Assembly: GCA_024707075.1 (NCBI GenBank)
Contig: JANQAK010000003.1
Span: forward strand, 1,240,001-1,304,000
DNA from: Afipia sp.
GTDB lineage: Bacteria; Pseudomonadota; Alphaproteobacteria; Rhizobiales; Xanthobacteraceae
DNA: 64,000 nucleotides
Direction: 5' to 3'
Shown here: positions 1 to 64,000 of the stretch, piece after piece
Numbering within the stretch: position 1 is the first letter of the stretch
How the letters are laid out: each line of letters begins with the position of its first letter
Program-made: the position numbers and the translations under genes
Notes under the pieces: generated by a model
Database searches by the model: none
Seen by the model: the letters and a program-made list of their open reading frames with translations, nothing else
What the model was told of the DNA's origin: nothing

Positions 1-132
1 GCTATGCGCCCGGATCCAACCGGATGTCCGTTGAGGACGGCGTCGTTTAGCAAAGCGAAACCGTCATGTCCAGCAATGTGGCCAGGTTTTCCCGGCTCCG
101 GACGGAGGCCGGTTGAGCCCGTTCCGGATACG

Positions 133-160
133 AAAAACCGCCGGATTTCCGGCGGTTTTG
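133..160 (-). terminator. Bidirectional intrinsic terminator
   Basis: An 8-bp perfect stem (138-145 with 148-155) has a 2-base loop and is flanked by A4 on one side and T4 on the other, so it can act in both directions. It lies 30 bases past the stop of the Spy-like gene on the minus strand. The 1-132 stretch beyond it holds no gene I can support. Confidence 0.8.
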
Positions 161-189
161 TCGTCTCTGGAGGCTTGCTGTCTGAGGCG

Positions 190-783
190 TCAGAGGCGCT
201 CGGAGCCGCCATCCCGGCCAGGACCGCGATCCCGGTCGAATCGGCCGCCGTCCATGCCGCGCTCGAAGCCGCGGCCGCGCCAGCCATGATGCCCGCCCAT
301 GCGGGTGAGCGCCGTCAAACGCCGCTTCTGACCGTCGTCGAGGGTCTTGTAGAGCGGATCGGCCGCATCGGCGATCTTCTTCAGACCGGCAGCGGTCTCC
401 GCCATCCGGTCGGCACGGTCACGCAGACGGGCCACCGGATCGCGATTCTGGTCGGCTGCCACCTTGTCGCCCGGAGCACGATCCTGGGACCCCTTCTGGT
501 CCCGCTCCGCGCGCCGCGCATCGCGCTCGCTGGCGCGGGCATTGGCCTGCGCGATGCGCTGCTTGGCGAAATCGCGCACTGCCGTCTCGACCGGCGGCCA
601 CAGCTTCTCCTGATCGGGCGTCAGTTGCAGACCGGCCTTCACGGCGGCGATCTTCGCATCGACAAAAGCCGCCCGGTCTTCCGTGCTCATGCGGTGATGT
701 TGATGATAACGATGCTGCGCATACACGGCACTGGAACCGAGGATCGCAACCGCCGCTACGCCGGCAAGGATGGCTTTCTTCAT
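190..783 (-). CDS. Spy/CpxP-family periplasmic protein with LTxxQ motifs
   Basis: A 197-residue secreted protein. Residues 1-22 form a signal peptide ending at Ala-Gln (VYAQ). Two LTxxQ-type motifs are visible: LTPDQ near residue 55 and LDDGQ near residue 151, the signature of the Spy/CpxP family. Members of this family are periplasmic chaperones or stress sensors. The middle is a charged Arg/Asp/Ala helix and the C-terminus is a Gly/Arg/Asp-rich low-complexity tail after about residue 165. A good ribosome site (GGAG) precedes the ATG at 783. It is a single gene with its own terminator at 133-160. The family call is firm; a chaperone role is inferred from the family only. Confidence 0.8.
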   Translation of the reverse strand: MKKAILAGVAAVAILGSSAVYAQHRYHQHHRMSTEDRAAFVDAKIAAVKAGLQLTPDQEKLWPPVETAVRDFAKQRIAQANARASERDARRAERDQKGSQDRAPGDKVAADQNRDPVARLRDRADRMAETAAGLKKIADAADPLYKTLDDGQKRRLTALTRMGGHHGWRGRGFERGMDGGRFDRDRGPGRDGGSERL

Positions 784-869
784 GGGGCATCTCCGAGGTG
801 AACTTCCTCGAAGATGGCATCTCGGCGTGCGGTTTCAACTTAAGGTTTGGAAACCTAGGTGAACGCGCA

Positions 870-2198
870 TTAATACAACATGCCCAGCGTGCGCGGCAGC
901 CACAGCGAAATCTCGGGAATGAACGTGACGACGCCGAGGAAGATCAGCATCGTCAACAGCCATGGCCACACCGCGATTGTGAGTTCGGTGATGCCCATCT
1001 TGGCGATGCCGGACGCGACATAGAGATTGAGGCCCACCGGCGGGTGGCACATGCCCACTTCCATATTGACCACCATCAGGATGCCGAGATGCACCGGATG
1101 GATGCCGAGCTTCACCGCGATCGGAAACAGGATCGGCGCCGTGATCAGCACGATCGAGCTTGCTTCCATCACGTTGCCGGCGATCAGCAACAGCACGTTG
1201 ACGAAAATCAGGAACGTGACCCAGTTGACGCCCTTGTCCAGCATCCACGCCGTCAACTGCTGCGGAATCTGCTCGCTGGTCATCAGGAACGAGAACAGGA
1301 CCGCGTTGGTGATGATGTAGAGGATCATCGCGCTCATGCTGGCGGAGCCGAGCAGCACGCGCGGCACGTCCTTCAGCGTCAGGTCCTTGTAAACGAACAC
1401 CGCGATGATGAATGCGTAGACCGCGCTCATGGCGGCGGCTTCAGTCGGCGTGAACAATCCGCGATAGATGCCACCCAGCACGATCACGATCAGCAGCAAG
1501 CCCCAGATGCATTCGCGGAACGCCTTGAACCGCTCGCCCCATGATGCGCGCGGCAAACGCGGATAGTCGAACTTCCACGCGCGGTAGACCGTGGTCAGGC
1601 CAAGCAGCGTCGCCAGCATGATGCCGGGAATGACGCCCGCCATGAACAACTGGCCGACAGAAGCGGACGTGACGCGCTCGCCGCCCGGACCGAAAGCCAC
1701 GCTGCCGCCGGTCGCGACCGCGTAAATCACCATCACGATGGAGGGCGGAATCAGGATGCCGAGCGCGCCGGATGTGGTGATGACGCCCGCGCCGAACCGC
1801 TTCGGAAATCCCTGCGCCACCATCGCCGGGAGCAGGATCGAGCCGATGGCGATCACGGTCGCCGGCGACGAGCCGGAGATCGCCGCGAACAGCGCACAGG
1901 CCATGACGCCCGCGAGGCCCAATCCGCCATACCAATGACCGACCATCGAGGTCGCGAAATTGATCATGCGCTTGGCGACACCGCCGTGGGTCAGAAAATT
2001 CCCGGCGAGAATGAAGAACGGGATCGCCATGATCTCGAAATTCTCGATGCCGGTGAACAGCTTCAGCGCCACCGCCTCGATCGGCACCTGCGTGAGGAAG
2101 AACAGAAACGTCAGAACCGTGAGACCGAGCGCGATCGAGATCGGCATCCCGGTCAGCATGAGCGCGATGAGCAGGGCGAAGATGATCAAGGTTGTCAT
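870..2198 (-). CDS. dctM: TRAP transporter large membrane subunit DctM
   Basis: A 442-residue integral membrane protein, the usual DctM length, with about 12 hydrophobic segments from residue 3 to the end. Family-typical stretches include the GMPISIALG-like N-terminus, SGSSPATV near residue 110 and GxxIPPSxxMVIY near residue 150. It is the sodium-driven translocation channel of a tripartite ATP-independent periplasmic (TRAP) importer, normally for organic acids. The ATG overlaps the dctQ stop by 4 bases, so translation is probably coupled. The substrate cannot be read from the sequence. Transcription runs dctP, dctQ, dctM. Confidence 0.93.
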   Translation of the reverse strand: MTTLIIFALLIALMLTGMPISIALGLTVLTFLFFLTQVPIEAVALKLFTGIENFEIMAIPFFILAGNFLTHGGVAKRMINFATSMVGHWYGGLGLAGVMACALFAAISGSSPATVIAIGSILLPAMVAQGFPKRFGAGVITTSGALGILIPPSIVMVIYAVATGGSVAFGPGGERVTSASVGQLFMAGVIPGIMLATLLGLTTVYRAWKFDYPRLPRASWGERFKAFRECIWGLLLIVIVLGGIYRGLFTPTEAAAMSAVYAFIIAVFVYKDLTLKDVPRVLLGSASMSAMILYIITNAVLFSFLMTSEQIPQQLTAWMLDKGVNWVTFLIFVNVLLLIAGNVMEASSIVLITAPILFPIAVKLGIHPVHLGILMVVNMEVGMCHPPVGLNLYVASGIAKMGITELTIAVWPWLLTMLIFLGVVTFIPEISLWLPRTLGMLY

Positions 2199-2824
2199 CG
2201 GACGCCCTCCGGCGTCGGGCCAACCGCAGTATCGACTTCGATGCCCTCAACATGCGTATGATCGTGATGGGGCAACTCGCCGGTCTTCCAGTAGGCGTAG
2301 GCAACCTGCAAAAACCGGAAACACATCAGGTAGGAGCCGAGCGGAATGCAGAGGTAAACGATCCAGCTCGGCAATTCGAGATCGGGCGACGTCTGATCCG
2401 TCGCCGAAAGACCGATCACGAAACTCGCGCCCATGGTACCGATGATACCGGTGAACAGCGCGCCGCAGAGCAGCCCGAACAGGATCGTCACCTTGCGCCA
2501 CTTCTCGCTCAGCGCCAGAACCAGAACGTCGACGCCGACGTGGATGCCGGTGCGCACGCCATAGGCCGCGCCGAACTTGGCCATCCACACGAACATGTAG
2601 ATGCAAAGCTCCTGCGCCCAGGACAGATGGATACTGGCAAGGAATGCATAAATCTGTGGCGCGCCGGGCCAGGTGCGATGGGTCACGACGAAATCCGTCG
2701 TGTAGCGATGGGCGACAGCCACGAAAATCACGATCGTCGCCGCCGCGATCAGCGACGCGATCAATATCTCCTCAAGACGATCGAGGATGCGCAGAAAGTA
2801 TTTCAAGTCCCGTCCCCACCCCAC
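2195..2824 (-). CDS. dctQ: TRAP transporter small membrane subunit DctQ
   Basis: A 209-residue membrane protein with four hydrophobic segments (near residues 20-40, 58-80, 98-125 and 150-175), the DctQ layout. It pairs with DctM to form the membrane part of a TRAP importer. It ends with a 4-base overlap into dctM. A 114-base gap with a hairpin (2888-2913) separates it from dctP, which is common in systems where the binding protein is made in excess. The C-terminal 30 residues are charged and probably cytoplasmic. It is slightly longer than average for DctQ. Confidence 0.9.
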   Translation of the reverse strand: MGWGRDLKYFLRILDRLEEILIASLIAAATIVIFVAVAHRYTTDFVVTHRTWPGAPQIYAFLASIHLSWAQELCIYMFVWMAKFGAAYGVRTGIHVGVDVLVLALSEKWRKVTILFGLLCGALFTGIIGTMGASFVIGLSATDQTSPDLELPSWIVYLCIPLGSYLMCFRFLQVAYAYWKTGELPHHDHTHVEGIEVDTAVGPTPEGVR

Positions 2825-2887
2825 GCCGATCGCGTCTTCGCGCGTTCGATAGTCAACTCACGCCCTGTTTTTACCCTATCAGACGAA

Positions 2888-2913
2888 AGTGGCCCGGGCG
2901 ATCCCGGACCACT
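2888..2913 (-). terminator. Intercistronic hairpin between dctP and dctQ
   Basis: An 11-bp stem with one mismatch (2888-2898 with 2903-2913) and a 4-base loop, GC-rich, followed on the minus strand by only two T. It is probably a partial terminator or 3' stabiliser that lets dctP be expressed above dctQM. Confidence 0.5.
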
Positions 2914-2938
2914 CATAATCGTCTCGCGCCAGACAGTT

Positions 2939-3940
2939 TCAGTTGGTCTTGGCGTTGGCTTCCTTCTGGAAAGCCGCGATCAGATCCTTGCCGACCCGCG
3001 ACGCCATGTCTTGGGTCACCGGCTCAAGCGCCTTCATCCACTCGGCCTTCTCCGCCGGAGTCAGTTCATAGAAGGTCGTGGTGCCGGCTTTCTTCATGGC
3101 CGCGATGGCATCGTCGTTTTCCTTTTGCGAAATGCTGTTCGCAAACTCGGTCGCCTCGGCCATCGCCTTTTCGACCTGCGGCCTCACATCAGCCGGCAGA
3201 CCGTCCCAGAACTTCTTGTTCACGATCACCGCGTAGCCGATGTAACCGTGATTGGAGAGCGTCATGTGCTTCTGCACTTCATGCATCTTCTGCGTGTAGC
3301 AGTTCGACGGCGTGTTCTCGTTGCCGTCGACCACGCCGGTCTGCATCGCCTGATAGACTTCGGAGAATGCCAGCACCTGCGGAATGGCGCCGAGGGCGCG
3401 CATTTCGGCTTCCAGCACCTTGGACGACTGGATGCGCATCTTCATGCCCTGGAAGTCCGCAACCTTGTGCATCGGCTTGTTGGACGACATGATCTTGAAG
3501 CCGTTGTCCCAGTAAGCGAGACCCGTGATGCCCTTGGGTTCGAGCTTGGCGAGAAGGCCCTTGCCGATCGGCCCCTTGGTGATGCGTCCGAGAGCCGCCT
3601 TGTCCGGCAGGATGAAGGGCAGATCGAACACTTCGAATTCCTTGACGCCCAGCGGACCGAACTTGGCCAGCGACGGAGCGAGCATCTGCACGGCACCGAG
3701 TTGAAGCGCCTCGACCTCTTCCTTGTCCTTATAGAGCTGCGAGTTCGGATAGACCTCAACCTTCACCTTGCCGTTGGTATATTTCTCGGCCAGTTCCTTG
3801 AACTTGTCGGCGCCCTGCCCCTTCGGCGTGTTGGGCGCGACGACATGGCTGAACTTGATGACGATCGGCGACTGCGCCGTGGCAGGCCCGACGAGCGCGA
3901 AAGCCGCGATCGAGGCCGCAGCCAGAATGAGTTTTTTCAT
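2939..3940 (-). CDS. dctP: TRAP transporter periplasmic substrate-binding protein DctP
   Basis: A 333-residue secreted binding protein. Residues 1-22 are a signal peptide ending in PATAQ; the mature part begins with the IKFSHVVAPNTPKGQGA-like strand typical of DctP proteins. The conserved GMKMRIQSS segment near residue 155 carries the Arg that pairs with the substrate carboxylate in this family. It captures an organic acid in the periplasm and passes it to DctQM. I chose the ATG at 3940 because a strong GGAGGAAAC ribosome site sits just upstream and the signal peptide starts there; a TTG ten codons earlier is in frame but has neither. Confidence 0.93.
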   Translation of the reverse strand: MKKLILAAASIAAFALVGPATAQSPIVIKFSHVVAPNTPKGQGADKFKELAEKYTNGKVKVEVYPNSQLYKDKEEVEALQLGAVQMLAPSLAKFGPLGVKEFEVFDLPFILPDKAALGRITKGPIGKGLLAKLEPKGITGLAYWDNGFKIMSSNKPMHKVADFQGMKMRIQSSKVLEAEMRALGAIPQVLAFSEVYQAMQTGVVDGNENTPSNCYTQKMHEVQKHMTLSNHGYIGYAVIVNKKFWDGLPADVRPQVEKAMAEATEFANSISQKENDDAIAAMKKAGTTTFYELTPAEKAEWMKALEPVTQDMASRVGKDLIAAFQKEANAKTN

Positions 3941-4081
3941 GTTTCCTCCCGAGGGCTGGTTAGGAACCAAGGCACTGCCGAGGCTCCGAATTCCAGATGG
4001 ACCGGATCATTGCAGACCGCCGCGGTCAAGACCATTGCCCGTTAGCAGGGGTCGCAGCATCGTTAATTGCTGCAACGCAAA

Positions 4082-4107
4082 CGCGGTACATCCAGGGATG
4101 CACCGCG
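4082..4107 (-). terminator. Likely leuA terminator hairpin
   Basis: An imperfect 12-bp stem (4082-4093 with 4096-4107) follows the leuA stop by about 30 bases and is followed by TTTG on the minus strand. The T tract is weak, so this is a moderate call. Confidence 0.45.
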
Positions 4108-4136
4108 CTCTGTCGGGTTCGCAGATGAAAACGCGA

Positions 4137-5702
4137 TCAGTGGCCGGCGGCGGCCACCACCGGCATGTCGCGCTGCTTCTTCATGACGATCTTGTTGAGG
4201 GCACTGAGATACGCCTTGGCCGACGCAACCAGCGTATCGGGATCCGCGGCGCGCGCGGTGACCGAGCGGCCGTCCTGTGACAACCGCACCGAAACCTCGG
4301 CCTGCGCGTCGGTGCCGGCGGTGACCGCATGCACCTGATAGAGCTCCAGCTTCGCCTCGTTCGGCACCAGCGACTTGATGCAGTTGAACGTCGCGTCCAC
4401 CGGCCCGTTGCCCTCGGCTTCCTCGATACGGACCTGGCCGTCGATGTCCAGCTTCATGGTCGCGCGCTGCGGGCCATGGGTTCCGGCAATCACCGTCAGC
4501 GATACCAGGTGAATCCGGTCGTGCGAGTGGGCGATCTCCTGATCGACCAGCGCCTCGATGTCCTCGTCGTAAATATCCTTCTTGCGGTCGGCCAGCGCCT
4601 TGAAGCGCACGAAGGCGTCTTCCAACTGGTTCTGCGCGAGCTTGTAGCCCATCTCCTCCAGCTTGTGGATGAAGGCGTGACGGCCGGAATGCTTGCCCAT
4701 CACCAGCGAGGTCTGCTTCACGCCGACCGTCTCCGGCAGCATGATCTCGTAGGTCTGCGCATTCTTGAGCATGCCATCCTGATGGATGCCGCTCTCATGC
4801 GCGAACGCGTTGCGGCCGACGATGGCCTTGTTGTACTGCACCGGGAACGAGGTCGCCGCCGCCACGACTTTCGAGGCACGCGTCAGCATCGTGGTGTCGA
4901 TCTTGTTCCAGTACGGCAGCTTGTCGTTGCGCACCTTCATCGCCATCACGACTTCCTCGAGCGCGGCATTGCCCGCACGCTCGCCGATGCCGTTGATGGT
5001 GCACTCGATCTGCCGCGCGCCCGCGCGCACGCCGGCCAGCGAATTCGCAACCGCCATACCGAGATCATTGTGGCAGTGAACGGAGAACACGGCCTTGTCG
5101 GAGTTCGGCACGTTCTCGCGCACACGCTTGAACAGGTCGTAATATTCTTCCGGCACGCTGTAACCCACCGTGTCGGGAATGTTGATGGTGGTGGCGCCGG
5201 CCTTGATGGCCGATTCCACGCAGCGGCACAGGAAATCGAACTCGGTGCGGGTGCCGTCTTCCGACGACCACTCGACGTCGTCGGTATGGTTGCGCGCGCG
5301 GGTGACCTGCGAGATCACCAGATCGTGCACCGCCTCCGGCTCCATCTGCAGTTTGAACTTCATGTGCACCGGCGAGGTGGACAGGAAGGTGTGGATGCGG
5401 CCGCGCTTCGCAGGGCGGATCGCTTCGGCGCAGCGGTCGATGTCCTTGTGAGCGGCCCGCGACAAACCGCAGACCACGGCGTTCTTGGTGCGCTTGGCGA
5501 TCTCGCGGACGGCTTCGAAGTCGCCGTCGGAGGCGATCGGGAATCCGGCCTCGATGATGTCGACGCCCATGGTATCGAGCAGATGCGCGACTTCGAGCTT
5601 TTCCTCGAAGGTCATGGTCGCGCCGGGGCACTGCTCGCCGTCGCGCAAGGTGGTGTCGAATATGACGACGCGGTCCTTCTCGGACTTGGTCTGGTTGGTC
5701 AT
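4137..5702 (-). CDS. leuA: 2-isopropylmalate synthase
   Basis: A 521-residue LeuA that condenses acetyl-CoA with 2-oxoisovalerate, the first committed step of leucine synthesis. The TIM-barrel domain starts with DTTLRDGEQCPG near residue 16 and holds the metal-binding HCHND motif near residue 209. The C-terminal third (from about residue 390) is the LeuA regulatory domain that gives leucine feedback. Length fits the 510-520-residue bacterial type. The gene stands alone and is preceded by a leucine-rich leader peptide (5803-5937) with a long hairpin, so it appears controlled by attenuation. The ATG at 5702 has an AAGGAAG ribosome site. Confidence 0.97.
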   Translation of the reverse strand: MTNQTKSEKDRVVIFDTTLRDGEQCPGATMTFEEKLEVAHLLDTMGVDIIEAGFPIASDGDFEAVREIAKRTKNAVVCGLSRAAHKDIDRCAEAIRPAKRGRIHTFLSTSPVHMKFKLQMEPEAVHDLVISQVTRARNHTDDVEWSSEDGTRTEFDFLCRCVESAIKAGATTINIPDTVGYSVPEEYYDLFKRVRENVPNSDKAVFSVHCHNDLGMAVANSLAGVRAGARQIECTINGIGERAGNAALEEVVMAMKVRNDKLPYWNKIDTTMLTRASKVVAAATSFPVQYNKAIVGRNAFAHESGIHQDGMLKNAQTYEIMLPETVGVKQTSLVMGKHSGRHAFIHKLEEMGYKLAQNQLEDAFVRFKALADRKKDIYDEDIEALVDQEIAHSHDRIHLVSLTVIAGTHGPQRATMKLDIDGQVRIEEAEGNGPVDATFNCIKSLVPNEAKLELYQVHAVTAGTDAQAEVSVRLSQDGRSVTARAADPDTLVASAKAYLSALNKIVMKKQRDMPVVAAAGH

Positions 5703-5766
5703 CGGGATCTTCCTTCGGTCAGGTGCGCCGCATGCGGGGCGCTATCGGGTTCGGCTGCTTCGTCCA

Positions 5767-5809
5767 CCCCTGAGTGCCCAGGCGCAAATGCCCAGACGGC
5801 CCTCAGGGG
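5767..5809 (-). promoter_or_regulatory. leuA leader hairpin (attenuator)
   Basis: A perfect 8-bp arm pair (5802-5809 with 5767-5774) closes a loop that itself holds TGGGCA repeats. The leader stop codon lies in the first arm, so ribosome position on the Leu codons would decide whether the stem forms. TGCCC within the leader can also pair with an internal GGGCA, giving an alternative fold. No T tract follows, so the mechanism may be Rho-dependent or translational instead of an intrinsic terminator. Confidence 0.6.
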
Positions 5810-5937
5810 CAGATAAGAAGCAGAAGCCCGCCAAGAAGGGACAGATTCAGGGATGATGCGGACGCAGCCGGAATCGCAATGAGGCCAGCAGCTTGCGCCG
5901 CCGGTCCCTGCTGTCCCTGAATGCCGTCGCGAATCAT
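5803..5937 (-). CDS. leuL: Leucine-rich leader peptide of leuA
   Basis: A 44-codon reading frame upstream of leuA on the same strand. Its last 15 residues read LNLSLLGGLLLLICP before TGA, with eight Leu codons in twelve positions. Five of these eight are CTT, an uncommon choice in so GC-rich a genome. The stop codon sits inside the first arm of a hairpin (5767-5809). This is the layout of a transcription-attenuation leader: scarce leucyl-tRNA would stall the ribosome on the Leu run. A moderate GGGGA ribosome site precedes the ATG. The frame and Leu run are seen directly; regulation is inferred. The start is less certain than the end. Confidence 0.75.
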   Translation of the reverse strand: MIRDGIQGQQGPAAQAAGLIAIPAASASSLNLSLLGGLLLLICP

Positions 5938-6165
5938 CGTTCTGGTCCCCGAAAAGCGCATGATCGGCCCAAACCGTTGACGGATGGTTGCCGGCGCGCC
6001 TCGTAGGGCCGTTCTAGACGAGAAAGGCGCGGCCCCGCAACGCCAAAGATTGGTCAGGAAAGCTGTCCTTTTGGGACAAGACGAAAGCCGCTAGCCAGAA
6101 ACAGACTGACCGGATGCCCTGAAGCATCGCATACAATCTCTCTCGTTATGTACGGTCTCTCTCCG

Positions 6166-6191
6166 GTCGTCCCCACCTGCGCGGGGACGAC
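6166..6191. repeat. Short palindromic repeat, GTCGTCCCC type
   Basis: A perfect hairpin with 10-bp arms (6166-6175 with 6182-6191) and six bases between. The same unit with a slightly different loop recurs at 49762-49787, and half units occur at 39435-39500. Confidence 0.7.
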
Positions 6192-6230
6192 GTTGTGGGT
6201 GTAGCGAGCGGCTGGCGTCATCACATCCAT

Positions 6231-6352
6231 CGTCATTCCGGGGCGCGAGCAGCTTTGCGAGCGAACCCGGAATCCATCTTCGCGGTCGCGGCCCGACTTT
6301 CTGCCGTATGGATTCCGGGCCCGCGTCCAAGGGGACGCGTCCCGGAATGACG
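6231..6352. repeat. Two-unit palindromic repeat, CGTCATTCCGGG type
   Basis: Two inverted units: CGTCATTCCGG at 6231-6241 pairs with the reverse complement ending at 6352, and ACCCGGAATCC pairs with GGATTCCGGG near 6310. A diverged copy lies at 57475-57587. This is a BIME-like intergenic element. Confidence 0.7.
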
Positions 6353-6500
6353 TGGTGTGAGCACCTGCGTGCTTGTGATGCGCCGGTTCCGATTCAATTG
6401 TCAGACAGCCACTTTCATTCACGCATCCATTCGCGCACACGCAATCGCTCTCGCGCCACGCGCGAGGTGAGCTTTTAGTTTGGCCCCATAACGAGGGGCA

Positions 6501-6595
6501 TGGAGCGCCGCGAGGCGCACCTTGTCTTCGTTTCGCTTCCGGCATCGCTTGCGAGGCGAATGGTATCCGGAAGCGCATCGCCTCACGGCGCTCCA
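6501..6595. repeat. Nested inverted repeat
   Basis: Outer arms 6501-6517 and 6579-6595 match at 16 of 17 positions; inside them a perfect 9-bp pair (6534-6542 with 6567-6575) forms a second stem. Together they could fold into one long cruciform or RNA hairpin. Confidence 0.65.
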
Positions 6596-6914
6596 TTGCG
6601 GCGATTTTGGGCGAGAGGACCGTACTTCCGGGTCAGGACGGGCGCGGCGCGCCCTGATCCGGCGGGATTTCCCCGCCTTCATCCTGTCCTCGTCCAGCCG
6701 CGAACGGCAGAGCCACGTAGTTGGCCCGGACGGTGACCCCAGCCTCCCGGGCATGTGTGTGCGAAACACACGCGCAGGCGCCGCATCCTGCTCCGCTTAA
6801 CGAACGCCCTCGAGAAGCGCCCCTCACGAACAGGACAATGCGGACTATATTCCTAGATCGGGAAATGTCAAGGGATGACGTCGAGTATGGGGAGCAATTG
6901 CCTCATTTCCGGTT

Positions 6915-7004
6915 CGTCATGGCCGGGCTTGACCCGGCCATCCACGTCTTCCATTCACCATCGCGAGCAAGGCGTGGATCACCGGGTCAAGCCCGGTGAT
7001 GACG
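6915..7004. repeat. Two-unit palindromic repeat, GGCCGGGCTTGACCCGGCC type
   Basis: Two hairpins, one around GGGCTTGACCC near 6923 and one around CGGGTCAAGCCCG near 6982, arranged head to head between CGTCAT at 6915 and ATGACG at 7004. Confidence 0.7.
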
Positions 7005-7040
7005 ATCGCGGGTGTTGAAGTATTCCGCACAGTCTCACCA

Positions 7041-7084
7041 CGGCATTCGGTGGTTATGGGTCCCGGCATTCGCCGGGACGACAT
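7041..7084. repeat. Palindromic repeat, GGTCCCGGC type
   Basis: CGGTGGTTATGGGTCCCGGC followed by a CGCCGGGACGACA arm. The same unit, with a mate in inverse orientation, is at 21030-21155. Confidence 0.65.
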
Positions 7085-7158
7085 CGTGGATGTTGAAACA
7101 TCGCCCGCAATCTCCCCGCGTCGCGTATATGGCGAACACCGCGCATGGCACCGCTGCT

Positions 7159-8089
7159 TCAACGCGAAGCCTTCGGCGCTTCCTTCTCCAGCGCCGCCTT
7201 GGCCTTCTTCACGTTGCCGGTCTCGCTCTTGTCCACGTCCGGAAAGCGCAGATCGAGTTTTTCCATCGCGCTGACAATGGCCGAACTGATCACCACCCGC
7301 GCGAACCACTTGTGATCGGCCGGCACCACATGCCATGGCGCATGCTTGGCCGAGGTATTGCGGATCAGGTCCTGATACGCCGCGTGATACTTGTCCCACA
7401 GCTTGCGCTCGGCGATGTCGCCGAGCGAGAACTTCCAGTTCTTCGCCGGATCGTCCAGACGGCTCGAGAAAGCGCTTGCGCTGTTCTTCCTTCGAGACAT
7501 TGAGAAAGAACTTCAGGATCAGCGTGCCATTGCGGGCGAGATATTTCTCGAATGCCGCAATATCCTCGAAGCGCTCACGCCAGATATTTTTCGTCACCAG
7601 TTCCGGCGGAATCCGCTGCTGCGCCAGAATCTCCGGATGCACCCGAACCACCAGCAGTTCTTCATAGTAGGAGCGATTGAAGATGCCGATACGCCCGCGC
7701 TCCGGCAAGCTGATCGAGGAACGCCACATGAAATCGTGGTCGAGTTCCTTCGACGTCGGCTGCTTGAACGAGAACACCTGGCAGCCCTGCGGATTGATCC
7801 CCGACATCACATGCTCGACCGCGCTGTCCTTTCCCGCCGCGTCCATGCCCTGAAAGATCAGCAGCACCGACCAGCGGTCATGGGCATAGAGCTTTTCCTG
7901 CAATTCGCGCAGCCGTCCACGATTGACGTCGATGACCTTGTTCGCGGTCTCCTTGTCGAGATCGCCCTTCTCGCCGGGGCTGTGCGACTTGAGATGAAAC
8001 TCCTTCGAACCGTCGATGCGAAACGGGTCCACATAGGATCTCAACTGCTTCGCTTGCTGCTGCTGCGATGTCTTGCCGTTCTTCGCCAT
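7159..8089 (-). pseudogene. ppk2: Polyphosphate kinase 2 family protein, frameshifted
   Basis: Two reading frames together encode a PPK2-type polyphosphate:nucleotide phosphotransferase of about 309 residues. The first frame holds the Walker A-like [11 protein letters not shown] near residue 81, the [17 protein letters not shown] lid segment and runs to [10 protein letters not shown]. The match then continues in another frame with [12 protein letters not shown] to the stop at 7159. The break is one extra base in the pair at 7461-7462. PPK2 enzymes move phosphate between polyphosphate and nucleotides. As written the gene is broken and the first frame runs on into unrelated sequence; restoring one base gives a full-length family member. 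See the findings on repeated single-base gains. Confidence 0.85.
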
Positions 8090-8207
8090 GATGTGGACGC
8101 TCCCGTTGATCGCGGGAAGCTACACTCCGGCGCGTCACTTCGCTAGAGCGCGCCCTCAATACAGCAAGCCGTCGACAGGTCCATGTCGATGGTCCATCAT
8201 CGGCGGC

Positions 8208-8993
8208 ATGAACAATGCTGCGCCGCTGATCGCCTATGAAAATGTCGGCAAGAGCTTCGAGCAAGGCCGCGCCAAAGCTCTCGATGATGTGTCGCTGCGT
8301 GTCGCCGCCGGTGAATTTCTCGCCGTGGTCGGCGGTTCCGGCTCCGGCAAGACCACGCTGTTGAGGCTGGCCAACCGTCTGATCACGCCGGACAGCGGCA
8401 CCGTGCGTGTCCACGGCGACGACGTGCGCAACGTCGACCCGATCAGGCTGCGCCGGAGCATCGGCTACGTCTTCCAGAGCGGCGGACTGTTTCCGCACAT
8501 GACGGTCGCGGGCAATATCGGCATCACGCCGCGGCTGCTTGGGGCGCCGGTGCAGGAGATTTCAGCGCGGGTCGATGAACTGATCGATCTGGTGCGGCTG
8601 GAGCGCAGCCATCGCGACCGCTTTCCGCACGAACTGTCCGGCGGCCAGCGCCAGCGCGTCGGCGTGGCGCGGGCCCTCGCCGCGAAGCCCAAGATCGTGC
8701 TGATGGACGAGCCGTTCGGCGCGCTCGATCCCCTCACCCGCGACGCACTGGGCGAGGACTATCGCGCGCTGCATCGCAATTTCGGGCTGACCACCGTCAT
8801 GATTACGCACGACATGGCGGAAGCGTTGCTGTTGGCGGATCGCGTCGCCGTGATGCGCGCCGGGCGGCTGGTCGCGCAAGGCACCGCGCGGGAATTATCG
8901 CAAAGCACCGACGCCTATGTCGGCGAACTGCTCAACACACCGCGCCGGCAGGCGGAACGGTTGCGGCAACTGCTGCCGATGGATGGCGCATGA
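8208..8993 (+). CDS. Osmoprotectant-type ABC transporter ATP-binding protein
   Basis: A 261-residue ATPase. It shows Walker A GGSGSGKTT near residue 38, the Q-loop FQSGGLFPHMT, the signature LSGGQRQRVG near residue 138, Walker B IVLMDEPFGALDP and the H-loop THD. It is closest in style to OpuCA/ProV ATPases for glycine betaine, choline or related solutes, but has no C-terminal CBS pair. I start at the ATG at 8208; the longer in-frame form adds 45 residues with no family match. It overlaps the next gene by 4 bases and is divergent from ppk2 with a 118-base gap. Confidence 0.9.
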   Translation: MNNAAPLIAYENVGKSFEQGRAKALDDVSLRVAAGEFLAVVGGSGSGKTTLLRLANRLITPDSGTVRVHGDDVRNVDPIRLRRSIGYVFQSGGLFPHMTVAGNIGITPRLLGAPVQEISARVDELIDLVRLERSHRDRFPHELSGGQRQRVGVARALAAKPKIVLMDEPFGALDPLTRDALGEDYRALHRNFGLTTVMITHDMAEALLLADRVAVMRAGRLVAQGTARELSQSTDAYVGELLNTPRRQAERLRQLLPMDGA

Positions 8994-10546
8994 ATTTCGT
9001 CTCCGATCCGCGCTGGAGCGATGCGCTGACCCGCCTGCCCGACTATCTCGGCAATCATGTCCGCGTGAGTCTCACCGCGCTGGCGCTCGGCCTCGCCATC
9101 AGCTTTCCGCTGGCCCTAATGGTGCGGCGAAAGCCGGTGCTGCGCGACATCGCACTCGGCGTCGCGGGCATTGTGCAGACCGTGCCGGGTCTGGCGCTGC
9201 TGGCGCTGTTCTATCCGCTGCTGCTGGCGCTGGCCGGATTGTCGCTGCAATGGTTCGGCACCGGCTTCTCGGCGTTCGGCTTCCTGCCTGCGGTGCTGGC
9301 GCTCGCGCTCTACAGCATGCTTCCTGTCTTGCGGAACACCATCACCGGGTTGCAAGGCATCGATCCCGCGATCATCGAGGCCGCCGAGGGCGTCGGCATG
9401 ACACAGCGGCAGTCGCTGCTGATGGTCGAGTTGCCGCTGGCGTTGCCGGTCATCATGGCTGGCATCAGGACCGCCGCCGTCTGGGTGATCGGCACCGCCA
9501 CGCTCTCGACGCCCATCGGCCAGACCAGTCTCGGCAACTACATCTTCGCAGGACTCCAGACGCAGAACTGGGTGTTCGTGCTGTTCGGCTGCGCCGCCGC
9601 GGCCGCGCTGGCGCTGGCAGTCGATCAACTGCTGGCGCTGATCGAGACCGGCGTGCGGCGGCACAGCCGCGCTCGAATTGTGCTTGGTTGTCTTGGCATT
9701 GCCGCGCTGATCGTGGCGACACTGGTACCGTCCTTTGCCCGCGCGAAGAATACATACATCGTCGGTGCAAAGACCTTCACCGAGCAATACATCCTCTCGT
9801 CGCTGATTGCGCAGCGCCTGCAAGCGGCCGGGCTTTCCGCCAGTCCGCGCGAAGGCCTCGGCTCCGCCGTGATCTTCGAGGCGCTCGCCGCCAACGACAT
9901 CGACGTCTATGTCGATTATTCCGGGACGCTGTGGGTCAACCAGTTCAGGCGCGAGATCGAGCCGCGCGCGAAATTGCTCGACGATCTGAAGACAACGCTC
10001 AAGGAGAAATATGGAATCACCCAACTCGGCGATCTCGGCTTCGAGAACGCCTATGCGCTGGTGATGCCGCGCAAGCGGGCCGAGGCGCTGGGCATCCGCA
10101 CCATTGCCGATCTTGCGCCGCTCGCGGGATCGATGTCGATTGCCGGAGACTATGAGTTCTTCTCGCGCCCGGAATGGGCGGCACTACAAAAATCCTATGG
10201 ACTCTCATTCCGCCAGCAGCGCCAGATGCAGCCGGACTTCATGTATGCGGCGGTGGCGGCCGGCGATGTCGACATGATCGCGGGCTACACCAGCGACGGG
10301 CTGATCGCGAAATACGATCTGGTCGTGCTGGAAGACACCAAAGCGGCGATCCCGCCCTATGACGCCATCGTTCTGCTTTCGCCCAGGCGCGCTGATGATG
10401 CGAAACTACGCGATGCGTTGCAGCCGCTGCTCGGCCGGATCGACATCGCGGCGATGCGCGCCGCCAACCTGCGCGCCGCCGGCAACGACAGCACCAGTTC
10501 GCCGGACGCGGTGGCGCGATGGCTGTGGGCAAGAATCAACAAATGA
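8990..10546 (+). CDS. Fused ABC permease and osmoprotectant-binding protein
   Basis: A 518-residue fusion. Residues 1-230 are a ProW/OpuCB-type permease with five or six membrane segments and the EAA loop (EAAEGVGMTQRQ near residue 130). A further membrane span near residues 224-243 is followed by an OpuCC/ProX-type periplasmic binding domain, with VGAKTFTEQYILSSL near residue 255 and VDYSGTLWVNQF near residue 305. The fusion tethers the binding protein to the permease, as in OpuA- and choQ-like systems. With the ATPase upstream (4-base overlap) it makes a complete two-gene importer, probably for glycine betaine, choline or a related compatible solute; the exact substrate is not shown. Confidence 0.9.
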   Translation: MNFVSDPRWSDALTRLPDYLGNHVRVSLTALALGLAISFPLALMVRRKPVLRDIALGVAGIVQTVPGLALLALFYPLLLALAGLSLQWFGTGFSAFGFLPAVLALALYSMLPVLRNTITGLQGIDPAIIEAAEGVGMTQRQSLLMVELPLALPVIMAGIRTAAVWVIGTATLSTPIGQTSLGNYIFAGLQTQNWVFVLFGCAAAAALALAVDQLLALIETGVRRHSRARIVLGCLGIAALIVATLVPSFARAKNTYIVGAKTFTEQYILSSLIAQRLQAAGLSASPREGLGSAVIFEALAANDIDVYVDYSGTLWVNQFRREIEPRAKLLDDLKTTLKEKYGITQLGDLGFENAYALVMPRKRAEALGIRTIADLAPLAGSMSIAGDYEFFSRPEWAALQKSYGLSFRQQRQMQPDFMYAAVAAGDVDMIAGYTSDGLIAKYDLVVLEDTKAAIPPYDAIVLLSPRRADDAKLRDALQPLLGRIDIAAMRAANLRAAGNDSTSSPDAVARWLWARINK

Positions 10547-10576
10547 TCTGCGGACAAGGCGAAGAAGGCCGGATCT

Positions 10577-11422
10577 TCATAGCTTGACCGCCGTGAATGT
10601 CTCCGTCGGCCTGACGAACTCCTCCTGCGCCTCTATCAGCGCTATTTCCCGGCGCCCGCTCGCGGCCGTCCGCTTGAGGACGCCATAGACAGAGGACGCC
10701 GCAAGCGACAGCGCCCGCGCCGGATCGCCCTCCAGCCGATGCGCGAAAAACAGCGCTGCGATGGCGTCCCCGGCACCGTTGACGCTGATCGGCAGACGCG
10801 GCGTGCGCACGCGCCATCGGCTGTCCCCCTCGGAAACCACCAGATCGATGCAGCCCTCCGGCGTGGTCTCTTCCTGAAGGCTCGTCACAAGGATCGTCGC
10901 CGGCCCGCGACCTTGAAGCACATCGAGTGCCTGGCCGAGATCCGAGCCGCTGGATACCTTGCGGCCCGAGAGATATTCGAGTTCAAAATGATTCGGCGTG
11001 ATGATATCGGCGCGCGGCAGCACCACGTCGCGGATCATTTCGGGAATGCCGGGCTGCACGAAAATTCCCCGGCCGACATCGCCGATCACCGGATCGCAGC
11101 AATAGAGCGCGCGCGGATTGGCCGCTTTCACCGCGGCAACGGCATCAAGAATGGCAGCGCCGATGTCCGGGGCGCCCATATAGCCCGACAGAACGCCGTC
11201 GCATCGCGGCAGCACGCCACGAGCGGCGATGCCGCGCACGAGATCACGAATCATGGCGCCCGTGAAAACCTGTCCCGTCCATTGTCCGTAACCGGTGTGG
11301 TTGGAGAACTGGACCGTGTTCACAGTCCACACCTCATGCCCCAGCCGCTGCATCGGAAACGCTGCGGCTGCGTTGCCGACATGGCCATAGGCAACCCAGG
11401 ACTGAATGGACAGGATATTCAA
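10577..11422 (-). CDS. pdxY: Pyridoxal kinase PdxY
   Basis: A 281-residue ribokinase-fold enzyme that phosphorylates pyridoxal to pyridoxal 5'-phosphate in B6 salvage. It begins [20 protein letters not shown], the PdxY/PdxK N-terminus with the substrate Ser and the VGN segment. It carries the CDPVIGD motif near residue 109, the [10 protein letters not shown] segment near residue 142 and the catalytic [11 protein letters not shown] motif near residue 215. Length matches E. coli PdxY (287). It is convergent with the ABC fusion gene (30-base gap) and about 100 bases past the sulfatase-fold gene on the same strand, possibly in one transcript. Confidence 0.93.
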
Positions 11423-11519
11423 GAATGCCTCCCCGCCTCGCTTACATCGCGAAGTCTATCATCGGGCGGCGCGCCGTGCAGACCCGTTGGCCGCGGCACC
11501 TCGGGCGCCGGCACAAGAT

Positions 11520-13256
11520 CTAGAGATTCTTCACAAACCCCGCGTCGATCAGCATGCGGTTGAACCGCCTCGCCTCCGCACCATCCTTGCACCCATAGAA
11601 CGCGCCCCGGCAGCGGAGCATGATCTTCTTCTGCTCGATGAATGTCGGGTCGAGCGGCACGCCTGCCGCGTCCTGAATCGCGATCGGCAGATAGGCCGCG
11701 TCCAGCGTCTCCAGCGCCGACGCCATGTCCGGCTTGTAGTTGAGCGCCTCAATCGCATAGTAGGTTTTGTAGTAGCGCGGATCGTGGGTCATGATGCGGT
11801 CGGCCAGCTTCGCCTGCGGCAGTTGCGGCTCGATCAGCTTCTGCGAGATCGCTGGCTGGTGATCCCCGAACCGCACCAGCAGGAACGGCTCGTCCGGGTG
11901 GTCGGCCTTCAGCCGCTCCACGAAAGCGGCGTAGTCCGCAGCCGTCATCGCCTGACGGCGGATGTATTCGTCGACCTCGGGCGTGTTGCCCGGCGCGGTC
12001 CATCCGGCGGGCGTGAGATCGGGCCGGTAGCTTGCCGTCCACGGAAAATGATTGGCCGTGAGATACACGAACACGAACATCGGCTGTTTGGCGTTCTTCT
12101 CGCGCGAGATCAGTTGCAGCGCCTGATCGAAATAGAAACGGTCGGGCTGCATGTCCTCGCTGACGCCCATGCCGGCCATGTCGATGAAGTTGCCGATCCC
12201 GGCGGAGGTCTGGAAGCTGCGCGCGCTGAGGAAATCGCCGTAGGTCGGATACAGCGAGAACGTGCGGTAGCCGCAGCGCTGCAACGCCTGCGGCAGCCCG
12301 CGCGAGATCTTTCCCGCCGCGATCCGCGTCACGTAGAACTTGAGCGCGCCGAACGAGCGCGCCGACAGACCGGTGAGAACGTTGAACTCGGTGTACCAGG
12401 TCGGACCGCCGGCGGATTCCGCCACGAACGAGCGCTGCCGGCCATCCCCCGACTTGAAGAAGTCGCGGTAATTCTCAGGCACCTTGATGCCGGGCGCGGC
12501 GCTGATGTCAAAACTTGATTCATCCAGCACCATGACGATGTTCGGCCGCTTCTTTCCCGGCTCGCATTCCGCCAGCGGCGTCGCCTGTGCTGACCCGATC
12601 AGCTTCGGAGGATCGGCCTCGATCCAGCCAGTCGAGGTCAGATGCGACACTGACACCACGCCGGACCGCGCCAGATTCGAGATGTGGTTGACGCCCTGGA
12701 ACGGCTCCCACGGCTGTTCGGGACAGGCGACCGACAACGCCGTGATCAGTGCCACGCAAACGGCGGCACCGGCGGCGGACACCTTGCGGCAGATCCGGAA
12801 CGGGTCCGCGCGCCAGACCAGCCACATCACCGGCACGCCGACGGCGGCAAACACGATGGATTGCGACTTGAGCTGCGGGAAGATCGAATGCAGGAACGAA
12901 AACGTGTCGCGGTCGATAATGAGAAAATCCAGAAACGTCAGCGTGAGCTGCGTAATCCCGTACTTGAACTGCGACAGCGTGATCAGGATCACGACCAGAG
13001 CCAGCGACAGCGCAGCCGCAATGCCCGGGCGGCGCAGCACGATCAGTCCCAGGAAATTCAGCAGCGCCCATGTCAGCAGCGCCACCGTATTCGCGAACGG
13101 GCCGTATTCGACCGAGGCCAGCACATAAACCGCAGTGAGATGCATCGCCGCGATCAGCGCCACGCGCAAGCGCCACAGCCATCCGCTGTCGCCGAGCCGC
13201 TTCAACAGAAGACGAAGTCTGCCGGGATCCTGAAGCGATGTCGCGGCAAGTGACAT
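11520..13256 (-). CDS. Membrane-anchored sulfatase/alkaline-phosphatase-superfamily protein
   Basis: A 578-residue protein with five or so N-terminal membrane helices (residues 30-185) and a C-terminal extracytoplasmic domain starting at RPNIVMVLDESSFD near residue 263. The layout is that of LtaS/MdoB/EptA-type enzymes: the GGPTWYTEFNVLTGL segment carries the candidate Thr nucleophile and VRFGDHQP near residue 471 the C-terminal metal ligands. Such enzymes move phosphoglycerol or phosphoethanolamine onto envelope glycans or lipids. The target here is unknown. I begin at the ATG at 13256, ahead of the first helix; an in-frame 62-residue extension upstream has no membrane or family character. 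Confidence 0.75.
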   Translation of the reverse strand: MSLAATSLQDPGRLRLLLKRLGDSGWLWRLRVALIAAMHLTAVYVLASVEYGPFANTVALLTWALLNFLGLIVLRRPGIAAALSLALVVILITLSQFKYGITQLTLTFLDFLIIDRDTFSFLHSIFPQLKSQSIVFAAVGVPVMWLVWRADPFRICRKVSAAGAAVCVALITALSVACPEQPWEPFQGVNHISNLARSGVVSVSHLTSTGWIEADPPKLIGSAQATPLAECEPGKKRPNIVMVLDESSFDISAAPGIKVPENYRDFFKSGDGRQRSFVAESAGGPTWYTEFNVLTGLSARSFGALKFYVTRIAAGKISRGLPQALQRCGYRTFSLYPTYGDFLSARSFQTSAGIGNFIDMAGMGVSEDMQPDRFYFDQALQLISREKNAKQPMFVFVYLTANHFPWTASYRPDLTPAGWTAPGNTPEVDEYIRRQAMTAADYAAFVERLKADHPDEPFLLVRFGDHQPAISQKLIEPQLPQAKLADRIMTHDPRYYKTYYAIEALNYKPDMASALETLDAAYLPIAIQDAAGVPLDPTFIEQKKIMLRCRGAFYGCKDGAEARRFNRMLIDAGFVKNL

Positions 13257-13548
13257 GACGCGGCCCGTTATGACGAGAGGCAGCGGCCGCACGCTGCGGC
13301 ACTTGCGGGAAACGATATGAGCGGCGGCAGCATGGCTTTTGACGCGAACACACCCGGCTCTGACGCCCTGCTGGAGACAACCAGAAGGCAACCGCGCGGC
13401 CGGCAACCGCAACGTGTCACAAAACTGTAACGAAACCGTCATGCCACCGCAAGCGATGCGGCTGCGGCATATTTTTCTTGGTGAATTCGGCGTTCAGAGA
13501 CCGTTCAGGACGGCGGTAAAGCCTGTGGGGCCCTGCACCCGACCAAAC
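13257..13548. other. Intergenic region upstream of the sulfatase-fold gene
   Basis: About 290 bases with no gene I can support. It should hold the promoter of the sulfatase-fold gene; I cannot place -35/-10 boxes with confidence. Confidence 0.4.
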
Positions 13549-13579
13549 GAAAACGGGGCCGCGTCTGCGGCCCCGTTTT
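13549..13579 (-). terminator. ilvC: ilvC terminator
   Basis: A 10-bp perfect GC stem (13553-13562 with 13567-13576) with a 4-base loop and A/T tracts on both sides. It lies downstream of ilvC beyond a palindromic repeat and can stop transcription in either direction. Confidence 0.85.
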
Positions 13580-13598
13580 GAGTATCGACCTGACGTGC

Positions 13599-13701
13599 CG
13601 TCATCCCGAGGTGTGCGCTCTTGCGCGCCTCGAAGGATGCGCCGCCGAGATCATCGTCATCCTTCGAGGCTCGCCAAAAAGGCGAGCACCTCAGGATGAC
13701 G
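13599..13701. repeat. Two-unit palindromic repeat, CCTTCGAGGC/CTCAGGATGACG type
   Basis: Starts CGTCATCCCGAGGTG and ends GCACCTCAGGATGACG, with CTCGAAGGATG and CATCCTTCGAGGC forming the inner inverted pair. The same family occurs at 19075-19173 and inside the helicase gene at 43762-43890. Confidence 0.8.
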
Positions 13702-13724
13702 AAATCCCGTCGGGATGGAGGAAA

Positions 13725-14801
<1,077 letters not shown>

Positions 14802-14900
14802 TCAGGTCTACCGGACCCGGATGAATTGCCGCCGGTTTCTAGGGCGGCTGGTGCCGCGAGACAAGCCCGCGATCTCCATTTCTGCAGTGCAGCGCGGCGG

Positions 14901-15503
14901 TTACTCCTTCAGAACGGGGTAAAGCGAAGCCAGCAAAAGCACGGCCATGACGATGTTGAAGATGCGGACCGCGCGGGGCGACTTCACCAGCGGCTGCAAC
15001 GAAGTCCCGAGCAGCACCCAGGTCAGCGACGAACCCAGCCCGATCACGAACAGCAGGACCGACAGGGTCGCGATGTTCAGCGGATAGGCCGCAATGGCCG
15101 CGTAAGCGGTGACCGCGCCGACCGCAATCACCCAGCCCTTGACGTTGACCCACTGGAACATGGCCGCGCCGAGGAACGTCATCGGCCTCCCCTCGCCCTC
15201 GCCGCCGGTGTCGGATGGTTCCGACACCGCGATCACGATGGCGAGGTAAATCAAATAGGCCGCACCGGCGTATTTCAGGATGGTGTGCAGCACGGGATAG
15301 GCCGCAAACACCGCGCCAAGACCTAATCCGATCACGGCCACCAGAAACGAGAACCCGATAGTGACGCCGGCGACATGCGGCAGCGTCCGCCGGAATCCGT
15401 AGTTCAGCCCCGACGCCATCAGCATGATGTTGTTCGGCCCCGGCGTGAACAGCGTCGCGGCGGCGAAGACGATGAACGCAATGGCAAGTTGCTGGGAGAT
15501 CAT
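14901..15503 (-). CDS. LysE/RhtB-family amino acid exporter
   Basis: A 200-residue inner membrane protein with about six hydrophobic segments and the family hallmark TLFTPGPNNIMLMASG near residue 18. LysE/RhtB proteins export amino acids such as lysine, threonine or homoserine lactones. The ATG overlaps the stop of the EamA-type gene by 4 bases, so the two exporters are translated together. A longer in-frame reading upstream is only the shadow of the EamA gene. Position between ilvC and ilvBN hints at export of branched-chain amino acids or precursors, which is inference. Confidence 0.88.
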   Translation of the reverse strand: MISQQLAIAFIVFAAATLFTPGPNNIMLMASGLNYGFRRTLPHVAGVTIGFSFLVAVIGLGLGAVFAAYPVLHTILKYAGAAYLIYLAIVIAVSEPSDTGGEGEGRPMTFLGAAMFQWVNVKGWVIAVGAVTAYAAIAAYPLNIATLSVLLFVIGLGSSLTWVLLGTSLQPLVKSPRAVRIFNIVMAVLLLASLYPVLKE

Positions 15504-16378
15504 GATGCTATCTTCGGCACGGCGCGCGTGCGGCCAAGCAGCAGCATCACCGCGATGCCCGCAACGACGATCATCATGCCGCCAAGACGCATTGGCCCGA
15601 ACGTCTCGCCAAACACCATCGACGACGACAGCGCGGCGGTGAACGGCACCAGCAGTGCGAACGGCACCACTTGCGCTGCGGTATAACTGCGGAGCAGATG
15701 TCCCCACGCTCCGTAGGCTGCGCTCGTCGAGATGATACCCAGGAAAAGAATGCAGGCGATGCCGGCCCAGGACACATTGAGGAGCGAATGCATGGCAGGC
15801 CCCGCCCCCTCGGTGGCGAATACAAGCACCAGCAACGGCAACGGTGGAACGATGCTGAGCCACGCCGTCAAATCGAACATCTTCACATCGCCGGAGCGGC
15901 GAAGCAGCAGATTGCCGATGGCAAAGGCTACCGGCGAAACCATGCTCAGGGCGAACGTCTGGACACTGAAGTCGTAACCGACCGTGCCGCAGATCATTGT
16001 CAGCCCGACCACCGCGATCCCCAAGCCGATAATCTGCGCGCGTGTCGGCCATTCGCCGAGAACGAGTGCCGCGAGAGCTACCGTAAAGAGCGCCTGCATC
16101 TGGACGATAACGCTCATCAGTCCCGGCGGCACGCCATGCGCGAGCCCGTAGTTCTGCGCAAGGAACTGGGCCAGGAACAGCGAGAGGCCGATCGCGATCA
16201 AAAGCGACCATGCGATTTTAGGTTTTGGCACGAATAGACACGGGATCGCCGCCACCACGAAACGAAGCGCGCAGATCATCGCCGGGGAAAGCTCCCGCAG
16301 GCCGATCTTGCTCACGACGAATGCGAGACCCCAGATCACGGCGACTCCGGCAGCAAGAGCAATATCGCTTGGCTTCAT
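15500..16378 (-). CDS. EamA-family drug/metabolite exporter
   Basis: A 292-residue protein with ten hydrophobic segments arranged as two EamA repeats, the standard DMT topology. The start AVIWGLAFVVSKIGL and the segments QNYGLAHGVPPGLMSVIVQMQALFT-like around residue 78 and YGAWGHLLRSY near residue 225 resemble E. coli EamA (YdeD), an exporter of O-acetylserine and cysteine. It overlaps the LysE-type gene by 4 bases and starts 23 bases after the ilvN stop, so it may be read with ilvBN. Substrate is inferred by resemblance only. Confidence 0.85.
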   Translation of the reverse strand: MKPSDIALAAGVAVIWGLAFVVSKIGLRELSPAMICALRFVVAAIPCLFVPKPKIAWSLLIAIGLSLFLAQFLAQNYGLAHGVPPGLMSVIVQMQALFTVALAALVLGEWPTRAQIIGLGIAVVGLTMICGTVGYDFSVQTFALSMVSPVAFAIGNLLLRRSGDVKMFDLTAWLSIVPPLPLLVLVFATEGAGPAMHSLLNVSWAGIACILFLGIISTSAAYGAWGHLLRSYTAAQVVPFALLVPFTAALSSSMVFGETFGPMRLGGMMIVVAGIAVMLLLGRTRAVPKIAS

Positions 16379-16401
16379 GTCGATTCAATCAGCACGCCGG
16401 A

Positions 16402-16959
16402 TCACATCCCGTCTGGCCCGCGCGCGATCGCGGCCACGCCGGTGCGCGACACCTCGACAAGCCCGAGTGGCACCATCAGCGCGATGAACTGGTCGATCTT
16501 GCTGGTGCCGCCGGTGATCTCGAACACGAAGCTCTCCGTGGTGGCGTCGATCACCCGCGCGCGAAACGCTTCGGCTAGCCGCAGCGCCTCGATGCGCGTT
16601 TCGCCGGTGCTCTTGACCTTGACCATCGCCAGTTCGCGCTCGATGGAGCGGCTGGTGAGGGTCATGTCCACGACGCGATAGACCGGGATCATGCGATCGA
16701 GCTGATGCTTGATCTGCTGGATCACCATCGGCGTGCCGGTGGTGACGATGGTGATGCGCGACATATGCTTGGCATGCTCGGTCTCCGACACCGTGAGACT
16801 CTCGATGTTGTAGCCGCGGCCGGAAAACAGGCCGATCACGCGCGCCAGCACGCCGGGCTCGTTCTGCACGAGCACCGACAGCGTGTGCGTCTCGTTCGGG
16901 TCGTGACGCTCCTCCATGAAATAGGCGGATGCGGGCTGTTCCATTGCTTCTGCTTTCAT
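16402..16959 (-). CDS. ilvN: Acetolactate synthase small (regulatory) subunit
   Basis: A 185-residue regulatory subunit. The ACT domain starts at THTLSVLVQNEPGVLARVIGLF-like sequence near residue 24, with RGYNIESLTVSETEH following; the C-terminal ALS_ss domain spans roughly residues 95-180. It binds valine and activates the large subunit. I use the ATG at 16959, two bases after the ilvB stop; a GTG at 16965 overlapping that stop is the other option. The tight spacing shows coupling with ilvB. Confidence 0.95.
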   Translation of the reverse strand: MKAEAMEQPASAYFMEERHDPNETHTLSVLVQNEPGVLARVIGLFSGRGYNIESLTVSETEHAKHMSRITIVTTGTPMVIQQIKHQLDRMIPVYRVVDMTLTSRSIERELAMVKVKSTGETRIEALRLAEAFRARVIDATTESFVFEITGGTSKIDQFIALMVPLGLVEVSRTGVAAIARGPDGM

Positions 16960-16961
16960 GA

Positions 16962-18740
16962 TCACACCAGCGCCTTGCCGCCGGCGAAGGCCGCCGCGGT
17001 TGCTTCATCGTTCGCTTCCGCAGGAAGCAGCATTTCATTGTGCGCCTTGCCCGACGGGATCATCGGGAAGCAGTTCTCCAGTGCAGCGACCCGGCAATCG
17101 AACAGCACCGGCTTCTTGACCTTGATCATCTCGTTGATCGCGCCATCGAGATCGCCAGGCTTGATGACCTGAAGGCCGACGCAGCCGAAGGCATCCGCGA
17201 GCTTGACGAAATCCGGCAGGGCCTCGGAGTAGGAATGCGACAGCCGGTTGCCGTGCAGAAGCTGCTGCCACTGGCGCACCATGCCCATGTACTGGTTGTT
17301 CAGGATGAAGATCTTGATCGGCAGTTCGTACTGAACCGCCGTCGACATTTCCTGCATCGTCATCTGCACCGAGGCATCGCCCGCGATGTCGATGACGAGG
17401 CTGTCCGGATGCGCCACCTGCACGCCGAGCGCCGCCGGCAGGCCATAGCCCATGGTGCCGAGACCGCCGGAGGTCATCCAGCGGTGCGGCTGGTCGAAGC
17501 CGAAGAACTGCGCCGCCCACATCTGGTGCTGACCGACTTCCGTGGTGATGTAGGTATCGTGTTTCTTCGTCAGCTCGAACAGGCGCTGGATCGCATACTG
17601 CGGCAGTATGATGTCGTCGTTCTTCTTGTAGGCCAGCGAATTGCGCGCGCGCCAGCGGCCGATCTCGAACCACCACGGATCGATCTTCGGCTTCTTCGCT
17701 TCGGCCTTGAAGACTTGCAGAATGTCGCCGAGCACATTGGCGACGTCGCCAATGATCGGCACGTCGACGCGGATGTTCTTGTTGATCGACGACGGATCGA
17801 TATCGATGTGGATCTTCTTCGAGTTCGGCGAGAACGCATCGGTGCGGCCGGTGATGCGGTCGTCGAAACGCGCGCCGACACACAGCATCACGTCGCAGTC
17901 GTGCATCGCCATGTTGGCTTCGTAGGTGCCGTGCATGCCCAGCATGCCGAGCCAGTTCTTGCCCGACGCCGGATAGGCGCCGAGGCCCATCAGGGTCGAG
18001 GTGATCGGAAAGCCGGTGATCTCCACCAGCTCGCGCAGCAGCTTCGAGGCTTCCGCGCCGGAATTGATGACGCCACCGCCGCTATAGATCACCGGACGCT
18101 TGGCCGAGCCGAGCAGCGCCACCGCCTTGCGGATCTGCGCGGCATCGCCTTTCACGCGGGGATTGTATGAAATATGCACGTCCGACTTGCGCGGCGGATG
18201 ATAGGTGCCGGTGGCGAACTGCACATCCTTCGGCACGTCCACAACCACCGGACCGGGACGGCCCGTGGTCGCGACATAGAACGCCTCATGCAGCACCTTG
18301 GCCAGATCGTTGACGTCGCGCACCAGCCAGTTGTGCTTGGTGCAGGGCCGCGTGATGCCGACGGTGTCGCATTCCTGGAACGCGTCATTGCCGATCAGAT
18401 GCGTCGGCACCTGCCCGGTGATGCAGACCAGCGGGATCGAGTCCATCAGCGCATCGGTCAGCGGCGTCACCATGTTGGTCGCGCCGGGGCCTGATGTCAC
18501 CAGCACCACGCCGGGCTGGCCGGTGGAGCGCGCATAGCCTTCCGCCGCATGGCCCGCGCCCTGCTCGTGGCGCACCAGAATGTGCTCGACCTCGCTTTGC
18601 TGGAAAATCTCGTCGTAGATCGGAAGCACCGCGCCGCCCGGATAGCCGAAGATGTGCTTGACCCCGTGATCGGCCAACGCGCGCACGATCATCGCCGCGC
18701 CGGTCATCTGGTTGGGATCGTGTGTCTTGCTGTCGCTCAT
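16962..18740 (-). CDS. ilvB: Acetolactate synthase large subunit
   Basis: A 592-residue ThDP enzyme joining two pyruvates (or pyruvate and 2-oxobutyrate) in valine/leucine and isoleucine synthesis. The catalytic Glu is in VRHEQGAGHAAEGYAR near residue 57; the FAD/central domain lies mid-protein and the ThDP motif IAGDASVQMTMQEMSTA near residue 445 is followed by the ILNNQY Asn pair. I begin at the ATG at 18740. A longer frame reaches back into the leader terminator and so is not coding. Transcription is preceded by a leader peptide (18854-18919) and an intrinsic terminator (18797-18826), a textbook attenuator. Confidence 0.97.
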   Translation of the reverse strand: MSDSKTHDPNQMTGAAMIVRALADHGVKHIFGYPGGAVLPIYDEIFQQSEVEHILVRHEQGAGHAAEGYARSTGQPGVVLVTSGPGATNMVTPLTDALMDSIPLVCITGQVPTHLIGNDAFQECDTVGITRPCTKHNWLVRDVNDLAKVLHEAFYVATTGRPGPVVVDVPKDVQFATGTYHPPRKSDVHISYNPRVKGDAAQIRKAVALLGSAKRPVIYSGGGVINSGAEASKLLRELVEITGFPITSTLMGLGAYPASGKNWLGMLGMHGTYEANMAMHDCDVMLCVGARFDDRITGRTDAFSPNSKKIHIDIDPSSINKNIRVDVPIIGDVANVLGDILQVFKAEAKKPKIDPWWFEIGRWRARNSLAYKKNDDIILPQYAIQRLFELTKKHDTYITTEVGQHQMWAAQFFGFDQPHRWMTSGGLGTMGYGLPAALGVQVAHPDSLVIDIAGDASVQMTMQEMSTAVQYELPIKIFILNNQYMGMVRQWQQLLHGNRLSHSYSEALPDFVKLADAFGCVGLQVIKPGDLDGAINEMIKVKKPVLFDCRVAALENCFPMIPSGKAHNEMLLPAEANDEATAAAFAGGKALV

Positions 18741-18796
18741 GGTCCGCTCCGGGGCGCTTTTCGCGCTGATCTGGTCGATTGTCGGTTCAGGGTCAG

Positions 18797-18826
18797 AAAA
18801 CAAAAAAGGGTCCGAGAGGGACCCTT
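18797..18826 (-). terminator. ilvB attenuator terminator
   Basis: An 8-bp perfect stem (18806-18813 with 18819-18826) is followed on the minus strand by T6-G-T4. It lies between the leader peptide and the ilvB start, so it would cut transcription when the leader is translated freely. Confidence 0.9.
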
Positions 18827-18829
18827 CGC

Positions 18830-18874
18830 ACACCGCCTTGTCGTGGGTAGCGGTCAGCTACCCCCGGCGGTGTG
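18830..18874 (-). promoter_or_regulatory. ilvB leader pause/antiterminator stems
   Basis: A perfect 9-bp outer arm pair (18830-18838 with 18866-18874) encloses a 7-bp inner stem (18845-18851 with 18857-18863). The leader stop codon sits in the loop of the inner stem. This is the competing hairpin expected in an attenuator. Confidence 0.75.
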
Positions 18875-18919
18875 CCAGGGTACGACGATAATAAGGAGGC
18901 TGGTAACTTTATTGCGCAT
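18854..18919 (-). CDS. ilvBN leader peptide
   Basis: A 21-residue peptide whose residues 5-14 read VTSLLIIVVP: two Leu, two Ile and three Val in ten positions, the three amino acids made by the operon it precedes. It ends at a TGA inside the pause hairpin, upstream of the intrinsic terminator at 18797-18826. Low charged Val, Leu or Ile tRNA would stall the ribosome and favour read-through into ilvB. The ribosome site is poor. The peptide, stems and T tract are seen directly; function follows the known ilv attenuator model. Confidence 0.85.
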   Translation of the reverse strand: MRNKVTSLLIIVVPWHTAGGS

Positions 18920-19074
18920 GATGGTCTGCGAGTTTCCAAAGGTTGCGCGGGGTTATACGGGCCACATGCCGAAAGTCAAGCCTGCGCGGATTTCAAGAGA
19001 ATAGCCGGTTCCGGAAGTTTTGCGAGGGCGAAAACGCATGGGTGAGCCACGCACGACGGAGCGCCGTCACCCTG

Positions 19075-19173
19075 AGGTGGGCGCTCTCCCTTGCGCGCCT
19101 CGAAGGGCGACGGCTTGATATGCGCCATCCTTCGAGGCTCGCCGCAAGAGCGGCTTCGCACCTCAGGATGACG
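19075..19173. repeat. Two-unit palindromic repeat, CCTTCGAGGC/CTCAGGATGACG type
   Basis: CGTCACCCTGAGGTG at the left, GCACCTCAGGATGACG at the right, with CTCGAAGGGCG and CATCCTTCGAGGC inside. It overlaps the miaA stop codon region, so the last codons of miaA are contributed by repeat sequence. Confidence 0.75.
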
Positions 19174-20116
19174 CCCCCGACATCCATGGCTTGTATGCTT
19201 TTTGAAGCCAAACCCACGCATCCTCCGGCTTCACCCATTCGAATTCCGGCATTTGGTGCCTGAACCAGGTGAACTGCCGCTTGGCGTAATGGCGGGTGTC
19301 GGTCTGGCCGATCCCGGCCGCCTCTTCCAGCGTGATTTCGCCCGCCAGGTGGCGGATCAGCGCCGGCACGCCATGAGCCTTCATCGCCGGCAGCATCGGA
19401 TCGAGCTTGCGCGCCGCCAGCGCCGCGACCTCCTCCAGCGCCCCTGCTTCGAGCATCGCCGTGAAGCGCTGGTCGATGCGCGCGTAAAGCTCCTTGCGAT
19501 CCGGCGCGAGAAACAGCGCCTTGACGCCTTCCGGCTCCAGCAACGGCGGCAGCCCGTCGCGGTGCCAGTCGGGCAATGCGCGCCCCGTCGCCTCGATCAC
19601 TTCCAGCGCCCGCGCGATCCGCGCGCTGTCGCGCGGCTTGAGCTTTTCGCCCGAGACCGGATCGCGCCGCGCCAGTTCGGCGTGCAGCGCTTCCACGCCG
19701 TCGCGTTCGAGCCTCGCGCGAACGTCATCGCGCACCTCCTGCGGGATCGGCGGCACCGCCGACAATCCGCGCGTCAGCGCCTTGAAGTAGAGTCCGGTGC
19801 CACCGATGAAAATCGGCAACCGGGCCGCCGCCCTCGCCTCCGCCAGCACAGTCGCGGCATCCGCCACCCATGAGCCCGCCGAACAGTTCACCGCAGCATC
19901 GCAATATCCGTACAGCCGGTGCGGCGCGCGCGCCTCCTCGTCCGGCGTCGGCCGTGCGGTCAGCACCCGCAGGTCGCGATAGACCTGCATCGAGTCCGTA
20001 TTGATGACGACACCGCCGGTCACTTCTGCAAGAGCCAGCGCCAGCGCCGACTTGCCGCTGGCCGTCGGCCCTGCGATAAGCACCGCCTGCATCCGCTTCA
20101 CGTCACTATCCAACAT
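19163..20116 (-). CDS. miaA: tRNA dimethylallyltransferase
   Basis: A 317-residue enzyme that adds a dimethylallyl group to A37 of tRNAs reading UNN codons. The P-loop [12 protein letters not shown] is near residue 16, [12 protein letters not shown] near residue 38 and [14 protein letters not shown] near residue 105, all MiaA signatures. The RQFTWFRHQ segment near residue 285 is conserved. I start at the ATG at 20116; an ATG eight codons later (20092) is also possible. Only nine bases separate this start from the divergent serB ATG, so the promoters must overlap coding sequence. The C-terminal few residues run into a palindromic repeat. Confidence 0.93.
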
Positions 20117-20125
20117 CGAGCCGTC

Positions 20126-21019
20126 ATGTCTCTCGTCGCCACGCTGATCTGCAACCCCGCCGAGCCTGAACTCGACTCCACCGCAATCGACGCCGCGCGT
20201 TCCGCGCTGCCGTCGCCGGAGCATGGCGACTGGCTGTTCGAAGGCGTTGCCGCCGATATCCGCTTTAGCAGCAACGACGACATTCGCACAATTTCAGATC
20301 GCCTGCGCGAAGCCCTGAACGGTATCCGCGTCGACGTGGTGGTGCAGCCATATCTCGACCGGCGCAAGAAGCTGCTGCTGGCCGACATGGACTCCACCAT
20401 GATCGGCCAGGAATGCATCGACGAACTCGCCGACTTCGCAGGGATCAAGGCGCATGTCGCGGCAATCACCGAACGCGCCATGCGCGGCGAGATCGAATTC
20501 GAACCGGCGCTGCGCGAGCGCGTGGCGCTATTGAAGGATCTTCCGGTTTCCGTGGTCGATGAGGTGCTCAAGACCCGCATCACGCTGACGCCGGGCGGGA
20601 TTGAACTGGTTCGCACCATGCGCGCGCACGGCGCCTATACCTGCCTCGTCTCGGGCGGCTTCACGCTGTTCACGAAAGCTGTCGCCGGGATGATCGGGTT
20701 TGAGGAAAACCGCGCCAACACATTATTGGTCGAGGGCGGCAAGCTGACGGGTTACGTCGCCGAGCCGATTTTGGGGCGCGAAGCGAAACTCGCGACGCTG
20801 TTCGATCTGCGGGAATCCTTCGATCTCGACAATCTGGACGCGCTGGTGGTCGGCGACGGCGCCAACGATCTCGGCATGATCGAGAAGGCCGGCCTCGGCG
20901 TCGCCTATCACGCCAAGCCGGCGGTCGCCGCCGCGGCAGGCGCACGGATCGATCACGGCGATCTCACAGCCTTGCTTTATGCGCAGGGCTACAAGCGGGA
21001 TGAGTTTGTGACGGGATAA
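20126..21019 (+). CDS. serB: Phosphoserine phosphatase SerB
   Basis: A 297-residue HAD-family enzyme for the last step of serine synthesis. The nucleophile motif is [18 protein letters not shown] near residue 88, motif [11 protein letters not shown] near residue 177 and motif [14 protein letters not shown] near residue 246. The N-terminal 80 residues form the ACT-like domain of the SerB2/E. coli type. A much longer in-frame extension upstream lies antisense in miaA and is rejected. The gene is divergent from miaA and convergent with degP; a 28-bp inverted repeat lies after its stop. Confidence 0.95.
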
Positions 21020-21029
21020 AGGAAAAGCG

Positions 21030-21155
21030 GTCGTCCCGGCGCAGGCCGGGACCCATACGCCCTGAATTATCAATCTTGCGTAGATGTTGGAGCAAATCTT
21101 CTCGCTGTCACAACCGCGTTCGGTGGTTATGGGTCCCGGCCTGCGCCGGGACGAC
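21030..21155. repeat. Long perfect inverted repeat between serB and degP
   Basis: Arms of 28 bp (21030-21057 and 21128-21155) are perfectly complementary, and each arm is itself a GGTCCCGGC-type hairpin. Lying between convergent genes, it may serve as a shared transcription stop. A single unit of the same family is at 7041-7084. Confidence 0.8.
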
Positions 21156-21193
21156 ATCTCATTTGAAGCCCACGCTTGCTAACAACAGACCGC

Positions 21194-22708
21194 CTACTTC
21201 ACCGCCAGCGCGACGAAGCGGACTTCACCGTCGCCGTTCGACACCAGAAGCAGCACGGACTTCTTGCCGTCCTTCTTCAACTGCTCGATGCGCTTCTTGA
21301 CGTCGGCCGCGTTGGTCACGGATTCCTGCGCGACCTCGACGATGACGTCGCCCGCGCTGAGGCGCTTTTCGGCGGCATCGGAACCGGTTTCGACGCCGGT
21401 GACGATCACGCCCTTGACGCTCTCCTTGATCTTGTAGCGCGTGCGCAGGTCCTTGCTGAGACCGGCAAGATCGAGACCCAGCGCCTTCTGCGTCACCGGC
21501 TTCTCGGCTTCGACCGGAGCGGTGGTCTTGGCAGACGCCTCGACCGGCTTCTCGCCATCGTCGAGACGGCCGAGCGTGACCTTGCGGGTTTCTTCCTTGC
21601 CCTTGCGGATGATGATCACGTCCACCGCCTTGCCGACCGGCGAGTCAGCCACGGCGCGCGGCAGATCCTTCATCTCCTTGATGTCCTTGCCGTCGAACTT
21701 CACGACCACGTCGCCAGGCTCGATGCCGGCGGGCTTGGCGGGACCCTTGTCGTCCACGCCGGCGATCAGCGCGCCGCGCACGGGCTTGATGTTGAGGCTT
21801 TCGCCGATTTCGTCCGTCACCTGCTGGATGCGGACCCCGAGCCAGCCGCGGCGCACTTCCTTGAACTGGCGCAACTGATCGACCACCGCCATGACGGTCT
21901 TGGACGGCACTGCGAAACCAATGCCGATCGAGCCGCCCGATGGCGAGATGATCGCGGTGTTCACGCCGATGACTTCGCCGTCGAGATTGAACAGCGGGCC
22001 GCCGGAGTTGCCGCGATTGATCGCCGCATCGGTCTGGATGTAGTTGTCGTACGGGCCGGAGTTGATGTCGCGGTTACGCGCCGAGACGATGCCCGCCGTC
22101 ACCGTGCCGCCGAGGCTGAACGGATTGCCAATGGCGATCACCCATTCGCCGAGACGCAGGTTGTCGGAATTGCCGAACTTCACCGCGGTGATCTTCTTCT
22201 CCGGCGGCGTGAACTTCAGGACCGCGAGATCGCTCTTCTTGTCCTTGCCGATCACCTCGGCCTTGATCTTGGTGCCATCGTTGAGGATGACGTTGATCTC
22301 GTCCGCGTCGGCGATGACGTGATTGTTGGTCACCACGGTGCCGTCAGTATCGATAATGAAGCCGGAGCCGAGCGAGTTCACCTTGCGCGGCGAGTTGCCG
22401 CCGCCGGGACCGCCACGGCGGTTCTTGAAGAACTCGTCGAAAAACTCGCTGAACGGCGAGTCGGGAGGCAGTTGCGGATTGGCCCCTCGCCTGTTGCCGC
22501 GCTCGTCGCTGCCCCGGTCGCTGTCGGTGTTCTTGGCCTCGACGGTCTGCGACGTGGAAATGTTGACCACCGCGTCGATCACCTTCTCGGCGACGTCGGC
22601 GATACCGTCCGGTCCGCGCGCCAGCGCAGGCGTCGCAACGAGGGCGAAGCCGACAGCCGCGGCGAGCGGCAATACGCGGCGGCTCAATGCTTGAAACGCA
22701 TCGGACAT
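21194..22708 (-). CDS. degP: Do-family periplasmic serine protease DegP
   Basis: A 504-residue secreted HtrA protease/chaperone. Residues 1-31 are a signal peptide ending PALARG. The trypsin-like domain has His in VVTNNHVIA near residue 130, Asp in KKSDLAVLKF near residue 160 and Ser in RGNSGGPLF near residue 233. Two PDZ domains follow, one from about residue 285 and one from about residue 410. It degrades misfolded envelope proteins. The ATG at 22708 is chosen for its AGGAGAG ribosome site and signal peptide; an ATG 11 codons earlier lacks these. It follows DUF2065-hflCK on the same strand. Confidence 0.95.
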   Translation of the reverse strand: MSDAFQALSRRVLPLAAAVGFALVATPALARGPDGIADVAEKVIDAVVNISTSQTVEAKNTDSDRGSDERGNRRGANPQLPPDSPFSEFFDEFFKNRRGGPGGGNSPRKVNSLGSGFIIDTDGTVVTNNHVIADADEINVILNDGTKIKAEVIGKDKKSDLAVLKFTPPEKKITAVKFGNSDNLRLGEWVIAIGNPFSLGGTVTAGIVSARNRDINSGPYDNYIQTDAAINRGNSGGPLFNLDGEVIGVNTAIISPSGGSIGIGFAVPSKTVMAVVDQLRQFKEVRRGWLGVRIQQVTDEIGESLNIKPVRGALIAGVDDKGPAKPAGIEPGDVVVKFDGKDIKEMKDLPRAVADSPVGKAVDVIIIRKGKEETRKVTLGRLDDGEKPVEASAKTTAPVEAEKPVTQKALGLDLAGLSKDLRTRYKIKESVKGVIVTGVETGSDAAEKRLSAGDVIVEVAQESVTNAADVKKRIEQLKKDGKKSVLLLVSNGDGEVRFVALAVK

Positions 22709-22900
22709 GGTCGAAAACTCTCCTGAAAAGGGCCGGATCATGAGTCTCTAATCTGCGCTCGAAAAGGATGCGCGCGCAAGCACCGCCAATTGGCGTGTTT
22801 CCAGCGTTCAACGCATCGATTGCGGCGAAAACCCGGCTTTATCCGTCACAACGGCGTCAGCCAGGCGCTTATTCCGGCCGCCACTATAGCCGAAAACAGA

Positions 22901-23101
22901 TTAGTGCCGCACCAGCCAAATCAGGATCAGTCCGACCACCGCCGAGATCAGGCCGACGGCGCGCAGGATGTTGTCCGGCGACGACAGCGCACTCTTCATC
23001 GCCGAACGCATCCAGTTCGGGACCGCCGTGAACAGCAATCCCTCCAGCACCAGCACCATTCCGACCCCGACGAGGAGGTCACCGTATCCAATCGACCTCA
23101 T
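22901..23101 (-). CDS. DUF2065 family membrane protein (YjeT-like)
   Basis: A 66-residue protein with two hydrophobic segments (residues 8-27 and 43-63) separated by a short polar loop with PNWMRSAM. It matches the DUF2065/YjeT family, which in E. coli also sits beside hflC. The gene starts 42 bases after the hflC stop on the same strand, consistent with an hflK-hflC-DUF2065 operon. Its function is not established. Confidence 0.85.
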   Translation of the reverse strand: MRSIGYGDLLVGVGMVLVLEGLLFTAVPNWMRSAMKSALSSPDNILRAVGLISAVVGLILIWLVRH

Positions 23102-23143
23102 CCGAAGACCGCCCCCGCCAGATCGTACTCTTCACGCCGCATC

Positions 23144-24037
23144 TTAACGCGCGGCAGCGGCGGGCGGCTTGCCCGCCGGATTGGCGAAGTAGCGGAAGAA
23201 CTCGGAGTCCGGCCGCAGCAGGAAGCGCGTGTCGCTGCCCTTCATGCTGGCCTCGTAGGCCGACATGGAGCGATAGAACGCGAAGAAATCTGCGTCCTTG
23301 CCATAGGCTTCCGCGAACAGCCGGTTGCGCTCGCCGTCGCCCTCGCCGCGAACCTGCTCGGCCTGCGAGTTGGCGTCGGCGATGATGACGGTGGCCTCGC
23401 GATCAGCGCGCGAGCGGATCTCCTGCGCCTTCTGGCCGCCCTGCGCGCGGAACTCAGCGGCTTCGCGCTGACGTTCGGTCTGCATGCGCTGATAGACCGC
23501 CTGGCTGTTCTGCTCGGGCAGGTCGGCACGGCGAATGCGCACATCGATCACCGCGATGCCGTAGCTGGCGGTCTCACGATCGAGCTGCTTCTGAATCCGG
23601 CTCATCAGCACGTCGCGCTCGTCGCGCACCACGTTGATGAACGTCACTTCGCCGAGCACACGCCGCAGCGACGCGTTCAGCAGCGTGGTGAGCTGGATGT
23701 TGGCGGCCTGGATCGAGCCAAGGGTCTGATAGAACCGCAACGCGTCCTTGATGCGGTAGCGCGCGAAAGCATCCACCACGAGACGCTTCTGGTCCGACGC
23801 GATCACTTCCTGCGCCGGATTTTCGAGATCGAGAATGCGCTTGTCGATGCTGATCACCGTGTCGATGAACGGCACCTTGAAGTTCAGGCCCGGTTCGGTG
23901 ACCACGCGCACCGGCTCGCCGAGCCGCACCAGCAGAACCTGCTCGGTCTGGCTGACGGTGAACACGGAACTGTAGCCGATCACGATCGCGACCAGCAGAA
24001 TGAAGAGGGAGACGATCCCTGCGATACCGTTTTTCAT
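23144..24037 (-). CDS. hflC: FtsH modulator HflC
   Basis: A 297-residue inner membrane protein with one N-terminal membrane anchor (residues 5-27) and a periplasmic SPFH/band-7 domain covering about residues 25-220. The RVLGEVTFINVVRDERDVL and VRIRRADLPEQNSQAVYQRMQTER-type segments are typical of HflC. With HflK it forms a large cage around FtsH and restrains its protease activity on membrane proteins. The ATG overlaps the hflK stop by 4 bases. Confidence 0.95.
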   Translation of the reverse strand: MKNGIAGIVSLFILLVAIVIGYSSVFTVSQTEQVLLVRLGEPVRVVTEPGLNFKVPFIDTVISIDKRILDLENPAQEVIASDQKRLVVDAFARYRIKDALRFYQTLGSIQAANIQLTTLLNASLRRVLGEVTFINVVRDERDVLMSRIQKQLDRETASYGIAVIDVRIRRADLPEQNSQAVYQRMQTERQREAAEFRAQGGQKAQEIRSRADREATVIIADANSQAEQVRGEGDGERNRLFAEAYGKDADFFAFYRSMSAYEASMKGSDTRFLLRPDSEFFRYFANPAGKPPAAAAR

Positions 24038-25177
24038 CGGTTGCTCCCGCCCTGTTGTGGCGCAGCCGGCGGCGTGCGGCGTCCGATTTCGTTGAGCGGC
24101 AAATAAGGCACCACGCCCGGTCCCGATCCGTTCGCGCCCTGATCGAGCACGAGCTTGTCGGCGCCGCCGAGAACACGCTCCATCGTTTCCAGATAGATGC
24201 GTTCGCGCGTGACGTCCGGCGCCTTCCTGTATTCGTCATAGACCTTGAGGAAGCGCGCGCTCTGGCCCTTGGCCTCGGCCACCGCCTGCTCCTTGTAGCC
24301 TTCCGCGACCTGCAAGATCTGCGCGGCGCGGCCGCGCGCATCCGGAACGACGCGGTTGGCGTAAGTCTGGGCTTCGTTCTGCAACCGCTCAAGGTCGGCA
24401 CGGGCCGCCTGCACGTCGCGGAACGCATCGATGACCTGCTGCGGCGGGTCGACCTTCTGCATCTGTACCTGCTGGATCAGAATGCCCGAGCCGTAGCTGT
24501 CGAGCGTCTTCTGCATCAGTTCGAGCACCGCGGCTTCCGTCGTGGTGCGCGCGCCGGTGAGGATCGGCTGGATATTGGAACGGCCGATGACGTCGCGCAT
24601 CGCGCTTTCGGCAACCGCCTTCACGGTGCCTTCCGGATTCTGGATGTTGAACAGGAAGTCACCGACGCCGTCGGGCTTGATGCGCCACAGCACTGTGAAA
24701 TCCACATCGACGATGTTCTCGTCACCGGTCAGCATCAGGCTTTCTTCCGGCACGTCGCGAATGGTGGTGGTGCCGCCGCGGCGCGAGTCGTCCACCACGC
24801 GCATGCCGATGCTGAGCGTGGAGACGCGCAGCGCCTTCGGCAGCAACACGGTCTCGATCGGATACGGCAGATGATAATTCAGACCGGGCTGAACGGTGCG
24901 GACGTGCTTGCCGAAGCGGAGCACCACGCCGAGTTCTTCGGACTGCACGCGGAAGAAGCCGGACAGCCCCCAGACCGCCAGCGCGGCAACGAGGACCAGC
25001 GCAATGCCGACGCCGCTGAAGTTTCCGCCGGGGATCAATGTCTGGAGCTTGTCCTGCCCGCGACGCAGAAGATCTTCCAGATCAGGCGGCCTCGGTCCGC
25101 TCGATTGCGGGCCGGAACCCCAGGGGCCTTTTCGGGCCGGAGCCCCAGGGGCCTCCGCCTTGATTCTTCCACGGCAT
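24034..25177 (-). pseudogene. hflK: FtsH modulator HflK, frameshifted near the N-terminus
   Basis: HflK, the partner of HflC, read in two frames. The first frame starts at the ATG at 25177 behind a strong GGAGGAG ribosome site and encodes the Gly/Trp-rich HflK start MPWKNQGGGPWGSGPK. The A4 run at 25129-25132 (minus strand) carries one base too many; beyond it the frame yields the expected LEDLLRRGQDKLQTL-like linker, a membrane anchor, and the SPFH domain to 24034, about 380 residues after repair. The downstream piece alone has an ATG at 25038 that would give a protein without the cytoplasmic tail. Probably a sequencing overcall, as hflC is intact. Confidence 0.85.
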
Positions 25178-25275
25178 CGTCAATCTCCTCCGCGCGGAAG
25201 CTCGCGCTCCGCAAACTCTTGGGGCCTTATAGGGGACGCGCCCAGTCCTTACAACGCAGGACACCAGCCTCTAGT

Positions 25276-25435
25276 GGTCCGGTTCTGACATTCGCATCCC
25301 GTTTCAGCACTCCTCTTTGCGGATGTCAGAACCAAAGGACCAATAGCAACCATGAATTTCCAGTGTCCTTTCGAATCCGACGTTCGCTACAGAAGACGCA
25401 GCAAAACGAAGCGAACGTCGGATTCAGGACACTGG
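25276..25435. repeat. Two-hairpin element, copy A
   Basis: Hairpin 1 (25276-25341) has an 11-bp perfect stem (25281-25291 with 25323-25333) plus a GGTCC/GGACC pair. Hairpin 2 (25360-25435) has a perfect 15-bp stem (25373-25387 with 25411-25425) and a perfect outer 10-bp pair (25360-25369 with 25426-25435). An 18-base spacer, AATAGCAACCATGAATTT, joins them. Copy B at 52141-52295 shares the layout, the spacer pattern and the TCCGACRTTCG core. Confidence 0.8.
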
Positions 25436-25489
25436 TAGAGCTATGGCGCAGGGCAAATTTGTCAATGCAAACATCGCCGATTGCAGTTA

Positions 25490-25508
25490 ATGCCGCGGTC
25501 TGCGGCAT
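25490..25508 (-). terminator. Small hairpin after folA
   Basis: A perfect 7-bp stem (25490-25496 with 25502-25508) just past the folA stop. There is no clear T tract, so terminator function is uncertain. Confidence 0.35.
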
Positions 25509-25523
25509 GATGAAACGCCGATT

Positions 25524-26060
25524 TTAACTGCGACGCCGATATGTGACGTAGGAAAAATCGGCTGTATCGCCCTCCGCCTTTGGATGGCGGGAACGTGCGA
25601 CTTCTTCCCATTCCGCAGGGTCAAACGGCTTGAGAAAGGTGTCGCCGTCGGGCTTGTCGTGCACTTCGGTGATTTCAAGCCGGTCAGCCTTTTTCAACCA
25701 TTGCGCAAAAACATCTGCGCCGCCGATCACCATGATCTCAGTGACGAAACGCCGCAGCGCATCGCCACGCGCGATGTCGTGCGCGGCTTCAAGCGAAGGT
25801 GCGACGACAATGCCCGGCGCCTGAAACGTCTTGTCGCGGGTGACGACGATGTTGGTGCGTCCCGGCAGCGGACGGCCGATGGAAAGATAAGTCTTGCGGC
25901 CCATGATCACCGGCCGGTTCAGCGTGATCGCCTTGAAGCGCTTGAGATCGGATTTGAGATGCCACGGCATCGTGTTGTCGCGACCGATCACGCCGTTCTC
26001 CGCGACGGCAACGACGAAAACGATTTGCGGAAATGACGTCGCGGACGGCAGCGTGTTCAA
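25524..26060 (-). CDS. folA: Dihydrofolate reductase
   Basis: A 178-residue DHFR that regenerates tetrahydrofolate, working with ThyA encoded just upstream. Family marks: [19 protein letters not shown] near residue 17, [16 protein letters not shown] near residue 50 and [10 protein letters not shown] near residue 103. No ATG fits the N-terminus; the first suitable start is a TTG at 26060 that shares two bases with the thyA stop (TTGA), giving the usual DHFR length and implying translational coupling. Longer upstream frames are antisense-type shadows of thyA. Confidence 0.92.
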
Positions 26061-26851
26061 ACCGCGACCTCGGCCTTGATGTGCGGATGCGGGTCGTAAT
26101 TCTCGAGTTTGAAATCCTCGTAGCGGAACGAGAAAATATCCTTCACCGCCGGATTGATCGTCATGGTCGGCAGCGGACGCGTCAGGCGGGTCAATTGCAG
26201 CCGCGCCTGCTCGAGATGGTTCGAGTAGAGATGCGCGTCGCCGAGCGAATGGATGAAGTCGCCGGGCTTCAATCCGGTGACCTGCGCCACCATCATGGTC
26301 AGCAGCGCGTAGGACGCGATGTTGAACGGCACGCCGAGAAACACGTCCGCCGAACGCTGGTAGAGCTGGCAGGAGAGCTTGCCGTTGGCGACGTAGAACT
26401 GGAACAGGCAGTGGCACGGCGGCAGCGCCATCTTGTCGACATCGGCGGGATTCCACGCACTCACGATCAGGCGGCGTGAATCCGGATTCTTGCGGATCAT
26501 CTCGATGAGGTTTGAAATCTGGTCGATGTGGCGACCGTCCGGCGCGGGCCACGAACGCCACTGCGATCCGTAGACCGGGCCGAGATCGCCATTGGCGTCC
26601 GCCCACTCGTCCCAGATCGAGACGCCGTTATCCTTGAGATATTTGATGTTGGTGTCGCCGGCGAGAAACCACAGCAGTTCATGGACGATGGATTTCAGCG
26701 GCAGCTTCTTGGTGGTCAGCATCGGGAAACCCGACGCCAGATTGAACCGCATCTGGTGGCCGAACACGGACAGCGTTCCGGTGCCGGTGCGGTCGGTCTT
26801 TTCCGCGCCGTCGCTGAGAATGCGCTCAAGCAGGTCGTGATACTGGTTCAT
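26057..26851 (-). CDS. thyA: Thymidylate synthase
   Basis: A 264-residue ThyA, identical in length to the E. coli enzyme, that methylates dUMP to dTMP with methylene-tetrahydrofolate. The catalytic Cys lies in [13 protein letters not shown] near residue 144; [17 protein letters not shown] and the C-terminal [11 protein letters not shown] are conserved. I start at the ATG at 26851 ([12 protein letters not shown]); nine extra upstream codons have no support. It is followed by folA with a stop/start overlap. Confidence 0.96.
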
Positions 26852-27011
26852 GGGTCTATCTAACCTGCCGGCCGCCACGATTTGATTTCAGCAGAGGAAT
26901 TATACCCCGAAAAGTGAGGATCGCGGCCTCGCGGGCCTGATCCAGAAAAGCATGCCGTCGGACTTGATCCGAGGGTGGAACGGGTTTCTGAAAAGATCAT
27001 GCTCCAAACGT

Positions 27012-27045
27012 AAAAGACAAGGGGCGGAACTTGCGTCCCGCCCCT
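27012..27045 (-). terminator. tctC terminator
   Basis: An 8-bp GC stem (27020-27027 with 27038-27045), extendable by further pairs, with TGTCTTTTAC after it on the minus strand, 28 bases past the tctC stop. Confidence 0.8.
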
Positions 27046-27073
27046 GCCAAGCCTCGATGATTTCAGCAAAATC

Positions 27074-28060
27074 TCAGTTGGAGACGGGTTTCAGCACCGG
27101 GGTCCATTTGGCGATCTCGCTGGTGACCAGCGCGCCCAGCGCTTCGGGGGTACGTTCGGCGGGCTTCGGGATCACGCTGCCGAGATCGAGCAGCCGCTTG
27201 CGGACACCCTCGTCATCCAGCGCCTTGACGATGGCGGCGTTGAGCTTGGCAATGATCGGCGCAGGCGTGCCCTTCGGTGCGAAGATCGCGTTCCAGGCCT
27301 GGGCCTGGAATTCCGGCAGGCCGGCCTCGGCGGTGGTCGGCACGTCGGGCAGCGACGGATTGCGCTCGGGCGTCGCCACCGCATAGGCCTTGATGGTGCC
27401 GCCCTTGATCTGCGGCACCGCGTTGACGATCTGGTCGCACATGTAGTCGACCTGTCCGCCGACCAGCGCGTTCATCGCCGGGCCGGTGCCGTTGAACGGA
27501 ACGCCGGTCGGATTGATCTTGAGCACCGAATTCAGAAGCTGGCACGAGGTGTAGGACACCGAGCCGACGCCCGCGTGGGCGGCGTTGAGCTTGTCGGTGT
27601 TGGCCTTCACGTAGGTGATGAATTCCTTGAGGTCCTTCGGCGGGAAATCCTTGCGCGCGAGGATCAGGATCGGCGTGCCGGCCAGCAGGCCGACCGGTTC
27701 GAAATCCTTCGAGGGATGATAGGCGAGGTTCGGATACAGCGGCACCGACGCCGCGTGCGTGCCCATGTGGCCGGTAATCAGGGTGTAGCCGTCCGGCGCA
27801 GCCTTCGCGGCGCGGGTCGATGCCGTGGTGCCGCCGGCGCCGACGACGTTTTCGATGATGATCGTCTGGCCCAGCGTCTGCTGCATATGGCCGGTCACGA
27901 TGCGCGCGATGACATCGGTCGGGCCGCCGGCCGCGAACGGAACAATCATCGTGATGTTGCGCGTCGGATAATCCTGTGCCTGAGCCGATGTGGCCGCCAC
28001 ACCGGCAGCGGCCAAAGCAGACAGCCCGCAGGTCGCGAGCATACGCTTAAGAAAATTCAT
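27074..28060 (-). CDS. tctC: Tripartite tricarboxylate (TTT) transporter binding protein, Bug/TctC family
   Basis: A 328-residue periplasmic binding protein. Residues 1-28 are a signal peptide ending TSAQAQ. It then reads DYPTRNITMIVPFAAGGPTD-like sequence, the hallmark of Bug/TctC proteins, with AAPDGYTLITGH near residue 88. It delivers a carboxylate (citrate, succinate-like or aromatic acid) to TctAB. It is the last gene of the tctBAC cluster, 156 bases after tctA, and has a terminator at 27012-27045. Substrate is unknown. Confidence 0.9.
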   Translation of the reverse strand: MNFLKRMLATCGLSALAAAGVAATSAQAQDYPTRNITMIVPFAAGGPTDVIARIVTGHMQQTLGQTIIIENVVGAGGTTASTRAAKAAPDGYTLITGHMGTHAASVPLYPNLAYHPSKDFEPVGLLAGTPILILARKDFPPKDLKEFITYVKANTDKLNAAHAGVGSVSYTSCQLLNSVLKINPTGVPFNGTGPAMNALVGGQVDYMCDQIVNAVPQIKGGTIKAYAVATPERNPSLPDVPTTAEAGLPEFQAQAWNAIFAPKGTPAPIIAKLNAAIVKALDDEGVRKRLLDLGSVIPKPAERTPEALGALVTSEIAKWTPVLKPVSN

Positions 28061-28216
28061 GATGTTCTCCCAAGTCTTGTTCTGATTACGGGCCGTAAGC
28101 CGTGCCCGGCAGTCTCAACATCACCCCGTGGGGCGTGTCCATTCAACTTGCTACCAAGACTGGGCAAGGAGGCGCGGCGCAACGCCGCACCTCGACACCT
28201 TAAATTCCATCGCTCC

Positions 28217-29731
28217 TTAATTCTCGGACTCGACGAACACCTCGTCACGCTTCTTGCGCAGCGACGGCAGCAGCGCGAGGATCAACAGGAAGGCGGCAAT
28301 CGCCATCAGGCTCGCGGACAAGGGCCGTGTCAGGAACACAGACCAGTCACCGCGCGAGATCAGCAGGGCGCGGCGGAGGTTCTCCTCCATCAGCGGGCCG
28401 AGCACCATGCCGAGCAGCAGCGGCGCCGGCTCGAAATCGTGCTTCACCAGCCAGTAGCCAACCAGACCGAAGGCGGCGGTCAGCACCACATCCATCGGAG
28501 CGTTGTTCACCGAATAGATGCCGATGGCGCAGAAGATGACGATGCAGGGGAACAACAGGCGGTAAGGCACCCGCAGCAGCCGCACCCAGATGCCGACCAG
28601 CGGCAGGTTGATGACCAGCAGCATCAGGTTGCCGATCCACATCGAGGCGATCATACCCCAGACCAGTTCGGGCTGCTTTTGCATCACCTGCGGGCCCGGC
28701 ACGATGCCGTGAATGGTCATCGCGCCGACCATCAGCGCCATCACCGCGTTGGGCGGAATGCCGAGCGTGAGCAGCGGAATGAACGAGGTCTGCGCCGCGG
28801 CGTTGTTGGCGCTTTCGGGTGCTGCAACGCCTTCGATGGCGCCGCGGCCGAAACGTTCGGGATGCTTCGAGATTTTCTTCTCGAACGTGTAGGCCGCGAA
28901 CGACGCGATCACCGCGCCGCCGCCCGGCAGGATGCCGAGGATCGATCCCAGCACGGTGCCGCGCAGAATGGCCGGTGTTGAATCCTTGATGTCCTTCCTG
29001 GTCGGCATCAGTCCGGAGATCTTCTGCTGCACCAGTTCCCGGTCCATCGACGCGCCGGCATCGAGATTGCGGATGATCTCGGCGAAGCCGAACAGACCCA
29101 TCGCCACCGTCGCGAAGCCGAGACCGTCGGCCAGTTCCGGGATATTGAACGACATGCGCGACGCGCCGGTCTCGATGTCGGAACCGACCATCGACAGCAG
29201 CACGCCGAAGGCGATCATCGCGATCGCCTTGAGCACGGAGCCTTTCGCGAGAACGACCGCGAAGATCAGGCCCAGCGTCATGAGCGAGAAATATTCAGCG
29301 GGGCCGAACGCCAGCGCGAGCTTGGTCAGCGGCGCGCCGAGGATCGCGATCAGGACGGTCGCGACACAGCCCGCGAAGAACGAGCCGATGGCGGCAATCG
29401 CCAGCGCCGGGCCGGCGCGGCCCTGCTTGGCCATCTGGAAGCCGTCGAGCGCCGTGACCACCGACCCTGCCTCGCCGGGAATGTTGACCAGGATCGACGT
29501 GGTCGAGCCGCCGTACTGCGCGCCGTAATAGATGCCCGCGAGCATGATGAGCGCGCCGACGGGAGGAAGGCCGAAGGTGATCGGGAGCAGCATCGCCACC
29601 GTGGCGATGGTGCCGATGCCGGGCAACACGCCGACCAGCGTGCCGACCAGCGCACCGACCAGACAGAGACCGAGATTGATGGGTGAGAACGCAACGCCGA
29701 AGCCGAGCGCGAGATTCGAGAAAATATCCAT
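28217..29731 (-). CDS. tctA: TTT transporter large membrane subunit TctA
   Basis: A 504-residue protein with about 12 membrane segments, the standard TctA length. Family stretches include [28 protein letters not shown] sequence near residue 38, [19 protein letters not shown] near residue 70 and [16 protein letters not shown] near residue 320. It is the channel subunit. I start at the ATG at 29731, seven bases after the tctB stop; the upstream in-frame extension is a shadow of tctB. Confidence 0.93.
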
Positions 29732-29738
29732 GACGCCC

Positions 29739-30233
29739 TCAGCGCAGAATGCGTGGGAAGAGATCGAGCGGCAGCCCGAGCGCATACGGGAACAGAAGCG
29801 CACATCCGACCGTCAGGCAAATCCCGACGATGATGGTCTCCTTCCACCGCGTCTCCTCGGTCCCCATCGCAGCGATGATGAAGGCCCCGAACGCGGAGAC
29901 GATCAGGCCGAGCGGGCGGATGGCGACCGCGAAGGCCAGGATCGCCAGCGTCACGAAGACAGGGCCACGAATGCCGTAACGTTGCAGCGGCGGCCCCTCG
30001 ACTAGAAATCCCGTGAGGGCGACACCGGCGCCGAGCGCCAGAAGAAGATAAGCGAACATGCGCGGCGCGGTGCCCGGGCCGAACGAAAATCCCCGCATGC
30101 CTTGAAGGTCGCTGGATGCCCACAGGGCGAACAGCGCGATCCCCATCAGGGCCAGACCGCCGTAAAAATCCTGTGGTCCCTTGATCACCCCCCGCGCGGA
30201 TTTCCCCGCAGCGCTACCTGGCGCTTCACTCAT
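29739..30233 (-). CDS. tctB: TTT transporter small membrane subunit TctB
   Basis: A 164-residue membrane protein with four hydrophobic segments and the FGPGTAPRMFAYLLLALG-type motif near residue 45 that marks TctB. It partners TctA in the membrane. First gene of the tctBAC cluster, about 90 bases after the chromate transporter gene on the same strand. I start at ATG 30233 (MSEAPGSAAGKS); an alternative lies seven codons upstream. Confidence 0.87.
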   Translation of the reverse strand: MSEAPGSAAGKSARGVIKGPQDFYGGLALMGIALFALWASSDLQGMRGFSFGPGTAPRMFAYLLLALGAGVALTGFLVEGPPLQRYGIRGPVFVTLAILAFAVAIRPLGLIVSAFGAFIIAAMGTEETRWKETIIVGICLTVGCALLFPYALGLPLDLFPRILR

Positions 30234-30325
30234 CGTCGTCGTCCCCCACAGCACGGGCTTTTGCCCGGTCTATTCTTGCCGCCCGGGGATGACCCCGATA
30301 CTCCCCTTTTGCTTATCGATTTTCG

Positions 30326-30859
30326 TCAAACGACGCCAGCAAAACCGAGAATGCCGCCCATAACCAGCATCCACAGCGGATTCAGGCGGGTCACCAGCGC
30401 CAGCGCGGCGGCTCCGATGGTCAGGACCGCCGCGATCCACGTGCGGTCGGACGTTAATGTGAGAATGAGGCCGCTGGCGCACATGAGGCCGATCGAGATC
30501 GGAACCAGCGCCGCCTGAAGGATCGCCGGCCAGGCAGAGTGGCGCGATCGCGTCAGCATGTTGCTGACGAAGTAGGCAAACACAGCCGACGGGCCGCACA
30601 TGGCGAATGTCGCCACCAGCGCGCCCGCGATGCCGGCTACATGATAGCCGATCAGCGTCACGATCAGCACGTTCGGCCCCGGCGACAATTGCGAGATCGC
30701 AAACATGTCGGCGAACTGCAAATCCGACAGCCAGCGCTGCACGTCGACAGCGACGCGGTGCATTTCCGGAATTGTCGAATTCGCTCCGCCGATGGCGAGC
30801 AGCGACATCAGACCGAAGGTCCATGCCAGCGTCAGCAACGTTCCCGTTGGGGAGTTCAT
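30326..30859 (-). CDS. chrA: Chromate transporter, second short-chain subunit
   Basis: A 177-residue membrane protein of the CHR family, with GGANSTIPEMHRVAVD near residue 24, LSPGPNVLIVTLIGY near residue 59 and five or six membrane spans. It is one half of a split (short-chain) ChrA; the other half is encoded just upstream and the two overlap by 4 bases. CHR proteins export chromate, and related ones may move sulfate or other oxyanions. Start at the ATG at 30859 is set by the overlap; an ATG four codons upstream is possible. Confidence 0.87.
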   Translation of the reverse strand: MNSPTGTLLTLAWTFGLMSLLAIGGANSTIPEMHRVAVDVQRWLSDLQFADMFAISQLSPGPNVLIVTLIGYHVAGIAGALVATFAMCGPSAVFAYFVSNMLTRSRHSAWPAILQAALVPISIGLMCASGLILTLTSDRTWIAAVLTIGAAALALVTRLNPLWMLVMGGILGFAGVV

Positions 30860-31455
30860 GTTGCCCTCCATCGCATCGCGAAGGTGAGCACGATGCTGAG
30901 CGGGATCGCGGTGAGCAGAACCGGCACCAGCGGCAGCCGCAACAATCCGATGGCGACGAAAACGGCGGCGAGCAATGCGAGCGCGACCGGATCGCGCTTC
31001 TTCAGCAGCGGCACCATCATCCGCGCGGTGACCGCAAGGAAAAGTCCGACCGCCGCACACGACACGCCGGCCAGCGTCCGCTGCAATGCCGGAATTTCGC
31101 CGTAGCGCGCATAGATCGCCGCCAGCGTCGTCACGATCATCACCGGCGGGCCGATGAGACCGAGAAAGGCGGCGATGCTGCCGGGAATGCCGCGAAATCG
31201 CCCGCCGAATACGACCGCCAGATTGACGATGTTGGGACCGGGCAGAAAATGGCAGAGCGCGAAGGCTTCGTTGAATTCTTCCGGCGTCATCCAGCGATGC
31301 TGATCGACAATGGCGCGCCGCGCCCACACCAGCACCCCGCCGAAACCCGCGAGCGACATCTTGGCGAACGCCACGAACAGTTCGAACAAGCCGGGCCGTT
31401 GCGGTGCCGTCACATGGGAGGTCTGGGGAATCGCGGGAGCGGTGTCGGGAGGCAT
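30856..31455 (-). CDS. chrA: Chromate transporter, first short-chain subunit
   Basis: A 199-residue CHR-domain protein, with KMSLAGFGGVLVWARR near residue 32, HFLPGPNIVNLAVVFGGRFRG-type sequence near residue 70 and the remaining spans to residue 195. It pairs with the next gene to make the two-domain exporter that many bacteria encode as a single ChrA chain. I start at the ATG at 31455, behind GGGAGG-like sequence in the opposite reading; further upstream codons lack family match. No chrB-like regulator is seen nearby. Confidence 0.87.
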   Translation of the reverse strand: MPPDTAPAIPQTSHVTAPQRPGLFELFVAFAKMSLAGFGGVLVWARRAIVDQHRWMTPEEFNEAFALCHFLPGPNIVNLAVVFGGRFRGIPGSIAAFLGLIGPPVMIVTTLAAIYARYGEIPALQRTLAGVSCAAVGLFLAVTARMMVPLLKKRDPVALALLAAVFVAIGLLRLPLVPVLLTAIPLSIVLTFAMRWRAT

Positions 31456-31876
31456 AGCCCGATGTAGAATGCCCTCCGGTGCAGGCCAACCGATATTCCA
31501 ATGCTCCCCGCATGCGCTGGGCGCAAATCGCAGCTTATCCGCGCCGCATCCCGGCCGGCCCGCCCTGCACGCAAGGAACCGTAGCCTTTTGCCGCTGGAG
31601 ATTGCCCCTATATTGAGGGGGCTGGTTCGCCGGGGTCCGGAGGCACCCGGCAACTGAAGCCTCCACTTTCACAGCATTGTATTGAATTTATCCGGCGAAT
31701 GCATTGCCGCTCGCGAGAATTTCTGCGATCTGCAAGGCACGGATGCTGACCTGCGGGCCATGACGGAGTAGCATGGATCGAACCGCGAGTCGGAACGTTC
31801 ATCCCCCAAGCGTGAGCGGCAACTTAGCCGCTCTTCGACTGGCCGCTTTCTACCGGACTTGCTTGTACAGGACTTT
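31456..31876. other. Intergenic region between chrA and sspB
   Basis: A 421-base divergent gap with no gene I can support. It contains a hairpin near 31604-31622 (GCCCCT...AGGGGGC) followed by another, GCCGGG...CCCGGC, near 31629-31652. I considered a small structured RNA but found no family core to support it. Both divergent promoters should be here. Confidence 0.5.
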
Positions 31877-32380
31877 ATGATGACGACCGACCACATTCGT
31901 TACGATGTCCTCGCGCGCGATGCGCTGCGCGGCGTGCTGAAGCACGTGCTCGCGGACGCCGCCGAGCATGGGCTTCCCGGCGAACATCATTTCTACATCA
32001 CGTTCCTGTCCAAGGCCGAAGGGGTGAAGATTTCCCCTCGCCTGCTATCGCAATATCCGCAGGAAATGACCGTCATCCTCCAGCACCAGTTCTGGGATTT
32101 GGTGGTGACCGACGACCGCTTCGAGGTCGGCCTGTCCTTCAACGGAATTCCGGAACGCCTCGTCATTCCCTTCAGCTCGATCAAGAGCTTCTTCGATCCG
32201 TCGGTGCAGTTCGGATTGCAGTTCGAACCGAACGATGAAGCAGCCGTCGAGGCTGCGCCGGTGGTGGAGACGCTGCCCGTCGCGGCTGCGTCCGAAACGC
32301 CCGAGGAAACCGGCGATGAGCCCGCCAAGCAGGGCGAAGGCGCGGAAGTCGTGCGGCTCGATCGTTTCCGCAAGAAGTAA
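31877..32380 (+). CDS. sspB: ClpXP adaptor SspB (alphaproteobacterial type)
   Basis: A 167-residue SspB-alpha, which tethers ssrA-tagged proteins to ClpXP. The folded domain covers residues 1-115 (IRYDVLARDALRGVLKHVL, HHFYITFLSK, LVIPFSSIKSFFDPS). A flexible acidic Ala/Glu/Pro linker follows, and the C-terminus EVVRLDRFRKK is the ClpX-binding XB peptide. Start at 31877 is one of two adjacent ATGs (31877 and 31880). It is followed by fumC after 147 bases on the same strand. Confidence 0.93.
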   Translation: MMTTDHIRYDVLARDALRGVLKHVLADAAEHGLPGEHHFYITFLSKAEGVKISPRLLSQYPQEMTVILQHQFWDLVVTDDRFEVGLSFNGIPERLVIPFSSIKSFFDPSVQFGLQFEPNDEAAVEAAPVVETLPVAAASETPEETGDEPAKQGEGAEVVRLDRFRKK

Positions 32381-32527
32381 TCCGAGGCAGGCGCTCTCGC
32401 CGTCACATCGTCTTGAAGCCTTCTAAATTCGGGCGCGCGTTTCCGCCGGAGCGGCGGCGCGCGGCGGTTGCGTGCATCGCTCGTGAAGTCCTAAACTTCG
32501 CCATCCCGCAAAACACCGGAAATCATC

Positions 32528-33931
<1,404 letters not shown>

Positions 33932-34192
33932 GGCAAGACCCGTTACATTAACTCGCGGTAACGAAGGACATGTCGTCGCACCCCTAAAGTCCTACGCCAA
34001 TCGGCTACCCTCTGCGCCGCATCGCATGCTAAATTTTTGCGACTCCTGCCTCGCATGTGCGCGGGGAATGATTGACAGCATGTACGAGCCCGCTCGAAAG
34101 ACCGGCTCCAACGAGACCCGAACAGGACAAACGAAAGCAACGATCGAGACTCGCGTCCTTCGCTGCAAGTGTCTTGAAATGATGGAGGCGTC

Positions 34193-34381
34193 ATGGGCGA
34201 CCTGATCAACCTGAAGCAAGTCAAGAAGCGCATCGCGCGCGAAGACGCGTCGAAGCAGGCGGAGACCAATCGCGCCCGCTTCGGCCGCACCAAGGGCGAA
34301 CGCAAGCGCGACGAGCTTCACGCGCAGCGCAGCGGCAACGCCCTGGATCAACATCGCATCGACGACGAGACTTCGGCATGA
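34193..34381 (+). CDS. DUF4169 family protein
   Basis: A 62-residue, very basic protein (MGDLINLKQVKKRIARED...) rich in Arg, Lys, Asp and Glu, matching the short DUF4169 family of alphaproteobacteria. It is predicted to be one or two helices. Its stop overlaps the start of the ribbon-helix-helix gene by 4 bases, so the two are co-translated. GGAGGCGTC supplies the ribosome site. Function is unknown. Confidence 0.8.
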   Translation: MGDLINLKQVKKRIAREDASKQAETNRARFGRTKGERKRDELHAQRSGNALDQHRIDDETSA

Positions 34382-34650
34382 AGTCGCCCGTCGTCAAACG
34401 CTCGATCGTCGTCGCCGGCCACAAGACCAGCGTTAGTCTCGAAGAAGCCTTCTGGAATGGCATGAAGGAAATCGCGTCGGCGAGAAGCCTGACCTTGTCG
34501 GAACTCGTCGGCGAAATCGACGGAGGCCGCCAGCAGGGCAACCTCTCCTCCGCGATCCGGCTGTTCGTGCTGGATTACTTCCGCTCACGCGCGATCCCTG
34601 CGACGGGAAATGGAACCAGCCGTTTGCAGCCGGAAAGTTCCCATCCGTAA
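34378..34650 (+). CDS. Ribbon-helix-helix domain protein
   Basis: A 90-residue protein whose residues 6-72 form a ribbon-helix-helix (RHH_4-type) fold: the strand SIVVAGHKTSVSLE, then helices around EEAFWNGMKEIASARS and TLSELVGEID, then LSSAIRLFVLDYFRSR. Such proteins bind DNA as dimers, though the target of this family is unclear. Co-encoded with DUF4169 by a 4-base overlap. It is convergent with the AsmA-like gene, 64 bases away. Confidence 0.8.
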   Translation: MKSPVVKRSIVVAGHKTSVSLEEAFWNGMKEIASARSLTLSELVGEIDGGRQQGNLSSAIRLFVLDYFRSRAIPATGNGTSRLQPESSHP

Positions 34651-34714
34651 TTCCCTGATTAATGACGTTCATCGGTGAACGGTTGCCAGCGCCGCGCGTG
34701 CATCGGCGTGACCG

Positions 34715-37700
34715 TCAAAACGTCCGCGACGCTGGCGGCGGCACCGAACGAGGACGCTGTAACACGCCCGGCGCGGGCCTGATGTCGATCGGCGGCGGCA
34801 ACGGCTGCACCCGCACATTGCCGGTCGGCGGGTCAGGCGACGGACTTTGCGGAACAGCCGCCTGCGGCATGGCCGGCGCGCGCGGCGGCACCGTCTTCGC
34901 ACCGGAATTCTTCCGCCTCGGATCGCGATTGGGCATCTTCACCTCCGACGGCGGAAGCGGATCGGCCTTCGGCAGCACCTCATCCCACAGATCGTCGGAT
35001 TCCGGCCCCACTGAAGCACCGCGCTCAAGCTGATCGAGCCGCCGCGTTTCGCGGTCGATCGCGCGCATCGCGAGCCACGACGACAGTGCCGCGACATCGA
35101 CCGTATGCGCCAGCCCGTCCGGCGATCCATTCAGGTCGACGCGAATTTCCGGGCGTCCGCTGATCGGCCTGGTGTTGATCGGCGACATCACCGTGCGAAG
35201 GTCGGCCTGATCCGCGAGCAGATCGTAGCCGCCGGCAATGGCGACGCGGGCACGTTCGGACTCGAGTGTCGCCGCCTCGATCCGCAACCGGCCATCCTTG
35301 ATGGTGAAAGGAACCTGCGCCGACGGCACCGTCAATGCGCCTGCGGCCAGTACCGGCTCGACGATCTCCTTCAATTTCAGATCGTCGGTGGCCTGCCCGC
35401 CATCGCTGGCGCGAGATCCCGACCTCGAACGCACGCGTATCCAATCCGGCGATGCGCGCGTCCGTCAGCGTCACCGTGCCCGCGCCCGACAATGCTCCGG
35501 TCAATCCGGCAGCGCTCCGGCCCTGCCCCGCGAGCGTCATTTGCAACGCGACCTTGCCAGCGGGCATCGCGAGGCTGCGAAAGCGCAGCGCTGCGCCATC
35601 GACGCCGGACAATTGCAGGTGCGCATTGAACGACGTGCCCTGATTGGCTCCCTGCGCGGTCTGCCGCGCGTCGAGATCGAGCGTCGCCTCGCCGCCGCCG
35701 ATGCCGGCCCTGGCATTTTCCAAGACGAGCGATTGACCGTCGCCCTTGATCGCGCCGCTGACGGGACGCAACTCGCCGCCGCCGGGCAGCGCGCCGCTCA
35801 GGGCCTGAAACGCCAGCCGCCCGCGCCAGCCGCGCAACCAGCCCTTGTTGAGCGGCGATGATGCATCGTGACCCGCCGCGCCGAACGCAAGGCCCGTCAC
35901 GCCGGCAAGATCGAGCGTGTCCATGCCGATCTCGCCATCGACGCCGGTCACGTCGCCGCGCGTCAGCACCATCCGCCCACGCACCCGCGATCCGCCCACC
36001 GTGGCGTCGAGATCGTCGAAGGTGAACGTGTTGCCGGCTACACCGAGGCGCGACAACAGCGCCACATTCAGCGACGGCACGCTCAAAGGCGGAAGATCGA
36101 GCAGCGCGCCGAGGTCCGCATGGCGCACCGCCACGGTCAGCGCCGCTGTCGGCTGATCCGTCCACGGATTGCCGGTGCCTTGAACATCGCCGTCAACGCC
36201 CGCGCCGGTGAGCTTCGCTTTCAGTTGCAGCGGCGAACCCCACATCCCTGTGACCGACGATTCGAACTGCGCCGGCCCCTCGCCCGCCGAGACGATGCGG
36301 TCGAGACCAATCGACGCCAGCATGGACGCGGTCTGGTTCGCGGTTAACTTTGCATCGACACCGAATTCGGTGCCGCGCAACACCGCAGGATCGAACCCGC
36401 GCGCAACATCGATGTTTGGCGTCGCATTCAGCGTGATTACTCCCTTAAGCTGCGGTGCGTCGATGTCGAGCACAGCGCGGGCGTCGGTGCGACCGGACCG
36501 ATCCTTCGCCTTGCCGATGTCGGCGGACAATTGCATGCGCGCGGCCCCGGGCTCTCTCGCCGTCGCAGCCAGCCGCTCCGCGACCGCAGGCGCGAACGGC
36601 GCGATGAAGCCGCCGATCTGCGCGAGCGACGGCGCCGCCGCCGTCAATGCGAGCTTGCCGGCGCTCTCGGCGCGGTCGAACGATCCCGTGCCGCTGATCG
36701 CAACATCGCTGCCGGCGTCGCCGATCTGGATCCGGTCGAGCGCGATTGTCTTTGGGCCGTAACTCAGACTGACGGCGGCGGGCCGAACCGTCTGTCCCGC
36801 CAGCACGGCGCTGTCCGCATCGAGCGAGACCTGCGCTTCGTCGGGCCATGCAGACTGCGGCCCGGCCAGCATCGTAACCAGCGACGAGGCCGCATCGAGA
36901 TCGAGTGTGGCGGCCTTCAGCGCGGCTTCGAAGCGGGTCTTGCCGCCGGCGATCGTCAGCAGCGCGAGGCGGCCTTCCATCGCGCCGCCATTGACGTCGG
37001 CGGTCACACCGTCGAGCGCGATGCGATCCGCGGCAACGGTCGCATCGCCGCGCAGCCGTAGCGGCTTCTGGTTGCGCCAGGTCACGTCGCTGCGTCCCTG
37101 CAACCACGCCGCCAGCGCATCGGGATCGGCGGACTCGATGTTGACCGGCCCGGTGAAACGCGCAGACGATCCCGGCGGCGCGACGACCCCGCTGGCCGAG
37201 ACCCGCGTCGTGCCGGGCGCGCGCATCTCGAATTTCCCGACGGTCCATGCCTTGTCGTCGCCGCGCAACTCGATAGCGATGTTTTGCAGCGGCCGCCCGC
37301 CGAGCGCGATCTGCTCGGCGCCGAGTTCGATCTGCGCCGGAAGCGGCAGCGCAGGCAGCGATGTGACGAGCGTGCGCAGCGCCGGAAGCAACCGAAGCGG
37401 TTCGGCATTTACATCGCCCTGCGCCAACAGACGATCCGCATCGAGTTGCCGCGCCGACAAGGCAAGATGCAGCAAGGGCGACGCACCGAACCGGATATCG
37501 CCGCCGCCGGCCAGCCGCAGCGCGTTGTCTTCTGGACCATAGACCGCTTCGACCTGTTCGAATGTCGCGGACGACGGATTGGCTTTCAGGCGCGACGTCA
37601 GCCGCCACGGCAAGCCCGGCTCCGGTGATTTCGCATCGGCCGGGCGCGCCAGCGTCAACGCGCCCTCGAACCTCGGCATTGAATTGTCGAACGTCAGCAC

Positions 37701-38363
37701 GCCGTCGAGATCGGCCGACAGCGGCCGCTCGCCCGGATCGGCGATGACGCGCACGCGGGTGCCCTTGCCGTCATTGGTCTGTCCCGACGAGATACGAAAC
37801 GGCGTCCGCGCGCCGAGCAGCATGAACGACCCTTCTCCGCGCAGGCTGCCGGCCGTGCCGCGCACGTCGCCGCTGAATGTCAGATCGTCGGCCCGCAATG
37901 TCGTGCCGCTGGATGCATCATGCAGCGCCACACGCCCCGCGACATTCATGCGGTCGATGGCGAGCGATCCGAGATTGAACCGGCCCGCCGCGACCGGCCA
38001 CTCCACACGTCCCTGCCGGTCGAGGCCTATATCGAGCGCGAAGCCGTCCAGCGACAGCACGCTGGCGCGCCACTCGCCGCGCATCAGCGCGCCAAGGTTG
38101 AACTCGACGTCGAGTTTGTCGGCGCGGACCTTGGCCGGATCGCTGTCGCCGCCGATGGCGATCGACCGCAGCCGCAGCGTCGGGGTCGGCAGCAGCAGGG
38201 CGTCGAGCTTGCCGCCGACACGCACCGGCGCGCCGATGATGCGGGAGGCTTCCGCCTCGAATTGCGGACGAAACTGGTTCCAATCGACGAAATACGGCCC
38301 GACCAGCGCTGCGATCAGCGCGAGAATGAAGGCAATGGCCAGTCCGAGCAGCGTGGTCTGCAA
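34715..38363 (-). pseudogene. AsmA-family giant envelope protein, frameshifted
   Basis: An AsmA-like protein of about 1215 residues after repair of one frameshift. Residues 1-28 form a membrane anchor, followed by the AsmA start VDWNQFRPQFEAEASRIIGAPVRV. Long stretches of beta-rich repeats follow, and an AsmA C-terminal domain near residues 930-1080 contains the break. One extra base lies within 35414-35420; reading passes from RAFEVGIS to RASDGGQATDDLKLKEIVEPVL. The C-terminal 120 residues are Pro-rich (PPPIDIRPAPG). AsmA-like proteins of this size act in bridging lipid transport between membranes or in outer membrane assembly. Which role applies here is not shown. Confidence 0.8.
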
Positions 38364-38534
38364 GGTTTTTCCTCAGCGAGGGATCGGCCGATGGTGTGCC
38401 GGCCGCCGTGATACACGGCGGAAGTCCGCCGCGACTGTCACATGCACCGGACGACGCAAACATTGAACCGATCGGCTGCTTCGAATACTAAGTTTAACGG
38501 ACCCCGTTCACAACCCTGCAAACCGAAGGGCACG

Positions 38535-39395
38535 ATGTCCGAGAAAGCCGCGCAGTCAACCGACCGGACAGGCGCCTCTCCCGAGGCGATCATGTCGCAT
38601 TACGACATGGGCAACGATTTCTTCCAGCTCGTACTTGATCCGGAGATGGTTTATTCCTGCGCGCAGTTCGAGCCGGGCGACGATCTCGCAACGGCCCAGC
38701 GCCGGAAACTTGACGATCACATCAAGGCCGCCGGCGCGGCGAACACGGCGCGGGTGCTCGACATCGGCTGCGGATGGGGTGCGCTGCTGCGACGGCTGGT
38801 CGATCACGCCGGCGTCGCACATGCGGTCGGGCTGACGCTCAGCCCGTCGCAGGCGCAGTGGATTCGCAAAATGCCCAACCCGAAAATCGAAGTGCTGGAG
38901 CAGGACTGGCGCGACCACAAGCCGGGCCGCCACTACGATGCCATCATCTCCATCGGTGCATTCGAACATTTCGTGCAGAAAGGCCTCGATCCCGCACTGA
39001 AGCTCGACGCCTACCGCACGTTCTTCGCCTATTGCGACCGCGTGCTGGCCATCGGCGGAAAACTGTCGCTGCAAACCATTGCCTATTCGGAACGGACCAG
39101 GGTCCAGCCGCTGCTGGACAAGACCTTTCCGGAAAGCGACCTGCCGCTGGAATGGGAGCCGATCGCCGCCGCCGAAGGCATGTTCAGCCTGATCGCCGCA
39201 CGCAATGATGCGGATCACTACTATCAGACGCTGGTGATGTGGGAACAGAACCTGCTCGCCAATTACGACAAGGCTGTCGCGCTGGTCGGCAAGGCGAACA
39301 CCGATGAATTCCGCCGCTACCTGCGCATGTCGGCCGCGGGCTTTCGCTGCGGCATGGTCAGCCTGATGCGGTACAGCTTCCGGAAGAAGTACTAG
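38535..39395 (+). CDS. CFA-synthase-like SAM-dependent methyltransferase
   Basis: A 286-residue protein of the cyclopropane-fatty-acyl-phospholipid synthase/mycolic acid cyclopropane synthase family. It begins with the family segment SHYDMGNDFFQLVLDPEMVYSCA near residue 17, then SAM motif I VLDIGCGWGALLRRL near residue 75, IISIGAFEHF near residue 138 and the C-terminal RYLRMSAAGFRCG. It is about 100 residues shorter than E. coli Cfa, lacking the N-terminal lipid-binding domain, so its lipid substrate may differ. I use the ATG at 38535; upstream in-frame codons have no match. It stands alone, divergent from the AsmA-like gene. Confidence 0.85.
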   Translation: MSEKAAQSTDRTGASPEAIMSHYDMGNDFFQLVLDPEMVYSCAQFEPGDDLATAQRRKLDDHIKAAGAANTARVLDIGCGWGALLRRLVDHAGVAHAVGLTLSPSQAQWIRKMPNPKIEVLEQDWRDHKPGRHYDAIISIGAFEHFVQKGLDPALKLDAYRTFFAYCDRVLAIGGKLSLQTIAYSERTRVQPLLDKTFPESDLPLEWEPIAAAEGMFSLIAARNDADHYYQTLVMWEQNLLANYDKAVALVGKANTDEFRRYLRMSAAGFRCGMVSLMRYSFRKKY

Positions 39396-39434
39396 AGCTT
39401 CATCTGCGTGCACACGGGATCAAACTTTTCCGAT

Positions 39435-39500
39435 CGTCCCCGCGAAAGCGGGGACCCAGCCCTTTGCATATCTGGATTCCCGCTTTCGCGGGAATGAGCG
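39435..39500. repeat. Palindromic repeat between convergent genes
   Basis: Two hairpins: GTCCCCGCGAAAGCGGGGAC near 39437 and CCCGCTTTCGCGGG near 39480. It lies between the methyltransferase and hydratase stops and may stop transcription in both directions. Confidence 0.7.
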
Positions 39501-39535
39501 GAGAGAGACTGTCAAGAAACTCTACGTTTTCGTCT

Positions 39536-40361
39536 TTAACCAAAAAGAATATCGATACCGCCGAGCGGGATCCCGGTCAGTTCGGTGGTCCAGCGTTCGC
39601 CGGACCTGACCGGCATCGCTTTCGTCAGCGTTCCGGTGGTGATGATCTCGCCTGCCGCGATCGGCGGATTGTCCTCGTCCTGCGCCAGTAGGTTCACGAG
39701 ATGCTTCAGCGCCGAGAGCGGACCGTCGAGCACATCGCGGGCGTGGCCGCGCTCGATCACATCGCCGCTGCGCAGCGTGATCTCGAAGTCCGACAGCGCG
39801 TTCAGCCATTTCGCGGGATCGTCCCCGACCTGATGCCGCTCGCCGATCAACAACGCACCGTGCAATCCGAACGCGGCCACGGTGTCGGATGGCGTGAACT
39901 TCCAGTCCGGAAAGATCGACTGCACGATCTCGTAGCCGTGGGCGACCCAACCGATGCAGGAGAGCAACGCGCGCTCGTCCATGCCGGCTTCCGGCGCAAC
40001 GGACAGGCCGAACACGATTTCCGGCTCGATGCGCGGCTCCGCGAGCGCGGCCAGTGACACCGGCTCCGATATGTCGCCCAGATCGCGCACGGTGGTGTCA
40101 TAAACATAGCCCCAGATCGGGCCGTAGACGCCGTACTGTTTCCAGATGGTGCGGTTGGTGAAGCCGATCTTGCGGCCCAGCACCTTTTTCGCCGTGCGCC
40201 TCACGCAGACGCCGCACGATAGGCGTCACACGATAGGCGTCATCCAGCCCGAACGCCGGATCGCGCGACGAGAACGGCGCGATCTGCTGTCCGTTCTTGC
40301 CGAGCACGGACACCGCCTCGCTGGCGATCTTGTCGGAATCAATAGCGACAGTCTCGCTCAT
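39536..40361 (-). pseudogene. 2-keto-4-pentenoate hydratase/fumarylacetoacetase-family protein, frameshifted
   Basis: About 274 residues after repair. The N-terminal frame (starting MSETVAIDSDKIAS) runs to RRLREAHGEK; the match continues in the next frame with VLGRKIGFTNRTIWKQYGV, then the acidic metal-site region (EPRIEPEIVFGL near residue 114) and ends GGIDILFG. The T5 run at 40187-40191 has one base too many. Family members hydrate 2-oxopent-4-enoates from aromatic meta-cleavage or decarboxylate related acids. The start overlaps the end of the FAD-oxidase gene by 4 bases, so both are one operon. Probably an overcall in a homopolymer, since the downstream part is well conserved. Confidence 0.82.
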
Positions 40362-41773
40362 GCCGGCGGCAGGATCTTGCCGGGGTTTAGAATGTTGTGC
40401 GGATCGAGCGCAACTTTAAGCGCGCGCATCGCCTGCACCGCCTCCGGCCCAAGCTCGGTCTCAAGATATTGCTGCTTGCCCTGCCCGATGCCGTGTTCGC
40501 CGGTACAGGTGCCGCCCATCGCCTGCGCACGTTCCACAAGCCGATGCAGGAATTCGTCCGCGCGCCGCATTTCGTCGGGATCGTTGACATCGACCAGCAT
40601 CGAGCAATGGAAATTGCCGTCGCCGACATGGCCGACGATCGGGGACAACAGCCCCACCCCTTCCAGATCCTTTTCGGTTTCCACCACGCAGTCCGCCAGC
40701 CGCGAGATCGGCACGCAGACATCCGTCGCCACCGCCTGCGCGCCGGGGCGAAGCCCGCGCACCGCCCAGTAGGCGTCGTGCCGCGCCTGCCACAGACGCG
40801 TGCGGTCTTCCTGCCGCGTGGTCCATTCGAATGCGCCGCCGCCGCATTCCCTGGCGATTTCGGCGAACATCTTCGACTGCTCGGCGACGTCGGCTTCGGT
40901 GCCGTGGAATTCCAGCAGCAGCAACGGCGTCTCCGGCAGCGACAGTTTGGAATAGGCGTTGCAGGCCTTCACCTGTGCGGCGTTCAAAAGTTCGATGCGC
41001 GCCACCGGAATGCCGGTCTGGATCGCGAGAATGGTGGCGTTGCACGCGCCTTCAACGGTGGCGAATGAACACGACGCCGCCGCGATGCTCTGCGGGATGC
41101 CGCGCAGCTTGATGGTAAGTTCGGAAATGATTCCGAGCGTGCCTTCCGCGCCGACGAACAGATGGGTGAGATCGTAACCCGCCGAGGACTTCTTGGCCCG
41201 AGTGCCAGTGGTGATGATCTCGCCGTCGGCGCGCACGACCTTCAGCGCCAGCACATTGTCGCGCATGGTGCCGTAGCGCACCGCATTGGTGCCCGACGCA
41301 CGGGTCGAGGCCATGCCGCCAATGGAGGCGTCCGCGCCCGGATCGATCGGAAAGAACAGGCCCTGATCGCGCAGATGTTCGTTGAGCGCCTTGCGGGTGA
41401 CGCCCGGCTCGATGACGCAATCGAGATCGTCGGCATGGACGGCGAGGATGCTGTTCATTTCGCGCAGATCGATGCAGATACCGCCCGCCGGTGCGTTGAC
41501 CTGCCCTTCCAGCGAGGTGCCGGTGCCGAACGGGATCACCGGAACGCGATGCCTGGCGCAGATCCGCACCACGTCCTGAATATCCTTCGTCGTCTGCGCC
41601 ATCACCACGGCGTCCGGCGGCTGTGGCGGCAGCCAGGTGGTGGTATGGGCGTGCTGATCGCGCACCGCCTGCGAGGTGATGAGATTGTTGCCGAACCGCG
41701 CGGCGAGTGCCTCGATGGCGCTCGAGACGGCGGTCGGCGCCGGACGTGTCAAAGCTGCGTTGGAAAAGGCCAC
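40358..41773 (-). CDS. FAD-linked oxidase of the GlcD/D-lactate dehydrogenase family
   Basis: A 471-residue flavoprotein. The PCMH FAD-binding domain spans about residues 40-225, with PFGTGTSLEGQ near residue 100, DPGADASIGGMASTRASGTNAVRYG near residue 143 and VGAEGTLGIISELT near residue 208. The C-terminal FAD-oxidase domain includes the metal/substrate signatures VGHVGDGNFHCSML near residue 375 and GEHGIGQGKQQYL near residue 432. It oxidises a 2-hydroxy acid such as D-lactate or glycolate; no GlcE/F partners are seen. It overlaps the hydratase-type gene by 4 bases. Substrate not determined. Confidence 0.9.
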   Translation of the reverse strand: MAFSNAALTRPAPTAVSSAIEALAARFGNNLITSQAVRDQHAHTTTWLPPQPPDAVVMAQTTKDIQDVVRICARHRVPVIPFGTGTSLEGQVNAPAGGICIDLREMNSILAVHADDLDCVIEPGVTRKALNEHLRDQGLFFPIDPGADASIGGMASTRASGTNAVRYGTMRDNVLALKVVRADGEIITTGTRAKKSSAGYDLTHLFVGAEGTLGIISELTIKLRGIPQSIAAASCSFATVEGACNATILAIQTGIPVARIELLNAAQVKACNAYSKLSLPETPLLLLEFHGTEADVAEQSKMFAEIARECGGGAFEWTTRQEDRTRLWQARHDAYWAVRGLRPGAQAVATDVCVPISRLADCVVETEKDLEGVGLLSPIVGHVGDGNFHCSMLVDVNDPDEMRRADEFLHRLVERAQAMGGTCTGEHGIGQGKQQYLETELGPEAVQAMRALKVALDPHNILNPGKILPPA

Positions 41774-41870
41774 GGCCGCTCACCTCGATGATGCTGTTGT
41801 GGCGCGGACCGTGGCAAAGGATGTATAGCGGGTCAAGAGCAAGTGCCGCCACGAACCCGGAAGTTGATCC

Positions 41871-42389
41871 ATGACAATGATGCGTCCCGAAAACAATGCG
41901 CCGCAACATATCGCTGCGCCGTTCCTGACCACGGTGATGCAGATCGAGCCGCAATGGATCGACTACAACGGCCATCTCAACATGGCCTATTACAACGTGC
42001 TGTTCGACCGCGGCATCGACCAGATGTGGCTCGAACTCGGCATCGGCCCCGACTACATGAAAGAGCGCAACGGCTCGACCTTCACCGCCGAATGCCATGT
42101 GCGCTATCTGCGCGAGGTGCATCTCGGCGATCCGGTGCAGGTGTCGGTCTATCTGCTGACCGCCGACGACAAGCGCATCCACACCTTCGAGGAATTGCGT
42201 CACGCCACGGAAGGCTGGATTTCAGCCACGTCGGAAAACATGACGCTGCACGTCGACATGAACGCTCGGAAGACCGCGCCGTTTCCGCCGGATATCGCCG
42301 CGCGGATCCGCGATGTGGTTGCGGCGCATAATGCGGTCGCCCACCCCGATGGCACCGGCCGGCGCATCGCGATGCCGGAGAAGAAATAG
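41871..42389 (+). CDS. Hotdog-fold acyl-CoA thioesterase family protein
   Basis: A 172-residue protein with a 4HBT hotdog domain over residues 18-150. The QWIDYNGHLNMAYYNVLFDR segment carries the Asp/Asn-Gly-His active-site pattern of 4-hydroxybenzoyl-CoA-type thioesterases and also resembles the C-terminal thioesterase part of carnitine dehydrogenases. It likely hydrolyses an acyl-CoA; the substrate is unknown. ATGs at 41871, 41877 and 41880 are all possible starts. It is divergent from the FAD-oxidase gene and convergent with DUF1328. Confidence 0.82.
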   Translation: MTMMRPENNAPQHIAAPFLTTVMQIEPQWIDYNGHLNMAYYNVLFDRGIDQMWLELGIGPDYMKERNGSTFTAECHVRYLREVHLGDPVQVSVYLLTADDKRIHTFEELRHATEGWISATSENMTLHVDMNARKTAPFPPDIAARIRDVVAAHNAVAHPDGTGRRIAMPEKK

Positions 42390-42417
42390 AGCCTCATGGC
42401 GAGAAGCGTCGCTCTTA

Positions 42418-42448
42418 CTTCCCCTCTCCCACAAGGGGAGAGGGGAAG
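42418..42448. terminator. Hairpin between convergent thioesterase and DUF1328 genes
   Basis: A perfect 13-bp stem of C/T against G/A (42418-42430 with 42436-42448) and a 5-base loop. It can form on either strand and may act as a shared terminator, or be another dispersed palindrome. Confidence 0.6.
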
Positions 42449-42463
42449 AGGTCGCCACTCGCG

Positions 42464-42637
42464 CTAAACGTTCCCTCGCCCGCGCGCCAGACCAACCACG
42501 GCGGAGATCACGAACAGCACAAGGGCGACGAAGAACACGATCTTGGCGATCTCGATCGATGCACCCGCGATGCCGCCGAAGCCCAGAAGAGCTGCGACCA
42601 GCGCGATAATCAGAAATGTAACCACCCAACTCAGCAT
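42464..42637 (-). CDS. DUF1328 small membrane protein
   Basis: A 57-residue protein with two hydrophobic helices (residues 4-20 and 30-50) around [15 protein letters not shown], the DUF1328 (YtjA) signature. Family members are small membrane proteins, often linked to stress responses, with no known biochemical role. A GGAGCG ribosome site precedes the ATG at 42637. A long in-frame extension upstream is not supported. Confidence 0.87.
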
Positions 42638-42920
42638 GACACGCTCCTGCGTTTCGTTTCCGTGGGCGCGCGATCCGCACGCCCTGACTGGGAAACCAAT
42701 CCGCAAGCGGGGCCGGAGTTCCGGCGCTTTTGGCGGCGAAAAGCTCGAAAATGGCGCCTTCCATGGAACAAAATAAGCAAGGCCTCGATGACCGGCCGGG
42801 CTGGCTCCCGGAAACAAGGCTGTGCCGCCGGCCCAATCGTGCCTATATGTTCCCATATCCTGATATGAAGCCTCCCCTTCGGGCCGTCACGATGTCATCG
42901 TGGCCGCAAAGACGAATCGC

Positions 42921-45497
42921 ATGACCGAGCCGAACAAGCTGCCGCCATCAGACCTTTCCCGCGACGTGCCGAGCCACCAGCCTGTCGCTGGCGGCATCGC
43001 CGCGCGGGCGCGCGCGGCTGCGGCTCCGCAATACCTGACCGCGCTCAACCCCGAGCAGCGTGAGGCAGTGGAAACACTCGACGGCCCGGTGCTGGTTCTC
43101 GCCGGCGCCGGCACCGGCAAGACCCGCGTGCTGACCTCGCGCATCGCGCATATTCTTTCGACAGGCCGTGCGCGGCCTCACGAAATTCTTTCCGTCACCT
43201 TCACCAACAAGGCGGCGCGCGAGATGAAGCACCGCCTCGGCCAGATGCTCGGCCAGGCGGTCGAGGGCATGCCGTGGCTCGGCACGTTTCATTCGATCGG
43301 CGGACGCATCCTGCGATTCCACGCCGAACTGGTGCAGTTGAAATCCAACTTCACCGTACTCGACACCGATGACCAGATCCGCCTGCTCAAGCAATTGCTC
43401 CAGGCGGAAGGGATCGACGACAAGCGCTGGCCGGCGCGGATGCTGGCCGGGCTGATCGACGGCTGGAAGAATCGCGGCCTAACGCCGTCGCAGGTGCCGT
43501 CGGGCGAAGCCGCGGTGTTCGGCAATGGCAAGGGCGGCAAGCTCTATGCGACCTATCAGGAACGTCTGAAAACTCTCAACGCCGCCGACTTCGGCGATCT
43601 GCTGCTGGAGAATATCCGGCTGTTCCGCGAACATCCCGACGTGCTGCGGCAGTATCAGCAGCGCTTCAAATACATCCTGGTGGACGAATATCAGGACACC
43701 AACGTCGCACAGTATCTCTGGCTGCGATTACTGGCGCAGGCGCCATCGACGCCAAAACCCGTCCCCATCCTTCGAGACGTCGCGCAGAGCGCGGCTCCTC
43801 AGGATGAGGGACGGATCATTTCCGATAACGCGACTCCCTCACCTCACCCTGAGGAGCGAGGGCAAAGCCCGAGCGTCTCGAAGGGTGAGGCCGCACCGCC
43901 TCCCCTCACCGCGCCGAAAAACATCTGCTGCGTCGGCGACGACGACCAGTCGATCTACGGCTGGCGCGGCGCGGAGGTCGACAACATCCTGCGTTTCGAG
44001 CACGATTTCCCCGGCGCAAAAGTGATCCGCCTTGAGCGCAACTACCGCTCCACCGGACACATCCTCGCCGCCGCCTCGCATCTGATCGCCCATAACGAAG
44101 GCCGCCTCGGCAAGACGCTGCGCACGGAGGATGTGGACGGCGAGAAAGTCACCGTCACCGGTTCATGGGATTCCGAAGAGGAAGCCCGCGCCATCGGCGA
44201 GGAGATCGAACAACTTCAGCGCGCTGGGCAGAAACTCAACGAGATCGCTATTCTGGTGCGCGCATCGTTCCAGATGCGCGAGTTCGAAGACCGCTTTGTC
44301 ACGCTGGGCCTGCCCTATCGCGTGATCGGCGGCCCGCGATTCTACGAGCGCGCGGAAATCCGCGATGCGCTGGCTTACTTGCGGGTCATCAATTCGCCCG
44401 CCGACGACCTTGCCTTCGAGCGCATCGTTAACACCCCCAAACGCGGCCTCGGCGACGCCACTGTGCAGATGCTGCACGACATCGGCCGCAAGCGCCGCAT
44501 TCCGCTCACCGAGGCGGCGCGTCAGGTGATCGAGACCGACGAGTTGAAACCGAAGGCGCGCGGCAGCCTGCGCGACGTGATGACGAATTTCGACCGCTGG
44601 CGCGCGCAGCGCGACATTGTTTCGCACACGCAACTGGCCGAGATCGTGCTGGATGAATCCGGCTACACCGAGATGTGGCAGAAGGACCGTTCTGCCGATG
44701 CCGCGGGCCGTCTCGAAAACCTGAAAGAGCTTGTGCGCTCGATGGAGGAGTTCGAGAACCTGCAAGGCTTCCTTGAACACATCTCGCTGGTGATGGATCG
44801 CGAGAACGGCGCGGACGCCGACGCCGTGTCGCTGATGACGCTGCACTCCGCCAAGGGTCTGGAATTCGACAACGTGTTCCTGCCCGGCTGGGAGGAAGGC
44901 CTGTTTCCGCATCAGCGCGCGCTCGACGAGCAAGGCCGCGCGGGACTGGAAGAAGAACGCCGCCTCGCCCATGTCGGCATCACCCGGGCGCGTAAACGCG
45001 CCAAGCTCTATTTCGCCACCAACCGCCGCATCCACGGCTCATGGACCACCACCATTCCGTCGCGTTTCCTCGACGAACTGCCGTCGCAGAATGTCGAGAT
45101 CACCGAAAGCAAGGGCGGCTCCGGCTGGGGCGGCGCAGGCGGCTACGGCGCGTCGCGTTTCGACAATGTCGAAACATTCGGCTCGAGCTATTCGACGCCG
45201 GGCTGGCAGCGCGCGCAGGCCAATCGCGCGCGCAACGGCGGCAGCGGCTTCGACGAGACCGGCGCACGCTACAATTCCAGTTCGCGCGGCAGCTTCAGCC
45301 GCAAGGCGACCGTGATCGAAGGCGAACTGATCGCGAAATCCACCGGCGCCAATTCGGAATTCTCGCTCGGCGACCGCGTGTTCCACCAGAAGTTCGGTTA
45401 CGGAAACGTTGCCAAGGTCGACGGCAACAAGCTCACCATCGCGTTTGAGAAAGCCGGCGAGAAGAAGGTGGTCGATAGCTTCGTGACAAGGGCTTAG
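42921..45497 (+). CDS. uvrD: UvrD/PcrA-type superfamily 1 DNA helicase with in-frame palindromic insert
   Basis: An 858-residue ATP-dependent 3'-5' helicase for nucleotide excision and mismatch repair. Walker A AGAGTGKT is near residue 65, motif II VDEYQDTN near residue 254, motif III VGDDDQSIYGWRGAEVDN near residue 337 and motif VI VGITRARKRAKLYF near residue 690. The C-terminal tudor-like end (FHQKFGYGNVAKVDG) is present. Between motifs II and III lie about 43 residues (281-323) encoded by a 129-base palindromic repeat (43762-43890). A GTG at 42900 could add seven residues. The helicase is otherwise complete. Confidence 0.92.
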   Translation: MTEPNKLPPSDLSRDVPSHQPVAGGIAARARAAAAPQYLTALNPEQREAVETLDGPVLVLAGAGTGKTRVLTSRIAHILSTGRARPHEILSVTFTNKAAREMKHRLGQMLGQAVEGMPWLGTFHSIGGRILRFHAELVQLKSNFTVLDTDDQIRLLKQLLQAEGIDDKRWPARMLAGLIDGWKNRGLTPSQVPSGEAAVFGNGKGGKLYATYQERLKTLNAADFGDLLLENIRLFREHPDVLRQYQQRFKYILVDEYQDTNVAQYLWLRLLAQAPSTPKPVPILRDVAQSAAPQDEGRIISDNATPSPHPEERGQSPSVSKGEAAPPPLTAPKNICCVGDDDQSIYGWRGAEVDNILRFEHDFPGAKVIRLERNYRSTGHILAAASHLIAHNEGRLGKTLRTEDVDGEKVTVTGSWDSEEEARAIGEEIEQLQRAGQKLNEIAILVRASFQMREFEDRFVTLGLPYRVIGGPRFYERAEIRDALAYLRVINSPADDLAFERIVNTPKRGLGDATVQMLHDIGRKRRIPLTEAARQVIETDELKPKARGSLRDVMTNFDRWRAQRDIVSHTQLAEIVLDESGYTEMWQKDRSADAAGRLENLKELVRSMEEFENLQGFLEHISLVMDRENGADADAVSLMTLHSAKGLEFDNVFLPGWEEGLFPHQRALDEQGRAGLEEERRLAHVGITRARKRAKLYFATNRRIHGSWTTTIPSRFLDELPSQNVEITESKGGSGWGGAGGYGASRFDNVETFGSSYSTPGWQRAQANRARNGGSGFDETGARYNSSSRGSFSRKATVIEGELIAKSTGANSEFSLGDRVFHQKFGYGNVAKVDGNKLTIAFEKAGEKKVVDSFVTRA
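43762..43890. repeat. Palindromic repeat inside the helicase gene
   Basis: Two inverted units of the CCTTCGAGACG/CTCCTCAGGATGAGG family. TCCTTCGAGACG near 43768 pairs with CGTCTCGAAGG near 43874, and CTCCTCAGGATGAGG pairs with CCTCACCCTGAGGAG. Length is 129 bases, divisible by three, so the frame stays open. Intergenic members of this family are at 13599-13701 and 19075-19173. Confidence 0.82.
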
Positions 45498-45561
45498 GCC
45501 GTTTTTGACGACAACTATTCATCCTTAATTTTCCCTCGTATGATTCAACGGGGGACACAGG

Positions 45562-45756
45562 ATGCTGACCAACAGCCGCGACATTATTCGCCGCCTGCAA
45601 AAGGAAGGCTGGACGCTGGAACGTGTCACGGGCTCGCACCATGTCCTTAAAAGCCCCGTTTCGGGCAAGACCGTGGTCGTTCCCCACCCCAAGAAGGACT
45701 TGGGAAAAGGTCTTGTCCATGCCATTTATAAGGGCGCTGGCTGGAGGCCAGACTGA
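45562..45756 (+). CDS. hicA: HicA-type toxin (mRNA interferase)
   Basis: A 64-residue HicA/YcfA protein with the small dsRNA-binding-like fold. SRDIIRRLQKEGW forms helix 1, GSHHVLKSP carries the catalytic His near residue 26, and VVVPHPKKDLGKGLVHAIYKGAG is the conserved second half. HicA toxins cleave mRNAs. An AGGATG-type site precedes the ATG. HicB follows 8 bases later, so this is a complete type II toxin-antitoxin pair. Its GC and codon use look a little lower than the neighbours, which fits acquisition by transfer. Confidence 0.88.
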   Translation: MLTNSRDIIRRLQKEGWTLERVTGSHHVLKSPVSGKTVVVPHPKKDLGKGLVHAIYKGAGWRPD

Positions 45757-45764
45757 GGCTTGGC

Positions 45765-46055
45765 ATGACCCACTATATTGCCATCGTTGAGGACGCAGGA
45801 CCGGACCACGCCGTGGGCGTCTGGTTTCCTGACCTTCCCGGCTGCTTCTCCGCCGGTGATAATCTTGATGATGCGCTGCGTAACGCGCCGGAAGCCTTGG
45901 AGCTTTACCTTGAGGATTTCATCACGGAAGGAAAGCCGCTTCCCACCGCGCGTTCCCTCACGGAGTTGAAGAATGACCCCGACGTGGCCGAGGACATCAA
46001 GACCTACATGGTCGCGGTCATAGAATTACCGACCCGCGCTCACGCCGCCGAATAG
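45765..46055 (+). CDS. hicB: HicB-type antitoxin
   Basis: A 96-residue HicB protein with the partial RNase H fold: [33 protein letters not shown] and [17 protein letters not shown]. It neutralises HicA. After about residue 70 there is no obvious ribbon-helix-helix or helix-turn-helix DNA-binding domain, so this may be a short HicB that cannot autoregulate as the full-length types do. Order is toxin first, the usual hicAB arrangement. Confidence 0.87.
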
Positions 46056-46120
46056 GCGTTATGCATTGCGCCAGGGGGCCGGGACGCCTATGTCATGCTC
46101 CCGCCTCGACAGATCGCCCC

Positions 46121-47038
46121 ATGCCCATCATCTCCGTATCCAATCTCTCGAAGACCTATCCGTCCGGCCTGACTGCGCTGAAGAATATCAACCTCGATAT
46201 TCGCCGCGGCGAGATCTTCGCGCTGCTCGGCCCGAACGGGGCCGGCAAGACCACCCTGATCGGCACGATCTGCGGTCTTATCATGGCCAGCGAAGGCTCC
46301 GTGACGGTGGACGGCCACGACATCGTCAGGGACTACCGCGCCGCGCGATCGCTGATCGGGCTGGTGCCGCAGGAGTTGCACACCGACGCTTTCGAGTCGC
46401 CCTGGTCGACCGCAACCTTCAGCCGCGGCCTGTTCGGCAAGCCGAGCAATCCCGCGCACATCGAGAAGGTGCTGAAGGACCTCTCGCTGTGGGACAAGCG
46501 CAAGAGCCAGATCATCACGCTGTCCGGCGGCATGAAGCGCCGCGTCATGATCGCCAAGGCGCTGGCGCACGAGCCGCAGATCCTGTTTCTCGACGAGCCG
46601 ACAGCGGGCGTCGACGTCGAATTGCGCAAGGCGATGTGGGAAGTGGTGCGCGGCCTGCGCGACGCCGGCGTCACGATCATCCTCACCACGCACTACATCG
46701 AGGAAGCCGAGGAGATGGCCGACCGCGTCGGCGTCATCAACAAGGGCGAGATCGTACTGGTCGAGGACAAGGCCAAGCTGATGCAGAAGCTCGGCCGGAA
46801 ACAGCTCAAGCTGCACTTGCAGGACAAGCTCGCCGCCGTGCCCGCCTCCCTTGCGGCGCATCATCTCGATCTCTCGGCCGACGGCGAGGAACTGACCTAT
46901 ACCTACGACACCAAGGGCGAGCGCACCGGCATCACGGCGCTCCTGAACGACCTCAGCGCGGCCGGGGTCCGCTTCAACGATCTCAACACCACCCAAAGCT
47001 CGCTCGAAGAAATCTTCGTCAGTCTGGTGCACCAATAA
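46121..47038 (+). CDS. ABC exporter ATP-binding protein (YadG-like)
   Basis: A 305-residue ATPase with Walker [10 protein letters not shown] near residue 40, Q-loop GLVPQE, signature [10 protein letters not shown] near residue 143, Walker [13 protein letters not shown] near residue 163 and the H-loop TTHYIEEAE. The SGGMKRR signature and length match the ABC-2 exporters of the YadG/DrrA/NodI type. I begin at the ATG at 46121; twenty earlier in-frame codons lack match. It overlaps the permease start by one base. Substrate unknown. Confidence 0.9.
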
Positions 47039-47799
47039 TGAATCTCTATGCCATTCGCGCGATCTACAAATTCGAGATGGCGCGCACCTTCCGCACGCTG
47101 CTGCAAAGCGTCGTCTCGCCGGTGATCTCGACGTCGCTGTATTTCGTCGTGTTCGGCTCGGCGATCGGCTCGCGCATCACCGAGATCGACGGCGTCAGCT
47201 ATGGCACCTTCATCGTGCCCGGCCTCATCATGCTGTCGCTACTGACGCAGAGCATCGCCAATGCCTCGTTCGCGATCTACTTTCCGAAATTCACCGGCAC
47301 CGTCTACGAACTGCTCTCCGCGCCGGTCTCGTCGTTCGAGGCCGTAATCGGCTATGTCGGCGCGGCGGCCACCAAGTCGATCATCCTCGGCCTCATCATC
47401 CTCGCCACCGCGGGGCTGTTCGTGCCGCTGAAGATCGCGCATCCGTTCATGATGATCACGTTCCTGGTGCTGACCTCGGTGACGTTCAGCCTGTTCGGCT
47501 TCATCATCGGCATCTGGGCCGACGGCTTCGAGAAACTACAGGTGATCCCGCTCTTGGTCATCACGCCGCTGACATTTCTCGGCGGCAGCTTCTATTCGAT
47601 CCACATGCTGCCGCCGTTCTGGCAGACCGTGACACTGTTCAATCCAGTGGTTTATCTCGTCAGCGGCTTCCGCTGGAGCTTCTTCGAGATCGCCGACGTC
47701 AGCGTCGCCGTCAGCCTCGGCATGACGCTGGGATTTCTCGCGCTGTGCATGATCGTGGTGTGGTGGATTTTCAGGACCGGCTATCGCCTGAAAACCTGA
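47038..47799 (+). CDS. ABC-2 type permease (YadH-like)
   Basis: A 253-residue permease with six membrane segments and the ABC-2 features [29 protein letters not shown] sequence near residue 61 and [25 protein letters not shown] sequence near residue 177. It forms the membrane half of the exporter with the ATPase just upstream (TAATG overlap). YadGH/NodIJ-like pairs export lipids or glycans; which applies is not shown. A longer in-frame reading upstream is the shadow of the ATPase. Confidence 0.9.
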
Positions 47800-47800
47800 G

Positions 47801-47833
47801 CCAAACAAAACACGCCCCGCGAGCAGGGCGTGT
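47801..47833 (-). terminator. Terminator for the glycine-zipper gene at 47857
   Basis: A 9-bp stem (47809-47817 with 47825-47833) followed on the minus strand by TTTGTTTGG. It also lies just past the permease stop and may act in both directions. Confidence 0.75.
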
Positions 47834-47856
47834 TGGCTTGAACGCCTTGGGTCCGT

Positions 47857-48207
47857 TCAGTTGGGACGCCACGTTCCGTTGCTGTCGTAGTATCCGCTGG
47901 GTCCGCTGCCGGGCGGCGGCGGAACGGCCATCGGCTGCACCGCCTGGCTCACACCATTACCGATCACGTTAAGCGTACCGGCAACAGCGCCCACACCCGC
48001 GCCGAGCGCTCCGCCCACAAGTCCGCCAACCGGTCCGGCCGCCGTCTTGCCCTCATAGGTGCCCTGCGCAGCGCCGCCGATGGCACCATTGATAGGGTCC
48101 TGCTGCGCGCCGGCCGTCACGGGAAACGCGGCAAGAGCCAGTGCGCCGGCCGCGAAAAACGATTGCCGCCACTTCACAATGGATACGAACGAAGTATCGA
48201 TTTTCAT
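47857..48207 (-). CDS. Secreted glycine-zipper protein (first paralogue)
   Basis: A 116-residue protein with a signal peptide (residues 1-34, ending VTAGAQ) and a Gly/Ala-rich glycine-zipper stretch (residues 40-80, GAIGGAAQGTYEG to GGLVGGALGAGVGAVAG). The C-terminus PPPGSGPSGYYDSNGTWRPN is a short motif often seen in small secreted rhizobial proteins. I start at ATG 48207, after GGGAGGTTTTCAAG; an upstream start is in frame but unsupported. The 48441-48749 gene has the same start context and repeat layout, so they are paralogues. Function unknown. Confidence 0.72.
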   Translation of the reverse strand: MKIDTSFVSIVKWRQSFFAAGALALAAFPVTAGAQQDPINGAIGGAAQGTYEGKTAAGPVGGLVGGALGAGVGAVAGTLNVIGNGVSQAVQPMAVPPPPGSGPSGYYDSNGTWRPN

Positions 48208-48387
48208 CTTGAAAACCTCCCTGCCCGGCCGGATCCCGGCCCTGCCTCGAAGCAAATCAGCAGATCGTAGGTTGCGTCAGATGCTGGAGAAATACAATGC
48301 GCGCGTGCCGGACGCCGGAGGCGTTTTCATTAAAATTGAGTTCTGAATCGACGAGAGAGCCACCGTTGTCCCGAAGACACAGGCACG

Positions 48388-48420
48388 AAAAATGGCGCAC
48401 CCCTGACGGATGCGCCATTC
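48388..48420 (-). terminator. Terminator for the glycine-zipper gene at 48441
   Basis: A perfect 9-bp stem (48392-48400 with 48412-48420) with an 11-base loop and TTTTTCG after it on the minus strand. Confidence 0.8.
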
Positions 48421-48440
48421 GATAAATTTCCGCTGACAGA

Positions 48441-48749
48441 TCAGCGATGGCGCCTGTGATGGCGATAATGGCGATGACGGTAGCCTCGGCGATTGTCGAT
48501 GCCGAGCACGCCATTGACGCCGCCAACGATACCGCCGACGCCTGCACCCACCGCACCACCGACAGCACCGCCCACCGGCCCTGCCGCGCGATTGCCCTTG
48601 CGAATGCCTTCGTTTGCGCCGCCTTCCATGCCTCTGATGACGCCCTGCGCATGGGCCGCGATCGGCATTGCGAGGATTGCCAGCGCCGCTGCTGCGAACG
48701 TGAAGCGCCGGCAGGCCGGCGTGAATATGAACAAGGCTTTCGTCTTCAT
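48441..48749 (-). CDS. Secreted glycine-zipper protein (second paralogue)
   Basis: A 102-residue protein: signal peptide (residues 1-35, ending AAHAQ), glycine zipper (GPVGGAVGGAVGAGVGGIVGG at about residues 57-77) and an Arg/His-rich tail of some 17 residues. Start ATG 48749 follows GGAGATTTTCAAG, nearly the same leader as the first paralogue. The basic His-rich tail replaces the tyrosine/proline tail of its sister. It could bind metal or anionic envelope polymers; that is only inference from composition. Confidence 0.72.
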   Translation of the reverse strand: MKTKALFIFTPACRRFTFAAAALAILAMPIAAHAQGVIRGMEGGANEGIRKGNRAAGPVGGAVGGAVGAGVGGIVGGVNGVLGIDNRRGYRHRHYRHHRRHR

Positions 48750-48962
48750 CTTGAAAATCTCCAAACAGGCTGCAATTTGCGCCTACCTTACAACGCCCCC
48801 GACGTCGGATGGTTGCGTCAAGTTTGGCGAAAACACGCAACAAAGACAGGCCGTTCACGAAACCGTTTGAGCTTCTTCATCAACCTTAAGACGAAGACAC
48901 TGTTAAAAAAGCCATTTTCCGTGCTTTATTGCCGATGAAGCGGGGCAGATACGAGGCGAGTG

Positions 48963-49742
48963 ATGCGTGCGATCCTGATTTCGGTCACCGGGCTTATGCT
49001 GCTGACAGGCAGCGCACAGGCCGCCGTGTCCATTCTCGTCGACAAGAACGCGCAGCAGATGACGGTCTCGGTCGATGGCGCGGCGCGTTACACATGGCCC
49101 GTCTCGAGCGGAAACCCCTCGCACGAAACGCCCAACGGCAGTTTCAAGACCTTCCGCATGGAGGAGGATCATTACTCGAAGGAATTCGATGATGCGCCAA
49201 TGCCGAATGCGATCTTCTTCACCAAGCAGGGCCACGCCATTCACGGCACCGACGCGGTAGGCCGGCTCGGCACCCCGGCCTCGCATGGCTGCGTGCGGCT
49301 GTCGCGCGCCAATGCGCTCAAGCTCTGGGATCTGGTCAAGGCCGAGGGCCTGCTCAACACCACGGTCACGCTGACGGGATCGTCACAGGTCGCGCTGGCG
49401 CGCAATCCCAGGCCGCGCACCAATGTCGCCACTGCGCGCGGCACCGATGGCGCCGGCCAGCCGGTGCAGATCGCGCCCGGCCAGCAAGGCGTGTACAGCG
49501 AAGACCTCAACGCCGCCACCCGCGCGCGCCAGGTTTCGCCTGATCGGATGTATCGCGATCCATCCTACCCGCAGGACCAGGCCTATTACGGTCCGAACGA
49601 TCCCGGCCCGATGCAGCGCCGCATCTACCAGTCGCAGGGCGGATATTATCAGGGCTATGCGCAAGGCTATGAGCAGGACGCGCGCTATCAGCGTCCGCGC
49701 TACGCGAATCCTCGCGGCGGGTATTATTACTACGCGGACTGA
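48963..49742 (+). CDS. Secreted L,D-transpeptidase (YkuD domain)
   Basis: A 259-residue protein. Residues 1-20 are a signal peptide ending AQA. The YkuD domain (residues 21-140) has the catalytic pattern HGTD...SHGCVRLS with Cys near residue 110. L,D-transpeptidases form 3-3 crosslinks in peptidoglycan or anchor outer membrane proteins to it. The C-terminal 100 residues are rich in Tyr, Gln, Gly and Pro with YYQGYAQGYEQ-like repeats. I start at the ATG at 48963 in preference to a GTG one codon earlier. It is convergent with the spermidine-synthase-like gene. Confidence 0.9.
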   Translation: MRAILISVTGLMLLTGSAQAAVSILVDKNAQQMTVSVDGAARYTWPVSSGNPSHETPNGSFKTFRMEEDHYSKEFDDAPMPNAIFFTKQGHAIHGTDAVGRLGTPASHGCVRLSRANALKLWDLVKAEGLLNTTVTLTGSSQVALARNPRPRTNVATARGTDGAGQPVQIAPGQQGVYSEDLNAATRARQVSPDRMYRDPSYPQDQAYYGPNDPGPMQRRIYQSQGGYYQGYAQGYEQDARYQRPRYANPRGGYYYYAD

Positions 49743-49761
49743 GCAAATGATGATTCACGAT

Positions 49762-49787
49762 GTCGTCCCCGCGAAAGCGGGGACGAC
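49762..49787. repeat. Short palindromic repeat, GTCGTCCCC type
   Basis: A perfect hairpin with 10-bp or longer arms (49762-49771 with 49778-49787) between convergent genes. It is the same unit as at 6166-6191. Confidence 0.75.
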
Positions 49788-49818
49788 TCGGTATTGCCGC
49801 TTCGCCCGATCATAGCCC

Positions 49819-52095
49819 CTACTCGTCCGGATTCCTGAGCCGACGCCACACCGCGCCAAGCACGTTGGAATAATCGTCGGTCCAGACCCGCTGGCCTTCA
49901 GTGGCTTCCGTCAGCGCCCACTTGTCATCCGATGCGATCTTGCCGACGTCAGCTTCCTCACGCGCGGAGATCACGACGTTGGTCGTGAAGATATATTCGT
50001 TGTCGCGTCCTGAATCCTCATTGTAGACCCAGCTCTTCAGGTCGTTCTCCTCGGCGATGCCGACGACGACGCTCGCCAGTTCGAGATGGCGGTTGGAAAC
50101 GTGCATCACCACCGCGCCCTGAGGCGCGAGCTTGGCCTTGTAGATCGCCATCGCCTCTTCGGTCGCCAGATGAATCGGGATCGCATCGGATGAATAGGCA
50201 TCAACGATAATCAGATCGTAAGTGCCGTCCTTTTCCTTGGCGAAGGTCAGACGTGCGTCGCCGATCACCGGCTTCAGATTGGGCTCGCACGCGCTGACGA
50301 AGGTGAAATATCGCGGATCGCGCGCGGTATCGACCATGGTCTGGTCGATCTCGAAAAACTTCCAGTCTTCGCCAGGTCGTGACTGGCAGGTGAGCGTTCC
50401 GGCGCCAAGACCGATTACCGCGACCCGGATCGGGCCGCCCTTGCGTTCGCGGATCGCGGCAATGGCGCGGCCCATGCCGCCATCCGTGTGATAGTAGGTA
50501 ATCGCTTCGGGCCGGCCTTTGACCGGTGTCCCGTCGTCATTCAGGAATTTCTCGGCACCGTGGATCGTCGTGCCATGCATCAGCACGTGATACTGGCCGT
50601 TTGACGTCACCACGATCTTGTGCACGCCGAAGAAACTGCGCACCGTTTCCACACGGCCGTCGTCGGCGGGATAGACGCGGATCAGGACCAGTCCGAGCGC
50701 TACGAGCGTCGCGAGCTTCCAGCGATCAATCTTCCACAGCACGCCAAGCACCATCAGTGCAATCGCGAAACCCTTGGCAACCCATAGCCGGTTGGTTTCG
50801 ATCAATTCAGTGGTCGATCCGTGTCCGAATGCGATGGCAATGAGAACCAAAGCAGCGATCGCAACGATGATCCAAAGAGCAAGACCACCGCGCACGCTCG
50901 TTGTTCCGGCAGGCCGGCATAGCGCCGCCAAAGCCAGCAGGATCGGATATTCCGCAATCCAGGAGAACGTAAAGGGTGCGATCAGCCCGGCGAACAATCC
51001 ACCCACCATGCCGCCGAACGACAGCGCAACATAGAAACCGGTGAGATGACTCGCGGCGGGTCGCGTGCGGGCGAGCTCACCGTGACACGCCATGGCGATG
51101 ATGAAAAAGCATAACTGATGGCCGCCGAGCGTGAGAAACAAATCCTGCTCGCCGCCGACCGCCAGTAGAATCATGATGCCGCCGATGGCGACCGGTTGCG
51201 CCATGAGCATCCACTTGTGCGGCAGCAGCGGCCGCGACTGGAACACCAGCACCCAGGTCAGCAGATAAAGCGACAGCGGCAGCACCCACAGCAAGGGCGC
51301 GGCGGCGACGTCGGTCGAGATATGCGCCGTCACGGCGATCAGCAAACCGGAGGGCACCGCCGCGAGGAAGATCCAGCGCAGCCTTATCGTCCACGTCGGC
51401 GACGGTGCATCACCGTCGCTGGCTTCGACCGCGGCCACCGACATCGGCGGCGAACGCACCAGCAGTACGCCGCACACCGTAATCAAGACGATCAGCAAGG
51501 CATAGCCGCCGGTCCAGATCAGGTTCTGGGTCCGCAGCGTGAACATCGGCTCCAGCAGTACCGGATAGGACAGCAGCGCAAGAAAACTTCCGATGTTCGA
51601 CGAGGCATAGAGAAAATACGGATCGGGACCGTCGGGATGGCCGGTGCGGACGAACCACGCTTGCAGCATCGGATTGTTGGCCGCCAGCGCGAAGAACGGT
51701 AGGCCGATGGAGACGGCGAACAGACCCAGCAGCCAGAATGCGTAGCCGCTCGCCGGCGGCTCGCCCCACCCGCTCGCGATCGACAGCGGCAGCGTGAACA
51801 GCGCCACCGCCAGCAGCACAAGATGGATCGCGATCGGAGCGACGCGGCTTTTCAGCGTCATCAGATAATGCGCGTAGGCGTAACCGCCGAGCAGCAGCGA
51901 CTGGAAGAACACCATCGCCACCGACCACACCGCCGGCGAGCCGCCGAGCCGCGGCAGCACCATTTTCGTGAACAGCGGCTGCACCGAAAACAGCAGCAAG
52001 GCGCTGGTGAAAATCGCGGCGGTATAGACCACCAGAACGAGTTTGTTCCACGCGCCGGAGGACTGGCTCGCGGTTTCGGACGTCACTGAAGTCAT
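49819..52095 (-). CDS. Membrane-fused spermidine-synthase-like protein
   Basis: A 758-residue fusion. Residues 15-490 hold 12 or more hydrophobic segments resembling a major-facilitator-like membrane domain. Residues about 540-750 form a spermine/spermidine-synthase-type methyltransferase fold, with the nucleotide motif VAVIGLGAGTL near residue 560, the Asp of FFEIDQ and LIIVDAYSSDAIPIHL near residue 645. Such fusions are widespread but poorly characterised; aminopropyl transfer is unproven. ATG at 52095 is where the membrane domain begins; the upstream in-frame extension reads through hairpin copy B and is rejected. Confidence 0.85.
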   Translation of the reverse strand: MTSVTSETASQSSGAWNKLVLVVYTAAIFTSALLLFSVQPLFTKMVLPRLGGSPAVWSVAMVFFQSLLLGGYAYAHYLMTLKSRVAPIAIHLVLLAVALFTLPLSIASGWGEPPASGYAFWLLGLFAVSIGLPFFALAANNPMLQAWFVRTGHPDGPDPYFLYASSNIGSFLALLSYPVLLEPMFTLRTQNLIWTGGYALLIVLITVCGVLLVRSPPMSVAAVEASDGDAPSPTWTIRLRWIFLAAVPSGLLIAVTAHISTDVAAAPLLWVLPLSLYLLTWVLVFQSRPLLPHKWMLMAQPVAIGGIMILLAVGGEQDLFLTLGGHQLCFFIIAMACHGELARTRPAASHLTGFYVALSFGGMVGGLFAGLIAPFTFSWIAEYPILLALAALCRPAGTTSVRGGLALWIIVAIAALVLIAIAFGHGSTTELIETNRLWVAKGFAIALMVLGVLWKIDRWKLATLVALGLVLIRVYPADDGRVETVRSFFGVHKIVVTSNGQYHVLMHGTTIHGAEKFLNDDGTPVKGRPEAITYYHTDGGMGRAIAAIRERKGGPIRVAVIGLGAGTLTCQSRPGEDWKFFEIDQTMVDTARDPRYFTFVSACEPNLKPVIGDARLTFAKEKDGTYDLIIVDAYSSDAIPIHLATEEAMAIYKAKLAPQGAVVMHVSNRHLELASVVVGIAEENDLKSWVYNEDSGRDNEYIFTTNVVISAREEADVGKIASDDKWALTEATEGQRVWTDDYSNVLGAVWRRLRNPDE

Positions 52096-52140
52096 GAAGG
52101 CTCCGGCATGATCCCGGCAACGCGCCGGAGGCTGGTGCCC

Positions 52141-52295
52141 CGAATCCGACGTTCGCTTCGCTTTGCAGCATCTTCTCTGCGAACGTCGGATTCGAAAGGA
52201 CACTAGCAAATTATGATTTCAGTGATCCTTTCGATTCCGACATTCGTAAAAGATGCTTGCGTAAGATCCATACGAATGTCGGAATCGGATCACTG
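52141..52295. repeat. Two-hairpin element, copy B
   Basis: Hairpin 1 has a perfect 16-bp stem (52141-52156 with 52179-52194). Hairpin 2 has a perfect 16-bp stem (52233-52248 with 52271-52286) plus a 9-bp outer pair (52220-52228 with 52287-52295). The spacer reads CTAGCAAATTATGATTT. It lies in the 292-base gap between the spermidine-synthase-like gene and the divergent oxidoreductase, which holds no gene. Copy A is at 25276-25435. Confidence 0.82.
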
Positions 52296-52387
52296 GCGGA
52301 GTGGACCATAGCTGCGGGGATGGAGCAATAACATGCGCGTGACAGAAATCACTCGCGCGTTACGCCTGCGGCGATTATGACTTGGCC

Positions 52388-53989
52388 ATGTCAGACTACG
52401 ATGCACTCATTATCGGCGCGGGCCACAACGGCCTGACCTGTGCGACCTATCTCGCGATGGGCGGGCTGCGCGTGAAAGTGGTCGATCGCCGCAAGGTGGT
52501 CGGCGGCGCGGCGGTGACGGAGGAGTTTCATCCCGGCTTCCGCAATTCGGTGGCGGCCTACACCGTCAGCCTGCTCAATCCGAAGGTCATCGCGGATCTG
52601 CAACTGCATCGTCATGGCCTGCGCGTCGTCGAGCGCCGCGCGCAGAACTTCCTGCCTGCGCCGGACGGGCGCTATCTGCTGACCGGCGAAGGCCGCACCC
52701 ATCAGTCGATCGCGAAACTCAGCGAACGCGATGCGATGCGGATCGACGATTTCAACCGCGAACTGGAAACCATCGCCGACGTGCTGCGCGCCTTCGTGCT
52801 GCGCGCACCGCCGGATGTGGTCGAGGGCCTCGGTATTCATGCGATCCGCGAAGCCTTCAATGCGCTCGGCAGCGCGAACATCCTGCGCGGCCTCTCGCTG
52901 GAGAACCAGCGCATGCTGCTCGACCTGTTCACCCGCTCGGCGGGCGACATGCTCGAGGACCGTTTCGAGAGCGATCTGGTCAAGGCGCTGTTCGGCTTCG
53001 ACGCCATCGTCGGCAACTATGCCAGCCCCTACGCCGCTGGGTCCGCCTACGTGATGCTGCACCACGCCTTTGGCGAGGTGAACGGCCGCAAGGGCCTGTG
53101 GGGCCACGCCATCGGCGGCATGGGAGCGATCACCCAGGCGATGGCGGCAGCGGCCCGCGCGGCGGGCGCGGAGATCGAGACCAACAACGGCGTCCGCGAG
53201 GTGATCGTCGAACGCGACCGCGCCGTGGGTGTCATCCTCGACAATGGGGAGACGATCCGCGCCGGCTATGTCGCCTCCAGCGTCAATCCGAAGCTGCTTT
53301 ATACCCGGCTGGTCCCGGCCGATGCGCTGCCGAAGCCGTTCCTTGACCGCATCACGAACTGGCGCAACGGCTCCGGCACTTTCCGCATGAACGTCGCGCT
53401 GTCGGCGCTGCCGTCATTCACGGCCCTGCCGGGGACCGGCGACCACCTCACCGCCGGCATCATTCTCGCGCCGAGCCTCGGCTACATGGACCGCGCCTGG
53501 CTCGACGCCCGGCAGCAGGGCTGGAGCCGCGAGCCGGTGATCGAGGTCCTGATCCCGTCCACGCTGGACGACTCGCTGGCCCCCTCGGGGATGCACGTCG
53601 CCAGCCTGTTCTGCCAGCACGTCGCGCCGCAATTGCCGGACGGCCGGTCATGGGACGACCATCGCGACGAGGTCGCCGACCTGATGATCGCGACGGTGAA
53701 CCGCTACGCCCCCGGATTTGCCGCCAGCGTCATCGCCCGGCAGGTGCTGTCGCCGCTCGATCTGGAGCGCGACTTTGGCCTGCTCGGCGGCGACATTTTT
53801 CACGGCGCGCTGTCGCTCAACCAGCTCTTTTCCGCCCGGCCGATGCTCGGCCATGCCGGCTATCGCGGGCCGCTAAAGGGACTTTATCACTGCGGCTCAG
53901 GGGCGCATCCAGGCGGCGGCGTCACCGGCGCGCCGGGGCACAATGCGGCGCAGGTTATCCTCAAGGACCACCACGGATTATTCGCTTGA
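52388..53989 (+). CDS. Phytoene-desaturase-like FAD oxidoreductase (PYROXD2 type)
   Basis: A 533-residue NAD(P)/FAD-dependent oxidoreductase. The N-terminal Rossmann motif DALIIGAGHNGLTCATYLA is at residue 4, followed by VVDRRKVVGGAAVTEEFHPGF. The C-terminal FAD contact GLYHCGSGAHPGGGVTGAPGHNAA is near residue 498. The order and GHNGL motif match the PYROXD2/CrtI-like family rather than a true carotenoid desaturase with neighbours. Substrate unknown. I start at ATG 52388 rather than at TTG 52382. Its stop is followed within 30 bases by the DnaA-box array. Confidence 0.87.
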   Translation: MSDYDALIIGAGHNGLTCATYLAMGGLRVKVVDRRKVVGGAAVTEEFHPGFRNSVAAYTVSLLNPKVIADLQLHRHGLRVVERRAQNFLPAPDGRYLLTGEGRTHQSIAKLSERDAMRIDDFNRELETIADVLRAFVLRAPPDVVEGLGIHAIREAFNALGSANILRGLSLENQRMLLDLFTRSAGDMLEDRFESDLVKALFGFDAIVGNYASPYAAGSAYVMLHHAFGEVNGRKGLWGHAIGGMGAITQAMAAAARAAGAEIETNNGVREVIVERDRAVGVILDNGETIRAGYVASSVNPKLLYTRLVPADALPKPFLDRITNWRNGSGTFRMNVALSALPSFTALPGTGDHLTAGIILAPSLGYMDRAWLDARQQGWSREPVIEVLIPSTLDDSLAPSGMHVASLFCQHVAPQLPDGRSWDDHRDEVADLMIATVNRYAPGFAASVIARQVLSPLDLERDFGLLGGDIFHGALSLNQLFSARPMLGHAGYRGPLKGLYHCGSGAHPGGGVTGAPGHNAAQVILKDHHGLFA

Positions 53990-54015
53990 AGGACAGCGAG
54001 CGCCTGTTGAAAGGC

Positions 54016-54149
54016 TGTGGATAACCCTGTGAATAAGTTGTGGATTCCTGCCCCGTTAAAGTTTTACCAAGGTGTGGAAAACCATGGTTAAGAAACTGTG
54101 AAAAACCCGGGTATGTTCCACCCGCAAACTGTGGACAGACTGTGGGAAA
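54016..54149. promoter_or_regulatory. Array of DnaA-box-like sites upstream of prmA
   Basis: Seven TGTG sites in one orientation start at 54016, 54028, 54039, 54073, 54097, 54130 and 54141. The first (TGTGGATAA) is a perfect DnaA box in reverse complement. Those at 54028, 54073 and 54097 also fit TTWTNCACA; the other three are near matches. Steps of 12, 11, 34, 24, 33 and 11 bases are close to whole helical turns. The gap is otherwise gene-free and ends at the prmA ATG. Confidence 0.65.
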
Positions 54150-55085
54150 ATGGACGATGCAATCAACGATTCCAGCCATTTGGACCTTCCCGTGAACTCA
54201 CAGCCCGCCACCGCCGCAACGCAGGCGACCTTCGCCATCGGCGATGAACACACTGCCAGCCGCATTGTGGATACCATCACCGAGAGCTATCCGAGCCACG
54301 ATCTGGCGATCGCCGCCTTCGAGGGGCCGGGCGGCCGCTGGGACATCACCATGCACTTCGCGGAGCCACCGGACCGCGACGTCATCCACGCGCTGGTGAC
54401 GGAAACCGCGGGCGAGGCTGCCGCGAAGTCCATCGTCTTCAGCACCGTCGAAACCAAGGACTGGGTGAAGGCCAGCCTCGCCGATCTCGTACCGGTGAGC
54501 GCCGGGCGATACGTCGTCCACGGCAGCCACGACCGCGAGCGGGTCCCGCCCAACAAGATCGGCATCGAGATCGAGGCGGCGCTGGCGTTCGGCACCGGCC
54601 ACCACGGCACCACGCGCGGCTGCCTCCTGTTGCTCGATCGGGTCCTGAACCAGCGCACGCCCAAGCGCATACTCGATCTCGGCTCCGGCACTGGCGTGCT
54701 CGCCATCGCCGCCGCCAGATCGCTGCGTCGGCGCGTGCTGGCGAGCGACATCGATCCCCGCTCCGTGGTGGTGGCGCGCGAGAACGCCAAGCTCAATGGC
54801 GCAGGAAATCTGGTGGAAGCGATCTGCGCAACCGGGTTTCAGTCGCCGCGCTTTGCCGCCAACGGGCCGTTCGGGCTGGTGCTGGCGAATATCCTCGCCA
54901 ACCCGCTGCGGCAGTTGGCGCCCGCACTGGCGGCGCATCTGGCGCCGAATGCCTTCGTCATTCTGTCAGGGTTGCTGCCGCATCAGGCCAACAGCGTGGT
55001 CGCGGCCTATCGGGGCGCAGGGCTGAAACTGGTCAAGCAGATCCAGATCGAAGGCTGGAGCAGTCTTTTGATGCAAAGGCGATAA
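54150..55085 (+). CDS. prmA: Ribosomal protein L11 methyltransferase
   Basis: A 311-residue PrmA that trimethylates lysines and the N-terminus of ribosomal protein L11. The C-terminal SAM domain has GIEIEAALAFGTGHHGTTRGCL near residue 137, motif I ILDLGSGTGVLAIAAARSL near residue 172, ASDIDPRSVVVARENA near residue 193 and VLANILANPL near residue 247, all PrmA signatures. The N-terminal 90 residues form the substrate-recognition domain. The ATG at 54150 abuts the last DnaA-box-like site and lacks a clear ribosome site; a GTG at 54192 is an alternative. Confidence 0.92.
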   Translation: MDDAINDSSHLDLPVNSQPATAATQATFAIGDEHTASRIVDTITESYPSHDLAIAAFEGPGGRWDITMHFAEPPDRDVIHALVTETAGEAAAKSIVFSTVETKDWVKASLADLVPVSAGRYVVHGSHDRERVPPNKIGIEIEAALAFGTGHHGTTRGCLLLLDRVLNQRTPKRILDLGSGTGVLAIAAARSLRRRVLASDIDPRSVVVARENAKLNGAGNLVEAICATGFQSPRFAANGPFGLVLANILANPLRQLAPALAAHLAPNAFVILSGLLPHQANSVVAAYRGAGLKLVKQIQIEGWSSLLMQRR

Positions 55086-55110
55086 ATCAGAAGAATTCAG
55101 CTTATTCTGC

Positions 55111-55200
55111 CGTCATTGCGAGCGTAGCGAAGCAATCCAGATCAAGTGGCCATCAGTTGAAGACTGGATTGCTTCGTCGCAAGCGCTCCTGGCAATGACA
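55111..55200. repeat. Palindromic repeat, GTCATTGCGAGCG type
   Basis: CGTCATTGCGAGCGTAGCGA at the left and CAAGCGCTCCTGGCAATGACA at the right, with CGAAGCAATCCAG (55128-55140) and CTGGATTGCTTCG (55164-55176) forming a perfect 13-bp pair inside. It lies between prmA and the convergent small gene. Confidence 0.8.
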
Positions 55201-55210
55201 GCTGTTTGCC

Positions 55211-55414
55211 TTATTCGTTTCTCGTCCGGTTCGGCGTGATGTCGGCTTCGGTAAAGCCGGCCTCGAACCGCGCCCGGCGCGCCTCGCGCTGCAACCGGTT
55301 TTCCGTCAGGCGGTCGAGCATCTGGACGATGACGCCCCGCGGCTCCTTGATCGTAACCGCGGGAATGCTCCCCTGCACCGGCGGCGAAATCTTCTCAAAC
55401 ATAAAAGCTGGCAT
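55211..55414 (-). CDS. Small conserved-looking hypothetical protein
   Basis: A 67-residue protein starting MPAFMFEKISPPVQGSIPAV. The middle (GVIVQMLDRLTENRLQREARRARFEA) is a basic amphipathic helix. No membrane segment, signal peptide or known motif is seen. The MFEKISPP start is reminiscent of small proteins in related rhizobia, but I cannot place it in a named family. An ATG four codons in is an alternative start. It is convergent with prmA and divergent from the aminopeptidase gene, with normal codon use for a coding frame. Confidence 0.55.
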   Translation of the reverse strand: MPAFMFEKISPPVQGSIPAVTIKEPRGVIVQMLDRLTENRLQREARRARFEAGFTEADITPNRTRNE

Positions 55415-55627
55415 GCCCTATCCCCTCTTCGTTGAGTTGGAAAACACACCCCTCCGCATTTCCGCGAGGCCCATCCGTTTCAAGCGTTGTTGGTATCAAA
55501 TGGTTCCCCAAACAGCCTTCCCTGTAGGCAGTTTCTACTAAGCACGGATCGTGCCATTCACTTTTGACGTAGATCGGGTGCGGGCTGGCCGATTGCCGCA
55601 ATTCCCCGGGTCTCTTAAGGTCGACCA

Positions 55628-57463
55628 ATGTTCGAAGCCCAATTCCAGACGTTCGAAGAGCCCGAAGGCGGCGTGGCGCTGACCGCGCGGCTGTCCGCAT
55701 TCCGCGAGGAACTGCTGCGCCGGCAACTGACCGGCTTTGTGATTCCCCGCGCCGACAGCCAGCAAAACGAATATGTGCCGCCCTGCGACGAGCGGCTGGC
55801 GTGGCTCACCGGCTTCACCGGCTCGGCCGGGCTGGCGGTCGTTCTCACCGGACAGGCGGCGGTATTCGTGGACGGACGCTACACCTTGCAGGCGGCGAAG
55901 CAGGTGGACACGGCGGCATGGACCGTCGAATCCCTGGTCGAGCCGCCACCGGAAACGTGGCTGACGGGGCATCTGGTACCCGGCGACCGCCTCGGATTTG
56001 ATCCGTGGCTGCACACTTCGGCGGCAGCGGACCGTCTCGCCAAGGCCTGCGAGAAGGCCGGCGCGGAACTGGTGGCCGTGGACGGCAATCCGGTCGATTC
56101 GATCTGGAGCGACCGCCCCGCCCCGCCGCTGGGGCCGGTCAAGATCCATCCCCTCCCGCTTGCCGGTGAGAGCGAAAGCGACAAGCTCGCGCGCATCGCT
56201 AAGGAAATCGCGAAGCTCAATGTCGACGCGCTGGTGCTGTCCGATTCCCATGCGGTGGCGTGGACCTTCAACATCCGTGGTGCGGACGTGGCGCATACGC
56301 CGCTGCCGCTGTCCTACGCGCTGCTGCCGAAAGACGGCCGGCCAATCATCTTCATCGATCACCGCAAGCTATCGAACAGCGTGCGCGACCATCTCGAGAA
56401 AAGCGCCACTGTCGAGGAGCCCGATGCGCTGGTGCCGCGACTCGCGGAACTGGCACGCACCAAAGTCTCTATCGGTCTCGATGCCGCGACCGCCGCCGAC
56501 GCGCTGAGCCGGTTGATCGCGGCGGAAGGCGGCAAGCCGGTGCGCGTGACCGATCCAGTCGCGCTGCTGAAAGCCGTCAAGAACGCCGCCGAGATCGCGG
56601 GCACCAAGGCGGCACACAAGCGCGACGGCGCGGCGCTGGCGCGGTTTCTGGCCTGGATCGACCGCGAGGCGCCGAGCGGCAAGCTGACCGAAATCGACGC
56701 GGTGGAAGCGCTGGAAACCTTCCGCCGCGACACCGGCGCGCTGAAGGACGTCTCCTTCCCCACCATCTCCGGCACCGGCTCGAACGGGGCCATCGTGCAT
56801 TATCGCGTGACGCGCAAATCCAACCGCCGCATCGCCCCGGGTGACCTGCTGCTGATCGATTCTGGCGCGCAGTACGAAGACGGCACCACCGACGTGACCC
56901 GCACCATCGCCATCGGTGAGCCGACCGACGAAATGCGCGACCGCTTCACCCGGGTGCTGCGCGGACATATCGCGATTGCGCGCGCTGCGTTTCCAGACGG
57001 CACCAGCGGCGCGCAGATCGACGTGCTCGCGCGGCAGTTCCTGTGGCAGGCCGGCATCGACTTCGAGCACGGCACCGGCCACGGCGTCGGCAGCTATCTC
57101 TCGGTGCATGAAGGCCCGGCGCGCATTTCCAAGGTCGGCACTACGCCGCTCAAGCGCGGCATGATCCTCTCCAACGAGCCGGGCTACTACAAGACCGACG
57201 CGTTCGGCATCCGTATCGAGAACCTCGAACTGGTGGTCGAGAAGATCATCGAAGGCGCCGAAAAGCCGATGAACGGCTTCGAGACGTTGACGCTCGCACC
57301 CATCGACCGGCGGCTGATCAACGCCAATCGCATCAGCAAGCAGGAACTGGCATGGATCAACGCCTATCATGCACGGGTGCGCGAGGAGATCCGCCCATTG
57401 CTGGATGAAGCGACCACGGTCTGGCTCGATGCTGCGACCGAGCCGCTGGTGAACTCGGCTTGA
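55628..57463 (+). CDS. pepP: Aminopeptidase P family metallopeptidase
   Basis: A 611-residue M24B peptidase cleaving the residue before proline. Two creatinase-like N-terminal domains (about 1-310) precede the pita-bread catalytic domain. Metal ligands are visible: Asp in LLIDSGAQYEDGTTDVTRT near residue 413, His in GTGHGVGSYLSVHE near residue 485, Glu in ILSNEPGYY near residue 515 and Glu in IRIENLELV near residue 530. The three-domain length matches eukaryotic-type XPNPEP1-like enzymes of alphaproteobacteria, longer than E. coli PepP (441). The ATG at 55628 follows a TTAAGG site. Convergent with ligA. Confidence 0.93.
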   Translation: MFEAQFQTFEEPEGGVALTARLSAFREELLRRQLTGFVIPRADSQQNEYVPPCDERLAWLTGFTGSAGLAVVLTGQAAVFVDGRYTLQAAKQVDTAAWTVESLVEPPPETWLTGHLVPGDRLGFDPWLHTSAAADRLAKACEKAGAELVAVDGNPVDSIWSDRPAPPLGPVKIHPLPLAGESESDKLARIAKEIAKLNVDALVLSDSHAVAWTFNIRGADVAHTPLPLSYALLPKDGRPIIFIDHRKLSNSVRDHLEKSATVEEPDALVPRLAELARTKVSIGLDAATAADALSRLIAAEGGKPVRVTDPVALLKAVKNAAEIAGTKAAHKRDGAALARFLAWIDREAPSGKLTEIDAVEALETFRRDTGALKDVSFPTISGTGSNGAIVHYRVTRKSNRRIAPGDLLLIDSGAQYEDGTTDVTRTIAIGEPTDEMRDRFTRVLRGHIAIARAAFPDGTSGAQIDVLARQFLWQAGIDFEHGTGHGVGSYLSVHEGPARISKVGTTPLKRGMILSNEPGYYKTDAFGIRIENLELVVEKIIEGAEKPMNGFETLTLAPIDRRLINANRISKQELAWINAYHARVREEIRPLLDEATTVWLDAATEPLVNSA

Positions 57464-57474
57464 ACGTCATTCAC

Positions 57475-57587
57475 CGTCATTCCGGGACGCGCTCTTGCGC
57501 GGACCCGGAATCCAGAGCCGGTTCGACGCGGACGCGCCGCGCGAGATTCCGGGTTCGCTCGCGAAACCGCTCGCGCCCCGGAAGGAC
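57475..57587. repeat. Two-unit palindromic repeat, CGTCATTCCGGG type
   Basis: CGTCATTCCGGGACGCG near 57475, GACCCGGAATCC near 57502, then GATTCCGGGTTCGC near 57545 and CGCGCCCCGGA at the end. It sits between the convergent pepP and ligA stops. Same family as 6231-6352. Confidence 0.7.
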
Positions 57588-57594
57588 CGGTTAA

Positions 57595-59753
<2,159 letters not shown>

Positions 59754-59854
59754 CGCTATTCCGGCATCACTGGCAGCAAAACCGTAGCACTGGAGCTTTT
59801 TGTTTTGACGCGTTTTCTTCACGCGAACCGGTACCCACTTCGCTCGAAAACGCT

Positions 59855-61525
59855 TTATCCCGCCGCCTTGAGCAGGCGTTCCGCCGCCGCCCGCGCCTCG
59901 GCGGTGATCTCCGCGCCCGCCAGCATCCGCGCGATTTCCTCGCGGCGGTGATCCTTGGCCAGCGTCGCCACGCGCGTCGCCACGCGCTTGCCCCTGTCGA
60001 GTGCATCCTTGGAAATCAGCAGATGCTGATCCGCACGCGCGGCGACCTGCGGCGCATGGGTCACGGCCATGACCTGAACCTTCTCGGCCAGCCGCGCCAG
60101 CCGCGCGCCGATGGCGTCGGCCACCGCGCCGCCCACGCCGGTGTCGATCTCGTCGAACACCAGTGTCGGCGCGGAGCCGCGATCCGACAGCACCACCTTC
60201 AGCGCCAGCAGGAAGCGCGACAGCTCGCCGCCGGACGCGACCTTCATCAGCGGACCCGGCCTGGTGCCCGGATTGGTCTGCACCCAGAATTCGACGCGGT
60301 CGAAGCCCTGCGGTCCCGGCGACGCCGGATCGGATTCAATCTGCGTGGAAAACTTCGCGCGCTCCAGCTTAAGTGGCGCAAGCTCGGCGTTGACCGCCTT
60401 GTTGAGCTTCTCGGCGGCCTTGTTGCGCGCGGCAGAGAGCTTTTGCGCGGCGGCGTCATAGGCCTTGTCGGCGGCAGCGACGTCCTTCTCCAGCACCTTC
60501 AGCCGGTCTGCGCCGGCATCGATCAGTGCGACATCCGAGGCGTAGCGCTGTGCCAGCGCCGCAAGCCCGTCCACCGGCGTCGAGTATTTCCGCGCCGCCG
60601 CCCGCAGCGCGAACAGGCGCTCCTCGATGCGCTCGAGTTCGCGCGGATCGAAGTCGGCGGCGATCAGCGCCGCATTGAGATGCTGGTCGGCTTCTTCCAT
60701 CGCGTTGATCGCGGCGTCCATCGCCTTCACCGCCGGTTCGATCAGCGCGGGCGCCGTGCTCGCGCGGCGCTCCAGCCGGCGCACCGCGGCCGCAAGGGTG
60801 GAGATCGGCGAGTTCGGCCCGACCACCGCCGCCAGCGCCTCGCGCAAATCCTCGGCGACCTTCTCGCCCTGCATCATCACGCTGCGGCGCTCCGCCAGCG
60901 AGGTCTCCTCGCCGTCCTGCGGATTGAGTTTCTTCAGTTCCTCGGAGGCATGGCGCAGGTAATCCGCCTCGCGCGCGGCGCGCTCCATGCCGGCGCGATG
61001 CTCGTCCAGCGCGGCGCGCGCGGTGCGGCGCGCCTCCCACAGCGCCTCGACCGCGCCGACATCCTTTTCGAGCGCGGCGAAGGCATCGAGCAGCCGCCGG
61101 TGCGTCGCGGTGTCCACCAGCGCGCGCTCGTCGTGCTGGCCGTGGATTTCCACCAAGGTGGTTCCGATCGCCTTCAATGTCTGCACGCTGATGGTCTGGT
61201 CGTTGAGGAAGGCGCGGGTGCGCCCGTCGGCGAACTGCACCCGGCGCAGGATCATCTCGCCGGAATCCTCGAATCCGTTGTCGCGCAGGATGACGTTGGC
61301 GGGATGCTTCTTCGGAACCTCGAACACCGCCGTCACCTGTCCCTGCTCCGCGCCGTGGCGGACCAGGCTGGCGTCGCCGCGCCCGCCGAGAGCCAAAGCA
61401 AACGCATCCAGCAGGATGGATTTGCCCGCGCCGGTTTCACCGGTGAGGACAGCAAGGCCTTTGAGGAAATCGATATCAAGCCGCTCGATCAGGACGATGT
61501 CACGGATCGAAAGCCGGGCCAGCAT
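59855..61525 (-). CDS. recN: DNA repair protein RecN
   Basis: A 556-residue SMC-like ATPase used in double-strand break repair. Start MLARLSIRDIVLIERLDIDFLKG leads to Walker A LTGETGAGKSILLDAFAL near residue 33. A coiled-coil middle (about 150-350) follows, and the C-terminal signature SGGELSRFLLALKVVL near residue 409 and Walker B LVFDEIDTGVGG near residue 433 complete the ATPase. Length matches E. coli RecN (553). It is about 150 bases after bamD and 100 bases before ligA on the same strand. Confidence 0.96.
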   Translation of the reverse strand: MLARLSIRDIVLIERLDIDFLKGLAVLTGETGAGKSILLDAFALALGGRGDASLVRHGAEQGQVTAVFEVPKKHPANVILRDNGFEDSGEMILRRVQFADGRTRAFLNDQTISVQTLKAIGTTLVEIHGQHDERALVDTATHRRLLDAFAALEKDVGAVEALWEARRTARAALDEHRAGMERAAREADYLRHASEELKKLNPQDGEETSLAERRSVMMQGEKVAEDLREALAAVVGPNSPISTLAAAVRRLERRASTAPALIEPAVKAMDAAINAMEEADQHLNAALIAADFDPRELERIEERLFALRAAARKYSTPVDGLAALAQRYASDVALIDAGADRLKVLEKDVAAADKAYDAAAQKLSAARNKAAEKLNKAVNAELAPLKLERAKFSTQIESDPASPGPQGFDRVEFWVQTNPGTRPGPLMKVASGGELSRFLLALKVVLSDRGSAPTLVFDEIDTGVGGAVADAIGARLARLAEKVQVMAVTHAPQVAARADQHLLISKDALDRGKRVATRVATLAKDHRREEIARMLAGAEITAEARAAAERLLKAAG

Positions 61526-61678
61526 GCGGGGTGAGTCCTGCGTCAGTGTGTCGTCCGGCGAAGCGGAATCCAGTTCGCCGCGAACGGTACTCTAATCAAA
61601 AACCGGCGCGGATTCTAACCGCAAAAGCGGTTTCCACTCTCAAGCCGGGTCCGGGGATGCTTTTGCCGAATGGCGCGA

Positions 61679-62572
61679 TCAGCCGAGGCCGACCTTCTTG
61701 AACGCGCGGCTGATCCAGGACGCCTTGTTTTCAGACGGTTCGGTTCCGCCCGACCTTACAAGATTGTAGGCGTCCTTGTACCAGCGGCTATCCGGAAAGT
61801 TGTGGCCAAGCACGGCGGCGGCGGTCTCGGCCTCGTTGACGATGCCGATCGCCATATAAGCCTCGGTCAGGCGCGCCAGCGCCTCTTCGACGTGCCGCGT
61901 GGTCTGGTACTGCGTCACCACAACCTTGAAGCGGTTGATGGCGGCGGTGTAGTCCTTCTTGTCCATGTAGTAGCGGCCGACCGTCATTTCCTTGCCGGCG
62001 AGCTGGTCGCGCGCGGCCTCGATCTTCTTCTTGGCGCTGTTGGCGTATTCCGAGGTCGGATACTTGCGGATCACTTCTTCAAGCGCGGCGATGGCCTTCT
62101 CGGTGCGGCTCTGGTCGCGCGAAACGTCGGGAATCTGGTCGAAGTTGGAAGCCGCGATCAGGTACTGGGCATAGGCGGCGTCCGGGCTGCCGGGATGCAG
62201 CGCGACGTAACGGTTGGCCGACGAAATGCACTCGTCGTAGTCGCCGCCTTCGTAAGCCGCATAGGCCGACATCAACAGCGACTTGCGCGCCCACTCCGAA
62301 TACGGATGCTGGCGATCGACTTCCTCGAACTTCTTGGCGGCCGACTTGCGATCGCCCTTCTTGTTCATCAGGTACAAGCCCTCGTTGTAGAGCTTGTCCG
62401 CCGGCTCATCGACGAAGGTCTCGTCCTTGGCGAAGAACTTGTCCCACAGCGCGCCGCCGCCGCATCCGCTCAGCGGCACGGTCAGGACCATCAGCCCGAA
62501 CGCCAGCCGCGCGTGACGGGCAAAGCCGCTGTTGCGGGCCAGATCGGAAAATTTGCGCAGTTCAAGCGTCAT
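61679..62572 (-). CDS. bamD: Outer membrane assembly lipoprotein BamD
   Basis: A 297-residue lipoprotein of the BAM complex. A basic start leads to a lipobox, VPLSGCGGG, with Cys near residue 37. TPR-like repeats follow: LYNEGLYLMNKKGDRKSAAKKFEEV-type near residue 60, then YSEWARKSLLMSAYAAYEGGDYDECI-type and TEKAIAALEEVIRKYPTSEYA-type. BamD helps insert beta-barrel proteins. I use ATG 62572; upstream codons have no support. It lies 238 bases after lpxC. Confidence 0.93.
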   Translation of the reverse strand: MTLELRKFSDLARNSGFARHARLAFGLMVLTVPLSGCGGGALWDKFFAKDETFVDEPADKLYNEGLYLMNKKGDRKSAAKKFEEVDRQHPYSEWARKSLLMSAYAAYEGGDYDECISSANRYVALHPGSPDAAYAQYLIAASNFDQIPDVSRDQSRTEKAIAALEEVIRKYPTSEYANSAKKKIEAARDQLAGKEMTVGRYYMDKKDYTAAINRFKVVVTQYQTTRHVEEALARLTEAYMAIGIVNEAETAAAVLGHNFPDSRWYKDAYNLVRSGGTEPSENKASWISRAFKKVGLG

Positions 62573-62810
62573 GCGTTTGGCCGACCTGAATATACATCCG
62601 ACGCGCGAGACCGAACCGATCGCGGGTTTTGGGTTGCTGATAAGCCTGATGCCGTCGCTTCGGCACATGCAGTCCCATGGGCTCTTAAAACCATGCCTAT
62701 GTAACTGAAAAAGAGTTCTTAACCAACCGGATAGGGAGACATTTCGCCCGGATTAAGGCGGATCGGCCGACTTGAACGGTGACTTGGTTAAACCCGGAAC
62801 GCTGAGGCGT

Positions 62811-63788
62811 TCAGGACACATCCGGGCCGTAGGCCACGGCGACCATGCCGCCTGCGACATCGGCGTGACCGCGGGCGCGGCGCGCGACAACCGGGCGCTC
62901 GAGCACCGGCTCGGTGGCTTCCACGATTCGCCAGGCATGGCGGTCGGCCATCAGGGCGGTGAGCACGGCATTGTTGAGCTTGTGGCCGCCACGCACCGAG
63001 CGATAGAGCCCGATCAGCGGCAAGCCAGCCAGCGCCAGATCGCCCACCACGTCGAGAACCTTGTGGCGGACGCATTCGTCGGCGTAGCGCAGGCCTTCGG
63101 TGTTCAGAAGGCGGGTTTCGTCAAACACCACGGAATTCTCAAGCGAGGCGCCGAGCGCGTAACCCGCGCTCCAGAGCTTGGCGACATCGCCCATGCAGCC
63201 GAAGGTGCGGGCGCGGCTGATATCACGGCGGAAACTGTCGGGATCGAGATCGAAGGCGTAGGCCTGCCGCCCGATGGGAGAATTGGCAAATTCGATTTCG
63301 AGTTCGGCGCGGAAGCCGCCGGCATAAGGCCGCAGTTCGCCGAACGATTCGCCCTGCACGACTTGCACCGGCTTCAGCACTTCGATGAAACGGCGCGCGG
63401 CGCTCTGCTGCACGATGCCGGCCTGGTCGATGGCCTCGACGAAAGGAGCGGCGCTGCCGTCCATGATCGGCACTTCAGGCCCATCGACTTCGATGGTGGC
63501 ATTATCGACGCCCATGCCGCGCAGCGCGGCCAGAACATGCTCGGCGGTGGAAACCAGCGGACCCTGATGGTCACCCAGCACGGTCGCAAAATCGGTGGCG
63601 ATGACGGAGGACGCGGTGGCCTGGACTTCGCGGGCCTGAGTTTCGCTGTCAGTGCCGGTGCGGATGAAAACGAAACCTGAATTGATGTCGGCGGGTCCCA
63701 TGGTCAGGCTGACCTGCGAACCGGAGTGGACGCCAATGCCCGTCACGGTGACGTGCGACCGGAGCGTTGTCTGCCGACTGGATTTCAT
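62811..63788 (-). CDS. lpxC: UDP-3-O-acyl-N-acetylglucosamine deacetylase
   Basis: A 325-residue zinc enzyme, the committed step of lipid A synthesis. Zinc ligands are seen as His in STAEHVLAALRG near residue 81 and His/Asp in VRHKVLDVVGDL near residue 240; the catalytic His is in RGGHKLNNAVL near residue 265. The start is QTTLRSHVTVTGIGVHSG. I start at ATG 63788; earlier in-frame codons have no match. The region 63789-64000 is gene-free and should hold its promoter. ftsZ would normally lie beyond. Confidence 0.96.
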   Translation of the reverse strand: MKSSRQTTLRSHVTVTGIGVHSGSQVSLTMGPADINSGFVFIRTGTDSETQAREVQATASSVIATDFATVLGDHQGPLVSTAEHVLAALRGMGVDNATIEVDGPEVPIMDGSAAPFVEAIDQAGIVQQSAARRFIEVLKPVQVVQGESFGELRPYAGGFRAELEIEFANSPIGRQAYAFDLDPDSFRRDISRARTFGCMGDVAKLWSAGYALGASLENSVVFDETRLLNTEGLRYADECVRHKVLDVVGDLALAGLPLIGLYRSVRGGHKLNNAVLTALMADRHAWRIVEATEPVLERPVVARRARGHADVAGGMVAVAYGPDVS

Positions 63789-64000
63789 TCCCGCTTGCCC
63801 AAAAGTCTCGTCATCCCGAGTCGCTCTAAACCGCGCGCTTGAACCGAGCTGGTTTCGCCTGTTGAACCGGCGTGCGACCAAGGATCATCCCCAAAGTGCG
63901 AAGACCTTAACCCCTGCACACCAGAGCGCCACTCACGCTTGTTTACAGATTGTTACCCTAAACTCGCCGTATTCATGCCGCCGGTCCGGCTCATTTACCC

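Follow-up and report, generated by a model that had tools for sequence, protein, structure and literature searches.

A phased, one-directional row of DnaA-box-like sites upstream of prmA in Afipia and related genera: a possible DnaA assembly site outside the origin

The prmA locus and its row of sites

The window, that is, the whole 64-kb stretch of DNA analysed, lies on contig C6 of a genome of 5.3 Mb in seven contigs. Two genes on its forward strand, fad and prmA, enclose a row of short sites that all point the same way. The TGTGGATAA direction of the whole array is on the + strand, and the DnaA boxes are read on the - strand. The features are as follows.

52382..53989, + strand: fad, FAD-dependent oxidoreductase of the amine-oxidase type (PF01593, E=1.8e-15)
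54005..54149, + strand: whole phased array with 13 register positions at steps of 11 or 12 bp
54005..54013, - strand: weak in-register unit CTTTCAACA, 6 of 9 bases matching TTATCCACA; precedes the seven sites below
54016..54024, - strand: perfect DnaA box TTATCCACA, the sole perfect copy; its nine bases are invariant in 11 aligned sequences
54028..54036, - strand: DnaA box TTATTCACA, after a 3-bp spacer from the box at 54016..54024
54039..54047, - strand: box-like site GAATCCACA, after a 2-bp spacer from the box at 54028..54036
54073..54081, - strand: DnaA box TTTTCCACA, 34 bp (3 units) beyond the site at 54039
54097..54105, - strand: DnaA box TTTTTCACA, a TTWTNCACA match
54130..54138, - strand: box-like site CTGTCCACA at a register position
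54141..54149, - strand: box-like site TTTCCCACA, directly before the first ATG of the prmA reading frame
54150..55085, + strand: prmA, ribosomal protein L11 methyltransferase (PF06325, E=1e-52)

An earlier note on this DNA had described seven TGTG-type sites in one direction. They start at 54016, 54028, 54039, 54073, 54097, 54130 and 54141, all on the + strand, and a recount of the spacings returned the same values of 12, 11, 34, 24, 33 and 11. The four TTWTNCACA sites that it had placed on the reverse strand were all found there, at 54016-54105. The window contains no other copy, the expected number in 64 kb is 1.12, and 2 of 100 shuffles reached four copies anywhere. The one perfect box of the note is the copy at 54016-54024. 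The note had also described the spacing as close to whole turns of the helix. Relaxed DNA has a helical repeat of 10.5 bp. A register is indeed kept, at about 11.35 bp, but the 10.5-bp register of B-DNA is absent, 34 bp being 3.24 turns.

Compared with TTATCCACA, the 13 register positions agree at 9, 8, 8, 7, 7, 7, 7, 6, 4, 4, 4, 4 and 2 of nine bases. Eight positions therefore resemble a DnaA box at 6-9 of 9 bases, while the remaining five (54051, 54062, 54085, 54108 and 54119), which were placed by the 11/12-bp rule, match at 2-4 of 9; this is about chance level and counts against reading the array as DnaA sites. Two general features of a DnaA array were found, namely TTWTNCACA 9-mers (four exact, including the perfect one) and spacers of 2-3 bp (the first three boxes being 3 and 2 bp apart). 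With a matrix trained on non-Afipia relatives alone, the phased-chain score was 77.1 for 54003-54152, and the runner-up place on either strand of the window reached 14.4. A terminator-like hairpin was seen inside the array at 54108-54124 on the - strand (one found, 0.4 expected) and is probably a chance occurrence.

The start codon of prmA (54150-54200) is in doubt, since the alignments with many relatives begin only at about residue 14-27. A GTG further inside prmA fits, by eye, the starts of the relatives. Since the start is doubtful, the array may end in the leader or in the beginning of the coding sequence.

Direction, register and spread among relatives

The closest PrmA relatives are mostly from Afipia, followed by Bradyrhizobium, Bradyrhizobiaceae and Tardiphaga. 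A 441-bp query matched 21 of 41 genomes (E of 0.001 or lower), including 19 of the 25 of the genus of the window, to which G001-G024 belong. The prmA region was scored in 18 of these 25 genomes; of the others, six gave no DNA match to the query and G020 gave a short one. Alignment of the prmA upstream region, which the earlier note had named as a check on conservation, showed the array kept in the window and its ten best relatives. The spacings of 12, 11, 34 and about 24 bp are kept in these 11 sequences, with the TGTG core lost at some single units.

For the statistics, 103 prmA upstream regions were collected: an Afipia set of 19 (18 genomes of the genus plus L047) and 84 others, two of which are from other families. 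Duplicate genomes and L020-L024 (short matches) were left out before counting; the same species is possibly present twice among L047, L053-L067 and L084-L103. TGTGNAW sites in the 103 regions run 175 one way and 6 the other, against a background of 0.14 per 700 bp and strand. The bias is seen in the Afipia set (60 on +, 1 on -) as well as in the 84 other regions (115 on +, 5 on -). Distances between + sites gave a period of 11.4 bp in Afipia (R=0.94, 84 pairs; R=0.60 at 10.5 bp) and of 11.3 bp elsewhere (R=0.78, 99 pairs; R=0.25 at 10.5 bp), pairs not being independent since the loci are related. None of 1000 jittered non-Afipia position sets reached the observed R, their maximum being 0.37. 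In-register positions between the strong sites lean to the box consensus, both in the other relatives (103 positions) and in Afipia (36 positions). The Afipia positions fit it less completely, with G at the fourth box base in only 25%.

A triple-site pattern gave 31 matches in 17 of 80 family genomes, 15 of them, in 8 genomes, at most 0.6 kb upstream of prmA. The register was checked for 30 of the 31 matches, and matches within one array overlap. Both spacings were within 1.2 bp of the register in 10 of 15 triples at prmA and in 0 of 15 elsewhere. Three of the five remaining prmA triples miss the 1.2-bp limit by 0.1 and two by more.

Array scores were compared with a background maximum of 16.4, which an Afipia-trained matrix gave on 320 pieces of one genome, each 1400 bp long. 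Whole 12-kb stretches reach 22.3 with the non-Afipia matrix, so that loci at 17-23 are marginal. All 19 regions of the Afipia set are above background; with a matrix trained without Afipia, 18 score above 25 and L014 scores 19.7, and their reverse complements do not exceed 12.1. Among the family loci L084-L110, 23 of 27 are above 16.4, comprising 19 of 20 with a PrmA at least 58% identical and 4 of 7 below 55%; 17 of 27 are above 25 (16 of 20 and 1 of 7, respectively). The named relatives L053-L067 gave 14 of 15 above 16.4 and 12 of 15 above 25, the exception having just 90 bp of upstream sequence. Neither of two outsiders (L068-L069) is above 16.4 or 25. Among loci from other families of the order (the best 28 of 57 matched genomes, three with less than 500 bp), one is above 16.4 (L235, a marginal 17.6 from two sites) and none above 25. 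Forty more distant family loci (L169-L208), scanned up to 700 bp upstream of prmA so that arrays farther out would be missed, gave 11 above 16.4 and 8 above 25. In 29 of the 40 no array was detected within that distance, so that even inside the family its presence is not general. This counts against the DnaA-site reading.

A stricter pattern of two boxes had matches in 18 of 297 genomes from the order. Apart from the locus of the window, none of its 20 loci shows prmA, and the sample's 10 further family genomes gave no match. In one genus of another family, five loci (L025-L029, in G210, G232, G304, G252 and G159) carry a pair of DnaA boxes with a 2-bp spacer. A short response-regulator-like reading frame was seen by eye beside the pair in at least three of them (L027, L028 and L029). 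This pair is perhaps a conserved DnaA target in that genus.

The constant neighbour of the array is prmA. The upstream neighbour is fad in Afipia, Bradyrhizobium and others, and the array begins close behind fad in many loci; about 300 bp separate the two in L054, L057 and L065. An association with fad rather than with prmA was considered and rejected, as the array is also present at loci without a fad match in the stretch analysed, clearly in L110 (49.9) and marginally in L105, L108 and L109 (20.4-22.8). By eye, L169, L188 and L196 carry the array behind a different upstream sequence. In Bradyrhizobium and others, reading frames lie between the array and prmA, and in several relatives the array is 0.5-1.4 kb from prmA. 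An intervening frame in L091, and also in L060 and L065, looked by eye like a Flp pilin. Because frames intervene before prmA and loci lacking fad still carry the array, it looks like a separate element staying near prmA, not simply its promoter.

Chromosome position and the origin question

The earlier note had offered a chromosomal origin as one reading, which the clustering of DnaA boxes would fit. This reading has virtually no chance of being right. In complete relatives, the parS sites, the GC-skew switch (in one genome) and a separate box cluster all lie about 1.1 Mb away. The distance from parS to the array is 1.06-1.23 Mb in G013, G014 and G016, with parS clusters at 1.58, 3.17 and 3.31 Mb and arrays at 2.67, 2.11 and 2.08 Mb, respectively. 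In the genome of the window, parS is on contig C5 and the array on C6. The GC-skew check proposed in the note placed the switch of G014 near 3.16 Mb and its array at 2.11 Mb; in 22 sampled stretches the skew is mostly negative over 1.2-3.15 Mb and positive from 3.17 Mb on to 0.98 Mb. Likewise, the GC skew of the window has no switch at the array (54 kb).

Clusters of 3-5 boxes in mixed orientation were found about 4-7 kb from parS in G013, G000, G014 and G016. In G013 the cluster has rho on one side and Kinase-PPPase (PF03618) on the other, and MnmE and CoaE are not far off. This is the origin neighbourhood of Caulobacter, and prmA does not have it. This origin-like cluster is not a phased chain (score 14.8). 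A two-site phased pair, L142 (G013:1589596-1589654, score 23.4), was observed 3 kb from oriC in the same genome.

In six array-bearing single-contig genomes the array lies at 0.44-0.60 of the replichore: 0.48 in G013, 0.48 in G014, 0.60 in G016, 0.52 in G059 (weak array), 0.44 in G359 and 0.55 in G377, as calculated from parS and prmA coordinates with some genome sizes rounded. In six single-contig genomes without a detected array prmA lies at 0.10-0.65, and because of this wide span the mid-replichore position is only suggestive. Transcription of prmA is head-on to the fork in 11 of 12 single-contig genomes (G385, without parS, and G354, with an ambiguous parS, being left out); it is seen with and without arrays and hence is uninformative.

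Candidate readers of the array and its proposed function

The word content of the array points to DnaA. The top unseeded strand-specific k-mers of the 84 non-Afipia upstream regions, counted against pieces of one genome (G014), were TGTGGA, GTGGATA, AGCCTGTG and GTGGATAA, which are words of the DnaA-box complement. At box positions 8 and 9, columns left free by the search pattern, A is present in 73% and 64% of 45 distinct Afipia sites, in 49% and 36% of 96 distinct non-Afipia sites (where G is equally common at position 9) and in 19% and 24% of 93 background sites. Support for an array of the DnaA-box type comes from the 9-mer, the spacers of 2-3 bp, the conservation in relatives and the single direction. 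On the other side, a genome-wide comparison with the reversed pattern in five genomes showed no excess of TTATNCACA, and the array keeps prmA as its neighbour, which is not required of a pure sink; both observations count against the DnaA-site reading. The repeat also shows preferred flanks, C before and C after, that extend past the DnaA 9-mer, and the true oriC has unphased boxes. Both would suit a protein other than DnaA that polymerises along DNA and reads the 11.35-bp register. We consider such a reader improbable: the repeat has the DnaA 9-mer as its core and the spacer preferred by E. coli DnaA, and DnaA domain IV of three family genomes retains the recognition motifs VVRPRQ and GGRDHTTVLHA. 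Further proteins with PF08299 (DnaA domain IV) were observed besides full-length DnaA in G000, G013, G014, G016, G377 and G333. The extra matches of G000 are at C6:378865-379065 and C6:794770-794964, and in the four Afipia genomes among these the open frames of such proteins have only 130-209 aa. They could in principle be additional binders of the array.

A decayed, functionless 11/12-bp tandem repeat would have inherited the register from the origin of the repeat. The units are degenerate and direct, and gain or loss of whole units would preserve the register. The invariance of the perfect box across 11 sequences, the register held at one locus across genera and the 0 of 15 phased triples elsewhere make this minisatellite a poor candidate. 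The standard deviations of the pair distances (1.25 at 1 unit, 0.49 at 8, 1.99 at 9, 0.43 at 10 and 1.95 at 12) rest on 4-15 pairs each and do not decide the question. The position of the array on the prmA strand with a single direction would also fit an RNA leader or attenuator of prmA, which is very unlikely: the folding of 53990-54200 is no better than that of shuffles (z=+0.95), a comparison of 53700-54400 with Rfam gave no hit at E up to 1, and the array persists at loci where other frames, in part on the opposite strand, come between it and prmA. The note had further suggested a DnaA-controlled promoter of prmA. Such a region, responding to DnaA and controlling prmA or a transcript entering it, would couple L11 methylation or the operon to the replication cycle. 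In its favour, each of the 11 aligned sequences has the array upstream of prmA, in the window it runs right up to the first ATG, and it stays at prmA in the loci without a fad match; several of the double boxes bound by E. coli DnaA are also upstream of genes (PMC11317965). Against it, the array is kept where frames and 0.5-1.4 kb intervene before prmA, and a scan limited to the sigma-70 type found no promoter in 53850-54350. We regard such control of prmA as unlikely. Co-regulation by CtrA was also considered: TTAA-N7 half-sites were seen by eye in Afipia, but the candidate was rejected with the full TTAA-N7-TTAA in 2 of 103 upstream regions.

With the origin excluded and the prmA promoter weakened, titration or another function in DnaA activity is the best remaining reading. 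The array probably gathers the replication-starting protein DnaA, and we give about even chances to its being a DnaA assembly site outside the origin that withdraws DnaA from oriC. DnaA would load on the strong boxes first, and the oligomer would then spread head-to-tail across the weaker units. A head-to-tail DnaA oligomer would need steps of 11 or 12 bp, such as those seen here, and a sink or inactivator of DnaA is the best reading. DnaA would be withdrawn from oriC either by titration or, as at datA, by ATP hydrolysis stimulated within the oligomer, and passage of the fork would double the quantity removed. Transcription of prmA would be affected at most secondarily. Titration, hydrolysis and reactivation appear indistinguishable from sequence here. 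More tentatively, and with less confidence than in assembly as such, we propose a mid-replichore DnaA-control locus of this alphaproteobacterial family, in which a head-to-tail duplex filament with a protomer pitch of 11.35 bp might act as a sink or inactivator without IHF.

The spacing has precedents in E. coli. DnaA there is found in vivo mainly on box pairs 2 or 3 bp apart, one extra bp in the spacer causes a large decrease, and the bound regions are mostly double boxes (PMC11317965). These share the 2-3 bp spacer with the prmA array but are pairs, not long arrays. The left and right low-affinity arrays of E. coli oriC also have 2-bp spacers on one helix face (PMC4451416); unlike the prmA array, they have four sites each, lie inside oriC and have high-affinity flanks. 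datA is, like the prmA array, a non-coding DnaA-box cluster away from oriC, and it works via head-to-tail ATP-DnaA on same-direction boxes (PMC5742627). Its essential boxes all have one direction, as do those of the prmA array by sequence. Minimal datA has three boxes and a required IHF site, whereas the prmA array is a longer in-register row. An IHF site of the E. coli-type consensus was found near the array in 1 of 103 loci and in 5 of 340 background pieces. The missing consensus site counts against a datA-like reading, since datA needs IHF. In the DnaA-reactivating sequences of E. coli, DARS1 and DARS2, a core of three boxes at fixed spacing releases ADP from DnaA. DARS1 and DARS2 are non-coding box sites with a conserved relative distance from oriC (PMC5742627, PMC5010248), to which the mid-replichore position of the prmA array in six single-contig genomes is a likeness. 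The DARS core of three boxes, and the IHF and Fis sites that DARS2 also has (PMC5742627), were not seen at the array. Box clusters able to repress untimely initiation resemble it in being box clusters, but they are close to oriC, whereas the array is phased and about 1.1 Mb off in complete relatives.

E. coli, Bacillus and Streptomyces all have known sites outside the origin at which DnaA is held or switched (PMC4585315). In a literature search, with most subscription papers beyond its reach, no such site was found for alphaproteobacteria. The array was not described in titles or the beginnings of abstracts, where the term datA was confounded with "data".

The array may help to control the timing of chromosome copying, and in Bradyrhizobium and other tractable genera it is a single, precisely placed locus that could be deleted. 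The 11.35-bp register of the array is sequence evidence on a possible packing of DnaA protomers along duplex DNA, which to our knowledge has otherwise been studied mainly in E. coli. If the proposed filament is true, its protomer pitch would be readable from comparative sequence alone. If the reader is not DnaA, an unknown DNA-polymerising protein would read the array.
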